A program made the translations under genes and the position numbers. The notes beneath the pieces are model-generated. The model did not search any database. It had not been told where the DNA came from and was given only the letters and a program-made list of their open reading frames with translations. 61,795 nt of DNA from Methanosaeta sp. PtaB.Bin039 (GTDB lineage: Archaea; Halobacteriota; Methanosarcinia; Methanotrichales; Methanotrichaceae), in NCBI GenBank assembly GCA_002067795.1, contig MVQI01000034.1, forward strand, positions 1-61,795. The letters run 5' to 3'. The stretch's first letter is position 1, and the number at the start of each line of letters is the position of its first letter. Positions 1-61,795 of the stretch are shown one piece after another.

Positions 1-1
1 A

Positions 2-550
2 AGGATAATCTACTTTGATCATGTGCTTCATGTGCCAAAGCCGGCGGATCAGAAGCTTGAGACGGGAACGGAGAAACATAAAGAGATGACCTCAAGAGAG
101 AGACGCCGAAAAGGTGCCATCTTCTATGATTCGGATCTGGACAGGGCAGAGAAGCTGTTCAGAGTTGTCCTCGAAAGCAGCAATTTGGGCCTTCGTGGCG
201 TCTTGGACTATCTTGTGAAGACCGAACGAGAGTTCGTGCCTGTTGACTACAAGTTCGGCTGCTCCAACCACGGGGGGATCTACCTCAACCATAAGTACCA
301 GCTCGCGGCTTACGCCCTCCTGGTGGAGGATAACTTCAAGACCATAGTCCGCAGGGGCTTCATCCACTATAGCAGGGACCGCGTGAACGTACAAATAGAT
401 ATCAACGATGAGATAAGAAGAAGAACACTGAAGATGATCCGGGAGATCGGCAAAATAATCGATTTGGAGACGGAGCCGACAGGCTCTAAAAATTTTAACA
501 GGTGCACTGATTGCGAATACAGTCGCTACTGCCATATATCGACTGAGTAG
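2..550 (+). CDS. cas4: Cas4-family CRISPR-associated exonuclease (5' truncated by window)
   Basis: Cas4 proteins are Fe-S PD-(D/E)XK nucleases that help Cas1-Cas2 select and trim new spacers. The frame is open to the first base of the window, reading R-I-I-Y-F-D-H before the first possible start (GTG at 23). The true N-terminus, which should carry the first cluster Cys, therefore lies outside. Visible are a GTEKHKEM motif, the nuclease core GVLDYL...VPVDYKFG (D-x-K type), a QLAAYALL helix and the C-terminal cluster CTDCEYSRYC. The next gene, csa1, starts 45 nt after the stop on the same strand, so this looks like the end of an adaptation operon. No repeat-spacer array is visible in the window. 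The family call is firm; subtype I-A is inferred from csa1. Confidence 0.88.
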   Translation, partial: RIIYFDHVLHVPKPADQKLETGTEKHKEMTSRERRRKGAIFYDSDLDRAEKLFRVVLESSNLGLRGVLDYLVKTEREFVPVDYKFGCSNHGGIYLNHKYQLAAYALLVEDNFKTIVRRGFIHYSRDRVNVQIDINDEIRRRTLKMIREIGKIIDLETEPTGSKNFNRCTDCEYSRYCHISTE

Positions 551-595
551 CATATGCCAATAGTCTCAACGAAATGAAATCTGGAGGCGATAGCC

Positions 596-1531
596 ACGTA
601 TTTCTTTTCAGAGGAGGAGCGGAAATATCTACTGAAGAAGCTGATACCCAAGGCCCGGGAACTCGGCATAGCTGAACAGCTGAGGGGCTGGAACTGGCAT
701 TCGTCAGAACTGTCCCCACCACATGACATAATCCTGCCGGTCTGGGAGGTTGCAGACAGGTATTGCGAGACCTGCAGGGACTCTTACCTGAGACATGTTC
801 ATGGTATTAGCGTCCCAGCCAATGCGGAAATGGTTGCCGGCCGCCTTTACCACCAGGCGATTGCTGAGCTTTATCCTATGGTTAAGAGGCTGATCTACAG
901 GGAAGGCCTGGGCGTCTGCACCAACCTGGCGGAGATCCTGATGGAGCGAATGCCTGAGGCCGTTTTGGAAGCTGAGGAGCAGATTACCAGGGCAGGCAGC
1001 TCGGACGGAATAGCCGAAGATGTGGGGGAGAACGTAAGAAAGCTCTGGTCGTTCGAGGTATCCAGGATTGTCTCCTCTGTCCATTCCTATCTTGGAAAAT
1101 ACAGGTACCTGAGCGATGATTCTCTGGTCAACCATGCTCTGCCCTTTGTAATTGAGCACAAGCTGGACGGCCGATATCTGGGCTTGAGCAGCAATCTTTC
1201 TGCAGATGCTATAAACATGAGTGGAATGCTGATCTGTGACCTGAAGACTGGCCCGAAATGGGACTTTCACAGGCTATCAGCCACGGCTTATGCCTTGGTC
1301 TATGAAAGTCTCTATGAAGTGCCTATCAACATCGGCTGCACGGTCTATTTGAGCTTTCCGCGGAGCCACCCCACACCTCACGTAGATCGCGATTTCTTCA
1401 TAATCAGCGATGAGGTAAGGCAGTGGTTTATCGAGGAGAGAGACGCAAGGCAGGACATGATCTTCTACCAGAAAGATCCTGGAAGGTGCCAGGATCCTGA
1501 AAGTTGCAGGTACAGAGATTATTGCAGATAA
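596..1531 (+). CDS. csa1: CRISPR-associated Cas4a/Csa1-type nuclease, apparent ACG start
   Basis: Csa1 is the second Cas4-like Fe-S nuclease of type I-A systems and acts in spacer acquisition. About 311 residues: YCETC (Cys57, Cys60), PD-ExK residues in EHKLDG (about Asp191) and ICDLKTG (about Asp215, Lys217), and a C-terminal CQDPESCRYRDYC. The first ATG in frame (830) would remove 78 family-like residues, including the first Cys pair. The frame is open upstream to a TGA at 575. A Shine-Dalgarno GGAGG (583-587) lies 8 nt before an ACG codon followed by Y-F-F-S-E-E-E-R, which resembles the family N-terminus apart from Met. I therefore place the start at ACG 596. The alternatives are a start mutation with loss of function, or a sequence error. 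Confidence 0.8.
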   Translation, partial: TYFFSEEERKYLLKKLIPKARELGIAEQLRGWNWHSSELSPPHDIILPVWEVADRYCETCRDSYLRHVHGISVPANAEMVAGRLYHQAIAELYPMVKRLIYREGLGVCTNLAEILMERMPEAVLEAEEQITRAGSSDGIAEDVGENVRKLWSFEVSRIVSSVHSYLGKYRYLSDDSLVNHALPFVIEHKLDGRYLGLSSNLSADAINMSGMLICDLKTGPKWDFHRLSATAYALVYESLYEVPINIGCTVYLSFPRSHPTPHVDRDFFIISDEVRQWFIEERDARQDMIFYQKDPGRCQDPESCRYRDYCR

Positions 1532-1667
1532 GCTGCTCGCTTCTGACCCATGGATCGGTGTGCAAATGCGATGAGGACGCGCCTTCATTTGGGATTTCGT
1601 GCACCGCCATTTTACGTCTCATCAGTTTTCGGGGATTTTTCTAGCCCCGTCTGAGGAAATCTGAGAG

Positions 1668-1676
1668 TATTTTTAT
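1668..1676 (+). promoter_or_regulatory. TATA box upstream of thiC
   Basis: TATTTTTAT in an otherwise GC-rich intergenic stretch. Transcription would start near 1695-1702, leaving a 5' leader of about 50 nt before the thiC ATG at 1754, or almost none for the in-frame ATG at 1706. Confidence 0.5.
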
Positions 1677-1753
1677 CCATTCAGATACAAACACCAACAG
1701 TCGTTATGCTTGGCGGATTGTCGAGCACGAGCCAACATCACCGTGAGCGGATT

Positions 1754-3013
1754 ATGCCATTAAACGAGAACCTTCTTGATGCCGCACGCCTTGGAAGAGG
1801 GTCCCCGGCCATCTCTGAAGTGGCCAGAGCAGAGGGACTGAGGCCCGCCTTCCTGCAAAAGCAGGTGGCTCTGGGGCGCGCAGTTATAATGCAGAGGGAC
1901 GGCCAGGCGCCCTTGGGAATCGGCGAAGGCCTGACGACGAAGATCAACGCAAACATCGGGACCTCGACCGAGGTCTGCGATATCAGCGAAGAGGTCGAAA
2001 AAGCGAGAGTAGCGGAAAGATATGGCGCAGATACCATTACCGACCTTTCAATGGGCGGTCCCATAGGCGAGATCAGGAGAAGGATATTGGAGGCGACATG
2101 CGCCCCGCTGACCACCGTGCCCATATATCAGGCAGTTGTTGAAGCCGGCTCCATCAAGGCCATAACAGAAGCCGACCTCCTCAGGATGATAAAGAGGCAT
2201 GTCGATGAAGGGATATCCTCAATCGTGGTCCATGCCGGCTTCACCACTGATATGCTTGAGGAGCTCCGGGGCAAAAAGAGGATAATGGGCATTGTCTCCA
2301 AAGGCGGCTCCTTCACATCAGCATGGATGCTTCAGAATAATAAGGAGAATCCCTACATCTCCCACTTCGATGATATATGCGGAATTCTCGCCGAGAGGGA
2401 TGTTGTGCTCTCCCTTGGCAATACCATGAGAAGCGGCTGCATTCACGATGCTATGGACGAGCCGCAGGATCTTGAGATCAGGATGAATGCCGGTCTTGCT
2501 AAAAGGGCTAATGAGCTGGGAGTCCAGGTAATCATCGAGGGAATGGGAGGCCACGTCAGCCCGAACCTGATACCGGACTTGGTCGCCCACTACAAGAGAA
2601 TTACAGATAACAGGCCTCTATTTTCAGCAGGCCCCCTTCCGATTGACATCGGGGTCGGATACGACCATATCGCGGGATGCGTGGGTGGGTCCCTCGCCGC
2701 AGGTGCTGGAGCAGACTACCTCTGTTATATCACTCCCTCAGAGCACCTGGCACTGCCAACTGCATCTCAGGTCAGGGAGGGGGTCGTCGCATTCAGGATA
2801 GCAGCCCACATCGGAGACACCATGAAGTATGGTCCAAGGCCAGAAGACAGGAAGCTGGCCGAGTGCAGGAGGGCGCGGGATTGGGAAAGCCAGTTCAGGC
2901 TTGCCATAGACGGTGACAGGGCCAGGGAGATACACCTTCCCAATCAGACGAAGACCTGCTCGATGTGCGGGAGGTATTGTGCGATAGCCATTATGGAAGA
3001 GTTCTTGAGATGA
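1754..3013 (+). CDS. thiC: Phosphomethylpyrimidine synthase ThiC
   Basis: ThiC is a radical SAM enzyme that rearranges aminoimidazole ribotide to HMP-phosphate for thiamine synthesis. The 419-residue frame shows the family signatures NANIGTS, GADTITDLSMGG, TTVPIYQA, GGHVSPNLIP and CYITPSEHL, and ends with the Fe-S motif CSMCGRYC. That motif is C-x2-C-x3-C as written, one residue shorter in its second gap than the C-x2-C-x4-C usually quoted for bacterial ThiC. The ATG at 1754 (MPLNENLL) has a weak GTGA element before it. An in-frame ATG at 1706 adds 16 unconserved residues and sits at a leaderless distance from the TATA box. No full TPP riboswitch consensus is visible upstream. Convergent with glnK, whose stop is 49 nt away. 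Confidence 0.95.
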   Translation: MPLNENLLDAARLGRGSPAISEVARAEGLRPAFLQKQVALGRAVIMQRDGQAPLGIGEGLTTKINANIGTSTEVCDISEEVEKARVAERYGADTITDLSMGGPIGEIRRRILEATCAPLTTVPIYQAVVEAGSIKAITEADLLRMIKRHVDEGISSIVVHAGFTTDMLEELRGKKRIMGIVSKGGSFTSAWMLQNNKENPYISHFDDICGILAERDVVLSLGNTMRSGCIHDAMDEPQDLEIRMNAGLAKRANELGVQVIIEGMGGHVSPNLIPDLVAHYKRITDNRPLFSAGPLPIDIGVGYDHIAGCVGGSLAAGAGADYLCYITPSEHLALPTASQVREGVVAFRIAAHIGDTMKYGPRPEDRKLAECRRARDWESQFRLAIDGDRAREIHLPNQTKTCSMCGRYCAIAIMEEFLR

Positions 3014-3062
3014 TGTCCGGCTGCCTGAACTGATTTCGGTCCGGAAGACGGCCCAGGGCGTC

Positions 3063-3401
3063 CTATACCGCCCCGCCCCCACGCTCTCTGGTCCGGACCC
3101 TTATCACGTCCTCCACAGGATAGACGAAGATCTTGCCGTCCCCGGCCTCGCCTGTCTGGACTGTGCTGCAGATCAGGTCCACCACCTGGTCCATCTGGTC
3201 GTCCTCAACCACCATCTCCACCTTCATCTTGGGCATGAAGTCCACCCGGTAGTCTCCAGCGCGCCACTGAAGGGCTATGCCCTTCTGGCGCCCGCGCCCC
3301 TTGACCTCGTATGCTGTCATCCCGAAGTATCCCCGGGAGTCCAGAACCTGCCGCAGGTTGTGCAGCTTCTCCGGCCTGATTATCGCCTCGATCTTCTTCA
3401 T
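3063..3401 (-). CDS. glnK: Nitrogen regulatory protein P-II (GlnK)
   Basis: A trimeric P-II sensor of 112 residues that binds ATP/ADP and 2-oxoglutarate and blocks the ammonium channel through its T-loop. The ATG at 3401 (MKKIEAIIRP) has AGGAGG just upstream and is preferred over a longer frame from 3446. The T-loop reads GRGRQKGIALQWRAGDYRVDF: Tyr51, the uridylylated residue in bacteria, is present, while the Tyr46 position is Trp. The C-terminal ATP-loop motif GDGKIFVYPVEDVIRVRT is intact. It lies 51 nt downstream of amtB on the same strand, the classic amtB-glnK pair, so the Amt protein beside it is its likely partner. Confidence 0.95.
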   Translation of the reverse strand: MKKIEAIIRPEKLHNLRQVLDSRGYFGMTAYEVKGRGRQKGIALQWRAGDYRVDFMPKMKVEMVVEDDQMDQVVDLICSTVQTGEAGDGKIFVYPVEDVIRVRTRERGGGAV

Positions 3402-3452
3402 GGTTTTTAGCTTGCCTCCTGAATCGACAAAATGTCTTCTACCCACACTTCC

Positions 3453-4718
3453 TCAGGCGTAAGCCCCTTCGCCGTGCTGGCTGATGTCCAGGCCAACCGC
3501 CTCCTCCTCATCCCTCACCCGCAGCCCCATGGTTGCGTCGATCACCCTGGCAATCCCATAGGTGACTGTGAAGGAGTAGGCCCATGTCGCGCCTATGGCG
3601 ATTATCTGGGAGACGATCTGGCTTGGATTGCCGGATATCAGCCCAGATGCCCCAATTGTGGCGAAGATGCCGGTGGCAAGGACGCCCCATGTCGAGCCCA
3701 TGCCGTGACAGGCCAGAACATCCAGGGAGTCGTCAACCCTGTGGCTGCCCCTGATGTACAGAATGGAGTAGTAGCCCACCACGGAGGCTACCACACCTAT
3801 TGGTATTGCCGCCAGAGGGGTCACGTAGCCGGCTGCCGGAGTAATGGCTGCCAAGCCTGCCACAGCTCCGGTTACTATGCCCAGCGCGCTTGGAGCCCGG
3901 TCCCTCCAGGAGAGGAGCATCCAGGTGGTGGCGGCGGCCGCCGCCGATATATGGGTCGCCACAAAGGCGTTTGCTGCCACGGCATTGGCTGCCAGCGCTG
4001 ACCCTGCGTTGAAGCCGAACCAGCCAAACCAGAGCAGCGATGCGCCGATCACGGTCGTGGGTATGTTGTGCGGCTCCATGGGATCGGTACCGTAGCCCTT
4101 TCTCATGCCGATCACCAGGGCCACAGCCAGTGCCGAGACCCCGGCGCTGATATGAACCACCACCCCTCCTGCAAAGTCCAGCACACCTATCTGCATAAGC
4201 CATCCTCCGCCCCATACCCAGTGAGCTATGGGGTCATAGACCAGTGTGGCCCACGCCAGGGAGAATACAAGAAAAGAGCTGAATTTGATGCGTTCTACGT
4301 AGCTTCCCGTTATCAGGGAGACCGTGATCACGGCGAACATGGACTGAAAGATCATGAATGTCATGGAGGGGATCGTGGTCCCGGGTTGCAGATCCATTCC
4401 AATTCCTGCCAGAGCGAGATGCTCCAGGCCGCCGATCAAGCCTTTTACGTCCTCTCCAAATGCAAGCGTATATCCGAAGAGCAGCCACTGAAGGGTGATC
4501 ACCCCCATTATGGCGAAGCTGAGTATAATGGTTGAGATCGCGTTCTTGCGCCTGACCATGCCTCCGTAAAACAGCCCTACACCAGGTATCATCAACAGGA
4601 CCAGGGCAGAGCTGATCAGCACCCAGGCGTTGTCTGCGGGATTCATCTCGGCGGCGCAGGCCGGCGAGAGCCAGGTCAGAATCCCTGCCAGAAGCATCAT
4701 TACGAGATATGTCCTCAT
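3453..4718 (-). CDS. amtB: Ammonium transporter Amt
   Basis: A trimeric ammonium channel of the Amt/Rh family, 421 residues with an N-terminal signal peptide (cleavage probably after SPACA) and about 11 membrane helices. Conserved features include the external Asp in VYDPIAHWVWG, the first pore His in VVHISAG and the second in LACHGMGSTWG, plus LWFGWFGFNAGS. The C-terminal tail (RVRDEEEAVGLDISQHGEGAYA) matches the usual GlnK-contact tail. A GGTGGG element precedes the ATG. glnK follows directly, so uptake and nitrogen sensing are co-expressed. Function and class are secure. Confidence 0.97.
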   Translation of the reverse strand: MRTYLVMMLLAGILTWLSPACAAEMNPADNAWVLISSALVLLMIPGVGLFYGGMVRRKNAISTIILSFAIMGVITLQWLLFGYTLAFGEDVKGLIGGLEHLALAGIGMDLQPGTTIPSMTFMIFQSMFAVITVSLITGSYVERIKFSSFLVFSLAWATLVYDPIAHWVWGGGWLMQIGVLDFAGGVVVHISAGVSALAVALVIGMRKGYGTDPMEPHNIPTTVIGASLLWFGWFGFNAGSALAANAVAANAFVATHISAAAAATTWMLLSWRDRAPSALGIVTGAVAGLAAITPAAGYVTPLAAIPIGVVASVVGYYSILYIRGSHRVDDSLDVLACHGMGSTWGVLATGIFATIGASGLISGNPSQIVSQIIAIGATWAYSFTVTYGIARVIDATMGLRVRDEEEAVGLDISQHGEGAYA

Positions 4719-4875
4719 ATTCCCACCATCTATGCAGAAAATGGGCGAAAAGATAAGCGTATTTGGGAAGTATTATGCTGAGTTATGGCTTATTGTGAAA
4801 AGATCATACATTGTGAAGAGCCACCCCCGGAGGTCTGGCCCCTGAATGAGATGACAGCAGCCCAATCAAGATCCA

Positions 4876-5817
4876 TCAAAAGAGGCGCAACAGGGCAAGC
4901 AGGAACAGGAGACGAACCAGGACGCTGATGCCGGTTGAGAATGCCACAACCGAGAGCCCAAGACGCATCCCAAAGATGGCTGTGTAGTTTGGCACCATGC
5001 TGCGCAGGGCGAAGACCGGCAGCATGAACATGCTTCCAAGCATCAGGACCTCCAGTGCCTGGGGTGGGGAGATGGACCCGCTGTGGATCATAGGACCCAG
5101 AAGTGAGATCCCCAGGATTGGGCTTGCCACATAGCTGGTCAGAGGAACTATTGCCTCGGGCGGAAAGTGAAATGCCCTGGCCAGCGGAAGGGCTGAAAAG
5201 GCCTGGAAGAAGCCGCGCTCCTGCAGGTTGAAGACGAGGAACGTCATTGCCAGATAGACCGCGGAGATCCGGAAGAATAGTCGAAGCTGGCCGTAAAGAG
5301 CCCTCTGAACCGCCTTGGCCGCAGTGCCAGCACGCTTTGGCAGGCCACCGATCGTCTCATCCCGATACACCTGGCTGGGAAGCAGCAGTCGCCCCAGAAG
5401 TACCACGAGCGAGACCTTGACGAAGGCTGTCACCAGGAAGACAAGGCCGTAGGCTCCGCCCACAACAAATCCAAGAGCGGGTATCACTATTGGCAACTGA
5501 TAGGTGAATATCTCCCGCAGATAGACGGGTATGCTGTTCATGACCGAGCAGAGCAGGGTTTCTCTGTCGCTGAGCAGGCCCTCTTTATGGAAGCGGCCGA
5601 TCATGCCGTTAGCTGCAACTGCAGATCCCAAAGACATCATGAAGGCAGGAGCAGATACCGGCGGCAGATGGGCCACTGCCACCAGTGGCCGGGCCAGGGC
5701 AGCCATACGGTCAACCCAGCCCATCTCGAGCAGGAATCCGGCCAGAAACAGGCCAGTGAATATGGTGGCCAGGACCGGAGCGGCGAAATCCAGCGTCCTC
5801 AGGAGGATATCCAGCAT
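4876..5817 (-). CDS. Nucleoside-recognition (Gate) domain membrane protein
   Basis: An integral membrane protein of about 313 residues with roughly eight hydrophobic segments, of the archaeal nucleoside-recognition/Gate domain family (related to SpoIIS/FeoB-type Gate proteins). Typical stretches are FAAPVLATIFTGLFLAGFL near the N-terminus, FMMSLGSAVAANGMIGRF, and VPLTSYVASPILGISLLGPM in the C-terminal half. The ATG at 5817 is preferred over an upstream start at 5847 because GAGGTG lies 6 nt before it. The substrate is unknown: members have been linked to transport of small molecules or ions, but nothing here decides it. It is the last gene before the divergently transcribed chrA. Confidence 0.72.
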   Translation of the reverse strand: MLDILLRTLDFAAPVLATIFTGLFLAGFLLEMGWVDRMAALARPLVAVAHLPPVSAPAFMMSLGSAVAANGMIGRFHKEGLLSDRETLLCSVMNSIPVYLREIFTYQLPIVIPALGFVVGGAYGLVFLVTAFVKVSLVVLLGRLLLPSQVYRDETIGGLPKRAGTAAKAVQRALYGQLRLFFRISAVYLAMTFLVFNLQERGFFQAFSALPLARAFHFPPEAIVPLTSYVASPILGISLLGPMIHSGSISPPQALEVLMLGSMFMLPVFALRSMVPNYTAIFGMRLGLSVVAFSTGISVLVRLLFLLALLRLF

Positions 5818-6034
5818 CCAGTTCACCTCAATCTGGAGATAGATCAAGCTTATTGCCTGGCAGCCAATACCGCATGTTTGCTATGGGCCTGATGAAAAGC
5901 AGGACATGTTTCCCGAGGATTTCTTAGCAGAGGCATTTTTGGTGCAGCGATGATGCAAAGACTCCATGCCTATGAGCGGACGATCGATGGACTATATCCG
6001 GAAATTGACGGAAGGTGGATGCGGAGGGGTCGAG

Positions 6035-7216
6035 ATGAGCCCTGGCAGAGATATGGGGTACGAAACGTCGCTTTTTGAGCTGTTCTGGTCGTTCTTCAGG
6101 CTTGGCTTGACATCCTTCGGCGGTCCGGCCATGATCGCCTTCATCCGCCGGATGGCAGTTGATCGGAAAGGCTGGCTTGATGGCCGGGCTTTCGGTGACG
6201 GTGTAGCCCTCACCCAGGTCATTCCAGGCGCCTCCGCAATGCAGATGGCAGCTTATGTGGGGCTGCGGAAAAGAGGGCTATCTGGTGCGGCGGTCGCGTT
6301 CATCGGATTTGGGCTGCCTGCCTTCCTGCTCATGATGGCGCTCTCAGCGCTTTATTCCCAGAGCCATGCAGCGGATGCGGCGGTCTCGGCCTTCTCCGGC
6401 CTGCAGGCGGTGATAGTGTCAATCGTAGCCAGCGCAGCAATATCATTTGGCCGTGTCTATCTGAGATCCTGGCGGGACTGGTCACTGGCCGCGTCTGCCG
6501 CTCTGCTGTTCATGCTTCAGGTAAGCCCCATCTACGTGGTAGTGATATCTGCCCTGGCCGGATTTATGCTGTATGGCAAGTTGGCCGGTGTCCCGATGCC
6601 AAACAGACAGGCCGAGGCCTGCCAGAGCGGAATTACGGGCAGGGCAGCCTGGTGGATCTTGCTGCCTGTTGCAGGCGCGTCAGTATTGCTGCGCTATTGC
6701 AGCCCCCAGCTCTTCGACCTTGCCTCACTGATGTTTCGGGTTGACCTCTTCGCCTTCGGCGGTGGATTCGCATCGCTTCCACTTATGTTTCACGAGGTGG
6801 TGGAGAGCAGGGGCTGGATGGACGGGGCCACATTCATGAGCGGAATTGCGCTTGGCCAGATCACTCCCGGTCCCATAGTGATCACCTCCACATTCGTCGG
6901 ATACCAGGTGATGGGAGTATCAGGGGCGATCGCCGCAACTCTGGGCATGTTCCTGCCATCATTCCTGATGATGGTGATTGTGTATCCGTACTATCGCCGC
7001 CTGAGCCAATCAGACGTATTCCAGACGGCTGTCCTCGGAATATTCTCCTCATTTGTGGGGCTGCTGGCTTCGGTAACCTTGCGCTTCGCCATGGAGACAC
7101 CCTGGGACCCGGCCCGGATAGCTCTGGCTGCTGCTGCCCTATTTGCCCTGGTCAAGGGTACGGACGTCCTGTGGGTGGTCCTGGCAGCAGCGGCTATCTC
7201 GGTACTCTTGCTGTGA
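6035..7216 (+). CDS. chrA: Chromate transporter family protein (ChrA)
   Basis: A two-domain ChrA-type membrane protein of about 393 residues. Each half carries the duplicated CHR signature: GLTSFGGPAMIAFIRR in the first and DLFAFGGGFASLPLM in the second, each followed by a GDGVALTQVIPGASAMQ or GIALGQITPGPIVIT motif. Bacterial members export chromate. In methanogens the natural substrate (sulfate or another oxyanion) is not established. The ATG at 6035 has GGAGGGG 5 nt upstream; the longer frame from 5966 lacks such a site. Monocistronic, divergent from the preceding gene. Confidence 0.88.
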   Translation: MSPGRDMGYETSLFELFWSFFRLGLTSFGGPAMIAFIRRMAVDRKGWLDGRAFGDGVALTQVIPGASAMQMAAYVGLRKRGLSGAAVAFIGFGLPAFLLMMALSALYSQSHAADAAVSAFSGLQAVIVSIVASAAISFGRVYLRSWRDWSLAASAALLFMLQVSPIYVVVISALAGFMLYGKLAGVPMPNRQAEACQSGITGRAAWWILLPVAGASVLLRYCSPQLFDLASLMFRVDLFAFGGGFASLPLMFHEVVESRGWMDGATFMSGIALGQITPGPIVITSTFVGYQVMGVSGAIAATLGMFLPSFLMMVIVYPYYRRLSQSDVFQTAVLGIFSSFVGLLASVTLRFAMETPWDPARIALAAAALFALVKGTDVLWVVLAAAAISVLLL

Positions 7217-7439
7217 TCCCTGGATTTGGCCAGCCAGGTTGATAATGATCTTAGGTGATATGGGCAGCTGAGCTTTTGCAGAAAGCGTCTCAATCACGGA
7301 CTCCTAGGTCGTCGAAGGTGACGTGAGATCTGTTCGGCTGCATTTGATGAGAGTTCGGGCCAGATGTGAGAATTCGTGGGGTATATCGAGGCTTTGCCAT
7401 CTCTCATGGAAATGATCTGTTAATGGGCCAGCGAGGGCC

Positions 7440-8621
7440 TCATGGCCCTCCGTAATAGAACTCAACGTTTAAGTCCAGGATCAGCTTGCGAAGCTCATCG
7501 CATGTAATAGGGCGCTTGAACTCGCTGGCGGTCTTCACCTTCTCGGCCAGAAGACAGATGTCCTTCTTCTCAAGGTCATACCCCATCTTCTTGGTGATGT
7601 ACTTTAGCGCCTTAGCCCCTGTATGCTTGCCGATAACGATTCTGCGGTCGGCGCCGACCATTTCAGGAGAATAAAGCTCGTAGGTGCGGGGCTCCTCTAA
7701 GACGGCAGCCACGTGAATTCCCGACTCGTGTGCAAACGCATTGGCCCCCACAACGGCCTTGTTTCTGGCGATGGGGACTCCGGAGAATCCCTCAACGAGC
7801 CTGGAGATTGAGTTGAGCTCCTTTAGGTTATAGCGATCGATGCCGTAATGGAGGCGGAGAGCCACCAATAGCTCTTCGAGAGGCGTGTTTCCCGATCGCT
7901 CTCCAATCCCGTTTACCGTGGTGTGCAGCTGCTTGGCCCCTGCCTCAGCCCCGGCAAGTGTGTTGGATAGGGCCATGCCCAAATCGTCGTGGCAGTGCAT
8001 GCAGATCGGGATGTCCACGGTCTTTTTGATCTCGGATATCATATAGCTGGTGGTGCGGGGATTTAAGATGCCTACGGTATCGGCGACGCTCACATAGTCG
8101 GCCCGGTATTCCTCGGCCTTTCTGTAAAGCCTCTTGAGGATCTGAAAGTCGGTCCTTGTGGCGTCCTCAGCCGAGAACCTCACGACAAGGCCATGGTCCT
8201 TTGCGTACTCAACGGTATCCAGGGCACAGCGGATTGCCTCGGCGCAGGTCATGTGCAGCTTGTGGCGCAGATGAAGCTCGGACGTTGCGATAAACACGCT
8301 TATCATGTCCACTCCGCAGTCCAGTGCTGCATCCACATCTTTGGGCGTGGAGCGGGAGAGCGCGGATATCTTGGCATTGAGGCCCAGAGCGCAAACCTCC
8401 TTGACAGCTGCCCGCTCTGCCTTGGAGACCACTGGAAAGCCCGCCTCGATGATGTCCACTCCGGCCTCATCCAGGCGGCGGGCGATCTCCAGCTTTTCTT
8501 CCGGGCGGAAGACCACTCCGGGCATCTGCTCGCCGTCTCTCAATGTCACATCGCAGATCTCTATGTCCAGGTCCGGGGTACTGGCCAGCTTCAGGAACTG
8601 GTTCTCGGAGTAGTCCAGCAT
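7440..8621 (-). CDS. Homocitrate synthase family protein (AksA/NifV/CimA-like)
   Basis: A 393-residue member of the alpha-isopropylmalate/homocitrate synthase family. Seen: CDVTLRDGEQMPG metal and acid-binding loop, SVADTVGILNPR, CMHCHDDLGMALSNTLAG and VNGIGERSGNTPLEE. It stops at about 390 residues, so the LeuA allosteric domain (about 120 residues) is absent, which argues against LeuA and CimA. The best fits are AksA, which makes homocitrate and longer homologues for coenzyme B in methanogens, or NifV; the sequence alone does not separate them. A TATA-like element (8643-8653) lies 27 nt before the ATG, and no Shine-Dalgarno is visible, so the mRNA is probably leaderless. Confidence 0.85.
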   Translation of the reverse strand: MLDYSENQFLKLASTPDLDIEICDVTLRDGEQMPGVVFRPEEKLEIARRLDEAGVDIIEAGFPVVSKAERAAVKEVCALGLNAKISALSRSTPKDVDAALDCGVDMISVFIATSELHLRHKLHMTCAEAIRCALDTVEYAKDHGLVVRFSAEDATRTDFQILKRLYRKAEEYRADYVSVADTVGILNPRTTSYMISEIKKTVDIPICMHCHDDLGMALSNTLAGAEAGAKQLHTTVNGIGERSGNTPLEELLVALRLHYGIDRYNLKELNSISRLVEGFSGVPIARNKAVVGANAFAHESGIHVAAVLEEPRTYELYSPEMVGADRRIVIGKHTGAKALKYITKKMGYDLEKKDICLLAEKVKTASEFKRPITCDELRKLILDLNVEFYYGGP

Positions 8622-9084
8622 GACGGCCTGGTTTGGTCTTCCGTCTTAAATCGATTTCGAAGGAATGCCCTTTCCGCGTCGATGCAGCGTGCTGATCCAG
8701 CCATTGTAGCTTTGCCGTGACGCCAGCCAGTTTTTCTCGAAAACGACCCCGCAAGACCTTTTCTGGACGGCGAAAATCGCTGGGAGAAGGCCGCGGTTCC
8801 TTGCAGCCGCCAATTGTCCAGAATGCTGGCCAAATCCCCGCCGTCTGCTATCGGTCAGCGTCTTGTCGGATATGCCTGGATGAAACGCAATGATGTGATG
8901 CATAGAGTCGAGCTTTTACAATAGTCGACTCTATGCAATAGTCGACCCTTTACAATAGTCGACTCTATGCAATAGTCGATCCGATGGCATAGAGTCGATC
9001 TGATCCACTGGCTCGCCAGCCGCATCGAAGAATAATGTGATGGATCTCGCGTGAGTGGACCTGGAGTTTGGACAGCCTCTTACC
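8622..9084. other. Intergenic region without a convincing gene
   Basis: 463 bases between the homocitrate-synthase-like gene and a small hypothetical ORF. Short frames occur on both strands, but none has a start signal or recognisable protein. The only clear structure is the palindromic repeat cluster at 8900-8998, listed separately. Confidence 0.6.
8900..8998. repeat. Palindromic direct-repeat cluster (34-bp period)
   Basis: A 31-base unit beginning TTTACAATAGTCGACTC occurs at 8915-8945 and again at 8949-8979, exactly 34 bases apart. A 12-mer inside it, TCGACTCTATGC (8925-8936 and 8959-8970), is present in inverted orientation as GCATAGAGTCGA on both flanks (8900-8911 and 8987-8998). The layout is thus inverted, direct, direct, inverted, and can form cruciforms or bind a multimeric protein. 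There are only two units and no spacer variation, so it is not a CRISPR array. Confidence 0.9.
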
Positions 9085-9345
9085 TTAGTCCTTCGCCTTT
9101 TTGAACTTGCGCAAGCCATCGAACCGGTCTTGCTTATCCGGGGCAATCAGATCCAATCGAAGCGTCCTGTTTCGACGATCGACTATGATAAGTCCGATCG
9201 TTCCGGGCCCAAATTCAGGGGTCATCTGCATGTGTTTATCATGGCTGCCGTCTCGGCTGATATTGTCGCCAAACCAGATACCTCCATCCGCGTTTCTGGG
9301 ACTGCAGTAACGGATATTCATCCCCCCACGAAGCTCTTGTGCCAT
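9085..9345 (-). CDS. Small hypothetical protein (86 aa)
   Basis: Not recognised. The 86-residue frame has mixed hydrophilic content, with a plausible folded core in PGTIGLIIVDRRNRTLRLDL and a basic C-terminus (LRKFKKAKD). A TATA-like element (about 9362-9371) lies 17-26 nt upstream of the ATG at 9345, which would suit a leaderless transcript. An internal ATG at 9321 is preceded directly by GGGGGG. No homology can be argued from motifs, and it could still be a chance frame. Confidence 0.35.
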   Translation of the reverse strand: MAQELRGGMNIRYCSPRNADGGIWFGDNISRDGSHDKHMQMTPEFGPGTIGLIIVDRRNRTLRLDLIAPDKQDRFDGLRKFKKAKD

Positions 9346-9807
9346 CCCAGCGTCAAGCGCAAACTATATATTCGTTAAATGTCGTTATCGTCGCTTGCCG
9401 AGATGGGAATCGGCAGTGTGGAAAAACAAGGCATTACCCTCAGGGATTATGCACTGGAGTGGGGCTCCCTGGTGGAAGAGATGCAGGAAGACGGCCTGCC
9501 CATCCTCCCGAGTTTGGGAACGGACGGGACAGGGCCGTTTTTCGGCAATATCTGTTTTCTGGGCGAAACTGCCTGCCGCCCTCTCCGATGGCTAAAGCGC
9601 ATATAAATGCCCCTGCCAGGGCCTTGCATGTCCATTTTCGGTATTTCGTCTGACCTCTTTTTCGGTTGCGCGCCATCTGCGCCCATCCGCAAAGTGCCAA
9701 TTCATTCGGGAAAATTGCCCAGGACGCCCAAGCGGCCTACGAGCGCCTTAATTGCCTGGGAGATCGATATTCGAGCGCTGGATACGGCCTTTTTCCGTGG
9801 CTGGGGA
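9346..9807. other. Intergenic region, no supported gene
   Basis: 462 bases with a TATA-like ACTATATAT near 9362-9371. Several short overlapping frames (for example 9379-9606 on the plus strand) have no ribosome-binding site and no recognisable product. Nothing else seen. Confidence 0.5.
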
Positions 9808-11316
9808 TCAATTGAACCTTACAGGGAATGTCAATGGGAAGCGGTCCTCGCTCCTTCCACCAGGTATGAAGCGGCCGGCATCGCAGTAGCCGTCTCTATC
9901 CGGATCCATGCACTCGAAGTCGTCGTAGAAGTTTCCCCTCTCTCCGTCGTCCCACTGGTTGGGCCCGTCATCGTAGGCGCTTGCGTTCTTGTTATAGACC
10001 AGGTTGTTTAGGAAGATAGAGTTATTGGAGCTGGCGACCAGCGCAATCCCGATCCCTCCATCGAAGACGTTGTTTGCAGCAACTGCATTCTTGGCGCTGC
10101 TCTCCAGATAAACACCAACCGGGCTGCGGCTTATGTTATTCTGTCTGAACAGATTGCCTGACGACTCATAAGCTTCTATCCCAAATAGGCTGTTGTTGCG
10201 CAGTGTGTTGTTCTGCAGGAGGCAGCCCCGGCTCTGGTACAGGAACACGCCCCGTAGGTCGTCTTCGACCCGAAGGTTCTGTATGGTCAGGTTCTGGCAG
10301 CGGATGCAGAAGATCGGCCCTGAGATGGGCGAAGCATCCATATTTTGGTCGGATGCCTGGACCAGGTGCAGGATTGGGCGGCTTTCCACGAGGTTGCTGG
10401 AATCGATATCGTTGTTCAGATACTGATACTCCCTTCCAGCTCCGGTCTCCTGGTCCATGTAGTAGTCGAAGTTCCTGGGGCTGCCCGAGATCTGGTTCAG
10501 CTTGAATACGTTTTGGCCGGACTTCTGCAGATATACCCCTCGGTCCGTATTATTCCCAAATCGATTATCGAGGACGGCATTTCCCGGTGAGTTCACCAGG
10601 TACAGGCCTGCCGAGTTATTCTCAGCCACATTGCCGACAAGGTAGTTCTTGGTTGATGAGACCAGATAGATGCCATAACGCTGGTTCTCATTCACTCGAT
10701 TCCGAGAAAGCGTTCCCTCTTCCGATTCCCAGATGGTGACCCCGTCAGAGTTCCTGGAGATAACGCAGTCCGAGATCTCGCTGGCCCTGGCCTGATAGAG
10801 AAATATGCCGTTTTCGTTTCCGGTTATCCGGCACCCAAGAACTTTGCAGCCTTCTGCTGATTGGACCATTATGCCTCGTCGGTTCTGAGTAATCCAGACC
10901 TGCCGCAGGGTGACGTTGGCCGCTGCTACCTTGATCCCCGCATCCAGCTCCGAGCTGCCGGAGTTTATAACAGCCAGTCCTTCCACAGTGCATCCAGCCC
11001 CTCGCAGCACTATTCCGCTGGCCCTGCCACCGGCGTCGATTACCGGCCGTCCACCGCCGTCGTCCACACCTCTAAGAACAACCGCTTTGGTCACTGCTAT
11101 GGTCTGATGATAGAGCCCGGAGGGAACCTGGACCACATCTCCTGGCATGGCCAGGTCCAGGGCTTCCTGAATGGATCCGTCAGTCTTTACGTCGATAACC
11201 GAACCCGTGGCAGGCATCAAAACCAGCAGCTGAAATACTACCAGGAATAGTGATAGGCGCCCTGATCCCTTATCAACAAGCTCAGATCCGTCCAATGCTC
11301 GACTCACAAAAACCAT
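9808..11316 (-). CDS. Secreted NosD-like parallel beta-helix protein
   Basis: A 502-residue exported protein. A hydrophobic segment (about residues 21-35, LSLFLVVFQLLVLMPATGS) acts as signal or anchor. After GSIQEALDLAMPGDVVQVPSGLY, the typical entry to CASH/NosD domains, come about 15 right-handed beta-helix turns rich in N-x-x-G-I-x-L repeats such as NRGIMV, NSDGVTI, NSAGLYL and GIEAYESSGN. The C-terminus NQWDDGERGNFYDDF is common in methanogen NosD-like surface proteins. Such proteins bind or process polysaccharide or sit in the envelope; a specific role is unknown. A TATA-like TTATTTATC lies about 20 nt before the ATG at 11316, so the transcript may be leaderless. It stands alone, convergent with nothing close. 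Confidence 0.85.
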   Translation of the reverse strand: MVFVSRALDGSELVDKGSGRLSLFLVVFQLLVLMPATGSVIDVKTDGSIQEALDLAMPGDVVQVPSGLYHQTIAVTKAVVLRGVDDGGGRPVIDAGGRASGIVLRGAGCTVEGLAVINSGSSELDAGIKVAAANVTLRQVWITQNRRGIMVQSAEGCKVLGCRITGNENGIFLYQARASEISDCVISRNSDGVTIWESEEGTLSRNRVNENQRYGIYLVSSTKNYLVGNVAENNSAGLYLVNSPGNAVLDNRFGNNTDRGVYLQKSGQNVFKLNQISGSPRNFDYYMDQETGAGREYQYLNNDIDSSNLVESRPILHLVQASDQNMDASPISGPIFCIRCQNLTIQNLRVEDDLRGVFLYQSRGCLLQNNTLRNNSLFGIEAYESSGNLFRQNNISRSPVGVYLESSAKNAVAANNVFDGGIGIALVASSNNSIFLNNLVYNKNASAYDDGPNQWDDGERGNFYDDFECMDPDRDGYCDAGRFIPGGRSEDRFPLTFPVRFN

Positions 11317-11489
11317 TTTACAGCAATCGACGATAAATAAGCTCCGCCTGGTCTGTGGTTCATAAGACGAGGTGGGGCAGTATCATATGCATGGACTGGG
11401 GCGCATAAAAAAAGAATACCTTGGGCAGAAAGCTGGGTTCTTTTCAGCCCTGGCCTCTTAGTCCCCGATATATCGGGTCTGTCCTGCTT

Positions 11490-11651
11490 TCAGACTATCT
11501 TGTAGGGGAAGAAGCTGATTGCCACAGCCAGCAGGCCGCAGGCGAAGATTGCCAAAAAGCCTGCGCTCTCTGCGGAGATGACTCCCGGGATCTTTGTCTC
11601 ATACTTCGTTACACCTGGTTCTCTCTGAACATAATCGTACAATACAGCCAT
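11490..11651 (-). CDS. Small single-pass membrane protein (53 aa)
   Basis: Not recognised by family. The frame begins MAVLYDYVQREPGV, followed by a polar stretch and one hydrophobic helix (about residues 29-49, GFLAIFACGLLAVAISFF), and ends YKIV. AGGA lies 8 nt before the ATG, and a strong TATA box (TTAAATA on the minus strand) stands about 70 nt upstream, giving a leader of about 40 nt. A T-run in the minus-strand direction at 11405-11413 could end the transcript. High G/C at third codon positions, the start signals and the clean promoter favour a real gene. Single-helix proteins of this kind are often small subunits of membrane complexes, but no partner is visible here. Confidence 0.7.
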   Translation of the reverse strand: MAVLYDYVQREPGVTKYETKIPGVISAESAGFLAIFACGLLAVAISFFPYKIV

Positions 11652-11716
11652 ATGGGATTTCCTGTAGCAAGCCCCGGCTCTATCAGGACTCTACGGCGAG
11701 GCCTTAGCCCTCTCAC

Positions 11717-11723
11717 TATTTAA
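11717..11723 (-). promoter_or_regulatory. TATA box for the 53-aa membrane protein
   Basis: TTAAATA read on the minus strand, at the edge of an AT-rich intergenic block (11700-11860). The predicted start of transcription is near 11690-11695. Confidence 0.55.
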
Positions 11724-11900
11724 GTCTTATCAGCAAATAAGGCATTATTTTATCTAATAATTTTCAGTATATGCGGTTATTTGGTCTAAATAAATCATTA
11801 ATCAAAAACAAATATTCAAGAAATCCGTTTTTGTTTTTTTGTAATTTTAAGCATGTTCTCCATTTGGGAATTACACCGGTCCAGCCGAAACGGCGGTTAT

Positions 11901-12053
11901 GTGAAAAGGACGGCTCACCACAACGGCACCCATAGGCTATCGGAAAGGACATCTGCCTTCGAGGTGCGGCAAGCCAGGATCAAGGCCGGCCAGGTGCGGA
12001 GATATTCTTATCCAGAAGCCGGCGATGACGATTTCCTGGATCTGGCTGACTAA
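11901..12053 (+). CDS. Possible small basic/acidic protein (50 aa)
   Basis: A GTG-start frame with a basic N-terminal half (KRTAHHNGTHRLSER) and an acidic tail (DDDFLDLAD). Third codon positions are mostly G or C, as in real genes here, but there is no clear ribosome-binding site or homologue. Listed as a weak candidate only. Confidence 0.25.
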   Translation: MKRTAHHNGTHRLSERTSAFEVRQARIKAGQVRRYSYPEAGDDDFLDLAD

Positions 12054-12520
12054 AGAGGCTGCAAAAAGATCGAAGAGACGTTTGGGGCCCGGCGGCTGTC
12101 AGGATCTGCCGCAATTGGAAAATCCGAAAATTTTACAATCATTTGGCATGCGCTGCTGATGCTGCAGCGTCGAGGCCATAATAGAGGACGAAAAAAAGCA
12201 GTCAACAGCCAGTCTTTGCGGTGATGGACTTCCTGAAATCCGAGATCTCCCTTGACAATCGAGCCGTCCAGGGCGGTGACACCGGGCGCATGCAAATCCC
12301 AGCGACCGGACGTATTATCGACTTCGCGAGAGGTCATCAGAAGCGATCCACTCCTTTGGTTGGCAGACTTCCTCCGCTTGATTACATGGGATTGGCCTAT
12401 CTGTCATCTTCGGCCCGGATTGGCTCTTCGGATGTGGCCCAGGTCCGGCCAAGACAACGGCTGACGGATATGCCCGGAGAACTGGGCAGGAATTGACCCA
12501 GCTGATTTCTGGCGGTTTTC
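12054..12520. other. Intergenic region, no supported gene
   Basis: 467 bases between the weak 50-aa candidate and the YkgJ-type gene. Overlapping frames occur on both strands (for example 12221-12496) without start signals or motifs. No repeat or RNA structure recognised. Confidence 0.5.
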
Positions 12521-13054
12521 TCAGACGAAGTAATGGGCCATCTTGAGCTCGACCGACCCGTCGTCATACCGATCCAGCATTACAGGGATCCCCTGGGCCT
12601 GGACCGCCTCGACAACGCGCTTCAGCTCATCCAGCCCCTCCTTGCCCAAAAGATCGGCGCGGCCGCCAGACGAGATGCCAGCCCGGGCCTTCATGCCTGG
12701 GCAATGATTGTTGTCCAGGAGCCCGCTGAAGAACAGTGCAATTGCCGGGAACATCCGGCAGACCATTGGTCGGGCGGGATATACTTTGCAGCCTTTCTGC
12801 TCATCATAGAATATACATGGCAGGGTTTTCAGCGACCGTCCTCTGTCGTCGTTTGGCATGGGGGTGGTATAATCGCTCTCGAACTGCTCCGGTGCCAAGC
12901 CCAGGTGGCTGGCCATCCGCTGCGCATCTCTCCTGGTTATGGCGATTGGGTCGGACTCCTTGCAGCAATGGCCGCATCTGAGACACTGAAAGTCCGCATG
13001 GATGTCCAGGGCTCTCACAAAGTCCTGTGGAGAGCCCTGTCTGATCTGAAACAT
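12521..13054 (-). CDS. YkgJ-family cysteine-cluster protein
   Basis: 177 residues of the YkgJ/zinc-or-iron-chelating Cys-cluster family. The conserved cysteines are in FQCLRCGHCCKESDP (about residues 23-29), LKTLPCIFYDEQKGCKVYPARPMVCRMFP and NNHCPGM. Members are predicted to bind Zn or an Fe-S cluster; the biochemical role is not established. The ATG at 13054 has AGGTGAT just upstream and a TATA box at 13102-13110, so the longer frame to 13141, which runs through the promoter, is rejected. Confidence 0.88.
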   Translation of the reverse strand: MFQIRQGSPQDFVRALDIHADFQCLRCGHCCKESDPIAITRRDAQRMASHLGLAPEQFESDYTTPMPNDDRGRSLKTLPCIFYDEQKGCKVYPARPMVCRMFPAIALFFSGLLDNNHCPGMKARAGISSGGRADLLGKEGLDELKRVVEAVQAQGIPVMLDRYDDGSVELKMAHYFV

Positions 13055-13447
13055 TGATTTATCACCTGGTTGGGCTAGAGAGCCGGAGCACAAGCTAATG
13101 TTATTTAAATGTGATGTCGAACCTCGAGAAGGGACCGGCAATCTTTCCGCCCGCCCTTTTTTTCAGAGGTGCGCACCATTATCCAGGGTCCATAGCATCC
13201 GGGAAGCAAGACGAGCTGAGGCTCTTCAAAACAGCTAGCTGCCAGCTTGGGACTGCCGGGATCTTCCAGGCCGAGAAGATCGGGCTGGAGCACCACTTGC
13301 GGTATGCAGGACAAAATCCTGCTCGATGTGGCTCATCAACGGATCCGTATTGGCCAGGCCCGGCTGGCAAAAATCAGCTCCTATCATCGGCCTGTTTGAA
13401 AGCGCTCTTCAGATGCCGGCCCAAAGGCCCCTCCGACCATTTTTGCG
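13055..13447. other. Intergenic region, no supported gene
   Basis: 393 bases holding the promoter of the YkgJ-type gene at its left end. A 135-codon plus-strand frame (13111-13518) crosses it and runs into the ArsR-like gene, but its composition (Pro/Ser/Arg-rich) and lack of a start signal make it a shadow. Nothing else seen. Confidence 0.5.
13102..13110 (-). promoter_or_regulatory. TATA box for the YkgJ-type gene
   Basis: ATTTAAATA on the minus strand, about 50 nt before the ATG at 13054. The leader would be about 25 nt and includes the AGGTGAT ribosome-binding site. Confidence 0.6.
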
Positions 13448-13750
13448 TCATCCCTTCTTATCCGGATTCTCCGCCTGGAACCTCACGAGTCCTCCATAGG
13501 CGATGCCAGATTCGGTAGGGCTGACCAGATCGCCATCGATCTCAATCAGCCCGGCCAGCTGCAGATGGTTCAGATGGTAATCAAGCATGTCCCGACCGAC
13601 CAGGGCTGCAATCCCATCGATTGTCTGAGGGCCATTTGTGAGAAGTATGGCTATGCGTCTCCTGGTAGCGTTTTCCAGGGCATGGTGCACCAGCCGCATC
13701 TCCTCGGAGGAGGCTGGCTTGGGCTTTCGTCCTATCTCCGTAAGGATCAC
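13448..13750 (-). CDS. ArsR-like winged-helix transcriptional regulator
   Basis: About 100 residues forming one winged-helix domain: EEMRLVHHALENATRRRIAILL (helix 1), TIDGIAALVGRDMLDYHLNHLQLAGLIEIDG (helix-turn-helix and wing) and a short tail. No metal-binding Cys pair is present, so an arsenic or zinc sensor role is not supported. The start is uncertain. GTG at 13750 has no Shine-Dalgarno, but AGGTGAT overlaps it and lies 4 nt before an in-frame ACG at 13741 (T-E-I-G-R-K), a possible non-AUG start as seen elsewhere in this window. The gene stands alone. Confidence 0.75.
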   Translation of the reverse strand: MILTEIGRKPKPASSEEMRLVHHALENATRRRIAILLTNGPQTIDGIAALVGRDMLDYHLNHLQLAGLIEIDGDLVSPTESGIAYGGLVRFQAENPDKKG

Positions 13751-14061
13751 CTAGTTCTTCTTAATCTATGCATTGATTTCGACAATACACCTGCTGCGCC
13801 TGCCATCGAATGGGAGATCCACCTGTTCAGAGCTCTTTGTCGAGGTATTCACTCCCGAGCCTGGATAAGTGCTTTTCCGCCCTGATCGGAACCTTTTCCG
13901 GTCCTGATGTACTGGCCAGGGATAATATTTAGCTGCTATCAGCAAACAGGATCCCTGCCGGGTTCTGAGGATGCCAGTATCATAAGGGCGCCCGCGTTAT
14001 CGCTCCATTTAGGCTCGGGGGGGGATGAGGCTGGATCACGAGTGAGGCGGCAGTGCACATC
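13751..14061. other. Intergenic region, no supported gene
   Basis: 311 bases between the ArsR-like gene and the antiporter's 3' end. Short frames only; no promoter or hairpin clear enough to call. Confidence 0.5.
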
Positions 14062-15534
14062 TCACGCTTCGTCATCTGCACCTTCTCGTGTTTCCAGCTG
14101 TGACCTGAGGAGGTCCAGGGACTGCCCGCTGGACTGAACCGATAGGCGATCTCCGGCCTGCAGAACCGTGCTGCCACCTGGACGGATGGGATGGCCGTTT
14201 CTTCTGAGCACTGCTATCCAGGTATCGTCGGGAATATTGAGGTCGGCGATCTGCTTTCCCACAGCGGCCGAACCAGAGGCAACCTTAAGCTTCACCAGCG
14301 ATTCCCATACCTCTCTATCCGCCACAGTCTCCTGCTCTGAGACTGATTCCATGGGCGCCTCCAGGCCAAGGCGACGGGCGACGAAGGGGATGGAAGACCC
14401 CTGCACCAGGACCGAGGTCAGGACCACGAAGAAGACTATGTTGAATATCGTATCCGCCTTCTGAATTCCAGCCAATAGCGGGAACGTGGCAAGGATGATC
14501 GGCACCGATCCCCTGAGGCCCACCCAGGAGATCAGGACGCGATCCTTCATCGGCATTTTAAAGGGCGCAAGGCACAGAAGAACGCTTATCGGCCTGGCTA
14601 AAAACATCAGCAAGAAGGAGATCAGCAGGCTGATGCCGGCGATGGGGATCAGACGATAAGGAAAAACCAGCAGCCCAAGCGTGAGAAACATTGCGATCTG
14701 CATCATCCAGGCGAGGCTGTCGTGGTAATGCATGAGGCTGCGCTTGTGGATGAAGGAGTAGTTTCCCATTGTCAATCCCGCCAGGTAGACCGCCAGAAAG
14801 CCGTTGCCTCCCAGAACTGATGTCAGTCCGTAGGTCAACAGGATCAGGGAGACTGTCAGGATGGGATAGAGCCCCTGGTAGTCCAGACGGATGCGGTTGA
14901 TGCTGAATACGACGGCTCTGCCCATAATATAGCCGAACACGGCGCCCAGAGCCATCTGCTGGGCAAACATGGGGATCAAAGCGGTTGGCTGAGATGCAGG
15001 ATTCATGATCAGCCCAATCAGGCTTGCGGTAAGAAAGATAGCCATCGGATCATTGCTGCCGGATTCCAGCTCCAGGAGCGGTCGCAGCTCGCCTTTCAAG
15101 CTTATCTTCTTGGACCGAAGAACCGAGAATACCGCTGCAGCATCGGTAGAGGAGATGATGGCAGCGAGAAGCAGAGCCTCTTGAAGGGTGAAGTCCAGCA
15201 GAAAATATGCAGCATAGCCCACTATGATGGTGGTGATCATGACGCCGACGGTGGAGAGGAGTGCGCCTTTCCACAGGACTGGCTTGATCTCGCCCCACCT
15301 GGTATCAAGCCCGCCAGAGAATAGTATGAATATCAGGGCGACGATGCCCAGCGACTGGGCCAGCCACGGATCGCTGAAGTATATGCCTCCCGGGCCGTCA
15401 GAACCGGCAAGCATGCCTATAACGAGGAACAGCAGCAGAGTGGGTACGCCGAGCTGGCTCGAAGCTTTGCTGGAGATTACGCTGAGCAGAAGCAGTACAG
15501 CCACTCCAAGCAGGAAGTACTCTATTGGGATCAT
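14062..15534 (-). CDS. CPA1-type K+(Na+)/H+ antiporter with RCK_C domain (NhaP2-like)
   Basis: 490 residues: about 12 membrane helices of the CPA1 fold (residues 1-385) followed by a cytoplasmic TrkA-C/RCK_C domain (about 405-480, GKQIADLNIPDDTWIAVLRRNG...LQAGDRLSV). Typical motifs are FSGGLDTR, ISSTDAAAVFSVLR and LELESGSNDPMAIF, the ion-site region with the Asn-Asp pair. The family exchanges K+ or Na+ for protons; the C-terminal domain suggests regulation by a small ligand. Orthologues are annotated NhaP2/CvrA. The ATG at 15534 is the first of the first membrane helix. Monocistronic. Confidence 0.93.
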   Translation of the reverse strand: MIPIEYFLLGVAVLLLLSVISSKASSQLGVPTLLLFLVIGMLAGSDGPGGIYFSDPWLAQSLGIVALIFILFSGGLDTRWGEIKPVLWKGALLSTVGVMITTIIVGYAAYFLLDFTLQEALLLAAIISSTDAAAVFSVLRSKKISLKGELRPLLELESGSNDPMAIFLTASLIGLIMNPASQPTALIPMFAQQMALGAVFGYIMGRAVVFSINRIRLDYQGLYPILTVSLILLTYGLTSVLGGNGFLAVYLAGLTMGNYSFIHKRSLMHYHDSLAWMMQIAMFLTLGLLVFPYRLIPIAGISLLISFLLMFLARPISVLLCLAPFKMPMKDRVLISWVGLRGSVPIILATFPLLAGIQKADTIFNIVFFVVLTSVLVQGSSIPFVARRLGLEAPMESVSEQETVADREVWESLVKLKVASGSAAVGKQIADLNIPDDTWIAVLRRNGHPIRPGGSTVLQAGDRLSVQSSGQSLDLLRSQLETREGADDEA

Positions 15535-15990
15535 CGCTTGCTTGCCTATTGCTTCTGCGACCTTATCAATCTTTCTTATATGAGGTCAGCATAGACTGGA
15601 TTGGAGGATTGTGCAAAGGACCTGGCCGGCATTTCACGGTTTTCGGTCTACTTTTCGGAAGCTTCCGGGGTTGCGACAGTCCCATCCAAATCACCGTCAC
15701 AGGTGGGTTTAACGAGATCGATAAAGTGAAATGAAATCGGAGGATACGACCGTCTTGCCCATATCGGTGCCGCAGCACGGCGAGAATCGATCGGACTCAT
15801 CGAGCATAAGCCCGCGATGCCCAAGCCCAGCTGTCAGGTTCTGCCCAAAAATCGAGGCTGCAAAGCCGGACGCTTCAGAAAAGCCCGCTCGGGCAGGAAA
15901 CGAACGCTGGGGCGGATTTCAGCAGATGACCGGATGAAGCAGACGAGATGCTTGCCTCGCAGCTCGTCTCCTTCACAAAATCTCGGTTCT
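15535..15990. other. Intergenic region, no supported gene
   Basis: 456 bases between the antiporter start and the carB stop. Serine- and proline-rich short frames (for example 15731-15937) show no start signals. No RNA or repeat recognised. Confidence 0.5.
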
Positions 15991-18900
15991 CTATCGGGGG
16001 GCATCTTCGGCCCGGTTGATATCTGCGTGGTACTCCTGAAGCGATTTCACACCTGACCCGCTTTTTCGGAATGCCTCGATTCCCCTGGCTGCTGCCAAAG
16101 CGGCGGCGACGGTGGTTATATAGGGAACCTTATACTTTATGGCGGCTTTCCTGATGTAGGAGTCATCGTATTGGCTGGCCTTGCCGATAGGTGTATTGAC
16201 AACAAGCTGGATCTCTCCGTTCTTGATGGCATCGTCTATGTTTGGCCTTCCCTCGTGCAGCTTCAAGATGATCTGGGATTCGATCTTTTGTGCGGCCAGG
16301 AACTCATGAGTGCCCCGCGTGGCTCGGATCTCGAATCCCAGGGCAGAGAACCTGCGGGCAGCTTCCACAATTCCCGAATGGTCTTTTCCGGCTACAGTTA
16401 TCAGAACCGTGCCCTTGCTTGGCAGAACTGGCTTGGCCGCCTCCTCGGCCTTGTAGAATGCCATGCCGAAGGAATCGGCCAGGCCGAGGACCTCGCCGGT
16501 CGAGCGCATCTCCGGCCCCAGCAAAGGATCCACCTCCGGGAACATATTGAATGGGAAGACCGACTCCTTGACACCGAAGTGAGGTATGGGACGGTTCTTT
16601 AGGCTCAGATCGGAGAGATGCTGCCCCATCATGAGCTGGGTTGCGATCTTCGCCATGGAGATGTTGCAGACCTTCGAGACCAGAGGCACGGTGCGGGACG
16701 CTCGTGGATTTGCCTCCAGAACATAGACCTTGTCCTGGTAGATGGCATATTGCATGTTCATGAGGCCAATCACCTGGAGCTCCTGGGCCATACGCCGTGT
16801 ATAATCCTGAATCGTCTGCACGTTCTTCTGTGATATGCTCACCGGCGGAATTACACAGGCTGAGTCGCCAGAGTGAATCCCGGCCTGCTCGATGTGCTCC
16901 ATAACCGCAGGGATGAATGTCTCCTTGCCATCAGAGAGGGCGTCGGCCTCCGCTTCCAGGGCGTTTTCCAAGAAGCGGTCGATCAGGATGGGCCGCTCAG
17001 GCGTAACGTCCACCGCCGCTTTCACATACCGCTCCAGCATATCCTGGTCGTAGACAACCTCCATGCCCCGTCCCCCCAGTACGTAGGATGGCCGCACCAT
17101 TAGTGGATACCCGATCCTTCCTGCCACCTGAAGAGCTTCCTCCAGGTTGCTGGCCATCCCGGACTCAGGCATGGGTATCTTCATACGGTCCATGACCTTG
17201 CGGAAACGGTCCCGATCCTCGGCCAGATCTATTGAGTTGACCGAGGTGCCCAGTATCCTTGCCCCAGCATCCTCTAGCTCCCTGGCGATATTTAGGGGAG
17301 TCTGGCCGCCGAACTGGACTATCATCCCCTCTGGCTGCTCTTCTTCGTAGATGCTCAGTACATCTTCCACCGTGAGCGGCTCGAAGTAGAGGCGGTCGGA
17401 GGTGTCGTAATCCGTGGAAACCGTCTCAGGGTTGCAGTTAACCATGATTGTCTCAAAGCCCATGTCACGGAGGGCAAAGGCAGCATGGACGCAGCAATAA
17501 TCGAACTCGATTCCCTGTCCGATCCGGTTGGGACCGCCGCCCAGAACCATGACCTTGCGCCGCTTTACAGCCGAGGCGCTCTCCCGGCCAAAATGACGGG
17601 GGACCTGATACGTGGAATAGTAATAAGCGGCGTCCTCGACTCCGCTCACCGGCACCGGGAGCCAGTTCTGAACTATGCCTAAACGCGTCCTGTGCACCCT
17701 GATCTCCTTCTCCGGAACTGCCAGCAGCCTGGACAGGTAGCGGTCGGAGAATCCGTCATGTTTGGCCTGCAAGAGAAGCTGGTCCGGAATCGTCCTGCCG
17801 CGGTACCTCAGTATATCCTCTTCCAGATCGACCAGCTCTTTCATCTGCTGGAGGAACCACAGCTTGATATGGGTCATCGCTGAGAGATCGTTCAGGTCTG
17901 CCCCTTTCCTTATGGCCTCATACAGGACGAACTGTCGCTCGCTGGTCGGCTCCTTGAGCATCGCCATCAGGTCGGGAAGCGGCCTCTTGTTGAAGTCCCT
18001 GGCAAATCCCAGGCCGTAGCGCCCGTTTTCCAGAGAGCGGATGGATTTTTGCAGGGCCTCTTTGTAAGTCCTGCCGATGCTCATCACCTCTCCCACTGCC
18101 TTCATCTGGGTGCCCAGCCGGTCTGCTGCCCCTCTGAACTTCTCAAACGCCCAGCGAGGGAACTTCACCACTACATACTCCCCGGACGGAGTGTACTTAT
18201 CCAGAGTACCATCCCTCCAGTAGGGGATCTCGTCCAGCGTCATTCCTGCAGCCAGCTTGGCTGATATGAGGGCGATGGGAAATCCGGTGGCCTTTGATGC
18301 CAGGGCTGAGGAGCGGGAGGTCCGGGGATTGATCTCAATGACGACGATCCGGCCAGTCCTCGGGTCGTGGGCGAACTGGATATTCGTCCCTCCTATCACC
18401 CTGATGGCCTCAACTATCCTGTACGAGTACTCCTGGAGCCGCTTCTGAAGCGCCTCATCTATTGTGAGCATCGGTGCCGTGCAGAAGGAGTCGCCGGTGT
18501 GCACGCCCATGGCGTCCACGTTCTCGATGAAGCAGACCGTTATCATCTGGTTCTTGGCGTCCCTTACAACCTCGAGCTCCAGCTCCTCCCAGCCGAGCAC
18601 CGACTCCTCGATCAGCACCTGGCCGATAAGGCTGGCTGCTATGCCCCGGCTGGCCACCGTGCGCAGCTCCTCAACATTGTAGACCAGGCCGCCTCCAGTC
18701 CCGCCCATGGTATAGGCCGGGCGAACAACCACCGGATAGCCGAGATCGGCTGCAACCTTTTCCGCATCCTCGACGCAGTACACAGCGGTGCTTCTGGGAA
18801 CCTCGATACCAAGCCGGTTCATGGTCTCCTTGAAGATTATGCGATCCTCGCCCCTCTCGATGGCCTCGAGCTCGACCCCGATGACCTTGACCCCGAACCT

Positions 18901-19227
18901 GTCCAGAACCCCGGCACGCGCCAGCTCGAGGCTGAGGTTGAGCCCGTTTTGGCCTCCCAGGTTGGGGAGGAGAGCATCTGGCCTCTCCTTCTCGATTATC
19001 TGGGAGAGGCGCTCGACGTTGAGGGGTTCGATATAGGTCACATCAGCCATACCTGGATCGGTCATGATGGTCGCCGGATTGGAGTTCACCAGGACTATCT
19101 TATATCCCAGGGAGCGCAGCGCTTTGCAGGCCTGAGTTCCTGAATAATCGAACTCGCAGGCCTGACCGATTACTATAGGCCCGGATCCTATGATCATTAC
19201 CTTGTCGATATCCTTGAGCTTGGGCAT
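15991..19227 (-). CDS. carB: Carbamoyl-phosphate synthase large subunit
   Basis: CarB makes carbamoyl phosphate from bicarbonate, ammonia and two ATP for pyrimidine and arginine synthesis. 1,078 residues, the normal length, with two homologous ATP-grasp halves: IGSGPIVIGQACEFDYSG and GGPNRIGQGIEFDYCCVH open them, with YVLGGRGMEVVYD in the second. A C-terminal MGS-like regulatory domain (about 940-1060, SKGTVLITVAGKDHSG) follows. The ATG at 19227 (MPKLKDIDKVMIIGSGP) has AGGAG about 11 nt upstream; the 77-residue extension to 19458 is unlike the family. No carA lies on either side, so the glutaminase subunit must be encoded elsewhere. Confidence 0.97.
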   Translation of the reverse strand: MPKLKDIDKVMIIGSGPIVIGQACEFDYSGTQACKALRSLGYKIVLVNSNPATIMTDPGMADVTYIEPLNVERLSQIIEKERPDALLPNLGGQNGLNLSLELARAGVLDRFGVKVIGVELEAIERGEDRIIFKETMNRLGIEVPRSTAVYCVEDAEKVAADLGYPVVVRPAYTMGGTGGGLVYNVEELRTVASRGIAASLIGQVLIEESVLGWEELELEVVRDAKNQMITVCFIENVDAMGVHTGDSFCTAPMLTIDEALQKRLQEYSYRIVEAIRVIGGTNIQFAHDPRTGRIVVIEINPRTSRSSALASKATGFPIALISAKLAAGMTLDEIPYWRDGTLDKYTPSGEYVVVKFPRWAFEKFRGAADRLGTQMKAVGEVMSIGRTYKEALQKSIRSLENGRYGLGFARDFNKRPLPDLMAMLKEPTSERQFVLYEAIRKGADLNDLSAMTHIKLWFLQQMKELVDLEEDILRYRGRTIPDQLLLQAKHDGFSDRYLSRLLAVPEKEIRVHRTRLGIVQNWLPVPVSGVEDAAYYYSTYQVPRHFGRESASAVKRRKVMVLGGGPNRIGQGIEFDYCCVHAAFALRDMGFETIMVNCNPETVSTDYDTSDRLYFEPLTVEDVLSIYEEEQPEGMIVQFGGQTPLNIARELEDAGARILGTSVNSIDLAEDRDRFRKVMDRMKIPMPESGMASNLEEALQVAGRIGYPLMVRPSYVLGGRGMEVVYDQDMLERYVKAAVDVTPERPILIDRFLENALEAEADALSDGKETFIPAVMEHIEQAGIHSGDSACVIPPVSISQKNVQTIQDYTRRMAQELQVIGLMNMQYAIYQDKVYVLEANPRASRTVPLVSKVCNISMAKIATQLMMGQHLSDLSLKNRPIPHFGVKESVFPFNMFPEVDPLLGPEMRSTGEVLGLADSFGMAFYKAEEAAKPVLPSKGTVLITVAGKDHSGIVEAARRFSALGFEIRATRGTHEFLAAQKIESQIILKLHEGRPNIDDAIKNGEIQLVVNTPIGKASQYDDSYIRKAAIKYKVPYITTVAAALAAARGIEAFRKSGSGVKSLQEYHADINRAEDAPR

Positions 19228-19505
19228 TCTTATCGAGTCTCCTGAAACTGAAAGGGGGCGTGAGTATGAATTGTTATGATGAGATGCGGCCGCAGCTAAA
19301 AGGCTGTTGGGAGATGATCGGGCCACTATCGGGACGAGCTGGACAGGCATGGCGATTAGGGAAATCGTAACGTCCTGCAGATACGGGTATTTCCAGGGGG
19401 TTCTGTTCAGGGCCGTTTGCCGAGGTATGTCTTCCTGGCTCAACAAGGCTTTCGGCAATGCCTCCCGGAAAACTATTAATCTCTTCAGGTGAGCCCCAAT
19501 GATCG

Positions 19506-20687
19506 ATGCCCCGAAAAGCCCCTTTTCACGTCATGATCATCCCTACCTTAGGCTGCCCCTCGAATTGCAGCTACTGCTGGAGTTCGGACGAGAAATCGCC
19601 GATCATGGATACCCAAACTGTGGACCAGACCGTGGAGTGGCTCAGAGAATTCCGTAAGGACCCTGTCACCATCACATTCCACGGAGGCGAGCCTCTCATG
19701 GCAGGTCTGAAGTTCTACCGTCACGCACTGCCTGTCCTGGCAGATGGGCTGCGCCACATCGGGGTCTCCTTCGCCATGCAGAGCAACATGTGGTTGCTCT
19801 CGCCTGAGCTGGCGGAAATACTGGCCGAGTACAAGATACCCATCGGCTCAAGCCTTGACGGCCCCCAGGAGGTCAACGACAGCCAGCGTGGCCGGGGCTA
19901 CTATGAGAAGACGATGCGAGGATACAGGACTGCTAAGGAGCACGGGCTTTCGGTTCGCTTCATATGCACATTTACATCCCAGTCGGTCCGCTTCAAGGAG
20001 GATATATTCAACTTCTTCATGGAAAACGGCTTCGTCATGAAGCTGCATCCTGCTTTGCCCTCCCTGCGAGGTAGCGATCCGGATAGTTGGTCACTTGCTC
20101 CGCAGGACTACGGTGAGCTATTGGTCTATCTGCTGGACCGCTATCTGGAGAAGATCAATGAGGTGGAGATCATGAACATAAACGACCTGTGCCGGGGCGT
20201 TCTCACCAGCCGCGGCACGGTTTGCACCTTTGCCGATTGCATGGACAGCACCTATGCGGTCGGCCCTGAAGGCAGCATTTATCCCTGCTACCGGTTCGTC
20301 GGCATGCCCCAGTTTGTTATGGGTAACGTCTCAGATAGGCCGTCCCTGGATGACCTGAAAGCATCAGCAGCCTGGAAGCGGATGCAGGAGTTCAAGGAGT
20401 ACGTCAACAAGGAGTGCAAGAGCTGCCGGCACATTCGCTACTGTCGGGGTGGCTGCCCGTATAACGCCATTGTGCCGACAAGCGGGGAGATTGCCGGAGT
20501 CGATCCCCACTGTCTGGCTTACAGGCGTATATTCGACGAGATCAACAGCCGCTTCAATAAGGAGATGTTCGGCGGGATGAGACGTGGGGCGTTTCCCGAG
20601 CCTTATTCCGATGGCAAGCCAAGCATGATGGCGCTCATGCGAAAGATCTCCTCCGATGCAGTCCAAGGGGAGATGAACCCGGTTTAG
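19506..20687 (+). CDS. Radical SAM/SPASM peptide-modifying enzyme (Mhun_1560-like)
   Basis: 393 residues. The radical SAM cluster motif is TLGCPSNCSYCWS (Cys17, 21, 24), followed by GGEPLM and the TIM-barrel core. The C-terminal SPASM domain has CTFADCMDSTYAVGPEGSIYPCYRF and CKSCRHIRYCRGGCPYN...HCLAYR, which bind two extra Fe-S clusters. SPASM enzymes such as anSME, PqqE and AlbA act on Cys, Ser or other residues of peptides or proteins. It resembles the methanogen group around Mhun_1560, whose substrate is unknown to me. The frame is closed by TGA at 19500, so ATG 19506 is the earliest start. A TATA-like ACTATTAAT (about 19471-19480) sits at a near-leaderless distance. Two secreted proteins follow on the same strand. 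Confidence 0.87.
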   Translation: MPRKAPFHVMIIPTLGCPSNCSYCWSSDEKSPIMDTQTVDQTVEWLREFRKDPVTITFHGGEPLMAGLKFYRHALPVLADGLRHIGVSFAMQSNMWLLSPELAEILAEYKIPIGSSLDGPQEVNDSQRGRGYYEKTMRGYRTAKEHGLSVRFICTFTSQSVRFKEDIFNFFMENGFVMKLHPALPSLRGSDPDSWSLAPQDYGELLVYLLDRYLEKINEVEIMNINDLCRGVLTSRGTVCTFADCMDSTYAVGPEGSIYPCYRFVGMPQFVMGNVSDRPSLDDLKASAAWKRMQEFKEYVNKECKSCRHIRYCRGGCPYNAIVPTSGEIAGVDPHCLAYRRIFDEINSRFNKEMFGGMRRGAFPEPYSDGKPSMMALMRKISSDAVQGEMNPV

Positions 20688-20992
20688 GCTGGTGCGCGGG
20701 CTGTCAGCCAAGAAACAATAGAGGCTTTTTTTCTGCCGGTGAAAGACAGGCTGGCCAATTGACGTATTTCCCAGATGGATGTTCAGGTCAACCGGCACCC
20801 GGATCCGGATTTTTCGTGATTGGATGTCTTTTGGCCAATGGTCGACAAGCCCTATCTCCAAATCCGTCTGTGCTTAACTAAAATCAGGTATTTGAGGATC
20901 GGACTCTATTTGCGTATAACAACTATGCAGAATGCTTTTATAACGTGAATACGTCCTTCTCCATCAAATTCTCATCAGTAGGAGGGTTTCCA
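20688..20992 (+). other. Intergenic region with promoter of the secreted protein gene
   Basis: 305 bases. The right end holds TTTTATAA (20936-20943), a TATA box, and TAGGAGGG (20979-20986), a Shine-Dalgarno, both serving the secreted protein gene that begins at 20993. No small Cys-rich ORF that could be a substrate of the radical SAM enzyme was found here. Confidence 0.6.
20936..20943 (+). promoter_or_regulatory. TATA box of secreted protein gene at 20993
   Basis: TTTTATAA, giving a predicted transcription start near 20965. This places the GTG at 20945 upstream of the transcript, which rules it out as the start and leaves ACG 20993 behind the AGGAGGG. Confidence 0.65.
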
Positions 20993-21748
20993 ACGAGAAC
21001 CAAAGTTTTGATCGCCCTTCTCGTGATCAGCCTTATAGGAGCAGCCAGCGCTGCTAACTATATGTATGAGAAGGCAAACATAAAGGGTGTAGGATACAAG
21101 AATGTGGAGGTCATCATCTCCACCCAGCACGGCTTCAACGGAGCCAAGCTGGTAGAGAAAGAGTCCGGGTCGGGTAACGTGATCCTGCAGAAGATGGAGC
21201 TTGAGGCCGAGAGGCAGCTCATGTACCCCATGACCGAGGGCTATCCTCTGTTCACATGCGACTTCCCAACTGGCGAGCCGGAGATGGACTACATCAACTT
21301 CACCAAGGAAGCTGAGTTCGAGTACATGCCAGTCTCCTACCAGACCGGTACCTACGACCAGAAGTGGATCGAGAAGCTGTGCGTCCAGAACTACCGCATT
21401 GGCGCCGTGCTGACCGAGATGTACACCCACGCAGAGCACCTGCAGAAGAAGACCGAGGTCAAGACCAGGCTTTATGGGTTCTGGAATGAGTTGCAAGAGA
21501 ATGACTTCGACCTGAACTGCTGCACTGGTGTTCTCGAGGCGAACCTGAACGCTCAGGTCATCGGTGTCGCCCACATCGGATGGATGTCCAGGGACCCCGA
21601 GCCCAGCCCACTCGTCAAGGGACGCCACATCGAGTACGGCAGGTCTGTTGAGGACCTCACTGGTGTCTTCTCGATTGAGAAGTTCATCCAGCTCTGGGGC
21701 AACTCCACCTGCGGTGCCATCAGCGTTGACTGGCTGCCCTGCCTCTGA
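20993..21748 (+). CDS. Secreted protein, lineage-specific, apparent ACG start
   Basis: Function not recognised. 251 residues if initiated at ACG 20993. A classic signal peptide (M)RTKVLIALLVISLIGAASA is followed by a soluble exported domain with seven cysteines, including a Cys-Cys pair in LNCCTGVLE and a C-terminal CGAISVDWLPCL. AGGAGGG ends 6 nt before the ACG. No AUG, GUG or UUG is both in frame and well spaced, and the TATA box excludes the GTG at 20945. The C-terminal part (VEDLTGVFSIEKFIQLW...C) resembles the next gene (FTGEFDVQKMVHFYE...C), so the two look like distant paralogues. Convincing codon use; a hairpin with T-run follows at 21806-21839. Confidence 0.82.
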   Translation, partial: TRTKVLIALLVISLIGAASAANYMYEKANIKGVGYKNVEVIISTQHGFNGAKLVEKESGSGNVILQKMELEAERQLMYPMTEGYPLFTCDFPTGEPEMDYINFTKEAEFEYMPVSYQTGTYDQKWIEKLCVQNYRIGAVLTEMYTHAEHLQKKTEVKTRLYGFWNELQENDFDLNCCTGVLEANLNAQVIGVAHIGWMSRDPEPSPLVKGRHIEYGRSVEDLTGVFSIEKFIQLWGNSTCGAISVDWLPCL

Positions 21749-21805
21749 AGCTAACAACAGAAAACAAGCCCCACCAAGAATAGCCGGCCACGCAGATAAG
21801 GTAAC

Positions 21806-21839
21806 CCACCCTGGGTGGCTGGCATAACAATTTTATTTT
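21806..21839 (+). terminator. Hairpin plus T-rich terminator
   Basis: CCACCC/GGGTGG inverted repeat (21806-21818) followed by TTTTATTTT (21831-21839), 58 nt after the stop of the secreted protein gene. Confidence 0.55.
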
Positions 21840-21950
21840 CCGCCGATTATTGCTGATGTCTCTTTTCTCTGCCGCCTTTACGCCGTGCTGATCCATTTCA
21901 CCGAAGGACAGAGAGGCGAACTTCGGGTCTCCTCGGACGGGAAACACGCA

Positions 21951-21961
21951 CCTTTTTATGG
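21951..21961 (+). promoter_or_regulatory. TATA box of secreted protein gene at 21997
   Basis: CCTTTTTATGG, predicting transcription from about 21980, some 15 nt before the ACG start. The following GAGGGGA (21984-21990) would be in the short leader. Confidence 0.55.
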
Positions 21962-21996
21962 ATGGGGTGCATAGATAGAAGGCGAGGGGAGATAAG

Positions 21997-22698
21997 ACGA
22001 AGGGACTGGGCAGGCTCTCTTTGCTTCTGATGACGGCAATACTGTTCAGCCTGGGCTACTCCTCTGCTCAGTATCATGACGAGGAGTACGTAAACACCCT
22101 CAAGATCGCCGGCACCGGGGTGATTGATATCAGCACCTCAGTGGTGGACAAGCGGCTGGCTCTGCAGTACGTCAACGTCATGTACGGGGATGGGGACATA
22201 GAGCTGGACACCTGCCATCAGACAAGCACAATTCCCGTGGCCGGGCAAGGCGGCAACAACACCCCGCTCAACCTGGTGGAGACCACCCGCATGACCTACT
22301 CCGGACAGACCCCTCTTGTTGGAATGAAGCTCCTCAACTCCAGGGCGTTTTGGGGAGGGATGGGTGCCAGCCTGCAGGAGTCTTTCTCAGTAGATAGAAT
22401 GGATAGGGTCCAAAAGACCGTCTACTCGCTGCCAAGCCCCGTGGTCAGATCGGACGGCAGCACCGGGCCTGCCGGTCGGGGAAGAAAGCCGGCAATTCCC
22501 GGCTACTTGGTCGGATTCGAGGTGCAGAGCAGCTTCAATGGGACGTGGTCGACCGACTCCAAGTGGCACAAGATATTCTACAAGGACATCGATGTGCACG
22601 AGGCCTTCACCGGCGAATTCGATGTTCAGAAGATGGTGCACTTCTATGAGCCGCCGCCGGCAATATCAGAAGTCCGGCCGTGTGGAATAGACTGTTAA
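21997..22698 (+). CDS. Secreted protein, lineage-specific, apparent ACG start
   Basis: Function not recognised. About 233 residues from ACG 21997: (M)KGLGRLSLLLMTAILFSLGYSSAQ is an ideal signal peptide. GAGGGG ends 7 nt before the ACG. The first ATG in frame (22030) would give a signal peptide with no positive charge and only about ten residues, so it is an unlikely start; TTG 22021 has the same fault. The mature part is beta-rich with three cysteines, two of them at the very C-terminus (VRPCGIDC). Weak similarity to the preceding secreted protein is visible at the start (GTGVIDISTSVV/GVGYKNVEVIIS) and the end. A surface or sheath role is possible but unproven. Confidence 0.8.
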   Translation, partial: TKGLGRLSLLLMTAILFSLGYSSAQYHDEEYVNTLKIAGTGVIDISTSVVDKRLALQYVNVMYGDGDIELDTCHQTSTIPVAGQGGNNTPLNLVETTRMTYSGQTPLVGMKLLNSRAFWGGMGASLQESFSVDRMDRVQKTVYSLPSPVVRSDGSTGPAGRGRKPAIPGYLVGFEVQSSFNGTWSTDSKWHKIFYKDIDVHEAFTGEFDVQKMVHFYEPPPAISEVRPCGIDC

Positions 22699-22801
22699 TA
22701 TTGCGCAGCAGCCGCATAAGGCCAGGGTTCGACCTTCCGGAAAATGCGGGTTATGGGTGGATTTCCCAGCGATCGGCCACCCTCAAGCCCGGAGACCTTC
22801 C

Positions 22802-23755
22802 TTATCCCATCTTCTCCCTTACCGGGGATAGTATCTCCACCATGGCAGCAGCACAGGCCTTCTTCATGTCCATCGGGTGAAGCGACCCGGATACGAATGC
22901 CTCTTCGAGGGCTGCATAGCTGCTGTATGTCACATCGCCGCCGAACTTCGCCGGCCTTCTGATCGTCACCTGGTCCTGGCGGGGGAATATGTGGTACTTG
23001 AATATCTCGGTGACGGGGTTGTTCTCGGTTATCTTGGCAGGACAGAAGGCGGCCATTATCTTCTTCTCTATCTGTTCTGCAGGCTCGTCGACGGCGATGT
23101 TGTTTCCCTTGGATGAGGACATCTTGTTTCCGTCAAGGCCGGGGATCAGTGGGGTGTGCAGGCAGACGGGGGCGGCAAGGCCCAGCGCCGGGAGCTCCTC
23201 TCGAGCCAGCATGTGTATCTTGCGCTGGTCGATCCCGCCAACAGCCAGGTCGATCTTCAGGTCGGCTATATCCACCGCCTGCATCAGTGGGTAGATCATC
23301 TGTGAGACCATGGGGTTCTCAGAGCTGCGGGACACCTCGTCCATGCTCCTCCTGGCACGGTTTAGTGTTGTGTTTCTGGCCATCTGCAGAACCCTGATGA
23401 CGTAATCGGGCTTGAGTTGGTACTCTGTGCCGTAGACGAACTCTGTCCGATCCGGGTCCAGACCAAGCGCCATAAAGCAATCCCGGTTGTAGTCCGCGAT
23501 CCTGCGCACCTCTTCCAGCGTCCCTTTCTCGTTGAGGTAGGCGTGCAGGTCTGCGAGCAGCACCACGACGTCGAAGCCGGCCCGCTGCAGGTCCAGGAGC
23601 TTGTTGGCTGTGAGCATGTGTCCCAGGTGGATCTTGCCGCTGGTCTCGTATCCCACATAAGCCCTCGGATGGGCCTTGTTGTCCAAAAGCGCCTTCAGTT
23701 CATCCAGCGTGACTATCTCTTCGGTGTTCCTGGTCACCAGCTCTAGCCTATCCAA
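22802..23755 (-). CDS. tyrS: Tyrosyl-tRNA synthetase (archaeal type)
   Basis: A class I synthetase charging tRNA-Tyr. 317 residues, close to the about 306-residue M. jannaschii enzyme. Seen: YVGYETSGKIHLGHML (HIGH motif), VLLADLHAYLN, the family stretch VDIADLKIDLAVGGIDQRK, and NKMSSSKGN (KMSKS motif). The short length and these motifs favour TyrRS over TrpRS. The start is TTG at 23755, with GGTGA 6 nt upstream. Monocistronic, convergent with the secreted protein gene. Confidence 0.95.
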   Translation of the reverse strand: MDRLELVTRNTEEIVTLDELKALLDNKAHPRAYVGYETSGKIHLGHMLTANKLLDLQRAGFDVVVLLADLHAYLNEKGTLEEVRRIADYNRDCFMALGLDPDRTEFVYGTEYQLKPDYVIRVLQMARNTTLNRARRSMDEVSRSSENPMVSQMIYPLMQAVDIADLKIDLAVGGIDQRKIHMLAREELPALGLAAPVCLHTPLIPGLDGNKMSSSKGNNIAVDEPAEQIEKKIMAAFCPAKITENNPVTEIFKYHIFPRQDQVTIRRPAKFGGDVTYSSYAALEEAFVSGSLHPMDMKKACAAAMVEILSPVREKMG

Positions 23756-24032
23756 TTGAATTCACCAATCCATTCGGGAAGAGAAAGGTCTGGTATAATG
23801 CTTTTGGTTCCTCAGGGCTTCGGGGATGGATGCCGGGCGACACTTCCGAAGAAACAGGGCTTCCGGCGGATTTGGCGAGAGAGGCGCAGGTCTTTTTTGA
23901 GAAACAGAGATATGCATTTGTCGAATCGACAAAAGTCCGATCTGCTCGATTGCAGGAGGACGTGCCTTTGGATATGACGCTTTCTTTTAGTGGCCAATTT
24001 GGTCTTCCAGGCGCGAAAAGGCGGGAAGTTTT

Positions 24033-24221
24033 ATGAGCTTAAAGGCCAAACTTTCGCTCATGAAGATTCGAATGAAGCGGAGAGATCGGGACATACTGCT
24101 ATTGGTCCTGGCCGCCGTGCTTGTGATAATGCTTTGGGGGCCCATCTGGTACATGATCAAGCTGGCGGTCTTTGTGGTGGCCATATACCTCGTCTATCAG
24201 CTCCTGCGGGCAACCGTCTGA
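24033..24221 (+). CDS. Small two-helix membrane protein (62 aa)
   Basis: Unrecognised. A basic N-terminus (MSLKAKLSLMKIRMKRRDRD) is followed by two closely spaced hydrophobic helices (LLLVLAAVLVIMLWGPIWY and MIKLAVFVVAIYLVYQLL). The ATG is preceded by GGCGGGA at a usable distance. The architecture suggests a small membrane protein with a cytoplasmic positive tail. No partner gene is adjacent; the neighbours are convergent mobA and divergent tyrS. Confidence 0.6.
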   Translation: MSLKAKLSLMKIRMKRRDRDILLLVLAAVLVIMLWGPIWYMIKLAVFVVAIYLVYQLLRATV

Positions 24222-24273
24222 ATCGGCGGCGCCTGAGATAGACCCGTGAAAAGGGGAGCTTGCAACGGCTGCA

Positions 24274-24951
24274 TTAGTCGCGTGTCGGGCTGACCCTTAT
24301 GCCGCCCTCATCTTGGCCTGCACGGGACGACAAGCTGGCATCCATGCGATTCTCTCTCCAGATCTCTTCCGCCTCTCTGAGGTCCTCCCGGGTATTCACA
24401 TTGAACAGAGTGAGAAGGCCTGGGTCGTATCTGGCAAGCTCCAGTGCCGGAACGTAACGGATGATCATATCTTCAAGAGGGGCCGCCACCCTTCGTGCTC
24501 CCATTTCCAGTGCTCGGTGGCAGGCTCTTGCCATGGGCTGGGAGGCGTAGACCGCATGCAGCCGTTCCGCAGCTCCATCCCGAACCGGCACAGCTCCCTC
24601 GTATCCTTCTGCCAGATCGAAGAGCGCTTGCACAGCCTCCGGGCAGAGGAATGGCAGGTCGCAACCGCAGGCGAAGCTGTAAGTGCTCTTCACAGAATCG
24701 AGGCCAGATGCCAGACCAGCCAGCGGGCCGGCGCCAGCAACCACATCCAACTCCAGCCTGGCATCGGGGACCAGTGCGAGCAGACGCCTGGCCTGCTCAC
24801 CATCCCTGGCAACCACGACGAGTTCGTCCACCACCTCGCCAAGAGTATCGGCCACGATCTCGAGGAAAGACCGGCCGTAAAATGTGAAGAAGGCCTTCTC
24901 ACCGCCCAGGCGGCGCCCGGCACCCCCAGCCAGGATCACTGCTGAGCGCAT
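24274..24951 (-). CDS. mobA: Molybdenum cofactor guanylyltransferase (MobA-like)
   Basis: 225 residues of the MobA nucleotidyltransferase family, which transfers GMP to molybdopterin. The N-terminal signature LAGGAGRRLGGEKAFF, the CGCDLPFLCPE metal-binding loop and FNVNTREDL are all present. In methanogens the product would serve the Mo/W cofactor of formylmethanofuran dehydrogenase, which is established for such enzymes but is an inference for this gene. The ATG at 24951 has GGAGGTT directly upstream, inside the end of the DUF2121 gene (16-nt overlap), so the two are translationally coupled. Confidence 0.9.
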   Translation of the reverse strand: MRSAVILAGGAGRRLGGEKAFFTFYGRSFLEIVADTLGEVVDELVVVARDGEQARRLLALVPDARLELDVVAGAGPLAGLASGLDSVKSTYSFACGCDLPFLCPEAVQALFDLAEGYEGAVPVRDGAAERLHAVYASQPMARACHRALEMGARRVAAPLEDMIIRYVPALELARYDPGLLTLFNVNTREDLREAEEIWRENRMDASLSSRAGQDEGGIRVSPTRD

Positions 24952-25532
24952 AACCTCCAGCCGCGCTCCCGGCAGTCCTCTTCCAGTGCCTTATGCAAAG
25001 CTTTAGCCGGATCCCTCTCGACTTCCGCGCTTCGCAGCAGGACATGATCCGGGCTTACCGAGGCGGTCCTGCCAGCCACACCCCGCATCACCCCGGCAAG
25101 AAAATCCGCATCTATTCTTCCGCCGGCCATGCGTATGGCAGACTCCGCGGCTCCCCTGGTGAACCTATTGCCCAACACCACTGCCGATACCCTTCCGAAT
25201 CCTATCTCAGCCATTTCCCCATCCATCAGATCGGCCAGCAGAAAAGCTCCCGGCGTCAGGTAGACCCTTCTTCGCCTCTCGGATCTGGTCGTGGTCTCCG
25301 ATACCTCACCAACAAGGATACCGCCACGCTTCCAGACCTTCTGCTTTCCGTCCTCTACCTGCAAGGAAGCCCGCAGCTGAAGCGCACGCCTCTTGAGGTC
25401 CTGGTCGGTGCGGATCTGGCCAGAGTAAAGCTCCTGCTCAAGCTCAGCCGCATCATCGAGGAATGTTATGGTGCGGCCGTCACCGCAGATCACCGCTTCT
25501 CTGGATCCGGAAAACCCGATGACCAGTGACAG
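24936..25532 (-). CDS. DUF2121 family protein, apparent CTG start
   Basis: 198 residues with the pattern of the methanogen DUF2121 family: (M)SLVIGFSGSREAVICGDGR, then EELYSG-like LEQELYSGQI, ILVGEVSETTT, and a C-terminal RTASVSPDHVLL. The function is unknown; the fold may be a proteasome-like N-terminal hydrolase relative, which is a guess. The first standard start is GTG at 25493, which would remove the conserved SLVIGFSGS strand. AGGAGGG inside the end of folD stands 8 nt before CTG 25532, exactly where the family Met falls, so CTG initiation is the best reading. It begins 2 nt after the folD stop and overlaps mobA. Confidence 0.85.
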   Translation of the reverse strand: MSLVIGFSGSREAVICGDGRTITFLDDAAELEQELYSGQIRTDQDLKRRALQLRASLQVEDGKQKVWKRGGILVGEVSETTTRSERRRRVYLTPGAFLLADLMDGEMAEIGFGRVSAVVLGNRFTRGAAESAIRMAGGRIDADFLAGVMRGVAGRTASVSPDHVLLRSAEVERDPAKALHKALEEDCRERGWRLCAQQ

Positions 25533-25534
25533 CT

Positions 25535-26392
25535 TTAGGCCCTCCTCTGGCAGGCAGTCTCAGCCGCCCAGACCGTCTGGGAGAGGAGCATGGATACGGT
25601 CAGCGGGCCCACGCCTCCGGGGACCGGAGTTATGGCAGCCGCCTTCTCCTTCACCGCCTCAAAGTCCACATCGCCAACAGTCTTTCCCTCAACCCTGTTA
25701 ATCCCCACGTCGAAGACGCAGGCGCCGTCTTTTACCATATCCGCCCTTATCAGGCCAGGCACGCCTGCAGCAACAACAAGTATATCGGCACCCCTGGTGT
25801 GAGCAGCCAGATCTTTGGTAAATACGTGGCAGACCTGGACCGTTGCGTTGCGGTTGAGCAGCATGGCCGCGAGAGGCTTTCCGACCACGTTGCTGTGGCC
25901 GACGACAACCGCCTCTGCCCCCTGAAGATCTGCACCCATCTGCTCGAGCGCATAGATTATGCCGCGCGGGGTGCAGGGGACCAGCCCTTCCGCCCCCAGA
26001 AGGAGGGCCCCCATGTTCTGCGGGTGAAATCCGTCGACATCCTTATGCGCTGCTATGGTCATCATGGCCCGCCTGGGGTCAAGAGGCCGGGGCAGAGGCA
26101 GCTGGAGGAGTATTCCGTGAACATCATCCTGTGCGTTGAGCTTTGCGATCCTGGATAGAAGGGTCTCCTCGCTGCAGTTCTCAGGCAGTGCAACGTTCTT
26201 GGACGCGATTCCGACCCTCTCGCATGCGGAGTGCTTCAGCCGTATGTACATCTGAGATGCCTGGTTTTCTCCCACCAGGACCGTGGCCAGGCCGGGGGTC
26301 ACCCCGCGCTCTGCCAGCTTCTCCACACGCTCCTTTACCTCATTCTCGACTTTGGAGCTCAGGGCTTTTCCGTCTATTAAGGTCGCTGTCAT
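25535..26392 (-). CDS. folD: Bifunctional methylene-THF dehydrogenase/methenyl-THF cyclohydrolase FolD
   Basis: A folate C1 enzyme interconverting methylene- and formyl-tetrahydrofolate. 285 residues with [14 protein letters not shown] (catalytic Lys region), [26 protein letters not shown] and the dinucleotide loop [12 protein letters not shown], ending [15 protein letters not shown]. FolD is found in Methanosarcinales and relatives, where folate enzymes act beside the methanopterin pathway. The ATG overlaps the glyA stop by 4 nt (ATGA), so it is translated with glyA. Start and function are clear. Confidence 0.96.
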
Positions 26393-27633
26393 GTCAGATC
26401 CGGATAGAGCGGGAAGCGGTCGCAGAGCTCCTGCACCTGGGACAGAACGTCGCTGCAGACCTCCTCGCTCTTGAGGTTGCGCAGCACCTTTGAGATCATA
26501 TCAGCTATCTGCACCATCTCCGGCTCCTTCATGCCGCGGGTCGTCACCGCCGGCGTCCCGATCCTAATTCCGCTGGTTACGAAGGGAGTGCTGGGGTCAA
26601 AGGGAATCATGTTCTTGTTGAGGGTTATGCCTGCCCTTTCCAGTGTCTCATCCGCCTCGCGCCCGGTTATACCCTCTTTGAGAAGCTTGACCAGCATCAG
26701 ATGGTTATCAGTGCCGCCAGATACCAGATCGAACCGGTTCTCGGCGAGTCTTTCGGCAAGGGCTTTTGCATTTAGGACGACCTGGGCCTGGTAATTACGG
26801 AACTCCGGGGTCATTGCCTCTTTGAAGGCCACCGCCTTGGCGGCGATGGCATGCATGAATGGCCCGCCCTGGGTGCCGGGGAAGACGTTTCTGTCTATGG
26901 CGGGTGCCAGCTCCTGCTTGCAGATTATAAGCGCGCCGCGAGGTCCTCGCAATGTCTTATGGGTGGTGGTGGTGACGATATCGCAGTAGGGGACAGGCGA
27001 TGGATGCTCACCGGCAGCCACCAGGCCGGCAATATGGGCTATATCTGCCATGACCAGGGCACCCACATCGTCAGCCAGCTCCCGGACCGCCTTGAAATCT
27101 ATTATTCGAGGATATGCCGATGCCCCAACCACGATCAGCTTGGGTTTGCTCTTCTTGGCGATATCGGCCATCTCGCTGTAATCCAGCTGCTCTGTATCCG
27201 GGCGCACCCCGTAAGGCACGATCTTGTACATCTTGCCTGAGAAGTTAATGGGGCTGCCGTGGGAGAGGTGGCCGCCATGGTTTAAGTTCATCCCCATGAT
27301 GGTGTCGCCTGGGCTGAGCACGGCGAAGTAGGCAGCCATATTGGCCTGGGTACCGCTGTGGGGCTGGACGTTGACATGCTCGGCATCGAACAGCTTCTTA
27401 CACCGCTCTATGGCGAGCACCTCTGCCCTGTCCACCCAGGCTGTTCCCCGGTAGTACCGACGGCCGGGATAGCCCTCTGCGTACTTGTTGGTCATGAGGC
27501 AGCCCTGGGCCTCCATGACCGCCCTACTTGCGTAGTTCTCCGATGCGATCAGGATTAGGTTGTTCCGCTGGCGAGCCAGCTCACCTTTTATCACTGCAGC
27601 CAGCTCGGGGTCAACATAAGCTAAAGAGTCCAA
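26389..27633 (-). CDS. glyA: Serine hydroxymethyltransferase
   Basis: A PLP enzyme moving the serine hydroxymethyl group to a pterin (THF or H4MPT-type) to give glycine and a methylene C1 unit. 414 residues, normal length. Seen: [24 protein letters not shown], the PLP Lys in [14 protein letters not shown] and FPGTQGGP. The start is TTG at 27633 with GGTGAT 5 nt upstream. It is the first gene of glyA-folD-DUF2121-mobA. The folD neighbour suggests folate as acceptor, an inference. Confidence 0.96.
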
Positions 27634-27798
27634 TCAAATCACCGCAAATCAGATCTGCAGGTCATGCGCAGAGGAGGGCAAAATAGGTTATGGTTACCCG
27701 ATCCCACCTCCAGAAGAGTCCAGGCTGAGGCTTTGCGAGCTTTTTGGATCTCGGACATACCAAAACGCTTTTTGCCATATGCGGCAATCTCGCGATTG

Positions 27799-28254
27799 AT
27801 GCTTGAGCATGCCAGGACAATTGCCGATTATCAGTTCGGCCGTGGAGCCGGTCAGGTCCTGTTCCCGGATGGCACAACCTATCAGCTGTCCAAGACCCGC
27901 CGCCTGCGCTATCTCTTCTGCGGAAAGCTGCGCCTGGCGACATTAAGGGCTCAGGACGGCTTCTTCACCTTAAGCATGCTTGGGGCAGAGCGGCTGCACG
28001 CCCTGTTTTTGGCCCCTCGCATGCGTGTGGTGGCGGCAGATGATGCCGTGCCATTTGTGCAGAAGGGAGGCAACCTATTCGCCAGACACGTGGTGTATGT
28101 AGATCCTGATATACGGGCAGGAGAGGAGGTGCTGGTGGTCGATGGGGACGACCGGCTAATAGGCATAGGAAAGGCCGCCTTGGCTCCCGAGGAGATGCTG
28201 CAGATAAAGCGGGGAATGGCGGTTCAGATCAGATACGGATCGGTCGGGAAATAG
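27799..28254 (+). CDS. PUA-domain RNA-binding protein
   Basis: About 151 residues in two parts. The N-terminal half (MLEHARTIADYQFGRGAGQVLF, then YLFCGKLRLATLR) is a pre-PUA region; the C-terminal half (RVVAADDAVPFVQKGGNLFARHVV...GEEVLVVDGDDRLIGIGKA) is a PUA domain. It matches the archaeal stand-alone 'uncharacterised domain 2 / PUA' family, relatives of the archaeosine transglycosylase C-terminus. RNA binding is inferred from the fold. The ATG at 27799 is preferred because upstream codons (from 27664) cross the intergenic promoter region; no clear Shine-Dalgarno is seen. Divergent from glyA. Confidence 0.8.
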   Translation: MLEHARTIADYQFGRGAGQVLFPDGTTYQLSKTRRLRYLFCGKLRLATLRAQDGFFTLSMLGAERLHALFLAPRMRVVAADDAVPFVQKGGNLFARHVVYVDPDIRAGEEVLVVDGDDRLIGIGKAALAPEEMLQIKRGMAVQIRYGSVGK

Positions 28255-28353
28255 GGCGTTTCGATTTCGGCCTGCCACGAAAAATGGATTTGAGGGGCAA
28301 AGCCCCCCCGCCTCAGGCCGGCCATGGACTAGCCGTATATTCTTGCCGCAGAA

Positions 28354-29628
28354 TCACTCTTCTTGGGGGGTGAAGACTGTCTGCTCGCGGCCCGGGCCAA
28401 CTGAGACCGCCGTGATCTCGGTATCCATGAGCTCCTCGATCTTCTCGGCATAAGCCCTGGCTGCAGCCGGAAGCTCCTGGTAGCTCTTCACCCCGGTTAT
28501 ATCCTCGGTCCAGCCCTTCATCTCCAGATAGACTGGCCGGCAGCGAGCGAAGGCCCCCGTGTCCTCAGGCGGGTATGTAAGTGCCTGGCCGTCCAGGTCG
28601 TAAGCCACGCAGATCCTGATGGTCTCAAGTCCCGTGAGCACATCCAGCTTGGTCAGGGCAAGCTCGGTATATCCGTTTAGGAAGGCCGACTTCTTGCCCA
28701 GGACCGCATCGAACCAGCCGCAGCGGCGTGCCCGGCCGGTAGTCGTGCCGTACTCGCCGCCCTTCTCCCGCATGTACTCGCCGGTCGCGTCCTTCAGCTC
28801 AGTGGGCATCGGACCCTCTCCAACCCTGGTGATATAGGCCTTTATGACTCCCACCACGTTGTCGACCCTGACCGGCCCGACGCCGAGGTTGGCGCAGGCG
28901 CTGCCGGCGGTTGTGAAGCTTGATGTGACGAACTTCTGGGTTCCATGGATGACGTCGAGGAAAGCCCCCTGCGCGCCTTCTGCGAGGACCATGAGGTCCT
29001 GGTCCAGGGCATGGTTGATCTCCAGGGAGACATCGGTCAGGCTGTCTTTTAGGGCCTGGCCGATCCGCAGGTACTCATCGATATCCGGGGCGCTTCTGAC
29101 AAGTGATGAATCCCCGCCCATATCGGCTATGGCCTTCTCCCGGGCAGGCCCGATCTCGTCCAGCTTGGCCTGCAACCTGGCCGGGTCGGTAAGGTCGCCC
29201 ATCTGCACCTCCTCTCTGGCCACCTTGTCGATGTAGGCGTAGCCTATGCCCCGCTTGGTGGTCCCTATCTTCTCAGAGCGGGCCTTCTCCCGCAGAGAGT
29301 CCAGCTCGATATGATATGGCATTATGATGCTCGTCTTGGGATCTATCCCTATATCGACATCCAGGCCCTCCTTTCGCAGGGACTCTATCTCCTCCCACAG
29401 GACCTTAGGATTGCAGACCACGCCAGGTCCGATCAAAAGCCTCTTGCCGAATAGAACTCCGCTTGGAATCAGATGAAGCTTGTAGGTGCGGTCCTGCACC
29501 TTGACCGTATGTCCGGCGTTGTCGCCGCCCTGGAAGCGAACCACGATATCGTAGTTCTCGGCCAGCAGATCGACCACTTTTCCCTTCCCCTCGTCGCCGA
29601 ACTGCGCACCAGTCAGTATCGTGAACAT
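28354..29628 (-). CDS. purA: Adenylosuccinate synthetase
   Basis: PurA joins IMP and aspartate using GTP on the way to AMP. 424 residues with the N-terminal GTP-binding GAQFGDEGKGKVVD, RFQGGDNAGHTV, IGTTKRGIGYAY and GRARRCGWFDAV. The ATG at 29628 (MFTILTGAQFG) fits the family N-terminus; the 48 extra codons to 29772 are unlike it. No Shine-Dalgarno is obvious and a TATA-like TTATCTA lies about 24 nt upstream, so a leaderless mRNA is possible. Transcribed in the same direction as the ATP-grasp ligase gene behind it, with a 153-nt gap. Confidence 0.95.
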   Translation of the reverse strand: MFTILTGAQFGDEGKGKVVDLLAENYDIVVRFQGGDNAGHTVKVQDRTYKLHLIPSGVLFGKRLLIGPGVVCNPKVLWEEIESLRKEGLDVDIGIDPKTSIIMPYHIELDSLREKARSEKIGTTKRGIGYAYIDKVAREEVQMGDLTDPARLQAKLDEIGPAREKAIADMGGDSSLVRSAPDIDEYLRIGQALKDSLTDVSLEINHALDQDLMVLAEGAQGAFLDVIHGTQKFVTSSFTTAGSACANLGVGPVRVDNVVGVIKAYITRVGEGPMPTELKDATGEYMREKGGEYGTTTGRARRCGWFDAVLGKKSAFLNGYTELALTKLDVLTGLETIRICVAYDLDGQALTYPPEDTGAFARCRPVYLEMKGWTEDITGVKSYQELPAAARAYAEKIEELMDTEITAVSVGPGREQTVFTPQEE

Positions 29629-29781
29629 GAATGGCAGGGATGGTCTGGCCGTAGATAACAGTTTTGATGCAGTCCGCAGCCCTTCTGAAAAACCGCTGCG
29701 GGAATGACCCCCTCCGGAAGCGCTGCTAAAAATGAGCGAGAAATCCAGTCTGAAGCATCCATCATATTTCAAAAGGTAAAC

Positions 29782-30675
29782 TTATGGGCCATCGAGCAGG
29801 GCCCGCACTATCAAATCCCCGCCGTCCACTCCCAGGGCGGAGAATATGCCCTTGGCAGACGGCGTGCCGTTGACCTCGATCACCTTCAGGCCGCTTTGCG
29901 ATTCCAGCAGGTCCACGCCGCAGTAAAAGGCACCGACCGCCGACCTGGAGGCCAGGGCCAGGCGCTCGAGTTCGTCGCTAACCTGGCAGGGCTGTGGACG
30001 GCCTCCCCTCGCCAGGTTGCTGATCCAGCCGCCAGGCGGAGCCAGGCGATAGATCGCCCCCGCAACTCTATCTCCCACGACGAAGGCCCTGATGTCCCTT
30101 GGCGTATCAGTCTTTACGAACTCCTGCAGGTAGATCAGCCCAGATTTGTTCAGGATCCGGCAGACTGCCTCCTCGTCCCCGTCAGTCAGAAGCTCTATGC
30201 CCCGTCCCTTGTAGCCGAAGAGGGGCTTGGAGACTGCCCGGCCGTACTCATGCAATGCGCTCTTTGCCTCATAGATGCTGGAGGTCACCGTCGTCCTGGG
30301 GGTGGGCACATCCGCCCTCTGAAGCGCAACAGATGTGGCAAACTTGTTGGCAGCCCGCAGTATTGCCTCAGGTGGATTAATCACCCGGCACCCGCCCTCT
30401 GAGAGGGTGCGCAGCAGCTCGAAGCGGAAAGCCACGTCCTGTGGAGCCCCCCGCCCCATATCCCTGACCAGCAGGATTTCCAGGTTCTCCAGGCTGGTCG
30501 CTCTTGCCTTAAAGGACAGGTCCTCTATTCTGGCAGTCAGCTCATCCAGGCTCAGCGTCTCAGCCGCGACCCCACGGGCAGAGAAGGCACGCAAGAGAGA
30601 CTGGGCAGTCCAGTCCGAGGTGTCGGATACGGCAATGGCAGCTCGCATGTGGGCAAGGCACGGTCTTTCGGCCAT
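29782..30675 (-). CDS. RimK-family ATP-grasp ligase, probable tetrahydromethanopterin:glutamate ligase (MptN)
   Basis: 297 residues in the ATP-grasp fold: an N-terminal subdomain (MRAAIAVSDTSDWTAQSLL), NPPEAILRAANKFATSVAL, the ATP-binding SKPLFGYKGRGIELL, YLQEFV, DIRAFVVGDRVAGAIYR and the metal site VDLLESQSGLKVIEVNGTPS. In methanogens this subgroup includes MptN (adds glutamate to H4MPT, giving tetrahydrosarcinapterin) and CofF (F420 tail). The N-terminus looks more like MptN, but the choice is not secure. Two starts are possible: ATG 30675 behind GGGGAT, or ATG 30648, which begins the conserved region. Confidence 0.8.
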   Translation of the reverse strand: MAERPCLAHMRAAIAVSDTSDWTAQSLLRAFSARGVAAETLSLDELTARIEDLSFKARATSLENLEILLVRDMGRGAPQDVAFRFELLRTLSEGGCRVINPPEAILRAANKFATSVALQRADVPTPRTTVTSSIYEAKSALHEYGRAVSKPLFGYKGRGIELLTDGDEEAVCRILNKSGLIYLQEFVKTDTPRDIRAFVVGDRVAGAIYRLAPPGGWISNLARGGRPQPCQVSDELERLALASRSAVGAFYCGVDLLESQSGLKVIEVNGTPSAKGIFSALGVDGGDLIVRALLDGP

Positions 30676-30739
30676 ATATCCCCATCGAGCTGACGAGGGC
30701 CTTTCTCAGGTGCCCCAGATACAAAGGCGCCAGTATGTC

Positions 30740-31336
30740 TCATATAGGGCCAGCCTCTGCCGGGACAAGCCCCTGCTTTATGCTGGCCATCACAGGAGTC
30801 CCCGTGGGCTTCCATAGGCTGGATAGGTCCACGGCATCGGGCTTGGACATTGAACCATCTGCCTGGCTTCCTTCCCATGCGTAGCCCTCAGTGCTGTTGC
30901 TCGTACGCCTGGCAACGAAAGGCCCCTTATCCCCGCCGAACTGATAGGTTCTGATAAAGGTGCCTCCAAGGCTGTCGTCATTGACAGTTCCCTGAAGAAG
31001 AGCCGATACGATCGAATCGTTAAACAGATAGGCGAGGGATAAGACCATCTCGGAAGGACCGACCGTTCCAGCTGCCCGGCCTTCCCATTCCCCGCCCTCG
31101 GCCCTAACCTGTCCACGGATCTCACGGCCGGACTGCAGAAGCGCCATTGTGGCCATGCTGCCGTTGAGGTTCAGGCTCCACACGCCCTCCACCGGGGCAA
31201 TGCCAGCCTCCTCCAATGCCTTAATGCTGGACGAGAACTCCACCCTGACGTCCGGCCCCTCCTGGCCAGCCGCCAGGCCCAGCAGACAGATAAGCAGGAG
31301 ACCTGCCATGGCAATAGCCAATACGCTGCGCATCAT
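30740..31336 (-). CDS. Secreted protein of unknown function (198 aa)
   Basis: Unrecognised. A clear signal peptide (MMRSVLAIAMAGLLLICLLGLAAG) precedes a soluble domain with alternating strands such as VWSLNLNGSMATMALLQSGREIRGQVR and LLQGTVNDDSLGGTFIRTYQF, which suggests a lipocalin-like beta-barrel. That is inferred from strand pattern only. GGTGAT lies 4 nt before the first ATG. It sits 64 nt upstream of the ATP-grasp ligase on the same strand and is divergent from the Cys-rich protein gene. No cysteine is left after the signal peptide, so there is no link to that protein's chemistry. Confidence 0.75.
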   Translation of the reverse strand: MMRSVLAIAMAGLLLICLLGLAAGQEGPDVRVEFSSSIKALEEAGIAPVEGVWSLNLNGSMATMALLQSGREIRGQVRAEGGEWEGRAAGTVGPSEMVLSLAYLFNDSIVSALLQGTVNDDSLGGTFIRTYQFGGDKGPFVARRTSNSTEGYAWEGSQADGSMSKPDAVDLSSLWKPTGTPVMASIKQGLVPAEAGPI

Positions 31337-31518
31337 CGATCACCAGCACTCCACCATGGTCGTCTGAGGGCATACTTAAGCTCTCCTTTGGCAACCGTCC
31401 TGTATCTGGCGCCATAATCGAATATAACTGGCCTCTCAATCTTCCGCTTTTGACCAACCGCGGTCATCATCCGCCGAACTTCATTCGTCTATTTTTGAAG
31501 TTAATTTCAACAATTGTC

Positions 31519-31527
31519 TATAAATAG
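31519..31527 (+). promoter_or_regulatory. TATA box of the Cys-rich repeat protein
   Basis: TATAAATAG, one of the best TATA matches in the window, 65 nt before the ATG at 31592. The predicted transcript start is near 31548. The ATG at 31514 lies upstream of that point and can be dismissed. Confidence 0.7.
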
Positions 31528-31591
31528 GTGCAGGCTGCAATTCCGCTCCTTGGAAAGGTCGATTGCAATCTGCCTGTCCGGAGAGTCAACC

Positions 31592-32209
31592 ATGAGACTG
31601 TTAATCTCCACGACAATAGCCATTATCATGCTGGCGGCACTGGGATTCGCCTGCCATGCAGCGACGGTATCAGAGCCGAGCAGCTCAGAAGACGCAGCTG
31701 AAGGGGAGATCCAATCACCTGACAGGACCTGTCCCCTCCTCAGCGGCTCCGGATCGGAGCGCAATTGCTCAAGGAATTGTCTGTATTCAGAATGCTGCGC
31801 CGGCCTCAACATCTCCGAATCGAAGAACGCCTCTAAGGACGCCTGCCCTAATGCAGCCTGCTTTACCGCCCCAAACACCACTTGGCCTTACAACACCAGC
31901 GCATGTCCGCATGCAGGTTGCTGCACTTATCCAAACGGATCGGGACAGAAAAATGTCACCTTGGGCTCATGCCCGTACGCTGCATGCTGCGCCGACCAGA
32001 GCACCCCGGAATCGGAGAACGCTAGCATCAGCTCGTGTCCCTGCACGGCATGCTGCGCTTATCCAGCCGGCGCCGCACCGAACCGCGGATACAGCTGCCC
32101 CACCCAGCAAATCATAGGAGGCGCTGGCTTTCCCTCTGACACGACATCGGACTCCCAGGATCTGATCGGCACCCTAGGTGAGGCAGAACCCAACTACATC
32201 TGTTGCTGA
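31592..32209 (+). CDS. Secreted cysteine-rich repeat protein (CPxAxCC repeats)
   Basis: Unrecognised, 205 residues. The signal peptide MRLLISTTIAIIMLAALGFACHA is followed by an acidic/Ser-rich spacer and five imperfect repeats of about 25 residues, each centred on a Cys cluster: CLYSECC, CPNAACF, CPHAGCC, CPYAACC and CPCTACC. They are separated by N-glycosylation-like linkers (NISESKNAS, TTWPYNTSA, NGSGQKNVT, STPESENAS). It ends PNYICC. About 20 Cys in 180 residues suits disulfides, metal binding or Cys modification. GGAGAG lies 7 nt before ATG 31592. Its neighbours give no pathway. Confidence 0.78.
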   Translation: MRLLISTTIAIIMLAALGFACHAATVSEPSSSEDAAEGEIQSPDRTCPLLSGSGSERNCSRNCLYSECCAGLNISESKNASKDACPNAACFTAPNTTWPYNTSACPHAGCCTYPNGSGQKNVTLGSCPYAACCADQSTPESENASISSCPCTACCAYPAGAAPNRGYSCPTQQIIGGAGFPSDTTSDSQDLIGTLGEAEPNYICC

Positions 32210-32357
32210 TATATTCATCTTCCCGGCTGTCGATCCGGCCGATTCCCGGGGTACGAAATCCCCGGCCAAAAGTCCCTGCCGCAGAGGCACCACGCAGGAT
32301 TCTTTTTCTCATTTTTCAACCTCCGTTGGCAGACGTTATTTTTCCGTAATCGACCAG

Positions 32358-32366
32358 TATTTATAT
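32358..32366 (+). promoter_or_regulatory. TATA box of mch
   Basis: TATTTATAT, predicting a transcript start near 32388, just before the AGGTGA ribosome-binding site (32389-32394) and 16 nt before the ATG at 32404. Confidence 0.6.
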
Positions 32367-32403
32367 TCAGTCTCCATCTCTGCCTCACAGGTGAATGGGC
32401 TTG

Positions 32404-33381
32404 ATGGGCATCAATGAGCTGGGCTTCGAGGTATTTGAGGAGATGATGGACCTTGCCGATGACCTGATGGTGGAGGTCATCGAGCTGGATAACGGCGCGG
32501 TTGTGGTGGACGCAGGGGTCAAGGCGCAGGGAGGCCTGTGGGCCGGCGTATATCTAAGTCGCATCTGTATGGCCGATCTTGCAGACATCCAGATCTGCGC
32601 ATGCCCGGTTGGAGACCTTGTCCTCCCTGGGGTGGAGGTGACCACCGATCACCCTGCGGTCTCCTGCATGGGATCCCAGTGCGCAATGTGGCAGATCAAG
32701 GTCGACAAGTACTTTGGCATGGGAAGCGGACCGGCACGGGCCCTGGCCCGCAAGACCAAGGAATGCTACGAGAGGATCGGCATGGAGGAGTTCTCCGAGG
32801 TTGGCGCCCTGGTCCTGGAGTCCTCCCGTATCCCCGATGTGGCCGTGACCAATCAAATAGCTGAGAAGTGCGCCATAGATCCTGGAGATCTGAGGGTGGC
32901 AGTTGCCCCCACCGACTCGCTGGCAGGCATGGTCCAGGTATCGGCCCGGGTGGTTGAGACCGGGCTGCACAAGCTGTTCACAATGGGCTTCGACATAAAC
33001 ACAATCAAAAGTGGTTGGGGCCAAGCACCAATCGCCCCGATCGTGGGAGACGCGACGATGTGCATGGGCGCCTCCAACGATGCCATAATCTACGGCGGAG
33101 ATACGTATTACACCCTTGATCACCCATCACCCGACGATCTGATGCCAGTCTTGGAGAGCATGCCCTCATGCTCGTCACGCGATTACGGGATGCCCTTCTA
33201 CCAGACGTTTAAGGCTGCTGGATTCGACTTCTTCAAGGTTGACCACAACGTCTTCGCCCCGGCCCGTGTGGTCGTCAACGAGTTGAAGTCCCGCCGCACC
33301 ATTGTAAGCGGCAGGCTTAATCCGCAGGTTCTCATGAGTTCGTTTGGGGTGGAGATGCTTGACAACTGCAAACCAAGATGA
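32404..33381 (+). CDS. mch: Methenyltetrahydromethanopterin cyclohydrolase
   Basis: Mch interconverts N5-formyl- and methenyl-H4MPT (H4SPT) in the C1 branch of methanogenesis. 325 residues with the family features MGINELGFEVFEEMMD, VKAQGGLWAGVYLSRICM, ACPVGDL, CMGSQCAMWQI and FFKVDHNVFAPA. AGGTGA (32389-32394) ends 9 nt before ATG 32404, which is preferred over ATG 32395 that directly abuts it. Marker 14 follows after 49 nt on the same strand. In an acetate-splitting methanogen it would serve methyl oxidation or biosynthesis, which is inference. Confidence 0.97.
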   Translation: MGINELGFEVFEEMMDLADDLMVEVIELDNGAVVVDAGVKAQGGLWAGVYLSRICMADLADIQICACPVGDLVLPGVEVTTDHPAVSCMGSQCAMWQIKVDKYFGMGSGPARALARKTKECYERIGMEEFSEVGALVLESSRIPDVAVTNQIAEKCAIDPGDLRVAVAPTDSLAGMVQVSARVVETGLHKLFTMGFDINTIKSGWGQAPIAPIVGDATMCMGASNDAIIYGGDTYYTLDHPSPDDLMPVLESMPSCSSRDYGMPFYQTFKAAGFDFFKVDHNVFAPARVVVNELKSRRTIVSGRLNPQVLMSSFGVEMLDNCKPR

Positions 33382-33430
33382 TATCTGAAGGTCACACAAG
33401 AGAGTTTCAATATCCAGGAGATTAGCAGAG

Positions 33431-34948
33431 ATGAGCATGGTCCGTCGTCTATTCAAACCAAAGCCCAGGATTGCCGAGAGCACTCCCATCAAGTTCAATG
33501 AGCTCAAGTCGAGGCCATACTATATCGTGGCCTCGGTGGAGGTGGGAAACACCACCACGAAGTCCATCCTCACTGCTACCGACCTGGACACAGGCAAGAC
33601 ACAGATAGTGAACAAGACTGTGAGGATGACCAGGGATGTCCGGCCTCCTAAAGAGGGGGAAGAGGTCTTCGGCCGGACCATCTGCGGGACAACCCTGACC
33701 AGAGAGTCGATAGCCGAGCTTGTCAAGGATACCCTGCTTCAGAGCCATCAGACCGCCGGCTTAAGCCTGCATGCAGACCTGAACTTCGTCGTCCGCTCTA
33801 CAGGGGTTGTGGCCGAGTTCGACTCGCCGGACGAGGTTGGCATATTTATCCAGGCCCTGGCCCAGGGCTGTCTGGATGCAGGGGTCCCGCCCCGCCTGAT
33901 GACCCCGGCCATGTCCATCCACAACATACCCGACCGGTTCAAGCGCTACACTCTTATCGATAAGATTGTATTCAACGGCCCTGTAGCCTCGGTCTGGCCC
34001 CCCATGGGGGCTACTGGAGTCGAGATAGTTGCCAACGAGATGGAAGGCGAGCTGGCCACTGCAGGCATAAAACAGGGCTGCAAGTGGTCTGATGTTGATT
34101 TTCGAAACCCCTGTCTGACCATGGACTTCGGGACCACCCTGGACGGCCGCATAACCAGCGAGGAGCTCCCTTACTCGCATACCATCGGCAACTTCTGTGG
34201 CGTGGCGGGGGCAGTGCCCGACGCCATCGTGCGGGGAACGGGGCTTGTCGATCAGAGCACTGGAACTGCCCTCGACATATTCTCAGGCAAAGCTATCAGC
34301 CCGAACCGCAAGGCTGTGGAATATGCCAGGCAGATCGACGAGCACATAACGATCGAGAAGGTTCCTGTCGGCAGAAAGAAGTACGGATACGTCCCACTGG
34401 ACGCAGCGGCCGCCCAGAAGCTCGGAGTTGTGCTGATCGGCTGCGACTGCGGAGAAAACGGGTCCGACCTTCCCAAGCTCTCCCAGATAGGCGGGGAGAT
34501 ATACAGGCGAGAAGGCATCAACACGCTCTCGGCTGTCCTGGACCTGGTAAGCGCGAGGATGGCCCGCCGGCTGGTCGAGGTTGCCCTGGAGCAGGGCTTG
34601 ATCACAGAGCGCACAGCCATTGGTGTGACCGGTCGAGCCGGCATGAGCGGAGGCAAGCCGGCCCTCATCTTGGACCAGATAATCGATCTTGGACTTTATA
34701 AGGAGAGGGCTGAGAAGAACCTGGTATTCGTGGACGACGGCCTTGGCAGGGGGGCGGCGGTGATGGCCCGCTGCATGAACTCGATGGGAACACCGAAGAA
34801 CCCGATGGGCGGGGTTAGAGGCGGCCGCTGCATCCTCCGGGAGCGCATGGCTTACGAGGCGCAGAAGAACCCTCAGGCCGGCATACCCCAATTCAGCAGC
34901 CGACAAAGCGAGGTCAAGGATTACCTATCAATGGGCCGCAAGGACTAG
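33431..34948 (+). CDS. Methanogenesis marker 14 protein
   Basis: 505 residues of the marker 14 family, found almost only in methanogens and of unproven function. It has the actin/Hsp70-type ATPase look of activase proteins: YYIVASVEVGNTTTKSIL near the N-terminus, MDFGTTLDGRI and GVTGRAGMSGGKPALIL. A Cys-rich piece, GCDCGENGSDL, lies in the middle. CAGGAG is placed 10 nt before the ATG. It follows mch by 49 nt and probably shares its transcript. The family call is strong; a role in activating or assembling a methanogenic corrinoid or nickel enzyme is only a guess from the fold. Confidence 0.92.
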   Translation: MSMVRRLFKPKPRIAESTPIKFNELKSRPYYIVASVEVGNTTTKSILTATDLDTGKTQIVNKTVRMTRDVRPPKEGEEVFGRTICGTTLTRESIAELVKDTLLQSHQTAGLSLHADLNFVVRSTGVVAEFDSPDEVGIFIQALAQGCLDAGVPPRLMTPAMSIHNIPDRFKRYTLIDKIVFNGPVASVWPPMGATGVEIVANEMEGELATAGIKQGCKWSDVDFRNPCLTMDFGTTLDGRITSEELPYSHTIGNFCGVAGAVPDAIVRGTGLVDQSTGTALDIFSGKAISPNRKAVEYARQIDEHITIEKVPVGRKKYGYVPLDAAAAQKLGVVLIGCDCGENGSDLPKLSQIGGEIYRREGINTLSAVLDLVSARMARRLVEVALEQGLITERTAIGVTGRAGMSGGKPALILDQIIDLGLYKERAEKNLVFVDDGLGRGAAVMARCMNSMGTPKNPMGGVRGGRCILRERMAYEAQKNPQAGIPQFSSRQSEVKDYLSMGRKD

Positions 34949-34980
34949 TCCCTGGAAAAAGGATTGTGTGGTCACGAAGG

Positions 34981-35730
34981 ATGAGCCGCGCCAAGATAAC
35001 CTTTGATAAGAAGTCCACAGAGCCCATCCCCATATCCTTCCTTGGCTGGAAGTCAAGGAGGGTGCAACTGTGGATCTCCCGAAGACCGATGGACAGGTCT
35101 GAGTTCCCGCCATGCATCCAAAATGTGCTGAGCGATGGGCCGTCTGATGCCGAGAAAGGAGGCGGCTGCAACCGGGCGGCAGCCTTCCTGGCAGCTTTCC
35201 TGGGACAGGCAGGATGGCCCGAGCAGGAAGCACTGGCCCTGTGGCAGGGCTTTGCACACACCCACAACATCAAGGACCCCCTCTTTCACAGGTGGTTTTG
35301 CCGTATGCACTGCCCGTCCTGCCAGACGGTGAAGAGCACATCAAGCGGCTATCCACGTCTAGGCCTAGGTGGTTTGGGCCTGTGCCGGCCTGACAGCCGC
35401 TGCGCTCAGGTGGCCTGGCCGGTTGGATACGGGTGTGACCACCCTTCTGGCCAGGACGACCCTCGAGGTGAGTTCGGCGTCATGAAATGCCTGGACACAC
35501 TGGTTTTTGCCCGTCTGCAGGACTGGCGGACCGGCCGGGAGATGGAGCTTGAGATGAACCAGGGGGAAAGGGAGGAACTGGACCAGATGGTTCGGGATCA
35601 GGGCAGACGCAGTCTTCTGCTTGGGTGGAAGAGGGTTAAAGGCAGGGTTCGGCCTCTCTTCATTCTGGGCGAGGCAGAGGAGACCGACAGCGCATCGGCC
35701 AGAAGGAGCATGCTCTCCGAGCAGATCTGA
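34981..35730 (+). CDS. PriL C-terminal-like Fe-S domain protein
   Basis: About 249 residues. Its central part (FPPCIQNVL...NRAAAFLAAFLGQAGWPEQEALALWQ...FHRWFCRMHCPSC...GYGC) follows the layout of the 4Fe-4S C-terminal domain of the large primase subunit PriL. That domain has a Pro-Pro-Cys start, a helix pair, then Cys residues ending with Gly-Cys. No catalytic primase domain is present, so this is either a stand-alone PriL-CTD-type nucleic-acid-binding protein or a diverged PriL. The C-terminal third is charged and unassigned. The start is unsure: ATG 34981 (MSRAKITFDKK) or GTG 34966, which AAAAAGGA nearly abuts. It follows marker 14 by 32 nt. Confidence 0.6.
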   Translation: MSRAKITFDKKSTEPIPISFLGWKSRRVQLWISRRPMDRSEFPPCIQNVLSDGPSDAEKGGGCNRAAAFLAAFLGQAGWPEQEALALWQGFAHTHNIKDPLFHRWFCRMHCPSCQTVKSTSSGYPRLGLGGLGLCRPDSRCAQVAWPVGYGCDHPSGQDDPRGEFGVMKCLDTLVFARLQDWRTGREMELEMNQGEREELDQMVRDQGRRSLLLGWKRVKGRVRPLFILGEAEETDSASARRSMLSEQI

Positions 35731-35805
35731 AAAGAGCAGACAGACCCTTCATCGGGGCAATATCGATCGCTCATCTACTGGCAGTCTCCCCCAAATGGCG
35801 AGAAA

Positions 35806-35815
35806 CCTTTATCTG
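35806..35815 (+). promoter_or_regulatory. Likely promoter of the rpl15e-exosome operon
   Basis: CCTTTATCTG, a moderate TATA match 72 nt before the rpl15e TTG start; transcription would begin near 35836. It is the only promoter-like element directly ahead of the superoperon. Confidence 0.4.
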
Positions 35816-35886
35816 CCAGAAGTCAGCTCACCTATCTCTGGTCCGGGATGTGACCACCATGGTTGAACCGGGCCGAGGTGTTGTAG

Positions 35887-36474
35887 TTGAAGTCTTTCTA
35901 CGGATATATTCGCGACGCGTGGAACTCTCCCAGCAGCAGCTATGTTGGAGAGCTCCGGCAGGGAAGGATGAAGGCCTGGAGACAGGAGATGACTGTCGAG
36001 AGGATCGAGCGTCCTACCAGGCTTGACCGGGCCAGAGCCCTGGGATACAAAGCGAAGCAGGGGATAGTTCTTGCCAGGGTAAAGGTGCGGCGCGGATCTT
36101 TGCGCAAGTCCCGTTACGTCAGAAACCGAAGGTCCAAGCATATGGGCATGCACCGGCAGACTCCCGGAAAGAGCATCCAGAGGATTGCCGAGGAGAGGGC
36201 ATCCCGGAGGTTCGTAAACCTGGAGGTCTTGAACTCGTACTGGGTGGGCCAGGACGGCCGGTACAAGTGGTATGAGATAATAATGGTCGATCCCCACCAC
36301 CCGGTTGTTGCATCCGATAAGGACCTGAGCTGGATTGCCCATGGCAACCAGCGGGGCAGGGCTGAGCGGGGCAAGACAAGTGCCGGGAAGCGCGGTCGAG
36401 GGCTGATGAAGAAGGGCATGGGAACTGAGAAGACCAGGCCAAGCATCAGGTCCCACCACGGCAAGGGCAAGTGA
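35887..36474 (+). CDS. rpl15e: Ribosomal protein L15e
   Basis: A large-subunit protein of archaea and eukaryotes; 195 residues, very basic. Hallmarks are [62 protein letters not shown] and the basic C-terminal tail. The start is TTG at 35887, with GAGGTG 6 nt upstream. Its stop overlaps the GTG start of the DUF54 gene (GTGA). First gene of the exosome superoperon. Confidence 0.96.
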
Positions 36475-36887
36475 TCCATCACATCTCTTTCAGGGCCTTT
36501 GTATCCGCTACCGAGGATCCGGAGCGGGTCAAGAAGGCCCTGGGCATATTCGTCCCTCTGGACCTCGTCCTATCGTCTTCGGCCAAGGGCTTCTATGGCA
36601 ATGAGATCGTAATCCTGGAAGCGACCTTGAAGAGGAAGGAGGGCATGGGATTCTTCCGCATACTCAAGGAGCAGCTTCCGCCGCCGGATATAGCCCGGCT
36701 GAAGCGCGAGGCAGAGGCGCGCACCGATGAAGACTGCCAGTTCCACCTGCGTCTGGACAAGCAGGCCGCTTATCAGGGCCGGGTGGAGCTGACCGATTCC
36801 AGGGACGCCATCGACGTCTGCGCTCATGTAGCCACCTATCCGGCCAGGCCGGAGGAGGCGGTCCGGATGGTAAAGGAGCTGTTCTGA
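36471..36887 (+). CDS. DUF54 RNA-binding protein (exosome-operon COG1325 type)
   Basis: 138 residues of the archaeal DUF54/COG1325 group, often listed as an RNA-binding or exosome-associated protein because of its place in this operon. It begins [24 protein letters not shown] and has [16 protein letters not shown] and FRLDKQ-like [16 protein letters not shown]. The GTG start (36471) shares GTGA with the L15e stop. Its own stop shares CTGA with the 49-residue ORF that follows. An RNA-related function is inferred from context. Confidence 0.85.
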
Positions 36888-37033
36888 TAAGCGGCGTCCT
36901 CTATGTCGTCAAGCTGCCGCTGGGCCGGACTTTCGAGGCACTGGCAGGTAGGTCCGACATTAGGGTGCAAAGAGATATTCATGGCCATTTCAGGGTGATG
37001 CTGGAGGGCCGGAGTTCCTGTGAGATACTATGA
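36884..37033 (+). CDS. Small ORF between DUF54 and rnp3 (49 aa), apparent CTG start
   Basis: Not recognised. The frame (M)[19 protein letters not shown]...GHFRVMLEGRSSCEIL opens with CTG at 36884, which overlaps the DUF54 stop in a CTGA arrangement and lies 5 nt after GGAG. It ends at 37033, 14 nt inside rnp3. The sequence alternates strands and a helix and has normal codon use. With no intergenic space on either side, it probably is translated by coupling. It could instead be a relic of a larger gene. Confidence 0.5.
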   Translation: MISGVLYVVKLPLGRTFEALAGRSDIRVQRDIHGHFRVMLEGRSSCEIL

Positions 37034-37685
37034 GTTGGTGCAGGCGATACCGGAGGGATCGTCGTCTCTATGCCGGATGGCTTTGGTGGCCAGGCGGCTA
37101 GGGTATCACGGCATAGTGGTATGCAACCGGGGGACGATCTGGTCTGAAAAGGCCGCCCGAAACGTCTCTGGGATGGAGATTGTATCAGGATCGATGGTGG
37201 CTATACGGGAGCCCCGCGCCATGCGGGGCCAGGTGTCCCGGTTGCGGAACAAAACGGCATTCGTTGCAGTTGACGGCCTATCCGAGGCCATGTGCCGGAC
37301 CGCGATCGAGGATCCGCTGGTCGATGCGCTTCATCCATTCGATGGCTTTCGGCTGACCGTCCCTTATGCTCGGATGGCAAGGATGAACCAGGTCGCTCTG
37401 ACCGTTGACTTAAGTCCCCTCATATGGCTGCGGGGAGGACAGAGGTCTCGCTGGCTGGATCTGTCTCGAAAGAACCTGCAGATGGCTCGCAAGTTCAAAA
37501 TCCATCTGGCTCTGACCGCCTTGCCCAGATCCCACCTGGACCTCAGAGGGCCCCGGGACCTGATCGCCCTGGCCATGCTGGCGGGGATGACCGCCGACGA
37601 AGCGGGCCAGGCTTTAGAGTATCCTGGCAAGGTGGCGCATCTGAACTGCCGTCATTGGCAGTCTCCAGGGGTGGAGCTGTTATGA
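37020..37685 (+). CDS. rnp3: Ribonuclease P protein component 3 (Rpp30)
   Basis: A TIM-barrel subunit of archaeal RNase P, which trims tRNA 5' leaders. 221 residues: YYELVQAIPEGSSSLCRMALVARRLGYHGIVVCN, FVAVDGLSE, DALHPFDGFRLTVP, MNQVALTVDLSPLIW, the latter typical of Rpp30. The start is GTG at 37020, with GGAG 6 nt upstream, inside the end of the 49-residue ORF. Its stop overlaps the ATG of the next small ORF (ATGA). Paired with rnp2 downstream. Confidence 0.9.
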   Translation: MRYYELVQAIPEGSSSLCRMALVARRLGYHGIVVCNRGTIWSEKAARNVSGMEIVSGSMVAIREPRAMRGQVSRLRNKTAFVAVDGLSEAMCRTAIEDPLVDALHPFDGFRLTVPYARMARMNQVALTVDLSPLIWLRGGQRSRWLDLSRKNLQMARKFKIHLALTALPRSHLDLRGPRDLIALAMLAGMTADEAGQALEYPGKVAHLNCRHWQSPGVELL

Positions 37686-37825
37686 CCGCCACGATTTCCA
37701 TGACCGCCACGTCCAATGATCGCCGCGGTTCTTTTCCCACCGTGGACGGTGATTGCATGCCTTTTAGCCAAGGGGCACAAGATGTCTCATCGACCGGCTC
37801 AGTGCTTTGGGAGGCAGTAGAGTGA
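37682..37825 (+). CDS. Small bridging ORF between rnp3 and rnp2 (47 aa)
   Basis: Unknown. MTATISMTATSNDRRGSF...WEAVE, Ser/Thr-rich with a repeated MTAT. The ATG shares ATGA with the rnp3 stop, and GTGGAG lies 5 nt upstream. The stop shares GTGA with the rnp2 GTG start. The exact fit at both ends argues for translation, perhaps as a coupling peptide. The low complexity and duplicated ATGACCGCCACG (37682 and 37700) leave open that it is only a spacer that stayed open. Confidence 0.45.
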   Translation: MTATISMTATSNDRRGSFPTVDGDCMPFSQGAQDVSSTGSVLWEAVE

Positions 37826-38346
37826 GAAGCAGGCTTCCAGTTCTGCGAGAGCGTCGCAGGTACCTGGCATTCGAGCTCGAGTCGGAAGGGCAGGCAGACT
37901 CGCGCGGAATCATGCAGGAGGTCCACCTCGCCTATTCCAGCCTTTTCGGAGACACTGGTGGTGCCAGGCCCAGGCTGATATCATTTGATGGCCAGTTTGG
38001 GATAATTCGTTTCCAAAATGGCTATCTGGAAGAGCTGCGAGCTGCCATGGCCACGATAACCTCCGTCTGCAACGAACGGGCTGCCGTGCGGGTGCGGGGG
38101 GTCTCAGGGACCATCAAAGCAGCCACAGAAAAGTATATACCACAAAGGGCGCTAATTTTGGCCGGAGATCGCAGAAGAGTAGAATTGGAAGGAATTTCTG
38201 GATCGGTTGTGCGCATTCGCGGTTGCGAGATCGATATAAGCCCGGAGGATCGGGCAGATGGATTGGATACCAGATATCTGGGTCTGACCTGTTTTGACAT
38301 AGAAGGAGGATGCAACGGTGCAGATGGCCCCTCAAATGGGATATGA
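37822..38346 (+). CDS. rnp2: Ribonuclease P protein component 2 (Pop5)
   Basis: The Pop5 subunit of RNase P, 174 residues. Seen: [18 protein letters not shown] (N-terminal strand), [12 protein letters not shown], and [28 protein letters not shown], matching the RNP-like Pop5 core. Longer than the usual about 120-140 residues: after the core there is a C-terminal piece ([17 protein letters not shown]) that overlaps psmA by 29 nt. GTG 37822 has GGGAGG 7 nt upstream and overlaps the preceding stop. Rpp30 and Pop5 bind as a pair, which suits their adjacency. Confidence 0.85.
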
Positions 38347-39058
38347 TAGGGCAATTACAGTATTCAGCCCGGACGGAAGGCTATTTCAGGTGGAGTACGC
38401 CCGTGAGGCGGTCCGGCGGGGCACCACCGCAGTTGGCGTAAAGGCGGTGGATGGAGTGGCGGTGCTGGTGGACAAAAGGATAACCAGCCGCCTGATGGAA
38501 CCTGAATCGATCGAGAAGATATTCCAGATAGACAGCCATATAGGAGCAGCCACTTCCGGATTGGTGGCCGATGCAAGGATACTGGTGGACCGGGCCCGGG
38601 TGGAGTGTCAGATAAACCGGCTGGTTTACGATGAGAGGATCGGTGTGGAGACCCTGGCCAAGAAGATATGCGACTTCAAGCAGACCTATACCCAGTATGG
38701 CGGGGTTCGCCCGTTCGGAACGGCTCTGCTTATCATCGGGGCCGAGGACGAGCAGCCCCGGCTATTTGAGACCGATCCCAGTGGAGCCCTGCTTGAGTAT
38801 AAGGCAACTGGGATAGGGGCGGGCCGCTCAGCGGTGATGGAGGTCTTCGAGGCCGAGTATCGGGAGGACATGGTACTTGAGGAGGCCCTTCTGCTGGGGC
38901 TCAAAGCCCTTTACAAGGCATCAGAAGGCCGTGTTGAGGCAGCCACCACCGAGATCGGCATAATCCGTATGGACGATCGAGCGTTCCGAAAGCTCTCCGA
39001 AGCTGAGGTCTCCGCTTATGTGGAGAAGATGAAGGCCGCAGCGGGAGGAGAGGCGTAA
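38318..39058 (+). CDS. psmA: Proteasome alpha subunit
   Basis: The outer-ring subunit of the 20S proteasome, 246 residues. The typical N-terminus [32 protein letters not shown] forms the gate; [18 protein letters not shown] and [12 protein letters not shown] are conserved. There is no N-terminal catalytic Thr, as expected for alpha. GTG 38318 has GGAGGA about 7 nt upstream. The beta subunit is not in the window. Lies between rnp2 (overlapping) and sbds (3 nt away). Confidence 0.97.
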
Positions 39059-39061
39059 GAA

Positions 39062-39760
39062 ATGGTCAACCTGGACGAGGCGGTCACAGCCAGGCTGAAG
39101 ACCCATGGAACGGTCTTCGAGGTACTGGTAGATCCCGATCTGGCCCTTGCCCTTCGCCGGGGCGAATCCGTCCGCCTGGAGGACGTCCTGGCGGTGGAGG
39201 ACGTCTTTGAGAACGCCAGCCGAGGCGACCGTAGCGCCGAAGAGGATCTCATCTCGGCCTTCGGTTCGGCCGATACGATGGCCATCGCCGAGAAGATCAT
39301 CAAGAAGGGGGAGATCAGCCTCACCGCTGACCAGCGGAAACGGTTCGTAGAGGCCAAGCGCAGGCAGGTGATCGAGGCCATATCCAGGAATGCCATCAAT
39401 CCCCAGACCAAGACGCCCCATCCGCCCGGCAGAATAGAGCAGGCGATGACCGAGGCCAAGATCCATATCGATCCCACCAAGTCCACTGAGGAGCTGGTGG
39501 GGATGGTCATGAAGGCCATCCGGCCGATCATCCCCATCCGGTTCGAGGAGGTGGAGGTGGCGGTCAAGGTTCCGGCAAGCTATGCACCCAAAGCCTATGG
39601 TGAGCTTGCAGCGTTTGGCAAGCTTACGAGGGAAGCCTGGCAAAACGATGGGTCCTGGATCGGGGTCGTCAAGATCCCGGCAGGTATGCAGCCGGAGTTC
39701 TATTCGCTGGTGAACCGCCTTACCAAGGGGGACGCTGAGACGAAGCTTCTGAGACATTGA
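39062..39760 (+). CDS. SBDS family ribosome maturation protein
   Basis: Archaeal orthologue of Shwachman-Bodian-Diamond protein (Sdo1), which with EF-2-like GTPases releases aIF6 from the 50S subunit. 232 residues in three domains: MVNLDEAVTARLKTHGTVFEVLVDP with DVLAVEDVFENASRG (FYSH domain), QMTAEQR-like LTADQRKRFVEAKRRQVIEAI and the ferredoxin-like C-terminal domain ending GMQPEFYSLVNRLTKGDAE. Starts 3 nt after psmA. Confidence 0.95.
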   Translation: MVNLDEAVTARLKTHGTVFEVLVDPDLALALRRGESVRLEDVLAVEDVFENASRGDRSAEEDLISAFGSADTMAIAEKIIKKGEISLTADQRKRFVEAKRRQVIEAISRNAINPQTKTPHPPGRIEQAMTEAKIHIDPTKSTEELVGMVMKAIRPIIPIRFEEVEVAVKVPASYAPKAYGELAAFGKLTREAWQNDGSWIGVVKIPAGMQPEFYSLVNRLTKGDAETKLLRH

Positions 39761-39770
39761 GGACCGTAGA

Positions 39771-40463
39771 ATGGATCACATGGAGCGCAGAGTGGTGGTG
39801 CCCGGCGACGTTCTCTCCGAGGAATCCAAGAGGGCGGGAGAGGGCACCTATGTCAAGGATGAGAAGGTTTACGCTCTTCTTTATGGCATTGCCAACTTCA
39901 GGGAGAAGATAAATGTGATCCCTCTGGCCGGAAAATACATCCCGGTGGCAGGGGATAACGTGCTTGGCACGATCAAGGATATCACATTTTCCAACTGGAT
40001 CGTGGACATCAATTCGCCTTATGACGGCCTCCTCCATATATCCGAGTACCCCAGGAAGATAGAGGCCGACGACATGTCCAAGTACCTGCGTATCGGCAGC
40101 TCGGTTATGGCCCGGGTAAAGGAGGTGGACTCCACAATGAAGGTGGAGCTCACCCTCAATGACCGCAGGCTGGGGCAGATCAAGACCGGACGGGTGATAG
40201 AGATCAGCCATACAAGAGTGCCCCGGTTGATCGGCAAGGGCGGATCGATGATAAGCATGCTCAAGAAAGAGCTCTGCTGCAACATATTCGTCGGCCAGAA
40301 TGGCAGGATATGGATCAACGGTAGTGAAGAGGATATGGACCTGGCGTTGAAGACCATCCAGCTCATAGAGAAGGAGGCCCATACAAACGGGCTTACCGAC
40401 CGGGTGGTCGAATACATAAAAACAGAGAAGGGCGGCAGGCAGGGATGCCACATATCAGGTTGA
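39771..40463 (+). CDS. rrp4: Exosome complex RNA-binding protein Rrp4
   Basis: The cap subunit of the archaeal exosome that guides RNA to the Rrp41-Rrp42 ring. 230 residues: N-terminal [12 protein letters not shown], an S1 domain ([31 protein letters not shown]), and a KH domain ([20 protein letters not shown]...[14 protein letters not shown]). It sits directly before rrp41 (4 nt gap), the usual order. No Csl4 or DnaG-exosome link is nearby, although dnaG, a known exosome partner, is about 12 kb away. Confidence 0.96.
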
Positions 40464-40467
40464 TTTT

Positions 40468-41208
40468 ATGCAAGGAAATAACGGAAATATCACGTTCATA
40501 AGAGACGGAGTTCGCCTGGACGGAAGACGGGTGGACGAGCTCCGCCCCATCAAGATAGAGGTGGGTGTTCTGTCCAGGGCGGACGGCTCCTGCTACATGG
40601 AGATGGGCGACAACAAGGTCGTCGCGGCAGTCTATGGTCCTCGCGAGGTCCATCCCAGGCACCTGCAAGAGGTAAGCCGGGCCATAGTCAGGTATCGGTA
40701 CAACATGGCCTCATTCTCCGTGGAGGAGAGACGGCGACCGGGCCCAGACCGGCGGAGCTACGAGTTGTCCAAGGTTAGCAGAGAGGCGCTTGAGCCGGTA
40801 ATCTTGACCTCCTACTTCCCGCGCTCGGTGATCGACATATTCGTCGAGGTCCTGCAGGCTGACGCCGGTACCAGAACCGCCGGGATCAACGCGGCCTCTG
40901 TTGCCCTGGCCGATGCCGGGATACCGATGAAAGGCCTGATAACATCCTGTGCCGCAGGCAAGGTAGATGGTCAGGTCGTCCTCGATCCCATGAAGGAGGA
41001 GGACAACTTCGGCCAGGCTGACCTGCCAATCGCCATAACTCCATGGGGTGATATTACCCTTATACAGATGGACGGCGACCTTAGCAGGGACGAGTTCCGC
41101 CAGGCTGTCGAGCTTGCCAGGATCGGGTGCGGAAAGATCTACGAGATCCAGCGAAAAGCCCTATTGGACCGGTACTGCCAGATGGAGAGCGCAGCGCAGG
41201 AGGCCTGA
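40468..41208 (+). CDS. rrp41: Exosome complex exonuclease Rrp41
   Basis: The catalytic RNase PH-type subunit, degrading RNA 3'-5' phosphorolytically. 246 residues: [56 protein letters not shown] and the active-site strand [26 protein letters not shown]. Sandwiched between rrp4 and rrp42 with gaps of 4 and 3 nt, so the complex is made from one message. Confidence 0.97.
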
Positions 41209-41211
41209 GAT

Positions 41212-41988
41212 ATGAGCAGCGTAATATCCGAGATCCGAAAGGATTACCTTTACAACCTCATGCTTCGGGGTCAGAGGGCCGACGGCCGCGCCTTCGACCA
41301 GCCACGGGAGATCTCCATCAAGACCGGCGTCATAAGGAAGGCCGAGGGATCTGCCCTGGTGACACTTGGCGATACCCAGGTTATGGTCGGTGTGAAGATG
41401 CAGCCTGGAGAGCCCTTCCCAGATTCTCTGGACCGTGGAGTCATAGTCACCAACGCCGAGCTTGTACCCCTGGCCTCGCCCATGTTCGAGCCTGGCCCGC
41501 CCAACGAGTTCGGCATAGAACTGGCCAGGGTTGTGGACAGGGGCGTCCGCGAGTCCGGGGCAGTAGATCTTGCTGGCCTGTGCATAACTCCGGGGGAGAA
41601 GGTATGGATAGTCTTCATAGACATCCACATCTTGGACGATTGCGGCAACATCATGGACGCGTCAAGCTTAGGAGCGATCGCAGCGCTTCTCACAACGACC
41701 GTGCCTGCCAAGAAGTTCGGCCTGGGAGAGGACTACCCGTTGCCGATAAAGGACATCCCCATTGCCATGACCGCAGTTGAGTTCGGTGGAGTTGTCATGT
41801 TCGACGCCGACGTCGACGAGGAAGCCATGGCCGATACCAAGCTGACGGTCATATCCCGAGCGGACGGCACCATATGCGGGGTGCAGAAGAGCGGAACCGG
41901 AGTCCTGAGCCAGGAGCAGATATACCGCATCGTTGATATAGCATGTGAGAATGCTAAGGGCATCCGGGAGAAGTTTCTGGAAGTATAA
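41212..41988 (+). CDS. rrp42: Exosome complex subunit Rrp42
   Basis: The non-catalytic RNase PH-type partner of Rrp41 in the hexameric ring. 258 residues: RKDYLYNLMLRGQRADGRAFDQPREISIKTGV, ALVTLGDTQVMVGVKMQPGEPFPD and LGEDYPLPIKDIPIAMTAVEFG. It starts 3 nt after rrp41 and ends 2 nt before rpl37ae. Confidence 0.97.
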   Translation: MSSVISEIRKDYLYNLMLRGQRADGRAFDQPREISIKTGVIRKAEGSALVTLGDTQVMVGVKMQPGEPFPDSLDRGVIVTNAELVPLASPMFEPGPPNEFGIELARVVDRGVRESGAVDLAGLCITPGEKVWIVFIDIHILDDCGNIMDASSLGAIAALLTTTVPAKKFGLGEDYPLPIKDIPIAMTAVEFGGVVMFDADVDEEAMADTKLTVISRADGTICGVQKSGTGVLSQEQIYRIVDIACENAKGIREKFLEV

Positions 41989-41990
41989 TC

Positions 41991-42272
41991 ATGGTCAAGC
42001 AGTTCAAGAAAGGAAGGAAGAGCAGGTCTGCAGCTCGATTCGGTCCCAGGTACGGACGCAAGTCCCGTAAGCTGGTGGCAGACTTAGAGGAGAAGAGCAG
42101 GGCAAGGTACGACTGCCCCCAGTGCGGTCGTGACCGGATAAGGCGCACTGACACCTCCATATGGAGATGCTCAAAGTGCGGATATGCCTTCGCCGGCGGC
42201 GCCTACCTCCCGGAAACCTCAGCCGGGCGATCTGTGGCGCGCTCGCTGAAGAAGAACCTGGAGATCCAGTAG
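41991..42272 (+). CDS. rpl37ae: Ribosomal protein L37Ae
   Basis: A small zinc ribosomal protein, 93 residues. MVKQFKKGRKSRSAARFGPRYGRKSRKLV is followed by the zinc ribbon CPQCGRDRIRRTDTSIWRCSKCGYAFAGGAY. Starts 2 nt after rrp42; rpoP begins at the base after its stop. Confidence 0.96.
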   Translation: MVKQFKKGRKSRSAARFGPRYGRKSRKLVADLEEKSRARYDCPQCGRDRIRRTDTSIWRCSKCGYAFAGGAYLPETSAGRSVARSLKKNLEIQ

Positions 42273-42410
42273 ATGGCTTATAAGTGCACCAGGTGCAAGA
42301 AGACCGTAGAGGTGGATTACGAGTACAGCGGGATCCGCTGTCCGTACTGTGGCCACCGCATCCTCATGAAGGAGCGGCCAACTACCGTAAAGAGGATGAA
42401 GGCGGTCTGA
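42273..42410 (+). CDS. rpoP: DNA-directed RNA polymerase subunit P (Rpo12)
   Basis: A 45-residue zinc-ribbon subunit of RNA polymerase. The frame [20 protein letters not shown] then [16 protein letters not shown]...VKRMKAV has the two CxxC pairs and the conserved IRCPYCG. It begins at the base directly after the L37Ae stop, as in many euryarchaea. It is too short for usual ORF cut-offs. Confidence 0.95.
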
Positions 42411-42532
42411 AATGGGCCTGTCATCGGCCATAGGTGCAGCAGCCTCCTTATCATGAGTGCCAGATTGCAGTTTGGGAAAATGGTCGGATCTGCCGGCATC
42501 TGGCATGCGCTGCACTGCGATTGGTGGCCACG
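42411..42532 (+). other. Gap between rpoP and pcc1 with a SWIM-like frame
   Basis: 122 bases where many euryarchaea have a Brix-domain (IMP4-like) gene. No Brix sequence is present. One frame, open from GTG 42434 and continuous with pcc1, reads HECQIAVWENGRICRHLACAALRL, a C-x10-C-x-H pattern like the end of a SWIM zinc finger. A TAG at 42431 closes it upstream. It may be a remnant or an N-terminal extension of Pcc1. Confidence 0.35.
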
Positions 42533-42760
42533 ATGAAGGGTCGGGCTGAGCTAAGATTCCCTGCCGATGACGCCTGCCGGCTGGCCATGGCGCTGTGGCC
42601 GGAGCTTGACGACGACCTGCACCGCGGGTCTGTCCAGCTTGATCAGGCAGGGGACGCTTTGCGCCTCACGATATGCGCAGACGATGTGGTATCGCTCCGG
42701 GCGGCCCTTAACACCTGGCTCAGATTGACAAAGATTGCATTGGAGATGGAGAAGGTATGA
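42533..42760 (+). CDS. pcc1: KEOPS complex subunit Pcc1
   Basis: The dimerising subunit of KEOPS, which makes the universal tRNA modification t6A. 75 residues: MKGRAELRFPADDACRLAMALWPEL, LTICADDVVSLRAALNTWLRL, a two-helix/three-strand pattern typical of Pcc1. ATG 42533 has GGTGG 5 nt upstream. The frame is open further up (see preceding entry), but the added part is unlike Pcc1. The stop overlaps the pfdB start by 4 nt. Confidence 0.88.
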   Translation: MKGRAELRFPADDACRLAMALWPELDDDLHRGSVQLDQAGDALRLTICADDVVSLRAALNTWLRLTKIALEMEKV

Positions 42761-43119
42761 GCGGCGAATTGCCTCCACAAGTCCAGAACCAGCTGGCTCA
42801 GCTGCAGCAGCTGCAGCAGCAGGCCCAGGCCTTGTTGAACCAGAAAAGCCAGATCGAACTCCTCAAGAAGGAGACGGAAGCCGCCTACAAGGAGCTGGAG
42901 AGCAGCTCTGACCAGGTCGTGGTCTACAAGAACGTAGGCGAGCTGATGCTCAGGTCCGATCGGGACAAATTGCTGGCCGAGCTGAAGGAACGCAGCGACC
43001 TGATGGAGCTGCGCCTAAAGACCGTCAGCAAGCAGGAAGAGCGTATCCAGAGCCGTTTTACGCAGCTGCAGGAGCAGCTTCGGCAGTCTCTGGGACAGGC
43101 GCCTCCCCGGGGCAGCTAG
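42757..43119 (+). CDS. pfdB: Prefoldin beta subunit
   Basis: A subunit of the hexameric chaperone prefoldin, 120 residues. It has the coiled-coil arms (VQNQLAQLQQLQQQAQALL and the C-terminal KERSDLMELRLKTVSKQEERI) around the hairpin VVYKNVGELML. The ATG overlaps the pcc1 stop (ATGA). Last protein gene of the superoperon; a tRNA gene begins 14 nt after the stop. Confidence 0.95.
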   Translation: MSGELPPQVQNQLAQLQQLQQQAQALLNQKSQIELLKKETEAAYKELESSSDQVVVYKNVGELMLRSDRDKLLAELKERSDLMELRLKTVSKQEERIQSRFTQLQEQLRQSLGQAPPRGS

Positions 43120-43133
43120 ACCGGGGATACGAT

Positions 43134-43208
43134 GGACCCGTGGCTTAGCCAGGATATAGCACCGGGCTTCTAACCCGGGGGTCGCGGGTTCGAGTCCCGC
43201 CGGGTCCG
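43134..43208 (+). tRNA. tRNA-Arg (anticodon TCT)
   Basis: A full cloverleaf. Acceptor GGACCCG (43134-43140) pairs with CGGGTCC (43201-43207), and discriminator G is 43208. Anticodon stem CCGGG/CCCGG encloses loop CTTCTAA, giving TCT for AGA (and AGG). The T-arm is GCGGG-TTCGAGT-CCCGC. No CCA is encoded and no intron is seen. It lies between pfdB and cooT, probably co-transcribed and cut out. Confidence 0.96.
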
Positions 43209-43227
43209 TCCTACTATTGGTGTCCAC

Positions 43228-43416
43228 ATGTGTGAGCTATCCGTATTTCGGGAGATCGGCGGCCAGAGGGAGCTTGTGATGGAGGGCGTAATAAGCCTGA
43301 CAACCCGCGGCAGCAGGCTTCTGCTTGAGGGCATACTGGGCGACGTCCAGGAGCTTGAAGGCCGGGTCCTTGAGGTCAGCATAGTCTCCCAGCAGGCACT
43401 GATAGGCAGCCCATAA
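43228..43416 (+). CDS. CooT-family small nickel-binding protein
   Basis: 62 residues matching the CooT family: MCELSVFREIGGQRELVMEGVISLTTRGSRLLLEGILGD...VSIVSQQALI. The Met-Cys start is the conserved nickel-site Cys2 of CooT, a chaperone linked to CO dehydrogenase maturation in Rhodospirillum. In an acetate-cleaving methanogen a CODH/ACS role would make sense but is inference. GGTG lies close before the ATG, 20 nt after the tRNA. Confidence 0.82.
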   Translation: MCELSVFREIGGQRELVMEGVISLTTRGSRLLLEGILGDVQELEGRVLEVSIVSQQALIGSP

Positions 43417-43832
43417 GGGTAAAACTGGCTGCCAAGAGCAAAAAACCAGGCAGCCTGCGGATCGCGTCAGCTTTTTCGCTTCTGTTCAGCTTCCTTGAGG
43501 CAGAGCCTTTCTAAGCAGTCTTGCCGAATGGATCGATCCGATCAGCATCGACGCTGATGGATCCACAGCAGCCCAGGAGCGAAAAGACGATATCCTGGGC
43601 TTTTGAGCCCTCGCCCTCTCCCCGGCTGCCCGTCACCATATCAGGCTGCAGACGAATCCGAATCTGCACTGAAGTGGCAGGGAGCCGACGCTGCTTTCGT
43701 GTCACGAGGAGGATAAGAAGCAACGGCCTGAATCGACGCTTGAGGTGTCGTGGAGCAGACAGGAGATGCAGCCCTGGCTTGATACATCCCCAAGGTAAGG
43801 TTTATTTTATGGCAGGCAGATGGCACTGCACT
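43417..43832. other. Intergenic region with an inverted repeat
   Basis: 416 bases. GGCTGCC (43427-43433) and GGCAGCC (43449-43455) form a perfect 7-bp stem just after cooT and could end that transcript. A TATA-like TTTATTTTA (43800-43808) precedes the next gene at a leaderless distance. The long frame from 43521 is rejected because it crosses this promoter. Confidence 0.5.
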
Positions 43833-44381
43833 ATGACGCAAAACAGGCTCATCGTTATACTAGTCGCCGCATCACTTATAGCGGTCCTGGGCGGCTATGC
43901 CGTCCTGGCCAACGGATCGGGAGGTGTGCCAACCGATAACCTGCCTTCCGGATTCAAGCTCCTGGCCCTGATCGACGAGAGCACGGAGAACGTGAACATC
44001 ACCGATTACCTGTTGGGCTTTTACGGACCAGAGGAGATCGGCAAGGTGAACGGCACGATAGGCGTCTACCAGTGGGGTCCCCTGGGAGAGACATACAACG
44101 CCAAGGTGACAATTCTTGAGGCAGAAAGCCCGGAGAGGGCTGAGGCAGCCAGGCGCAACTACATGAACCAGCCTGAATGGACGTATCCTCCTATAGCTGG
44201 AATGCAGCGATTCGGCAAGCAGGTTGTAAACGGCCACGATGTTGTGGAGATACGAAAGATCACCGGCAAGAATAGGCTGCAGCTGATCTATATCTGGACG
44301 TCTGGCAACAGGGCGGTATTGGTGGAAGGAAACGACAGCCGAACATCCAGCCTTGCCCTGGCCTCGTCCACAGGTCTCTGA
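43833..44381 (+). CDS. Secreted protein of unknown function (182 aa)
   Basis: Unrecognised. It begins MTQNRLIVILVAASLIAVLGGYAVLANG, a signal peptide or single anchor. The exported domain reads LPSGFKLLALIDESTENVNITDYLLGFYG, AKVTILEAESPERAEAARRN and VNGHDVVEIRKITG, an alpha/beta pattern with one N-glycosylation-like site (NIT). ATG 43833 lies about 28 nt after the TATA-like box, so a leaderless start is likely; ATG 43809 overlaps that box. It stands alone, convergent with dys. Confidence 0.7.
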   Translation: MTQNRLIVILVAASLIAVLGGYAVLANGSGGVPTDNLPSGFKLLALIDESTENVNITDYLLGFYGPEEIGKVNGTIGVYQWGPLGETYNAKVTILEAESPERAEAARRNYMNQPEWTYPPIAGMQRFGKQVVNGHDVVEIRKITGKNRLQLIYIWTSGNRAVLVEGNDSRTSSLALASSTGL

Positions 44382-44578
44382 ATTCTGGCAAGAGAAGGGA
44401 AATGGGGCGGAGCCCTCGCGGGTCCTGCCCTATCACAATTTCTTGATACAAGCTGGCCGGATAACCGGCCTCTGGAACCGGGCAACCGGGAATGCCACCT
44501 GGCCGTCAGGAGCCGATCATCTGTCCATGGCCGCCATTAAATCGGCAGCTTTCAGCCGCAAATGCCAGGGTCATGTCT

Positions 44579-45628
44579 TTAAAGTCTCTGATACTTCAGC
44601 TCCAGCTCAGATTCCGTCCACCGGAAGCATGGCACAGAGGGCCTCTTCAGTCTTCTCTCCCGGAGCGCCTGCACGACGAGGGGTACGGTGATGGTGGCAT
44701 CTGAGAATACCTGGACCATGCGGGCATGGCGGTCGACCTTGCCCCACGATACCGCCTCGCTGAACGTGCACCCAGACAGCCCTCCAAAGTGTGGATTGTC
44801 TGTGGTGTACTGGATTGCGTAATTATGGCCGCCCCGGTAATTGCCCATAAGCTCGGCTATGACCTTGGTCTGCTGGATGAAGTTCTTGGGGACGCCTCCT
44901 CCGATGAAGACAACCCCGGTCTTCTCCGACTTCTCGGTTATCTGGGTGATCTCGTCAACGTCTTGGATCTGGTCCACCAGGACAGGATGGCCCTCACGAC
45001 GTGCGATGACCATCCCAATTCCGATCGAGCTGTCGGAGAGGGCAGGGACGAATACCGGGATATCCGCCCTTTGGGCCGCGCCCAGAATCGTGCTGGCAGG
45101 GACGTCGCGCCCTATCATCTCCATCAGCTCCCGCGATGAGTAGGTGCGATCGGTCGGCAGCCTCTTGACCAGGTCGGATATGAATAGATCGGCCTTGTGC
45201 AGCTCCTCCTCGGAGACGAAGACATCGTAGATCCGGTCTATGCGGCACTCCTTGAGCCTGGCATCGTCTGCCTGGCAATCGCCTCGGTAATGCATAACTC
45301 CCAGCCCCTCGCAGAGGTCGTGGAATAGGTTGGCTCCCGTGCTTACCACGCAGTCCACAAGGCGGTGTGAGATCAGGTAGGATATCATCTCCTGAAGCCC
45401 GGCCGGCACCATGGCCCCGGCAAGACCCAGGAATATCGTCACCTCATCCCGGAGCATCCGGTCCCAGACCTCCAGGGACTGCCCCAGCTGGCCGGCCTGA
45501 AAACCCATCCTGGACATGCCGAAGGCAAGGTCGCTTATGCTCATGTCCTCGGCTGGGAGGGTTGTCCTGGGCTGGTCGCCCCTCGAGAAATCGTGCATCA
45601 TCTCCAAGCATCTCCGTGGCGGTGTCAT
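44579..45628 (-). CDS. dys: Deoxyhypusine synthase
   Basis: NAD-dependent enzyme that moves an aminobutyl group to Lys of aIF5A, the first step of hypusination. About 349 residues: RMLRDEVTIFLGLAGAMVPAGLQEMISYLI, VSTGANLFHDLCE, VGVVFIGGG-like KTGVVFIGGGVPKNF and the catalytic Lys motif FSEAVSWGKVDRHA. The ATG at 45628 follows the predicted transcript start (about 45665); the frame to 45685 runs into the TATA box, so the longer form is rejected. Divergent from speA across one shared promoter region. Confidence 0.93.
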   Translation of the reverse strand: MTPPRRCLEMMHDFSRGDQPRTTLPAEDMSISDLAFGMSRMGFQAGQLGQSLEVWDRMLRDEVTIFLGLAGAMVPAGLQEMISYLISHRLVDCVVSTGANLFHDLCEGLGVMHYRGDCQADDARLKECRIDRIYDVFVSEEELHKADLFISDLVKRLPTDRTYSSRELMEMIGRDVPASTILGAAQRADIPVFVPALSDSSIGIGMVIARREGHPVLVDQIQDVDEITQITEKSEKTGVVFIGGGVPKNFIQQTKVIAELMGNYRGGHNYAIQYTTDNPHFGGLSGCTFSEAVSWGKVDRHARMVQVFSDATITVPLVVQALRERRLKRPSVPCFRWTESELELKYQRL

Positions 45629-45687
45629 TGCCGGTTCCACTCTTAAAGATTGTCCAGGTTCCTGGAAAAACTGGCACCGTATCATAG

Positions 45688-45696
45688 ATTTAAATA
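45688..45696. promoter_or_regulatory. Shared TATA element between dys and speA
   Basis: ATTTAAATA, near-palindromic (ATTTAAAT at 45688-45695), so it can serve both strands. dys transcription would begin near 45665 and speA near 45720. The speA leader is then about 150 nt and contains a 17-codon upstream ORF (45726-45779, MVPSAVLVFQIMEVPER). Confidence 0.55.
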
Positions 45697-45876
45697 CCTA
45701 AACCGCAACTAAACCCAGGCTCAAAATGGTACCGTCTGCCGTTCTGGTGTTTCAGATCATGGAGGTACCGGAGAGGTGATGGGGCATGTTCGTTAATGGT
45801 TACAGCAGGCATTACGGATTCGAGGATAGGTCTGGAGGCAGCTACACCAGAATGGGTCGCGACGGGAGGGCATCCC

Positions 45877-47799
45877 ATGTGGAAGGTTGACGATTCCATC
45901 TCTCTTTACGGGGTTCGGGAGTGGGGAGGTGGCTACTTCACCATCAACGACAAGGGAAATCTCCAGGTCATGCCATACAAGAGTTCGGAGCGTTCCGTGG
46001 ACGTGATGGACATAATCAGATCACTCGAGTCCACCGAGGAGAGCTTTCCGGTGCTACTGCGCTTCCCCCAGATAATCGACGACCGCCTGCGGGAGATCTA
46101 CGGCGCTTTTTGCGGATCCATTGCAGAATTCAGTTATCCGGGGCGCTACCAGCCGGTATTTCCCATGAAGGTCAACCAGAGGAAGGAGGTAATCGAGTAT
46201 ATACTGCAGTTCGGGAGCCGGACCAATATCGGACTTGAGGTGGGGACCAAGGCCGAATTGCTCGCAGCCCTCACGCTTGAGCTTCCATCCGACGCCCTGC
46301 TGATATGCAACGGATACAAAGACGAGGAGTACCTCCGCCTGGCCATCAGCTTCTCCGAGATGTACAAGATCATCATCGTGGTAGACCTGTTTGAGGAGGT
46401 ATTCGATGTCCTCCGCTGCGCAGAGGAGCTGGGCGTGCGGCCAGCCCTTGGAATTCGGGTCAAGCTCTTCTCAAAAGGCAGCGGCCGGTGGGCGGAATCT
46501 GGAGGCGAGTCCTCCAAGTTCGGCCTTTCCACCTCAGAGACCCTTGAGATGATGAGGATCCTGGCAGATCACGGGATGCTGGACCGGCTCAAGATGCTGC
46601 ACTACCATATAGGTTCTCAGATAACCGATATCAGGCGGGTCAAGGATGCCATGAACGAGGCTGCCCGCATATATGCAAAGATAAAGCGGCTTGCCGATAT
46701 AGAGTACTACAATGTGGGCGGAGGACTGAGCGTTGATTACGATGGCTCCAGGACAGCAGAGCCGTCCAGCGCCAACTACTCTCTGAGGGAGTACTCAAAC
46801 GATGTTGTCTACACCCTGCAGAGGATATGCGAGGAGGAGGGGGTACCGTGTCCAACCATAGTCTCAGAGAGCGGCCGTGCAATCGCAGCCTATCATTCTT
46901 TCCTTGTCTTCAAGGTGATCGGCAAGAAGAACTCAAAGGACGCCTTCTTGGCCTACCCAACTGAAGGAGATCCGGCACAGATAGAGGAGCTCTACTTCGC
47001 CTTTAAAAACATAAATCTGAAGAACTACAAGGAATATTACCACGATGCCCTGCACTTCCGGGACGAGCTCATGGCCTCGTTCAACCTGGGAAATGTGAGC
47101 CTCGAGGACAGGGCAAAGGGCGAGAGCCTCTTTGGAATGGTCTGCCAGAGGGCGGTCAACCTGGCCCGACAGGCAAATGACACATCCTCCGAGTTCGCCG
47201 AGCTGCGCAAGGTGGTCGGGCAGAAGTACATCGGCAACTTCTCTCTATTTCAGTCGGTTCCCGACATGTGGGGGGTCGGTCAGATATTCCCAATCATGCC
47301 GCTGCATCGTCATCGTGAGGTGCCGGGCGAGGCCGGGACCATCGCCGATATCACCTGCGACTCCGACGGCGAGATAAAACTGTTCGGCGGCCGCGACGGC
47401 CCCAGGGACTGCCTTGAGATGCATAAGTTGTGCCGGGATGAGGACTACTACCTGGGCATATTCCTGCTGGGCGCTTACCAGGACACCCTGGGGGATTTCC
47501 ATAATCTTCTGGGATGCGTGACCGAGATCCACCTGGCCGTCGACGCGAAGGGCTGGAGCGTCTGCAATCGCATCGACGGAGACACCTGCGAGAAGCTGCT
47601 GCGGTTCTTCAACTACGATACTGAGGACTACATACGAAAGACCATGAACCGCCATGACCCAAGCACGCTCCTCAACCAGCTATTCTCGGAGATGCATAAG
47701 GCGCTTCGCGGCTACACCTATTACCAGCGTCAAAATGAGGTTTCGAAGCCGGAATCCACCGAGGGATCTGGATTGGCCAGTGTGGCTACCCAGACGTGA
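45877..47799 (+). CDS. speA: Biosynthetic arginine decarboxylase (SpeA type)
   Basis: A PLP fold-III decarboxylase turning arginine into agmatine, about 640 residues as usual for bacterial SpeA. Seen: MWKVDDSISLYGVREWGGGYFTIN, the PLP Lys in YQPVFPMKVNQRKEVIEYI, LHYHIGSQITDIRRVK, GGGLSVDYDGS, VSESGRAIAAYHS and the C-terminal GAYQDTLGDFHNLLG. GGAGGG lies 6 nt before ATG 45877; the 27 codons to 45796 are unlike the family. Most euryarchaeal methanogens are known for the pyruvoyl-type arginine decarboxylase, so this enzyme type may have been acquired from bacteria. Confidence 0.95.
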   Translation: MWKVDDSISLYGVREWGGGYFTINDKGNLQVMPYKSSERSVDVMDIIRSLESTEESFPVLLRFPQIIDDRLREIYGAFCGSIAEFSYPGRYQPVFPMKVNQRKEVIEYILQFGSRTNIGLEVGTKAELLAALTLELPSDALLICNGYKDEEYLRLAISFSEMYKIIIVVDLFEEVFDVLRCAEELGVRPALGIRVKLFSKGSGRWAESGGESSKFGLSTSETLEMMRILADHGMLDRLKMLHYHIGSQITDIRRVKDAMNEAARIYAKIKRLADIEYYNVGGGLSVDYDGSRTAEPSSANYSLREYSNDVVYTLQRICEEEGVPCPTIVSESGRAIAAYHSFLVFKVIGKKNSKDAFLAYPTEGDPAQIEELYFAFKNINLKNYKEYYHDALHFRDELMASFNLGNVSLEDRAKGESLFGMVCQRAVNLARQANDTSSEFAELRKVVGQKYIGNFSLFQSVPDMWGVGQIFPIMPLHRHREVPGEAGTIADITCDSDGEIKLFGGRDGPRDCLEMHKLCRDEDYYLGIFLLGAYQDTLGDFHNLLGCVTEIHLAVDAKGWSVCNRIDGDTCEKLLRFFNYDTEDYIRKTMNRHDPSTLLNQLFSEMHKALRGYTYYQRQNEVSKPESTEGSGLASVATQT

Positions 47800-47887
47800 A
47801 ATGCTCCCCGGCCCAAAGCTGGGGTCTTCCCGCTCCGGCCTTAGCAATCCAGCAAGGCGAATTTGATACGGGAAAAGACCGGGCTAT

Positions 47888-49381
47888 CTATTCTGCGGTC
47901 CGCGGTGCAGGACAGGTGCCTCGGACCAGCAGGACAGAGGTGCCGGGCCTGGCCAGCTCTCCTCTTATCAGCGACTCCAGTTGCTCAGCCGATCGTGGCA
48001 TATCAACGTAGATAAGGTCCGGCACCAGTGTTAGAAGGACTGATGTCAGGTCAGGCGTCTCCTGGCCGCCGGTCATGGCCGCCACCCTGTTCTGAATCAC
48101 CACGACCACCAGGTCCCTCTTCTGCCATAGGGCATCAATAAGACCGCAAATCCCCGAGTGAGCAAGGGCGAAGTCACCTATCACCGCCAGGCCCTTTGTC
48201 TTTAGCCCTGAGGCTACCCCTATGGACGATCCGAGGCCATAGACGAGGTCCACTGCCGGCAGAGGGGGACGGTTGGCCTGGATCACGCAGCCAGCGTCGC
48301 CGGCCACTAGAACCTCAATTCGGCTCAATGCCTCAAGGAGCGGCCGAAATGGACAGGAATCGCAGATTGTCTTCTTGTAGCGGTCAGATGCCCTCTGGGG
48401 CTGGGATTCTATCAGCGGCTTCTCGTTTGACAGGATCTTAAGTGCGGCTTTCAGGTCTTCTTTCTCCACCCATCCGTAAGGCAGGTGGCCTGAGAGCCGA
48501 CCGATCACCTTTCCGCTGGCCAGCAGATGGCTTTCCAGAAATGGCCCCGGCTCCTCTGCAACCATCACGGTTTGGTATCTGCTTAAGAAATCCAGGACGG
48601 CAGGCCATGGTATGGGATTGGCGTAGGCCGTCATCAGCACGGGCAGGCCCAGGGCCGCTGCCTCAATGGAAGGTGGGCCGCTTGCGATAATTCCGAGGCT
48701 GCCCGAAGATCTTTCAGGCATCTCTGACACTGCCGCTGAGCTGGCCCTCTGCATGGCCGGGTGGGCTCTTTGGCGAAACCGCTGGTGCCTTCCCCTGGCT
48801 GTCAGGTCCCATATGCTCCGGTCAAACCGCCTCCCACCAGCCGAGAGAGACCTCCACGCCTCGCTCGTTGAGAACGGAGAGCCCTCCCGGGGCTGCAGTC
48901 CAGGGGAGACGGCGCCAAGCAGCCGGGAGGAGGCCCTGATTATCGCCGGGGCCATGATCTCCTCAGATATGCTGTAGGCCTCCAGGACCGCGCAGTACAG
49001 GTCAGCCGGATCGGCAGGGTCCAGAACTGGAAGTCCGGTGACCGGCCCGTAATTGCGGCTGTCCATCTCGAGCTGTGAGCCCCTGGGACCCAGGTCGTCC
49101 CCTGCCAGCACAACCAGGCCAGCACCGATGGTGTGGGTTGCAGATATGGCAAGCGGATCTGAGAGCACGTTCATCCCCAGCTGCTTGACCACCACCAAGG
49201 CGCGCCTGCCGGAGGCGGAAGCTCCCAGGCACCTCTCCAGAGCCGTTTTTTCGTTAACCGCCATCTTAGACCCGGCTGCCATGGCCAGGGAAGTCACCGG
49301 ATAGCCGGGTACATACGCCCTCTCGACCACACCGGCCATGTCCAGGGCCAGCTTCAGAGCATCTTCTGGTCCGATGGGCAT
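47888..49381 (-). CDS. IorA-like thiamine-diphosphate protein (lacking ferredoxin domain)
   Basis: About 497 residues of the indolepyruvate:ferredoxin oxidoreductase alpha-subunit family. The N-terminal half (EDALKLALDMAGVVERAYVPGYPVTSL) is a pyrimidine-binding domain. CDSCPFRPLLEAL matches the CPGCPHR loop, and VAGDAGC...LVYGLGSSIGVASGL and VIGDFALAHSGI form the TPP-binding domain. It ends without the C-terminal 2x4Fe-4S domain of true IorA (about 600 residues), so it may be a diverged or non-redox paralogue. A poorly conserved stretch (about residues 165-225) separates the halves. It overlaps marker 11 by about 30 nt. ATG 49381 has GGAGTGG nearby. Confidence 0.8.
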   Translation of the reverse strand: MPIGPEDALKLALDMAGVVERAYVPGYPVTSLAMAAGSKMAVNEKTALERCLGASASGRRALVVVKQLGMNVLSDPLAISATHTIGAGLVVLAGDDLGPRGSQLEMDSRNYGPVTGLPVLDPADPADLYCAVLEAYSISEEIMAPAIIRASSRLLGAVSPGLQPREGSPFSTSEAWRSLSAGGRRFDRSIWDLTARGRHQRFRQRAHPAMQRASSAAVSEMPERSSGSLGIIASGPPSIEAAALGLPVLMTAYANPIPWPAVLDFLSRYQTVMVAEEPGPFLESHLLASGKVIGRLSGHLPYGWVEKEDLKAALKILSNEKPLIESQPQRASDRYKKTICDSCPFRPLLEALSRIEVLVAGDAGCVIQANRPPLPAVDLVYGLGSSIGVASGLKTKGLAVIGDFALAHSGICGLIDALWQKRDLVVVVIQNRVAAMTGGQETPDLTSVLLTLVPDLIYVDMPRSAEQLESLIRGELARPGTSVLLVRGTCPAPRTAE

Positions 49382-50277
49382 ATCCACTCCGGCAGCACCG
49401 ATTGGTCCGGGTGAGCACAGAAGGGAAGCGCGGCAAGCGCTCCGATCAGCCCGCGGCCGTCCATTACGACTTCCACCTGGTGGGCGGAGGCTTCCTCCAG
49501 GGCCTCCTCATACTCTATACGCTGCAGGCGTACCCGTCTGGAGTAAGGAAGCAGAGGGGATGGATCAAACCGCCTCCATACAGCCATCCCAGTGTTTGCA
49601 GAGACGCTATACCTCTGCAGAAGGCCCCGGAAGTCCTCTACCAGGCCGCCATCGGTGGATGGCAGGCAGGAGAACTCCACAACAGTCGATACGCAGTTCT
49701 GGGTCTTGGTGGGGACCGGGAATAGCTGGACCAGGGAATGCGAGACATACCTGGCCTCCGGCCTGTCGAGCATGGAGGCTATGTTGTGTACGAGCGACCA
49801 CGTGGCCCCTTCGGTCTTGGAATCGGTATCGTCAACACCTATTATCAGCCTTTCACGCCTCGGGACAACTATCGTGCCCCTGGCAACCCTGCCTCCTCCC
49901 GCCTCTGTGGACCAGTGGCGGATGACGTCGGCGGCCTGGGACCTGGTGTAGGTTGCGCCGACCCCGCCGCCTCCAAGGCCTGCGTAGCTGATCTCTATCT
50001 CGTCCCCTTTGACCATCACCGATTCTATCCCAGCCGAACGTTTGGACGATGTCAGTTCCAGGTCTGCCTGGCCGGCCCGCACAAGATACCTGAACCAGTC
50101 TCCAAGAGAGCGACAGCTGAGGACCAGCGGGCCCTGGGTGTAATGATAGCGGGCCCAGGCTGAGCCGCCATAGCAGCTTGACCGCTCCAGGATCTCCACC
50201 AGGTCTGCTTCCGAAGAGGCCATCGCATGGATCTGCCGGTACGCTACCACATAAGGGTCTTTCAGATGGTAGGACAA
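49354..50277 (-). CDS. Methanogenesis marker 11 protein
   Basis: Marker 11 family, methanogen-specific with unknown function. About 307 residues: DPYVVAYRQIHAMA, SSCYGGSAWARYHYTQGPLVLS, and the conserved LIIGVDDTDSKTEGATWSLVHNIAS, where GVDDTD recalls tRNA-Ile2 agmatidine synthetase-like domains. The start is most likely TTG 50277, with AAGGTG 7 nt upstream. The frame to 50445 adds codons that overlap truD. Its 3' end overlaps the IorA-like gene, so the two are coupled and may share a pathway. Confidence 0.9.
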   Translation of the reverse strand: MSYHLKDPYVVAYRQIHAMASSEADLVEILERSSCYGGSAWARYHYTQGPLVLSCRSLGDWFRYLVRAGQADLELTSSKRSAGIESVMVKGDEIEISYAGLGGGGVGATYTRSQAADVIRHWSTEAGGGRVARGTIVVPRRERLIIGVDDTDSKTEGATWSLVHNIASMLDRPEARYVSHSLVQLFPVPTKTQNCVSTVVEFSCLPSTDGGLVEDFRGLLQRYSVSANTGMAVWRRFDPSPLLPYSRRVRLQRIEYEEALEEASAHQVEVVMDGRGLIGALAALPFCAHPDQSVLPEWICPSDQKML

Positions 50278-50350
50278 GGGGATACACCTTCTGACCAGGG
50301 GATGAATCTCCCACTGATAGATCGATCCACTACCTTTCAGGTTAAAGCCT

Positions 50351-51646
50351 CTATCGCCCACTCGTGGTCGATTCGGATTTCTGATACTCCCGCAGCACCA
50401 CTGTGGCGTATGAGCCGGCAGGCAGGAAGAACTCCAAAGCAGCATCCTCCCCCCTCATCTGCCAGGACGGGGCAACCGGAAGCAGCGCTGTTCTCCTGGT
50501 GCCCCTGGAACCTAGTGCGGGATTCTCGGAGATCTGGAAGTCCTCTGCCCGCACCCTCTCGGATGATATCACCTCGCGTTCGATCTCTCCGGGCAGGCCT
50601 TCGGCCAGCTCGGACTGGAATCCGAACAGTGGCAGGGTTGCAAAAGCCCGGCCGCGGCTGGCCAGACGCAGCACTGCTGGCAGCGTCTCCTCGGTGACCA
50701 GCTCGGTCTGGCGCGGATCTGGCAGCTCTCCAGATAGATAGCAGACCCGGTCCCCCACGTGGGGCTGCCAGAGAAGACCTCTCTGTAGCCGGCGGCTCAA
50801 TATGCGGTTGAAGATGTAGGACTGGTAGGCGTGGACGAACATGCGCTGCAGGTTGGGTGATAGGACGGAGAATGCCCGTGAATAATCCCCGGGATGGACC
50901 AGCAGGTAGTTGAGCATGGCCAGCTCGAAGCTCAGGTGCTGGGGAAATGATCGGAGGGCCTGCTCCAGGTCCCGGCTCTCCCAGAGGTTCTGGCGGGCTG
51001 ACCTGGTCGCATCCGGCTCATCCGGGAAGGCCATGGCGAGGTAGCGGAAGACTGCCAGCTCCATGTCCCCCCTTACCAGCGCCTCGCCCACCAGGTGGGT
51101 GACCGGCCGGATGTCCCCGAAACGCTGAACCCCGAAGTAGTTGGGAACGCCGCCAAGTTCACCGATCTCCGCAGTTATCCGGCCCAGACGGGCTGCTGCT
51201 TCTTTGGGGTCGGGCTGCAAAGAGCGCACAACTATCTCGAAGCGGTTTCCCAGCAGATCTCCAAGACCCAGCGGCCTGTTGGTCCTGCCCAGGACCTTCA
51301 GGCCCACATCGCTGAGCCTGACCCTGTCCAGCTCTTCCTCCTCCACCCCCTGGATGCTCATCCTCTGCCTGGTGACCGCTCTTTTATCCTTCGTGCCAGC
51401 CACCGAGATCCTCTTCTGGCTTATGCGAAGGGCCCTGGCCAGCTCCCGGATAAGCCTGTGGGTATCCCAATTGGACTTCTCGACCTCCAGCACGAGATAG
51501 CGCCCACCCTCGTAGCTCTGCCTGGAGAATACCTCATCCACAATGAAGTCCTGAGGGCAGGTGCGCAGAGCTCCGCCTACCCCCGGTGAGCTGGTTATAT
51601 AGAAATCCATCCCAAGGTCGCGGTCTTTTCTCGATGAGGGAATCAT
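50351..51646 (-). CDS. truD: tRNA pseudouridine(13) synthase TruD
   Basis: A pseudouridine synthase acting on position 13 of tRNA. 431 residues: DFIVDEVFSR, the catalytic Asp in SVAGTKDKRAVTRQRMSI, GNRFEIVVR, and VPNYFGVQRFGDIRPVTH, with the TRUD insertion domain and FVHAYQSYIFNRILS. The ATG at 51646 gives the KDRDLGMDFYITSSPGVGG N-terminus, similar to other archaeal TruD. Ends 73 nt before marker 11's preferred start. Confidence 0.95.
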   Translation of the reverse strand: MIPSSRKDRDLGMDFYITSSPGVGGALRTCPQDFIVDEVFSRQSYEGGRYLVLEVEKSNWDTHRLIRELARALRISQKRISVAGTKDKRAVTRQRMSIQGVEEEELDRVRLSDVGLKVLGRTNRPLGLGDLLGNRFEIVVRSLQPDPKEAAARLGRITAEIGELGGVPNYFGVQRFGDIRPVTHLVGEALVRGDMELAVFRYLAMAFPDEPDATRSARQNLWESRDLEQALRSFPQHLSFELAMLNYLLVHPGDYSRAFSVLSPNLQRMFVHAYQSYIFNRILSRRLQRGLLWQPHVGDRVCYLSGELPDPRQTELVTEETLPAVLRLASRGRAFATLPLFGFQSELAEGLPGEIEREVISSERVRAEDFQISENPALGSRGTRRTALLPVAPSWQMRGEDAALEFFLPAGSYATVVLREYQKSESTTSGR

Positions 51647-51809
51647 TGATTTGTCACTCTTATCAGATGCCAGCTAAATCCCATCAGGCTGGCCCAACTG
51701 TCAGATTTCGGCTATAGCAGCAGCATATATGCTCTGGCGGAAAGTTCTCCATTTGGGAAATGGACAGTTTCTGGATTTACCGGTCCCATAGGGGTTGTGT
51801 GTGCCGCCT

Positions 51810-52154
51810 CTAGTAAAGGCTGAGCCTGCCTGTCACGCGGTCGAGGTCTGACTGCGAGGCCGGCCCAAGACCCAGGCATGTCACTGTGCCTGGTGGTATC
51901 TCTGTCAGGCCTGCGTCCACGACGATCGCCGCCGGTATAGCCAGGCGGTCAGCCTCGTACTTCAGCCTGTGCAGGGCCTCGGCATCCTTGACACGCAAGA
52001 CCACTTTCTTCTGACCCTCTCGCTTCCATCGTTCTGCCATGTCCCTGTCTGTCCTCTCCAGGGACATAATGGCAGCATGTGCCACCTGGACCGCTAATTT
52101 GCCTGCAGATAGCTTCAGGTCTTCCCGCACCACGATGCACTGCTTGTATTCCAT
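51810..52154 (-). CDS. pth2: Peptidyl-tRNA hydrolase (Pth2)
   Basis: Releases tRNA from prematurely ended peptidyl-tRNA. 114 residues: MEYKQCIVVREDLKLSAGKLAVQVAHAAIM, EGQKKVVLRVKDAEAL, AIVVDAGLTEIPPGTVTCLGLGP. ATG 52154 fits the family start. A TATA box TTTTTAAAT on the minus strand (52179-52187) lies about 29 nt upstream, so the transcript is probably leaderless; the 25 extra codons to 52229 would cross it. Confidence 0.95.
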   Translation of the reverse strand: MEYKQCIVVREDLKLSAGKLAVQVAHAAIMSLERTDRDMAERWKREGQKKVVLRVKDAEALHRLKYEADRLAIPAAIVVDAGLTEIPPGTVTCLGLGPASQSDLDRVTGRLSLY

Positions 52155-52439
52155 GTGCTGGGATGGCTGTCTATCCCATTTAAAAAGGCGATCCTCGATA
52201 TTCCTGGAGCTGCCGCCAGGGGGGGGCACTATACGACCGGACGGCCAGGGCTACTGCTGCCGAGATGGATGTGACGAGAATATGGGAGGATCTCGCCGAG
52301 ACATAATCGCCTGTTACCGTATCGACATGAGCCGATCTTCTTTTTCGCAAAAGGCGGAAACGTTGCAGGAAAAGGTGAATGCTCCCCTTCCCTAAATGGA
52401 GGGGCTTCTATCGCGTTTGCGAAGAGATTGCATCCCCAA
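52155..52439. other. Intergenic region with hairpin at possible IS right end
   Basis: Holds the pth2 promoter (52179-52187). A palindrome GCTCCCCTTCCCTAAATGGAGGGGC at 52381-52405, described in parts as CCCCT...AGGGG, resembles right-end hairpins of IS200/IS605 elements. A second inverted repeat GAGATT/AATCTC lies at 52424-52444. Confidence 0.45.
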
Positions 52440-52759
52440 TCTCAGAATGTTGATAGCCGCATTTCTCGCCCGATTTGACCCTTCGGAAAGAACGCTTTAA
52501 ACGCCAGTTCAAATCCGTTCCTGGACATTCTGGAGAACTTGTGAGTGGACTTCGATCAGTTCGGGCTTCTCAACCCTCCACTTCGGGAGGAGGTTATGGG
52601 TCTCGTATTTCGAGGTTGATCTGCCTTCCTTCTCCCAAAGCGTCTTTTCCGGTATGCAAGGGTTTGATTGTAGACCCATCTGCACAAGTCCAGCGTCCGC
52701 TCCATCCTCGATCCCTGTGATTTGGTGGGATAGATCCGGTACTTGAACGACTTGAGCAT
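52440..52759 (-). pseudogene. Decayed TnpB (IS200/IS605 family) remnant
   Basis: The first 39 codons read MLKSFKYRIYPTKSQGSRM then RTLDLCRWVYNQTLAYRK, the standard TnpB/IS1341 N-terminus. A frameshift in an A-run near 52643-52648 moves the match to another frame (LWEKEGRSTSKYETHNLLPKW, then RVEKPELIEVHSQVLQNVQERI), which ends at TGA 52509-52511. Further matches, LAFKAFF then RRVKSGEKCG, are again in other frames. Everything after about residue 105, including the RuvC-like nuclease centre, is missing. Flanking palindromes at 52383-52404 and 52824-52841 may be the ends of an element of about 0.45-0.5 kb. It cannot make a working nuclease. Confidence 0.85.
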
Positions 52760-52823
52760 AGCAGTTTATGCGGAATAATCGTGTTTATAGATTTGCATAA
52801 ACGGGAGGGTGGGGGGCTGCATC

Positions 52824-52841
52824 CCCGGCCTAAAGACCGGG
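52824..52841. repeat. Palindrome near the TnpB remnant
   Basis: CCCGG-cctaaaga-CCGGG, within GGGGGCTGCATCCCCGGCC and downstream bases, of a type common at termini of TnpB-bearing elements. It lies upstream of the remnant's start and may mark its left end. Confidence 0.45.
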
Positions 52842-52892
52842 TTCTTTCGCCCCTCTACGCTCCCCGTCGAGATAAAGGATGAGCCTTTCGGC

Positions 52893-54260
52893 TCACAGCT
52901 CCTTGGTTATTACCTTGACGCCGACCGGGCTCTTGGCGATATTGCCCATCTTAGCCCCGATTAGATACTCCAGCCCCTTTTCTGCGGCGATGTCCAGCAG
53001 GCGCTGGGTGACCACGCCGTCGAAGACCACGCCTGTCACATCCCCGTTGGAGTCCTTGAGCTCTCGGGCCAGATCCCTCACAGCCACATCCCGCAGAGCG
53101 TTCTGATTGCGGTCAAAGAGGCGGGCGGTCAGGGTGCCGTTGAGCTCATCCACATGTGGCCTGAACCACTCCACCTGTTCTGAGAGGGGCTCCGGCTCAG
53201 CCACTGCAACCACGGGGATCTCAGGAGCAGGATGCTGCACGACCGGGGGTGCTATGACCCTTGGAGCCAGGACCTCCCTCTGGATTAGGCGGTGTGAGGC
53301 AACCTCCGGCCTGGGATGGGCTGCTTCCACGCGGGGGCCGACAGGGGTTACGTTTCTTATGCAAAGTGGCTTTTCCCTGATCAGGCTCTTCCTCTTTGCT
53401 GCGAGGTCCCTTCTCCTCTTCGGTTGCGGCTTGATCTTGTACAAGTCGAGGACCTGCTCCACCGGTATCTTCTGCCGAAGCGATCGCACGATCTCTTTTT
53501 GCGTCAGCTCCTCCACGCACTTGCCCTCGGGAGCCCTGGCCACATAGTCTATGTCTGCCACCTGAAGCAGCTCTTTTACGATCAGCTCACCGCCCCTGTC
53601 CCCATCGGTAAAAGCGGTGACGACCTTCTTGGCGCACAGGTCTGCTATGGTGGAAGGAACGTTGGTCCCACCAACTGCCACGGCGTTCTTGATGCCGTAC
53701 TTGAGAAGGTTGAGGACATCAGCCCGCCCCTCGACAACAAGTATGGCGTCGGAGTCAAGGACATTGGGTCCTGCGGGCAGCTTATCCGGTCCTATGTGGG
53801 TGATCTCCTCCACACGGACGCACTGCTTTATCTCCTCGGTGATCTCCTCGGTCTCCAGGATGTTCTCCTCGAACATCTCGCCGAGGATGCGCTTAGCCCG
53901 CTCGATAACGTATTTCCTCTTGGAGGCGCGAACATCTTCTATTTTATTTAACTGAATGCGGGCGATGCAGGGACCAACCCGATCTATGGTCTCCAGAGCA
54001 GCGGCCAGGATAGCAGTCTCCACCTTATCGAAGCTGGATGGTATGGAGATGGTGCCGGTGGACTTGCCGCCGCTGGAGGTGATCTGGACATCGATGCGCC
54101 CAAGCCGTCCAGTCTTTTGCAGATCCCGAAGATCCAGATCGCTGCCAAGCAGCCCTTCGGTCTGCCCGAATATGGCCCCCACCACGTCCGGCCGTTCCAC
54201 AATGCCATCTGCGGTGATATCAGCATAAATTACATACTTGGTTGTATCAACATTTTGCAT
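52893..54260 (-). CDS. dnaG: Archaeal DnaG primase-like protein
   Basis: A Toprim-domain protein that in archaea binds the exosome and may also prime DNA. 455 residues from ATG 54260 ([22 protein letters not shown]), with GGAG 8 nt upstream. The Toprim core is [17 protein letters not shown]...[10 protein letters not shown] and [15 protein letters not shown] (catalytic Glu and Asp-x-Asp-type residues). A Pro/Glu-rich linker (about 300-365) precedes the C-terminal domain [19 protein letters not shown] three-codon longer frame (MSYMQ) is possible. Confidence 0.95.
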
Positions 54261-54643
54261 ATAAGACACTCCAAATTTTAAAATAGTCAGATAAAAGCGA
54301 CACTCACCAGGGGCACCTCAGAGAGGGCTGCGCTATACCGGTCTCACCCAGCTTAAATCCACAGTCCTTCCGCCAAAATACCCGTCTCACGCCCTGTTTC
54401 GGTTCAATGTGGGATGAATGATCGTGAAAGTGCATCTATCTGACTACTTATGTGTCCAGGCATCAGCTTCATGGATTATTCGATAGAAACGCCCAACGCT
54501 GAGTGCCCGAGCGGCCCCGCTGGGGCGTGATGGTGATGATATGCTCGAATATCAGCTCATACGCGAGCTTCTATCGTTAAGAACTGCGCAAAACTAGTTT
54601 AATAACTTTGTGGTAGTGGCGCGGCGAATCTTTTTTATAATTT
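54261..54643. other. Intergenic region between dnaG and nmd3
   Basis: 383 bases. No protein gene. The left end has T/A-rich promoter elements for dnaG (GCTTTTATC and TTTAAAAT on the minus strand, 54278-54298). The right part folds into a candidate structured RNA (54481-54576), listed separately. Confidence 0.6.
54481..54576 (-). ncRNA. Candidate structured RNA (three-way junction), strand inferred
   Basis: Perfect complementary pieces: CGATAGAA (54481-54488) with TTCTATCG (54569-54576). Directly inside, ACGCCC (54489-54494) pairs with GGGCGT (54523-54528), and GCTCG (54543-54547) pairs with CGAGC (54564-54568). AGCG/CGCT (54510-54521) makes a small hairpin within the second helix. The helices abut without overlap, a three-way-junction layout. 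A TATA-like TTATTAAAC on the minus strand (54597-54605) is 26 nt from the outer helix, which suggests minus-strand transcription. AGCTC/GAGCT (54554-54569) offers an alternative pairing. No known RNA family recognised. Confidence 0.35.
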
Positions 54644-55678
54644 TCACCCGATCACCAGGTATCCCTTTGATGTATTCAACACCTCCACCTCGGTTCCGGG
54701 ATTCAGGTTAAGGCCTGCCGGCCTCGTCGCGATAACGGTCTGATAGGTTGATGGAACCATTATCTCCACCGCAAAACTGTCCACTGAGATCACCAGGCAT
54801 CTCTCCGAATCCGACCTGTTTCCCAGGACCTCCGCCTCCACTGCTTCATCCTCGGTGAGGTAAACCCTGGCAGCGGTATCCAGTGATTTTGCAATGGTCC
54901 GCTTCAGATCGAAGCCCTCGACCACCAGCGTTCTCCCCTTCGACAACAGCACATCGCCATTCCTCAGCCTGGGCAGCCGGATAAGGAAGGTCGTGCGATA
55001 GATGTCTTTTCCGTCCCTTGCCCCCACCAGCTTGGCGGTCTCCGAAATGCGGCCTCCGAACCGTTGCTGCAGAGCCTTTGAGATCTGCCGGCCCAGGTGG
55101 GTGGACCCGACCACAAGATCGACTCCCCCCCGCACCCTCCTGATGTCCTGGATGAAGGAGAACGGATCGCCCTTCTGATATCCTGCCTCGGCCATCTGAA
55201 GCGACATATCCTCAGCTGCGATCATCTCGCTCTCCAACGGGGGGTGCTCGTGCCCTCTGAGCTGAATAGTGCCTTCGAAATACTTGCCTGCCAGCCGGCT
55301 GCACCTCGAACAGGCCCGCTTGATGAGCTTGACCCGGATATCACAGCTGCCGGTTGCAGCAAGGCCTCTGTAAGTTCCGCTTGCCTTCACCTGGGCCAGG
55401 AAACGGGTCTCTCCACGGGGCTTGATTACCATCTCCAGCTGAGGTCTTTCAATGCCAGGCCAGACCTGCGAGGAGCCGAGCACTGCCTGACGGATGAGCT
55501 CGCCATGGGCAGCCCTGGCAGGGATCCATCTCCTGCCCTCCAGGCTGGCTCCGCAGGTGGGGCATACGATAACCTCCAAAACGTCAGGGCATTGCAGAAT
55601 CGGCGCAGCGGAAAGCACGCATCGGTCGCACATTCCCTCCTCTGACGGATCTCCGCAGGCCGGGCAGACGCTCTTCAC
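54644..55678 (-). CDS. nmd3: NMD3-related 50S/60S ribosome protein
   Basis: Archaeal relative of eukaryotic Nmd3, which binds the large ribosomal subunit during export or maturation. 344 residues with N-terminal zinc ribbons VCPACGDPSEEGMCDRC and VCPTCGASL, a later CSRCSRLAGKYFEGTIQLRG, a beta-rich centre and an eIF5A/SH3-like C-terminus (NPGTEVEVLNTSKGYLVIG). It overlaps DUF424 by 4 nt (ATGA), so both are co-translated. Confidence 0.9.
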   Translation of the reverse strand: MKSVCPACGDPSEEGMCDRCVLSAAPILQCPDVLEVIVCPTCGASLEGRRWIPARAAHGELIRQAVLGSSQVWPGIERPQLEMVIKPRGETRFLAQVKASGTYRGLAATGSCDIRVKLIKRACSRCSRLAGKYFEGTIQLRGHEHPPLESEMIAAEDMSLQMAEAGYQKGDPFSFIQDIRRVRGGVDLVVGSTHLGRQISKALQQRFGGRISETAKLVGARDGKDIYRTTFLIRLPRLRNGDVLLSKGRTLVVEGFDLKRTIAKSLDTAARVYLTEDEAVEAEVLGNRSDSERCLVISVDSFAVEIMVPSTYQTVIATRPAGLNLNPGTEVEVLNTSKGYLVIG

Positions 55679-55965
55679 ATTCTCACCATCTGGGCTGTGG
55701 GAATCCCCCCGATCCGAAGAACGTTCTCAGCCTCAACGTAGCAGAGCGAGATCGCACATGCCACGGCCTTCTCCCCAACAAAATTGGCCATGGTGGCCCG
55801 ATGCAAAGCCTTTTCAACGTCTTTGAAGCAGGCCTTCTCCTCACCGAAAAAGCCGGGCGATACCTCCAAGAAAAGGTTTTCCTCCTCAAAACTGCAGCCA
55901 ACAAGCTCGCAGTCGCAAACCGCCACAAGTACCTCGGCTCCGGATCGATGGGTCTTGAGAAGCAT
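55675..55965 (-). CDS. DUF424 family protein
   Basis: 96 residues matching the small archaeal DUF424 family: LLKTHRSGAEVLVAVCDCELVGCSFEEENLFLEVSPGFF, then ATMANFVGEKAVACAI and LRIGGIPTAQMV. The function is unknown; a link to translation is suggested by its constant place beside nmd3. ATG 55965 has GAGG 5 nt upstream; the longer frame to 56079 lacks family features. Confidence 0.85.
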   Translation of the reverse strand: MLLKTHRSGAEVLVAVCDCELVGCSFEEENLFLEVSPGFFGEEKACFKDVEKALHRATMANFVGEKAVACAISLCYVEAENVLRIGGIPTAQMVRM

Positions 55966-56171
55966 ATCTGCCTCGCCCGTATAGCCCTCTTCCTGGAGGG
56001 CGTGCGCATGGCCGAACTGTGGAGGCTGGGCCTTGACCGACGCCGGCTCAGCTGAGAGCCGTTCACATCTTTCTGTCATCGTCGAGCATTATTTTCGCCA
56101 GGTTCCTGATAAACCCGGCGATCGCTGCTTGGCCGGCGACTGGGACGAAGGAAGCGCGAGAATTGGTCTGA

Positions 56172-58250
56172 TCAGCTATCCCTGACCAGGCGGAGCAGCC
56201 CACGGTTGATATAGATCTCCCCACCCTGACGCAGCCTGGTGATGATCTCCTCGGCCCGGCTCGGCTCCATCCCGTCAGCCTCCGCCCTGCTTATGACCGC
56301 CTCTTCTGAGACACCCTCCTTTCCGCCCATCTCTCTGATCAGCTCCTTGATGATCTTGGTCTTGTCACGGGTGGTCTTGCTCATTCCTATGGCTATCACG
56401 TCGGCATCAAGCTGCCCGGTCTCCGGATCAACCCCCACCTTCTTCAGGCACGATTCCAGGATTCGTATCACCCGCTCGGTGTCTTCATGTGTCACCCTGT
56501 CCTTCAGCCGCAGCCTGGCGCTGGCCTCGCCCAGACGAATCAAGGCTTCAAGCTGCCTGGCTGTGACTGGCACCGGCTTGTTGGAGTCCTGCCCCTGGTT
56601 GCGAAGCCCAATGTAGTAGCTCTTGAACCGCTCCATCGCCTCCTCGGTGAGCGTGGGAAATACCTTCTTCCTGGCATAGGCCACGTACTTGCGAAGCAGC
56701 TCAGGCTCGATCTCCGGCTTGATCACAACCATCGCCTGATCTATCTGCTCCTGGGTTATGTCAGGGTTGAAGGCCTTCTGGGTTGATAGTTCTCCTGCAT
56801 AGTTGCTCTGCAGTATATGCCCGGCGATATTGGAGTCGCGCGCGGTGTCAGGGTCGTCGGTCAGAACGAAGATCAGGTCGAATCTGGACATGAGCGCCGG
56901 CGTCAGATTGATCTGAGGCGCAACCGGCTCGTACTTGTCGAACCGGCCCATCTTTGGATTGGCCGCGGCCAAAAGAGCGCATCGGGACTTGAGGGTGGCC
57001 ATCACCCCGGCCTTGGCCACGCTGATGGTCTGCTGCTCCATCGCTTCGTGGAGCGCAGAGCGGTCCTCTGTTGTCATCTTGTCCATCTCGTCCACTGCAG
57101 CGATCCCCTTGTCTGCCAGGACCAGAGCGCCAGCCTCGATGGTCCAGCGTCCGTCCCCAAGCTCGTCCTTGACAGCAGTTGCAGTCAGCCCGGCGGAGGT
57201 GGAGCTCTTGCCGGACGTATAGATGCCCCGGGGCGATAACTTTGCCATGTAGCGCAGCAGCTGGGACTTGGCAATTCCAGGGTCGCCGACCAGTAGTATG
57301 TGGATGTCTCCGCGGATGCGGGCGCCATCAGGCAGGCGCTTGGGAAAGCCTGATACCAGTTGCAGAGCCAGGGCCTCTTTTACGTCCTGGTAGCCGTAGA
57401 TCGAGGGAGCTATGGATCGGGTGATCTTGCCATAGATATCGGGGTCCTGGGAGAGCTGCAGGATCAGCTTCTCGTCCTCTGGCGAGATGTCGATCTCCTC
57501 GAACTCCTGTTCTGTCATCTCGACAGCCCTGCCGTCGAGGAAGAGGTCGAAGTAGGTGCTCTTGCCGGTCTGGGTCGTCCGCTGATATGAGCGGAGCATG
57601 CCGTTGATTACAACCCGGTCCCCCGGGAAGATCTTGCCGGCGATGTCGTCTTCCAGCTCGACGTCAAGTGTTTGAGGCTGCTCGCCTCCACGCAGATCCT
57701 CTGGCGACTCCTGGATGCGCACCTTTTGGGCGTCCACGAAGCGCGATCTGTCCAGGAGGAAGCGAAACGGTCCCCGCCTGTCGCAGGCATCGTTCGGGCA
57801 TTCATATGGCTCGGAGTACTTGGTCCCCGACTGGTCCACAAGGAATGTGTGGCCGCAGCGCTGGCATTCGTAAGCGGCGGAAACGATCTTTGGCCGCACC
57901 TCGGTGGCTGTGCGCACCTGGCCCTCGATTCCGATCAGCTTTCCTAAGTGGTCCGATCGCAGCTCCCTCGTCTTGTAATGCCTGGGAAGCCCGACGATTC
58001 GCACGTGAGATCCGCTCAAGTCCGCCTCAAGCGGCAGGTCCATCTCCAAAAGCGCGATGTGGGCGGCTTCAAGGATGCGGTCAGGGTTCTCCAAAAGCTC
58101 GTCGGCGAACTCCGGGTCGTATCTGTCCAGGTCGGGGAAGGAGAGGCAGAGGCTCCTGGACGCCGGGTAGGACTCTGCCAGCTCCAGCAGATCGTCCCAG
58201 TACCGGGAGCGGATGAACTCCTCCCACTTGCCGACTGCATCTGATATCAT
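56172..58250 (-). CDS. mcm: Replicative helicase MCM
   Basis: Homohexameric 3'-5' replicative helicase, 692 residues. The N-terminal domain has the zinc finger CQRCGHTFLVDQ...YECPNDACDRRG. The AAA+ core shows Walker A VGDPGIAKSQLLRYM, Walker B ALVLADKGIAAVDEMDKM, sensor AAANPKMGRFDKYEP and arginine finger LMSRFDLIF. A winged-helix C-terminus ends GGEIYINRGLLRLVRDS. ATG 58250 has GAGGTG 4 nt upstream. No intein. Its 3' end is 206 nt from DUF424. Confidence 0.97.
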   Translation of the reverse strand: MISDAVGKWEEFIRSRYWDDLLELAESYPASRSLCLSFPDLDRYDPEFADELLENPDRILEAAHIALLEMDLPLEADLSGSHVRIVGLPRHYKTRELRSDHLGKLIGIEGQVRTATEVRPKIVSAAYECQRCGHTFLVDQSGTKYSEPYECPNDACDRRGPFRFLLDRSRFVDAQKVRIQESPEDLRGGEQPQTLDVELEDDIAGKIFPGDRVVINGMLRSYQRTTQTGKSTYFDLFLDGRAVEMTEQEFEEIDISPEDEKLILQLSQDPDIYGKITRSIAPSIYGYQDVKEALALQLVSGFPKRLPDGARIRGDIHILLVGDPGIAKSQLLRYMAKLSPRGIYTSGKSSTSAGLTATAVKDELGDGRWTIEAGALVLADKGIAAVDEMDKMTTEDRSALHEAMEQQTISVAKAGVMATLKSRCALLAAANPKMGRFDKYEPVAPQINLTPALMSRFDLIFVLTDDPDTARDSNIAGHILQSNYAGELSTQKAFNPDITQEQIDQAMVVIKPEIEPELLRKYVAYARKKVFPTLTEEAMERFKSYYIGLRNQGQDSNKPVPVTARQLEALIRLGEASARLRLKDRVTHEDTERVIRILESCLKKVGVDPETGQLDADVIAIGMSKTTRDKTKIIKELIREMGGKEGVSEEAVISRAEADGMEPSRAEEIITRLRQGGEIYINRGLLRLVRDS

Positions 58251-58572
58251 GGACACCTCGCGCCTCGCTGGCGCCGGCCAGCAAGCCAAGTCCCAATCTC
58301 CCATGACTCATGAACGGTCTTAAGAGTTCTGGCCCATCTCCAGGGGCGGGCTCTGAGGCCCCCTCGGCAGGTTGTGGCAGAAGCTTGCTCCTGGCAATCA
58401 GCATTCCACCCTCTGCGTCGCCCAAAAAAGCTCGTGGAATAGATGAGAGACGAGGACATCCGTGAGACTTTATCAGTGGTGATCCTTATCTTGTTTTTGC
58501 CGGGACACCCCGTAAATGCTATGTATCAGCAAAGTTTCTATCTATACATCAACTAGTTTAAGTGGGGTAATT
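58251..58572. other. Divergent intergenic region (mcm / metzincin 1)
   Basis: 322 bases. The last about 80 bases before the first metzincin gene (CGTAAATGCTATGTATC...GGGGTAATTATGCTA) are closely repeated before the second gene (60210-60285), showing that promoter and gene were copied together. A TATCTATAC element at about 58539-58548 may be the TATA box. Confidence 0.55.
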
Positions 58573-59913
58573 ATGCTATTCAACAAATCAACCACGACGC
58601 TGCCCCTGACGGCGGTTCTTCTAACATTGTTATTCCTATCGCCGGCCAGCGGCATAACCTCTAACTTTGGAGCGGAGAGTTCTACCGGAGCGGTCAATAT
58701 TGCTGGAAAGTTTAGTTTGGCCGAGGCCGGTTCCTTAACCGACCAGGTCAGTCTCGGCCAGGGGATAGCCAGTCGAAATCTTCTGGCAACCGGGCAGGGC
58801 CAAAGCAGCGTGACCGACTCCATCTCGGGCCGGGACAGCTCCGGGCAGAGCTTCTCCATAAGCAAGACCGCCTGCGTGGACGGGGAACTTCAGACCTCCT
58901 CCTCCGCGGCGGCCACACCGGCGGGCGGCCTGCTCAGCCAGGAGACCGACCTCTCCGGAGATGGCGGGCTGTTCGCTATAAAATCCGCTTCACCCGAGAA
59001 TAAGATCGCCGCGGCTGCCGTCTTCTCCGATGATGGCTTCCTGTCATCCACGATGTCCGGAGCAGCTCAGGGCCGCTCCGCTCTGGGTGGAGATGCGCAG
59101 GTAATGGGCGTCAGCTGCTTCGACCAGCAGAAGGCCAGCATTCTCTCTTCAGGCGACCTTGGCATGAGCGTTTCTGGCCTGTACCTCTCAGGGGACGGGT
59201 TGCAGAAGTTCGGCCTGGCCGCGATAAATGAGGAGCGGTCTGGACGGACCTCTGACACAGATTCAGAAATCATCAGTGGGGTATACGGCTACTACGACGA
59301 CCCTAATGCCTATGTGATCTCAGGATACCGGTGGCCTGTGGATCCAAAATTGCAGATATATCTCAAAGAGAGCTCGGTTCCTGCCAATCTCAAGACAACT
59401 GCTGCCAGCACAATAGCGACCTCTGCGAACATATGGGATTCGGCTGCCAAAGAGAACCTTTTCTTGGATACTGGCTTTGTGACGACCACTACCAGCGGGG
59501 AGGCCTTGGATTATAAGAACGTGCATCTCTGGAAGTACGACACCTCCGACGCGCTTGGCTACAGCACCACATATTACACCAGGCTTAAGACCCTGAAAGT
59601 GGGCACGACATTGTGGAAGAAAGCGGTAGACTCTGATGTGGTCTACAACACACGCTATGGCTGGACAACCATTGATGGAGCAGCATATCTGATACGGGAT
59701 AAAGATGGCAAGGTAATTCCGGAATCAAGCGTTCTGGACCTGCAGACCGTGGCCACTCACGAGCTGGGTCACACACTTGGCCTGGGAGATACATATCTCC
59801 ACAAGCTGTACAAGTATGACCTTGCTCAGATCATGGGCTTCTACGATGCCCCACAGCGGAGTCTGGGTGCAGGAGACACATCTGGTATTCGCAAGATTTA
59901 CGGAGTGCCGTAA
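58573..59913 (+). CDS. Secreted metzincin-like protein, copy 1
   Basis: 446 residues. A signal peptide (MLFNKSTTTLPLTAVLLTLLFLSPASG) precedes a Ser/Gly-rich beta domain (about 30-250) of repeated polar strands. A C-terminal zincin domain follows with HELGHTLGLGD (His396, His400, Asp406 as third ligand), a Met-turn IMGFY (Met421) and the matrixin-like end GDTSGIRKIYG. The HExxHxxGxxD form, with Asp instead of the third His, is known from snapalysin-type metzincins. Likely an extracellular zinc protease; specificity unknown. GGGGTAATT precedes ATG 58573. It is paired with copy 2 and ends with a hairpin/T-run terminator. Confidence 0.87.
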   Translation: MLFNKSTTTLPLTAVLLTLLFLSPASGITSNFGAESSTGAVNIAGKFSLAEAGSLTDQVSLGQGIASRNLLATGQGQSSVTDSISGRDSSGQSFSISKTACVDGELQTSSSAAATPAGGLLSQETDLSGDGGLFAIKSASPENKIAAAAVFSDDGFLSSTMSGAAQGRSALGGDAQVMGVSCFDQQKASILSSGDLGMSVSGLYLSGDGLQKFGLAAINEERSGRTSDTDSEIISGVYGYYDDPNAYVISGYRWPVDPKLQIYLKESSVPANLKTTAASTIATSANIWDSAAKENLFLDTGFVTTTTSGEALDYKNVHLWKYDTSDALGYSTTYYTRLKTLKVGTTLWKKAVDSDVVYNTRYGWTTIDGAAYLIRDKDGKVIPESSVLDLQTVATHELGHTLGLGDTYLHKLYKYDLAQIMGFYDAPQRSLGAGDTSGIRKIYGVP

Positions 59914-59923
59914 TCTTGATTAA

Positions 59924-59955
59924 GGGAACCTGTCGGGTTCCCGTATTCTTTTTTC
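59924..59955 (+). terminator. Terminator after metzincin copy 1
   Basis: GGGAACC-tgtcg-GGTTCCC hairpin (59924-59942) followed by CTTTTTTC (59948-59955), 10 nt after the stop. Confidence 0.75.
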
Positions 59956-60279
59956 TTGCTTTGGAATATTAACCGAGGTACGGCATGAAATTTGAGGCCT
60001 GATCGGCTTTGCCGATGACTCTTTCCTCTCTTTGCATCTATTCTGACACCAGCTTGCTGCATAATCTCCGGATTGGGGTCGAAGAGTTCGATTGCAGCTG
60101 TCAATATAGATGGAAAATGCCAGACGGATGGCTGACCTACGGACCAGCTTTACAGGGAAATAGGCAGCCTGGATCACCACTCAGATTCGGTTCTTCTATA
60201 AATTGCCTGAATATCCCGCAAATGCTATGTATCTGCACATTTTTCTATTGCATAATCAACAAGTGTCTGAGGGGTAATT
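59956..60279 (+). other. Spacer between the metzincin copies
   Basis: Contains the copied promoter segment (about 60210-60279, GCAAATGCTATGTATCTGC... to GAGGGGTAATT). Short frames here have no support. The rest shows no structure. Confidence 0.5.
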
Positions 60280-61629
60280 GTGCTATACGGCAAAACAACC
60301 GCGGCTCTGTCGGCGGTTTTTCTCACATTGCTACTGTTGTCGCCGGCCAGCGGCGTGAACTCCAACTTCGGCACGGAGAGCTCAACCGGTGAAGTCTCCA
60401 TAGCCGGAAAATACAGCATTGCCCAGGCCGGATCGCTGACCGACCAGGCCAGCCTGGGCCTGGGAACGGCCAGCCGAAAGCTCGAGGCCAGCTCAGATGG
60501 CCAGAGCACCGTGACCGAATCCATATCCGGCCGGGACAGCTCCAAGAATAGCTTCTCCATCAGCAAGACTGCTAGCGTGGACGGCAGGCTTCAGACCTCC
60601 TCCTCGGCTATGGCCACTCCACAGGGCGGCCTGCTCAGCCAGGAGACCGACCTCGCCGGAAGCGGCGGTCTTTTTGCCATCCAGTCAGATTCGCCCAGCA
60701 ATACCATGGCAGCTGCTGCCTCCTTCTCCGATGACGGCTTCCTGTCTTCCACAATTTCCGGCGCAGCCCAGGACAGGTCTGCTCTGGTCGGGGGCGCACA
60801 GGTCATGGGCGTCAGCTGCTTTGACCAGCAGTCAGCCGACATCCTATCCTCAGGCGACATGGGCATGACGGTCTCAGGCCTTTACATGTCGGGTGACGGG
60901 GTGCAGAAGTTCGGCCTGGCGGCAAGAAATGAGGAGCGATCTGGCCAGACAGCCCAGACCAGCTATGGAACGATTCCGGCGGACGCAGACGAAGACGACT
61001 ATGCCAACTGGAATGATCCACGCGCTTACGTCCTGCAGGGATACCGCTGGACAAACAATCCCAACTTGAAGCTCTATCTTCGGACAGATACTGCGCTCTA
61101 TGCGGAGGGGCTTTCTTCTGTAGGCGCTGCAGGCGGGATAGCTATAGCGGCGAACGCCTGGGATTCGCCGACAAGGAACCTTTTCGCAAATACCGGATTG
61201 GTAACATCATCGGGTTACGTAAGCGTCGACCGCTATGATGGAAGAAACGTCCACGCCTGGAAGAAGGTGTACAGCGATGCATTGGCATACTCACGCACCT
61301 ACTACACAACCCGGTCAGATCTCAAGGTTGGAACGTATTACCGGGCATTGGAGTCGGATGTTGTCTACAACGCGCGGTGGGGCTGGACGACTGACCTGGC
61401 GAAGACCAGGCTTGTAAGGGACAGCCAGGGCAATGCGATCCCGGAATACAGTATCCTCGACCTGCAGACCGTTGCCACACACGAGCTTGGCCATACGGTT
61501 GGCATGGGAGACACCTACCTGCACAGCCTCTACAAGTACGACCTCGCCCAGATCATGGGCTTCTATAACGCTCCACAGAGGTCTCTGGGACTTGGTGACG
61601 CAGCCGGCATAAAGAAGCTCTACGGATAG
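60280..61629 (+). CDS. Secreted metzincin-like protein, copy 2
   Basis: 449 residues, a clear tandem paralogue of copy 1 with near-identical blocks (SLTDQASLGLGTASRKL, VSCFDQQSADILSSGDMGM, SGLYMSGDGVQKFGLAARNEERSG). The start is GTG 60280 with GAGGGG 6 nt upstream; the signal peptide runs to about residue 23 (LLLSPASG). The zinc site is HELGHTVGMGD (His401, His405, Asp411), with IMGFY as Met-turn and GDAAGIKKLYG at the end. The middle section (about 250-370, DEDDYANWNDPRAYVLQGYRW) has diverged most, perhaps changing specificity. It ends with its own terminator. Confidence 0.87.
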   Translation: MLYGKTTAALSAVFLTLLLLSPASGVNSNFGTESSTGEVSIAGKYSIAQAGSLTDQASLGLGTASRKLEASSDGQSTVTESISGRDSSKNSFSISKTASVDGRLQTSSSAMATPQGGLLSQETDLAGSGGLFAIQSDSPSNTMAAAASFSDDGFLSSTISGAAQDRSALVGGAQVMGVSCFDQQSADILSSGDMGMTVSGLYMSGDGVQKFGLAARNEERSGQTAQTSYGTIPADADEDDYANWNDPRAYVLQGYRWTNNPNLKLYLRTDTALYAEGLSSVGAAGGIAIAANAWDSPTRNLFANTGLVTSSGYVSVDRYDGRNVHAWKKVYSDALAYSRTYYTTRSDLKVGTYYRALESDVVYNARWGWTTDLAKTRLVRDSQGNAIPEYSILDLQTVATHELGHTVGMGDTYLHSLYKYDLAQIMGFYNAPQRSLGLGDAAGIKKLYG

Positions 61630-61631
61630 AC

Positions 61632-61660
61632 GGACCTGGGTCCAGGTCCCCTCTTTTCTT
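61632..61660 (+). terminator. Terminator after metzincin copy 2
   Basis: GGACCTGG-gt-CCAGGTCC hairpin (61632-61649) followed by a T-rich run (CTCTTTTCTT), 3 nt after the stop. Confidence 0.75.
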
Positions 61661-61795
61661 ATTATTTATCTTCGCATACTCTTTTCAGTCTCATCCATAT
61701 ATTCCTATTTAATAATGTAGATTGTGGCCTCCAAGCGCAATTGTTTTTTACCATAAAGTTTTTCCAATTGCTGGCAGGCCTTGTGGAACCTGCCA

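Follow-up and report, generated by a model that had tools for sequence, protein, structure and literature searches.

Sheath proteins and known cysteine-rich proteins

Among acetate-using methane producers, Methanothrix-type archaea are a major group. Their sheaths are unusually tough, and few accessory components of these sheaths have, to our knowledge, been identified. Two other kinds of protein also offer points of comparison. Metallothioneins are cytoplasmic, rich in C-x-C and C-x-x-C, and have few or no aromatic residues, while CPxCG zinc-finger proteins carry CX2C pairs. According to two published studies, relatives of the family considered here, the Methanotrichaceae, live in sheaths whose hoops are held to be linked by disulfides, Methanospirillum sheaths need a reducing agent to dissolve, and about 20% of the Methanospirillum sheath consists of phenol-soluble polypeptides that aid rigidity (PMC11576556, PMC6242892).

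The protein examined here, encoded in the window (the whole 61.8-kb stretch of DNA that was analysed), resembles each of these in part. Sheath (SH) proteins and the phenol-soluble sheath polypeptides are likewise exported, by sheathed methanogens for which hoop disulfides have been proposed, but the SH proteins differ in that their core is amyloid beta and their cysteines are few. High Cys content is shared with metallothioneins, whereas the protein has CX4CC motifs, a leader, N-x-S/T sequons and ten aromatics. The classic metallothionein pattern (C-x-C or C-x-x-C, no aromatics, no export signal) was considered and does not fit the protein, given the CX4CC motifs, the aromatics and the leader. 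Archaeal CPxCG zinc-finger proteins (e.g. Brz, PMC2253796) are similarly small and have Cys-Pro motifs, from which CX4CC and the leader set our protein apart. Within the literature titles, abstracts and passages that were searched, such Methanothrix proteins were not found described.

A probable exported protein with five Cys repeats

The locus and the other features discussed below lie at the following positions of the window.

19506-20687, plus strand: TIGR04083-family peptide-modifying radical SAM/SPASM enzyme
30740-31336, minus strand: divergent gene for an exported 198-aa protein; the Cys ORF sits between this gene and mch
31518-31526, plus strand: archaeal TATA box CTATAAATA, an exact match to the consensus
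31580-31585, plus strand: Shine-Dalgarno sequence GGAGAG, with the ATG 6 nt further on
31592-32209, plus strand: ORF of 205 aa for the Cys-repeat protein, predicted to be exported (ATG start at 31592, stop at 32207-32209)
31592-31660, plus strand: hydrophobic leader, residues 1-23, as read from the sequence
31763-31825, plus strand: repeat 1, NCSRNCLYSECCAGLNISESK
31826-31891, plus strand: repeat 2, NASKDACPNAACFTAPNTTWPY
31892-31951, plus strand: repeat 3, NTSACPHAGCCTYPNGSGQK
31952-32017, plus strand: repeat 4, NVTLGSCPYAACCADQSTPESE
32018-32083, plus strand: repeat 5, NASISSCPCTACCAYPAGAAPN
32201-32206, plus strand: C-terminal Cys-Cys
32301-32317, plus strand: T-rich stretch 3' of the Cys gene, a putative termination signal
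32358-32365, plus strand: separate TATA-like box of mch
32395-33381, plus strand: mch (methenyl-H4MPT cyclohydrolase, PF02289), the anchor of a conserved slot

An earlier note on this DNA had described the TATA box, the leader, five named motifs, the terminal Cys-Cys and the N-x-S/T sequons, and all of these are present in the sequence at the coordinates it gave. Its CxxxCC spacing was a miscount, as in C-PxAx-CC the first Cys is separated from the Cys pair by four residues, which makes the spacing CX4CC. The five motifs are, in order, CLYSECC, CPNAACF, CPHAGCC, CPYAACC and CPCTACC. Their CX4C cores start at residues 63, 85, 105, 127 and 149 (spacing 22, 20, 22 and 22) within a repeat unit of ~22 residues, N-x-S/T-x(1-3)-C-P-x-A-x-C-C-x(n), and the second motif is without the last Cys. 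Ahead of all five motifs, a sequon begins 4-6 residues before the first Cys, and the protein has eight sequons in total. With the cut assumed after residue 23, the acidic mature chain (pI about 4.2) has 20 Cys in about 182 residues (11% Cys) and ten aromatics. When this mature sequence was shuffled 20,000 times, a procedure that takes no account of tandem duplication, its four CX4CC, five sequon-plus-CX4C and four CPx[AT]xC occurrences were never reached.

Across the conserved core columns of the five motifs, differences at codon positions 1, 2 and 3 number 7, 8 and 24, respectively. Most differences fall at third codon positions, as would be the case if it is the protein and not the DNA that is conserved, and this fits a translated and constrained protein. 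Tandem Repeats Finder detected no DNA-level tandem repeat, and the repeat units have therefore diverged. The AlphaFold model (mean pLDDT 34.5), examined also for the two-sheet amyloid-like beta core of SH proteins, offers no confident structure or fold.

The leader is likely a Sec signal peptide with cleavage near A20-C21 or A23-A24, from which we infer export; support for an exported architecture is good. The description of an exported, multi-Cys, sequon-bearing protein in the earlier note thus stands. Two loci of the STT3/AglB-type family score above the cut-off in the genome. The eight sequons and an oligosaccharyltransferase are both present, which suggests that the protein is probably N-glycosylated.

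Expression signals accompany the ORF. The sequence TATAAATA is found once within the window, and the annotated frame has the best synonymous codon score of the six, at a level below that of most neighbouring genes. The T-rich stretch likely serves as the transcription termination signal. Together with the TATA-like box that mch has of its own, this points to a Cys gene that is probably monocistronic and transcribed apart from mch.

Searches of Pfam with E values allowed up to 1, of NCBIfam with a limit of 0.1 and of PDB with a limit of 10 gave no match to the protein. The sole PHROGs match (phrog_17969, E 0.14, insignificant) covers residues 6-24 and is confined to the hydrophobic leader, so it is not counted as homology. 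Protein searches returned no sequence homologue in 60 relatives, the genome contigs or viral contigs, and in the protein's own genome no paralogue was found by protein search, by pattern or by the profiles of the two families called A2 and A4 below. When a five-repeat profile was run against 238 genomes of the class, the Cys-repeat gene itself was the only convincing match; three further matches extend over 10-13 positions with E values of 0.002-0.006. The proposal that this is a Cys-rich domain without known equivalent is borne out by these searches. The search for the repeat in other methanogens, a check that the earlier note proposed, found no convincing counterpart in the 238 genomes. Conservation of the frame among relatives, whose absence the earlier note said would count against its reading, fails for sequence everywhere searched and holds for position and architecture. 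In sequence the protein stands alone, whereas its architecture places it in a positional class.

The slot upstream of mch

The survey covered 40 Methanotrichaceae loci and, at each, as much as 6 kb of the DNA upstream of mch. At ten loci, an exported-looking, Cys-rich and sequon-rich small ORF lies directly upstream of mch on the mch strand. These ORFs encode the Cys-repeat protein, one protein each in G006 and G010, and seven proteins of A2, a single alignable family of 74-98 aa from Methanothrix-type genomes. Together they form four sequence groups that are mutually unalignable. When membership was fixed as a position directly upstream of mch, the mch strand, a leader, Cys richness and three or more sequons, there were 10 matches in 35.3 kb of slot DNA and none in 169 kb of adjoining DNA, in 48 kb of other loci of the same genome, elsewhere in the window or in 279 kb surrounding mch in other families. 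This contrast describes the loci and is no blind test, as the criteria were fixed after the first examples had been seen. The Cys-repeat protein falls within these positional criteria.

The other slot proteins (A2, G006 and G010/Ch14) are like the Cys-repeat protein in position, strand, leader and a mature part rich in Cys and sequons, and the G006 protein has CX4CC motifs too. They differ in being 74-168 aa long, unalignable with it beyond chance and without the 22-residue CPxAxCC repeat. Similarity of the Cys-repeat protein to the G006 and G010 proteins is near chance, not clearly above that of shuffles, and so we claim kinship by position and architecture only. The same two features are the basis for any common function, as slot proteins of different genera cannot be aligned beyond chance. 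Two slot proteins that were scanned (L074 and L089) received no Pfam or NCBIfam family name.

In a tree of mch, the loci with a Cys-rich slot protein are found in two parts of the family. Exported Cys-rich proteins concentrate in the slot upstream of mch, which makes it a hot spot, a finding new in this analysis. The occurrence of such differing proteins at one chromosomal spot points to a fast-evolving cell-surface component. In G015, G024 and G068, the slot holds exported sequon-rich proteins that are nearly without Cys. Relatives of the divergent 198-aa protein, which has no Pfam or NCBIfam match, are encoded upstream of mch in G007, G010, G033, G035 and G064, and G010 retains this gene along with its slot Cys protein. 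In L040 and L054, from genomes of genus g9, about 0.7 kb separates mch from an upstream gene whose product has a Gly-Cys-rich stretch.

This positional family of exported Cys-rich, putative glycoproteins provides named and testable candidates for sheath components. At the mch slot the architecture persists while the sequence turns over, and such cases escape homology searches.

Possible roles of the Cys motifs

We tentatively favour a glycoprotein that is exported by the Sec route to the sheath or the cell-surface matrix, with Cys motifs that cross-link or bind metal. Removal of the leader on Sec export would leave the acidic chain of about 182 residues, and AglB glycans on the sequon ahead of each CX4CC would hold it in an extended form, keep it in solution and protect it from proteases. 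Attachment points would then be provided by the five CX4CC motifs, at their regular intervals, and by the terminal CC. Cross-links at these points, most likely disulfides and otherwise shared metal thiolates, could tie the protein to sheath protein, to the matrix or to itself. We infer this surface location and Cys chemistry largely by analogy, as the sheath disulfides, the need for reducing agent and the phenol-soluble fraction of related archaea favour a cross-linking glycoprotein of the surface or sheath. Cys counts are odd in several slot proteins (19, 13, 11 and 9), as intermolecular bonds would allow. Counting against the cross-link, the disulfides of purified sheaths could have been formed by aerobic handling. 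In addition, VKOR, a common disulfide-forming enzyme, was detected in none of 50 family genomes although positive controls were detected, a result that makes disulfide formation by an enzyme less likely and leaves room for metal binding.

Of the rival readings, metal binding is the strongest, one we regard as somewhat unlikely. An extracellular metallothionein-like protein would bind soft metals (Zn, Cu, Ni, Fe) in its Cys clusters, so as to store or detoxify them outside the cell or to form a metal-loaded matrix. An anaerobic sulfidic habitat disfavours disulfides, and this, the 11% Cys of the mature chain and the family-wide lack of VKOR all speak for such a protein, as does the second family, A4 (up to 16 Cys in ~90-105 aa), which adjoins a Cys-domain winged-helix protein that may sense metal or redox state. 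However, the mature chain carries its ten aromatics, a C-x-C core is absent except for one CPC, and N-glycan sites flank every Cys cluster. Co-occurrence with metal transport genes, which had been proposed earlier as a check, was not seen, as the examined neighbours include none.

A broader role that we think unlikely is that the slot encodes an undescribed and rapidly diversifying kind of glycoprotein, extracellular and built of Cys repeats, which supplies the sheath or surface with nodes of metal thiolate or disulfide. Such nodes might, for example, bind metal ions or support extracellular electron uptake. It is quite improbable, in our judgment, that the protein is a rapidly evolving secreted peptide with an antimicrobial, toxin-like or recognition role in conflicts with viruses or competing archaea. 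Small exported Cys-rich proteins that share one slot and diverge greatly in sequence between genera would suit such a peptide, but the repeat protein is long and acidic with many sequons, no immunity or export cassette was found among the examined neighbours, and viral contigs hold no relative in a search sensitive to close relatives only.

The earlier note had also raised Cys modification, and we consider it very unlikely that the protein is the substrate of a radical SAM peptide maturase acting in a RiPP-like manner. The TIGR04083-family enzyme of the window might be a candidate maturase, as it scores 659 bits and has no obvious small Cys-rich precursor-type partner ORF beside it. Yet this gene, the nearest peptide-modifying radical SAM gene found, lies 11 kb off with several unrelated genes intervening, and being unlinked it makes a RiPP-type role only a lead. 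Moreover, NCBIfam precursor families gave no match, and sequons flanking the Cys motifs better suit export and glycosylation. That the ORF is untranslated or a decaying orphan, as its codon bias below most neighbours and the lack of any similar sequence among 60 relatives and 238 genomes of the class might suggest, is highly improbable given the TATA box, the Shine-Dalgarno sequence, the 22-residue periodicity, the third-position bias among repeats and the positional family.

The A2 profile also reached A4, a dispersed family of about 86-105 aa with 13-16 Cys and a similar leader, which is present in several Methanothrix-type genomes (up to six matches in G003) and whose genes are often near the cysteinyl-tRNA synthetase gene (cysS). 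Beside A4 genes in L229-L231, L235, L239, L241 and L242 is a gene whose product, of ~195 aa, has a hydrophobic N-terminus, a CxC...CC...CxC segment and a C-terminal winged helix, which in L230 gives a weak HTH_24 match (21.7 bits, just below the cut-off). This neighbour is possibly a membrane-anchored metal or redox sensor. Matches in L229 are only to fragments of a radical SAM gene, and such a gene adjoins the A4 Cys-rich genes in L236, L241 and L242 (1936-3012, minus strand, in the last).
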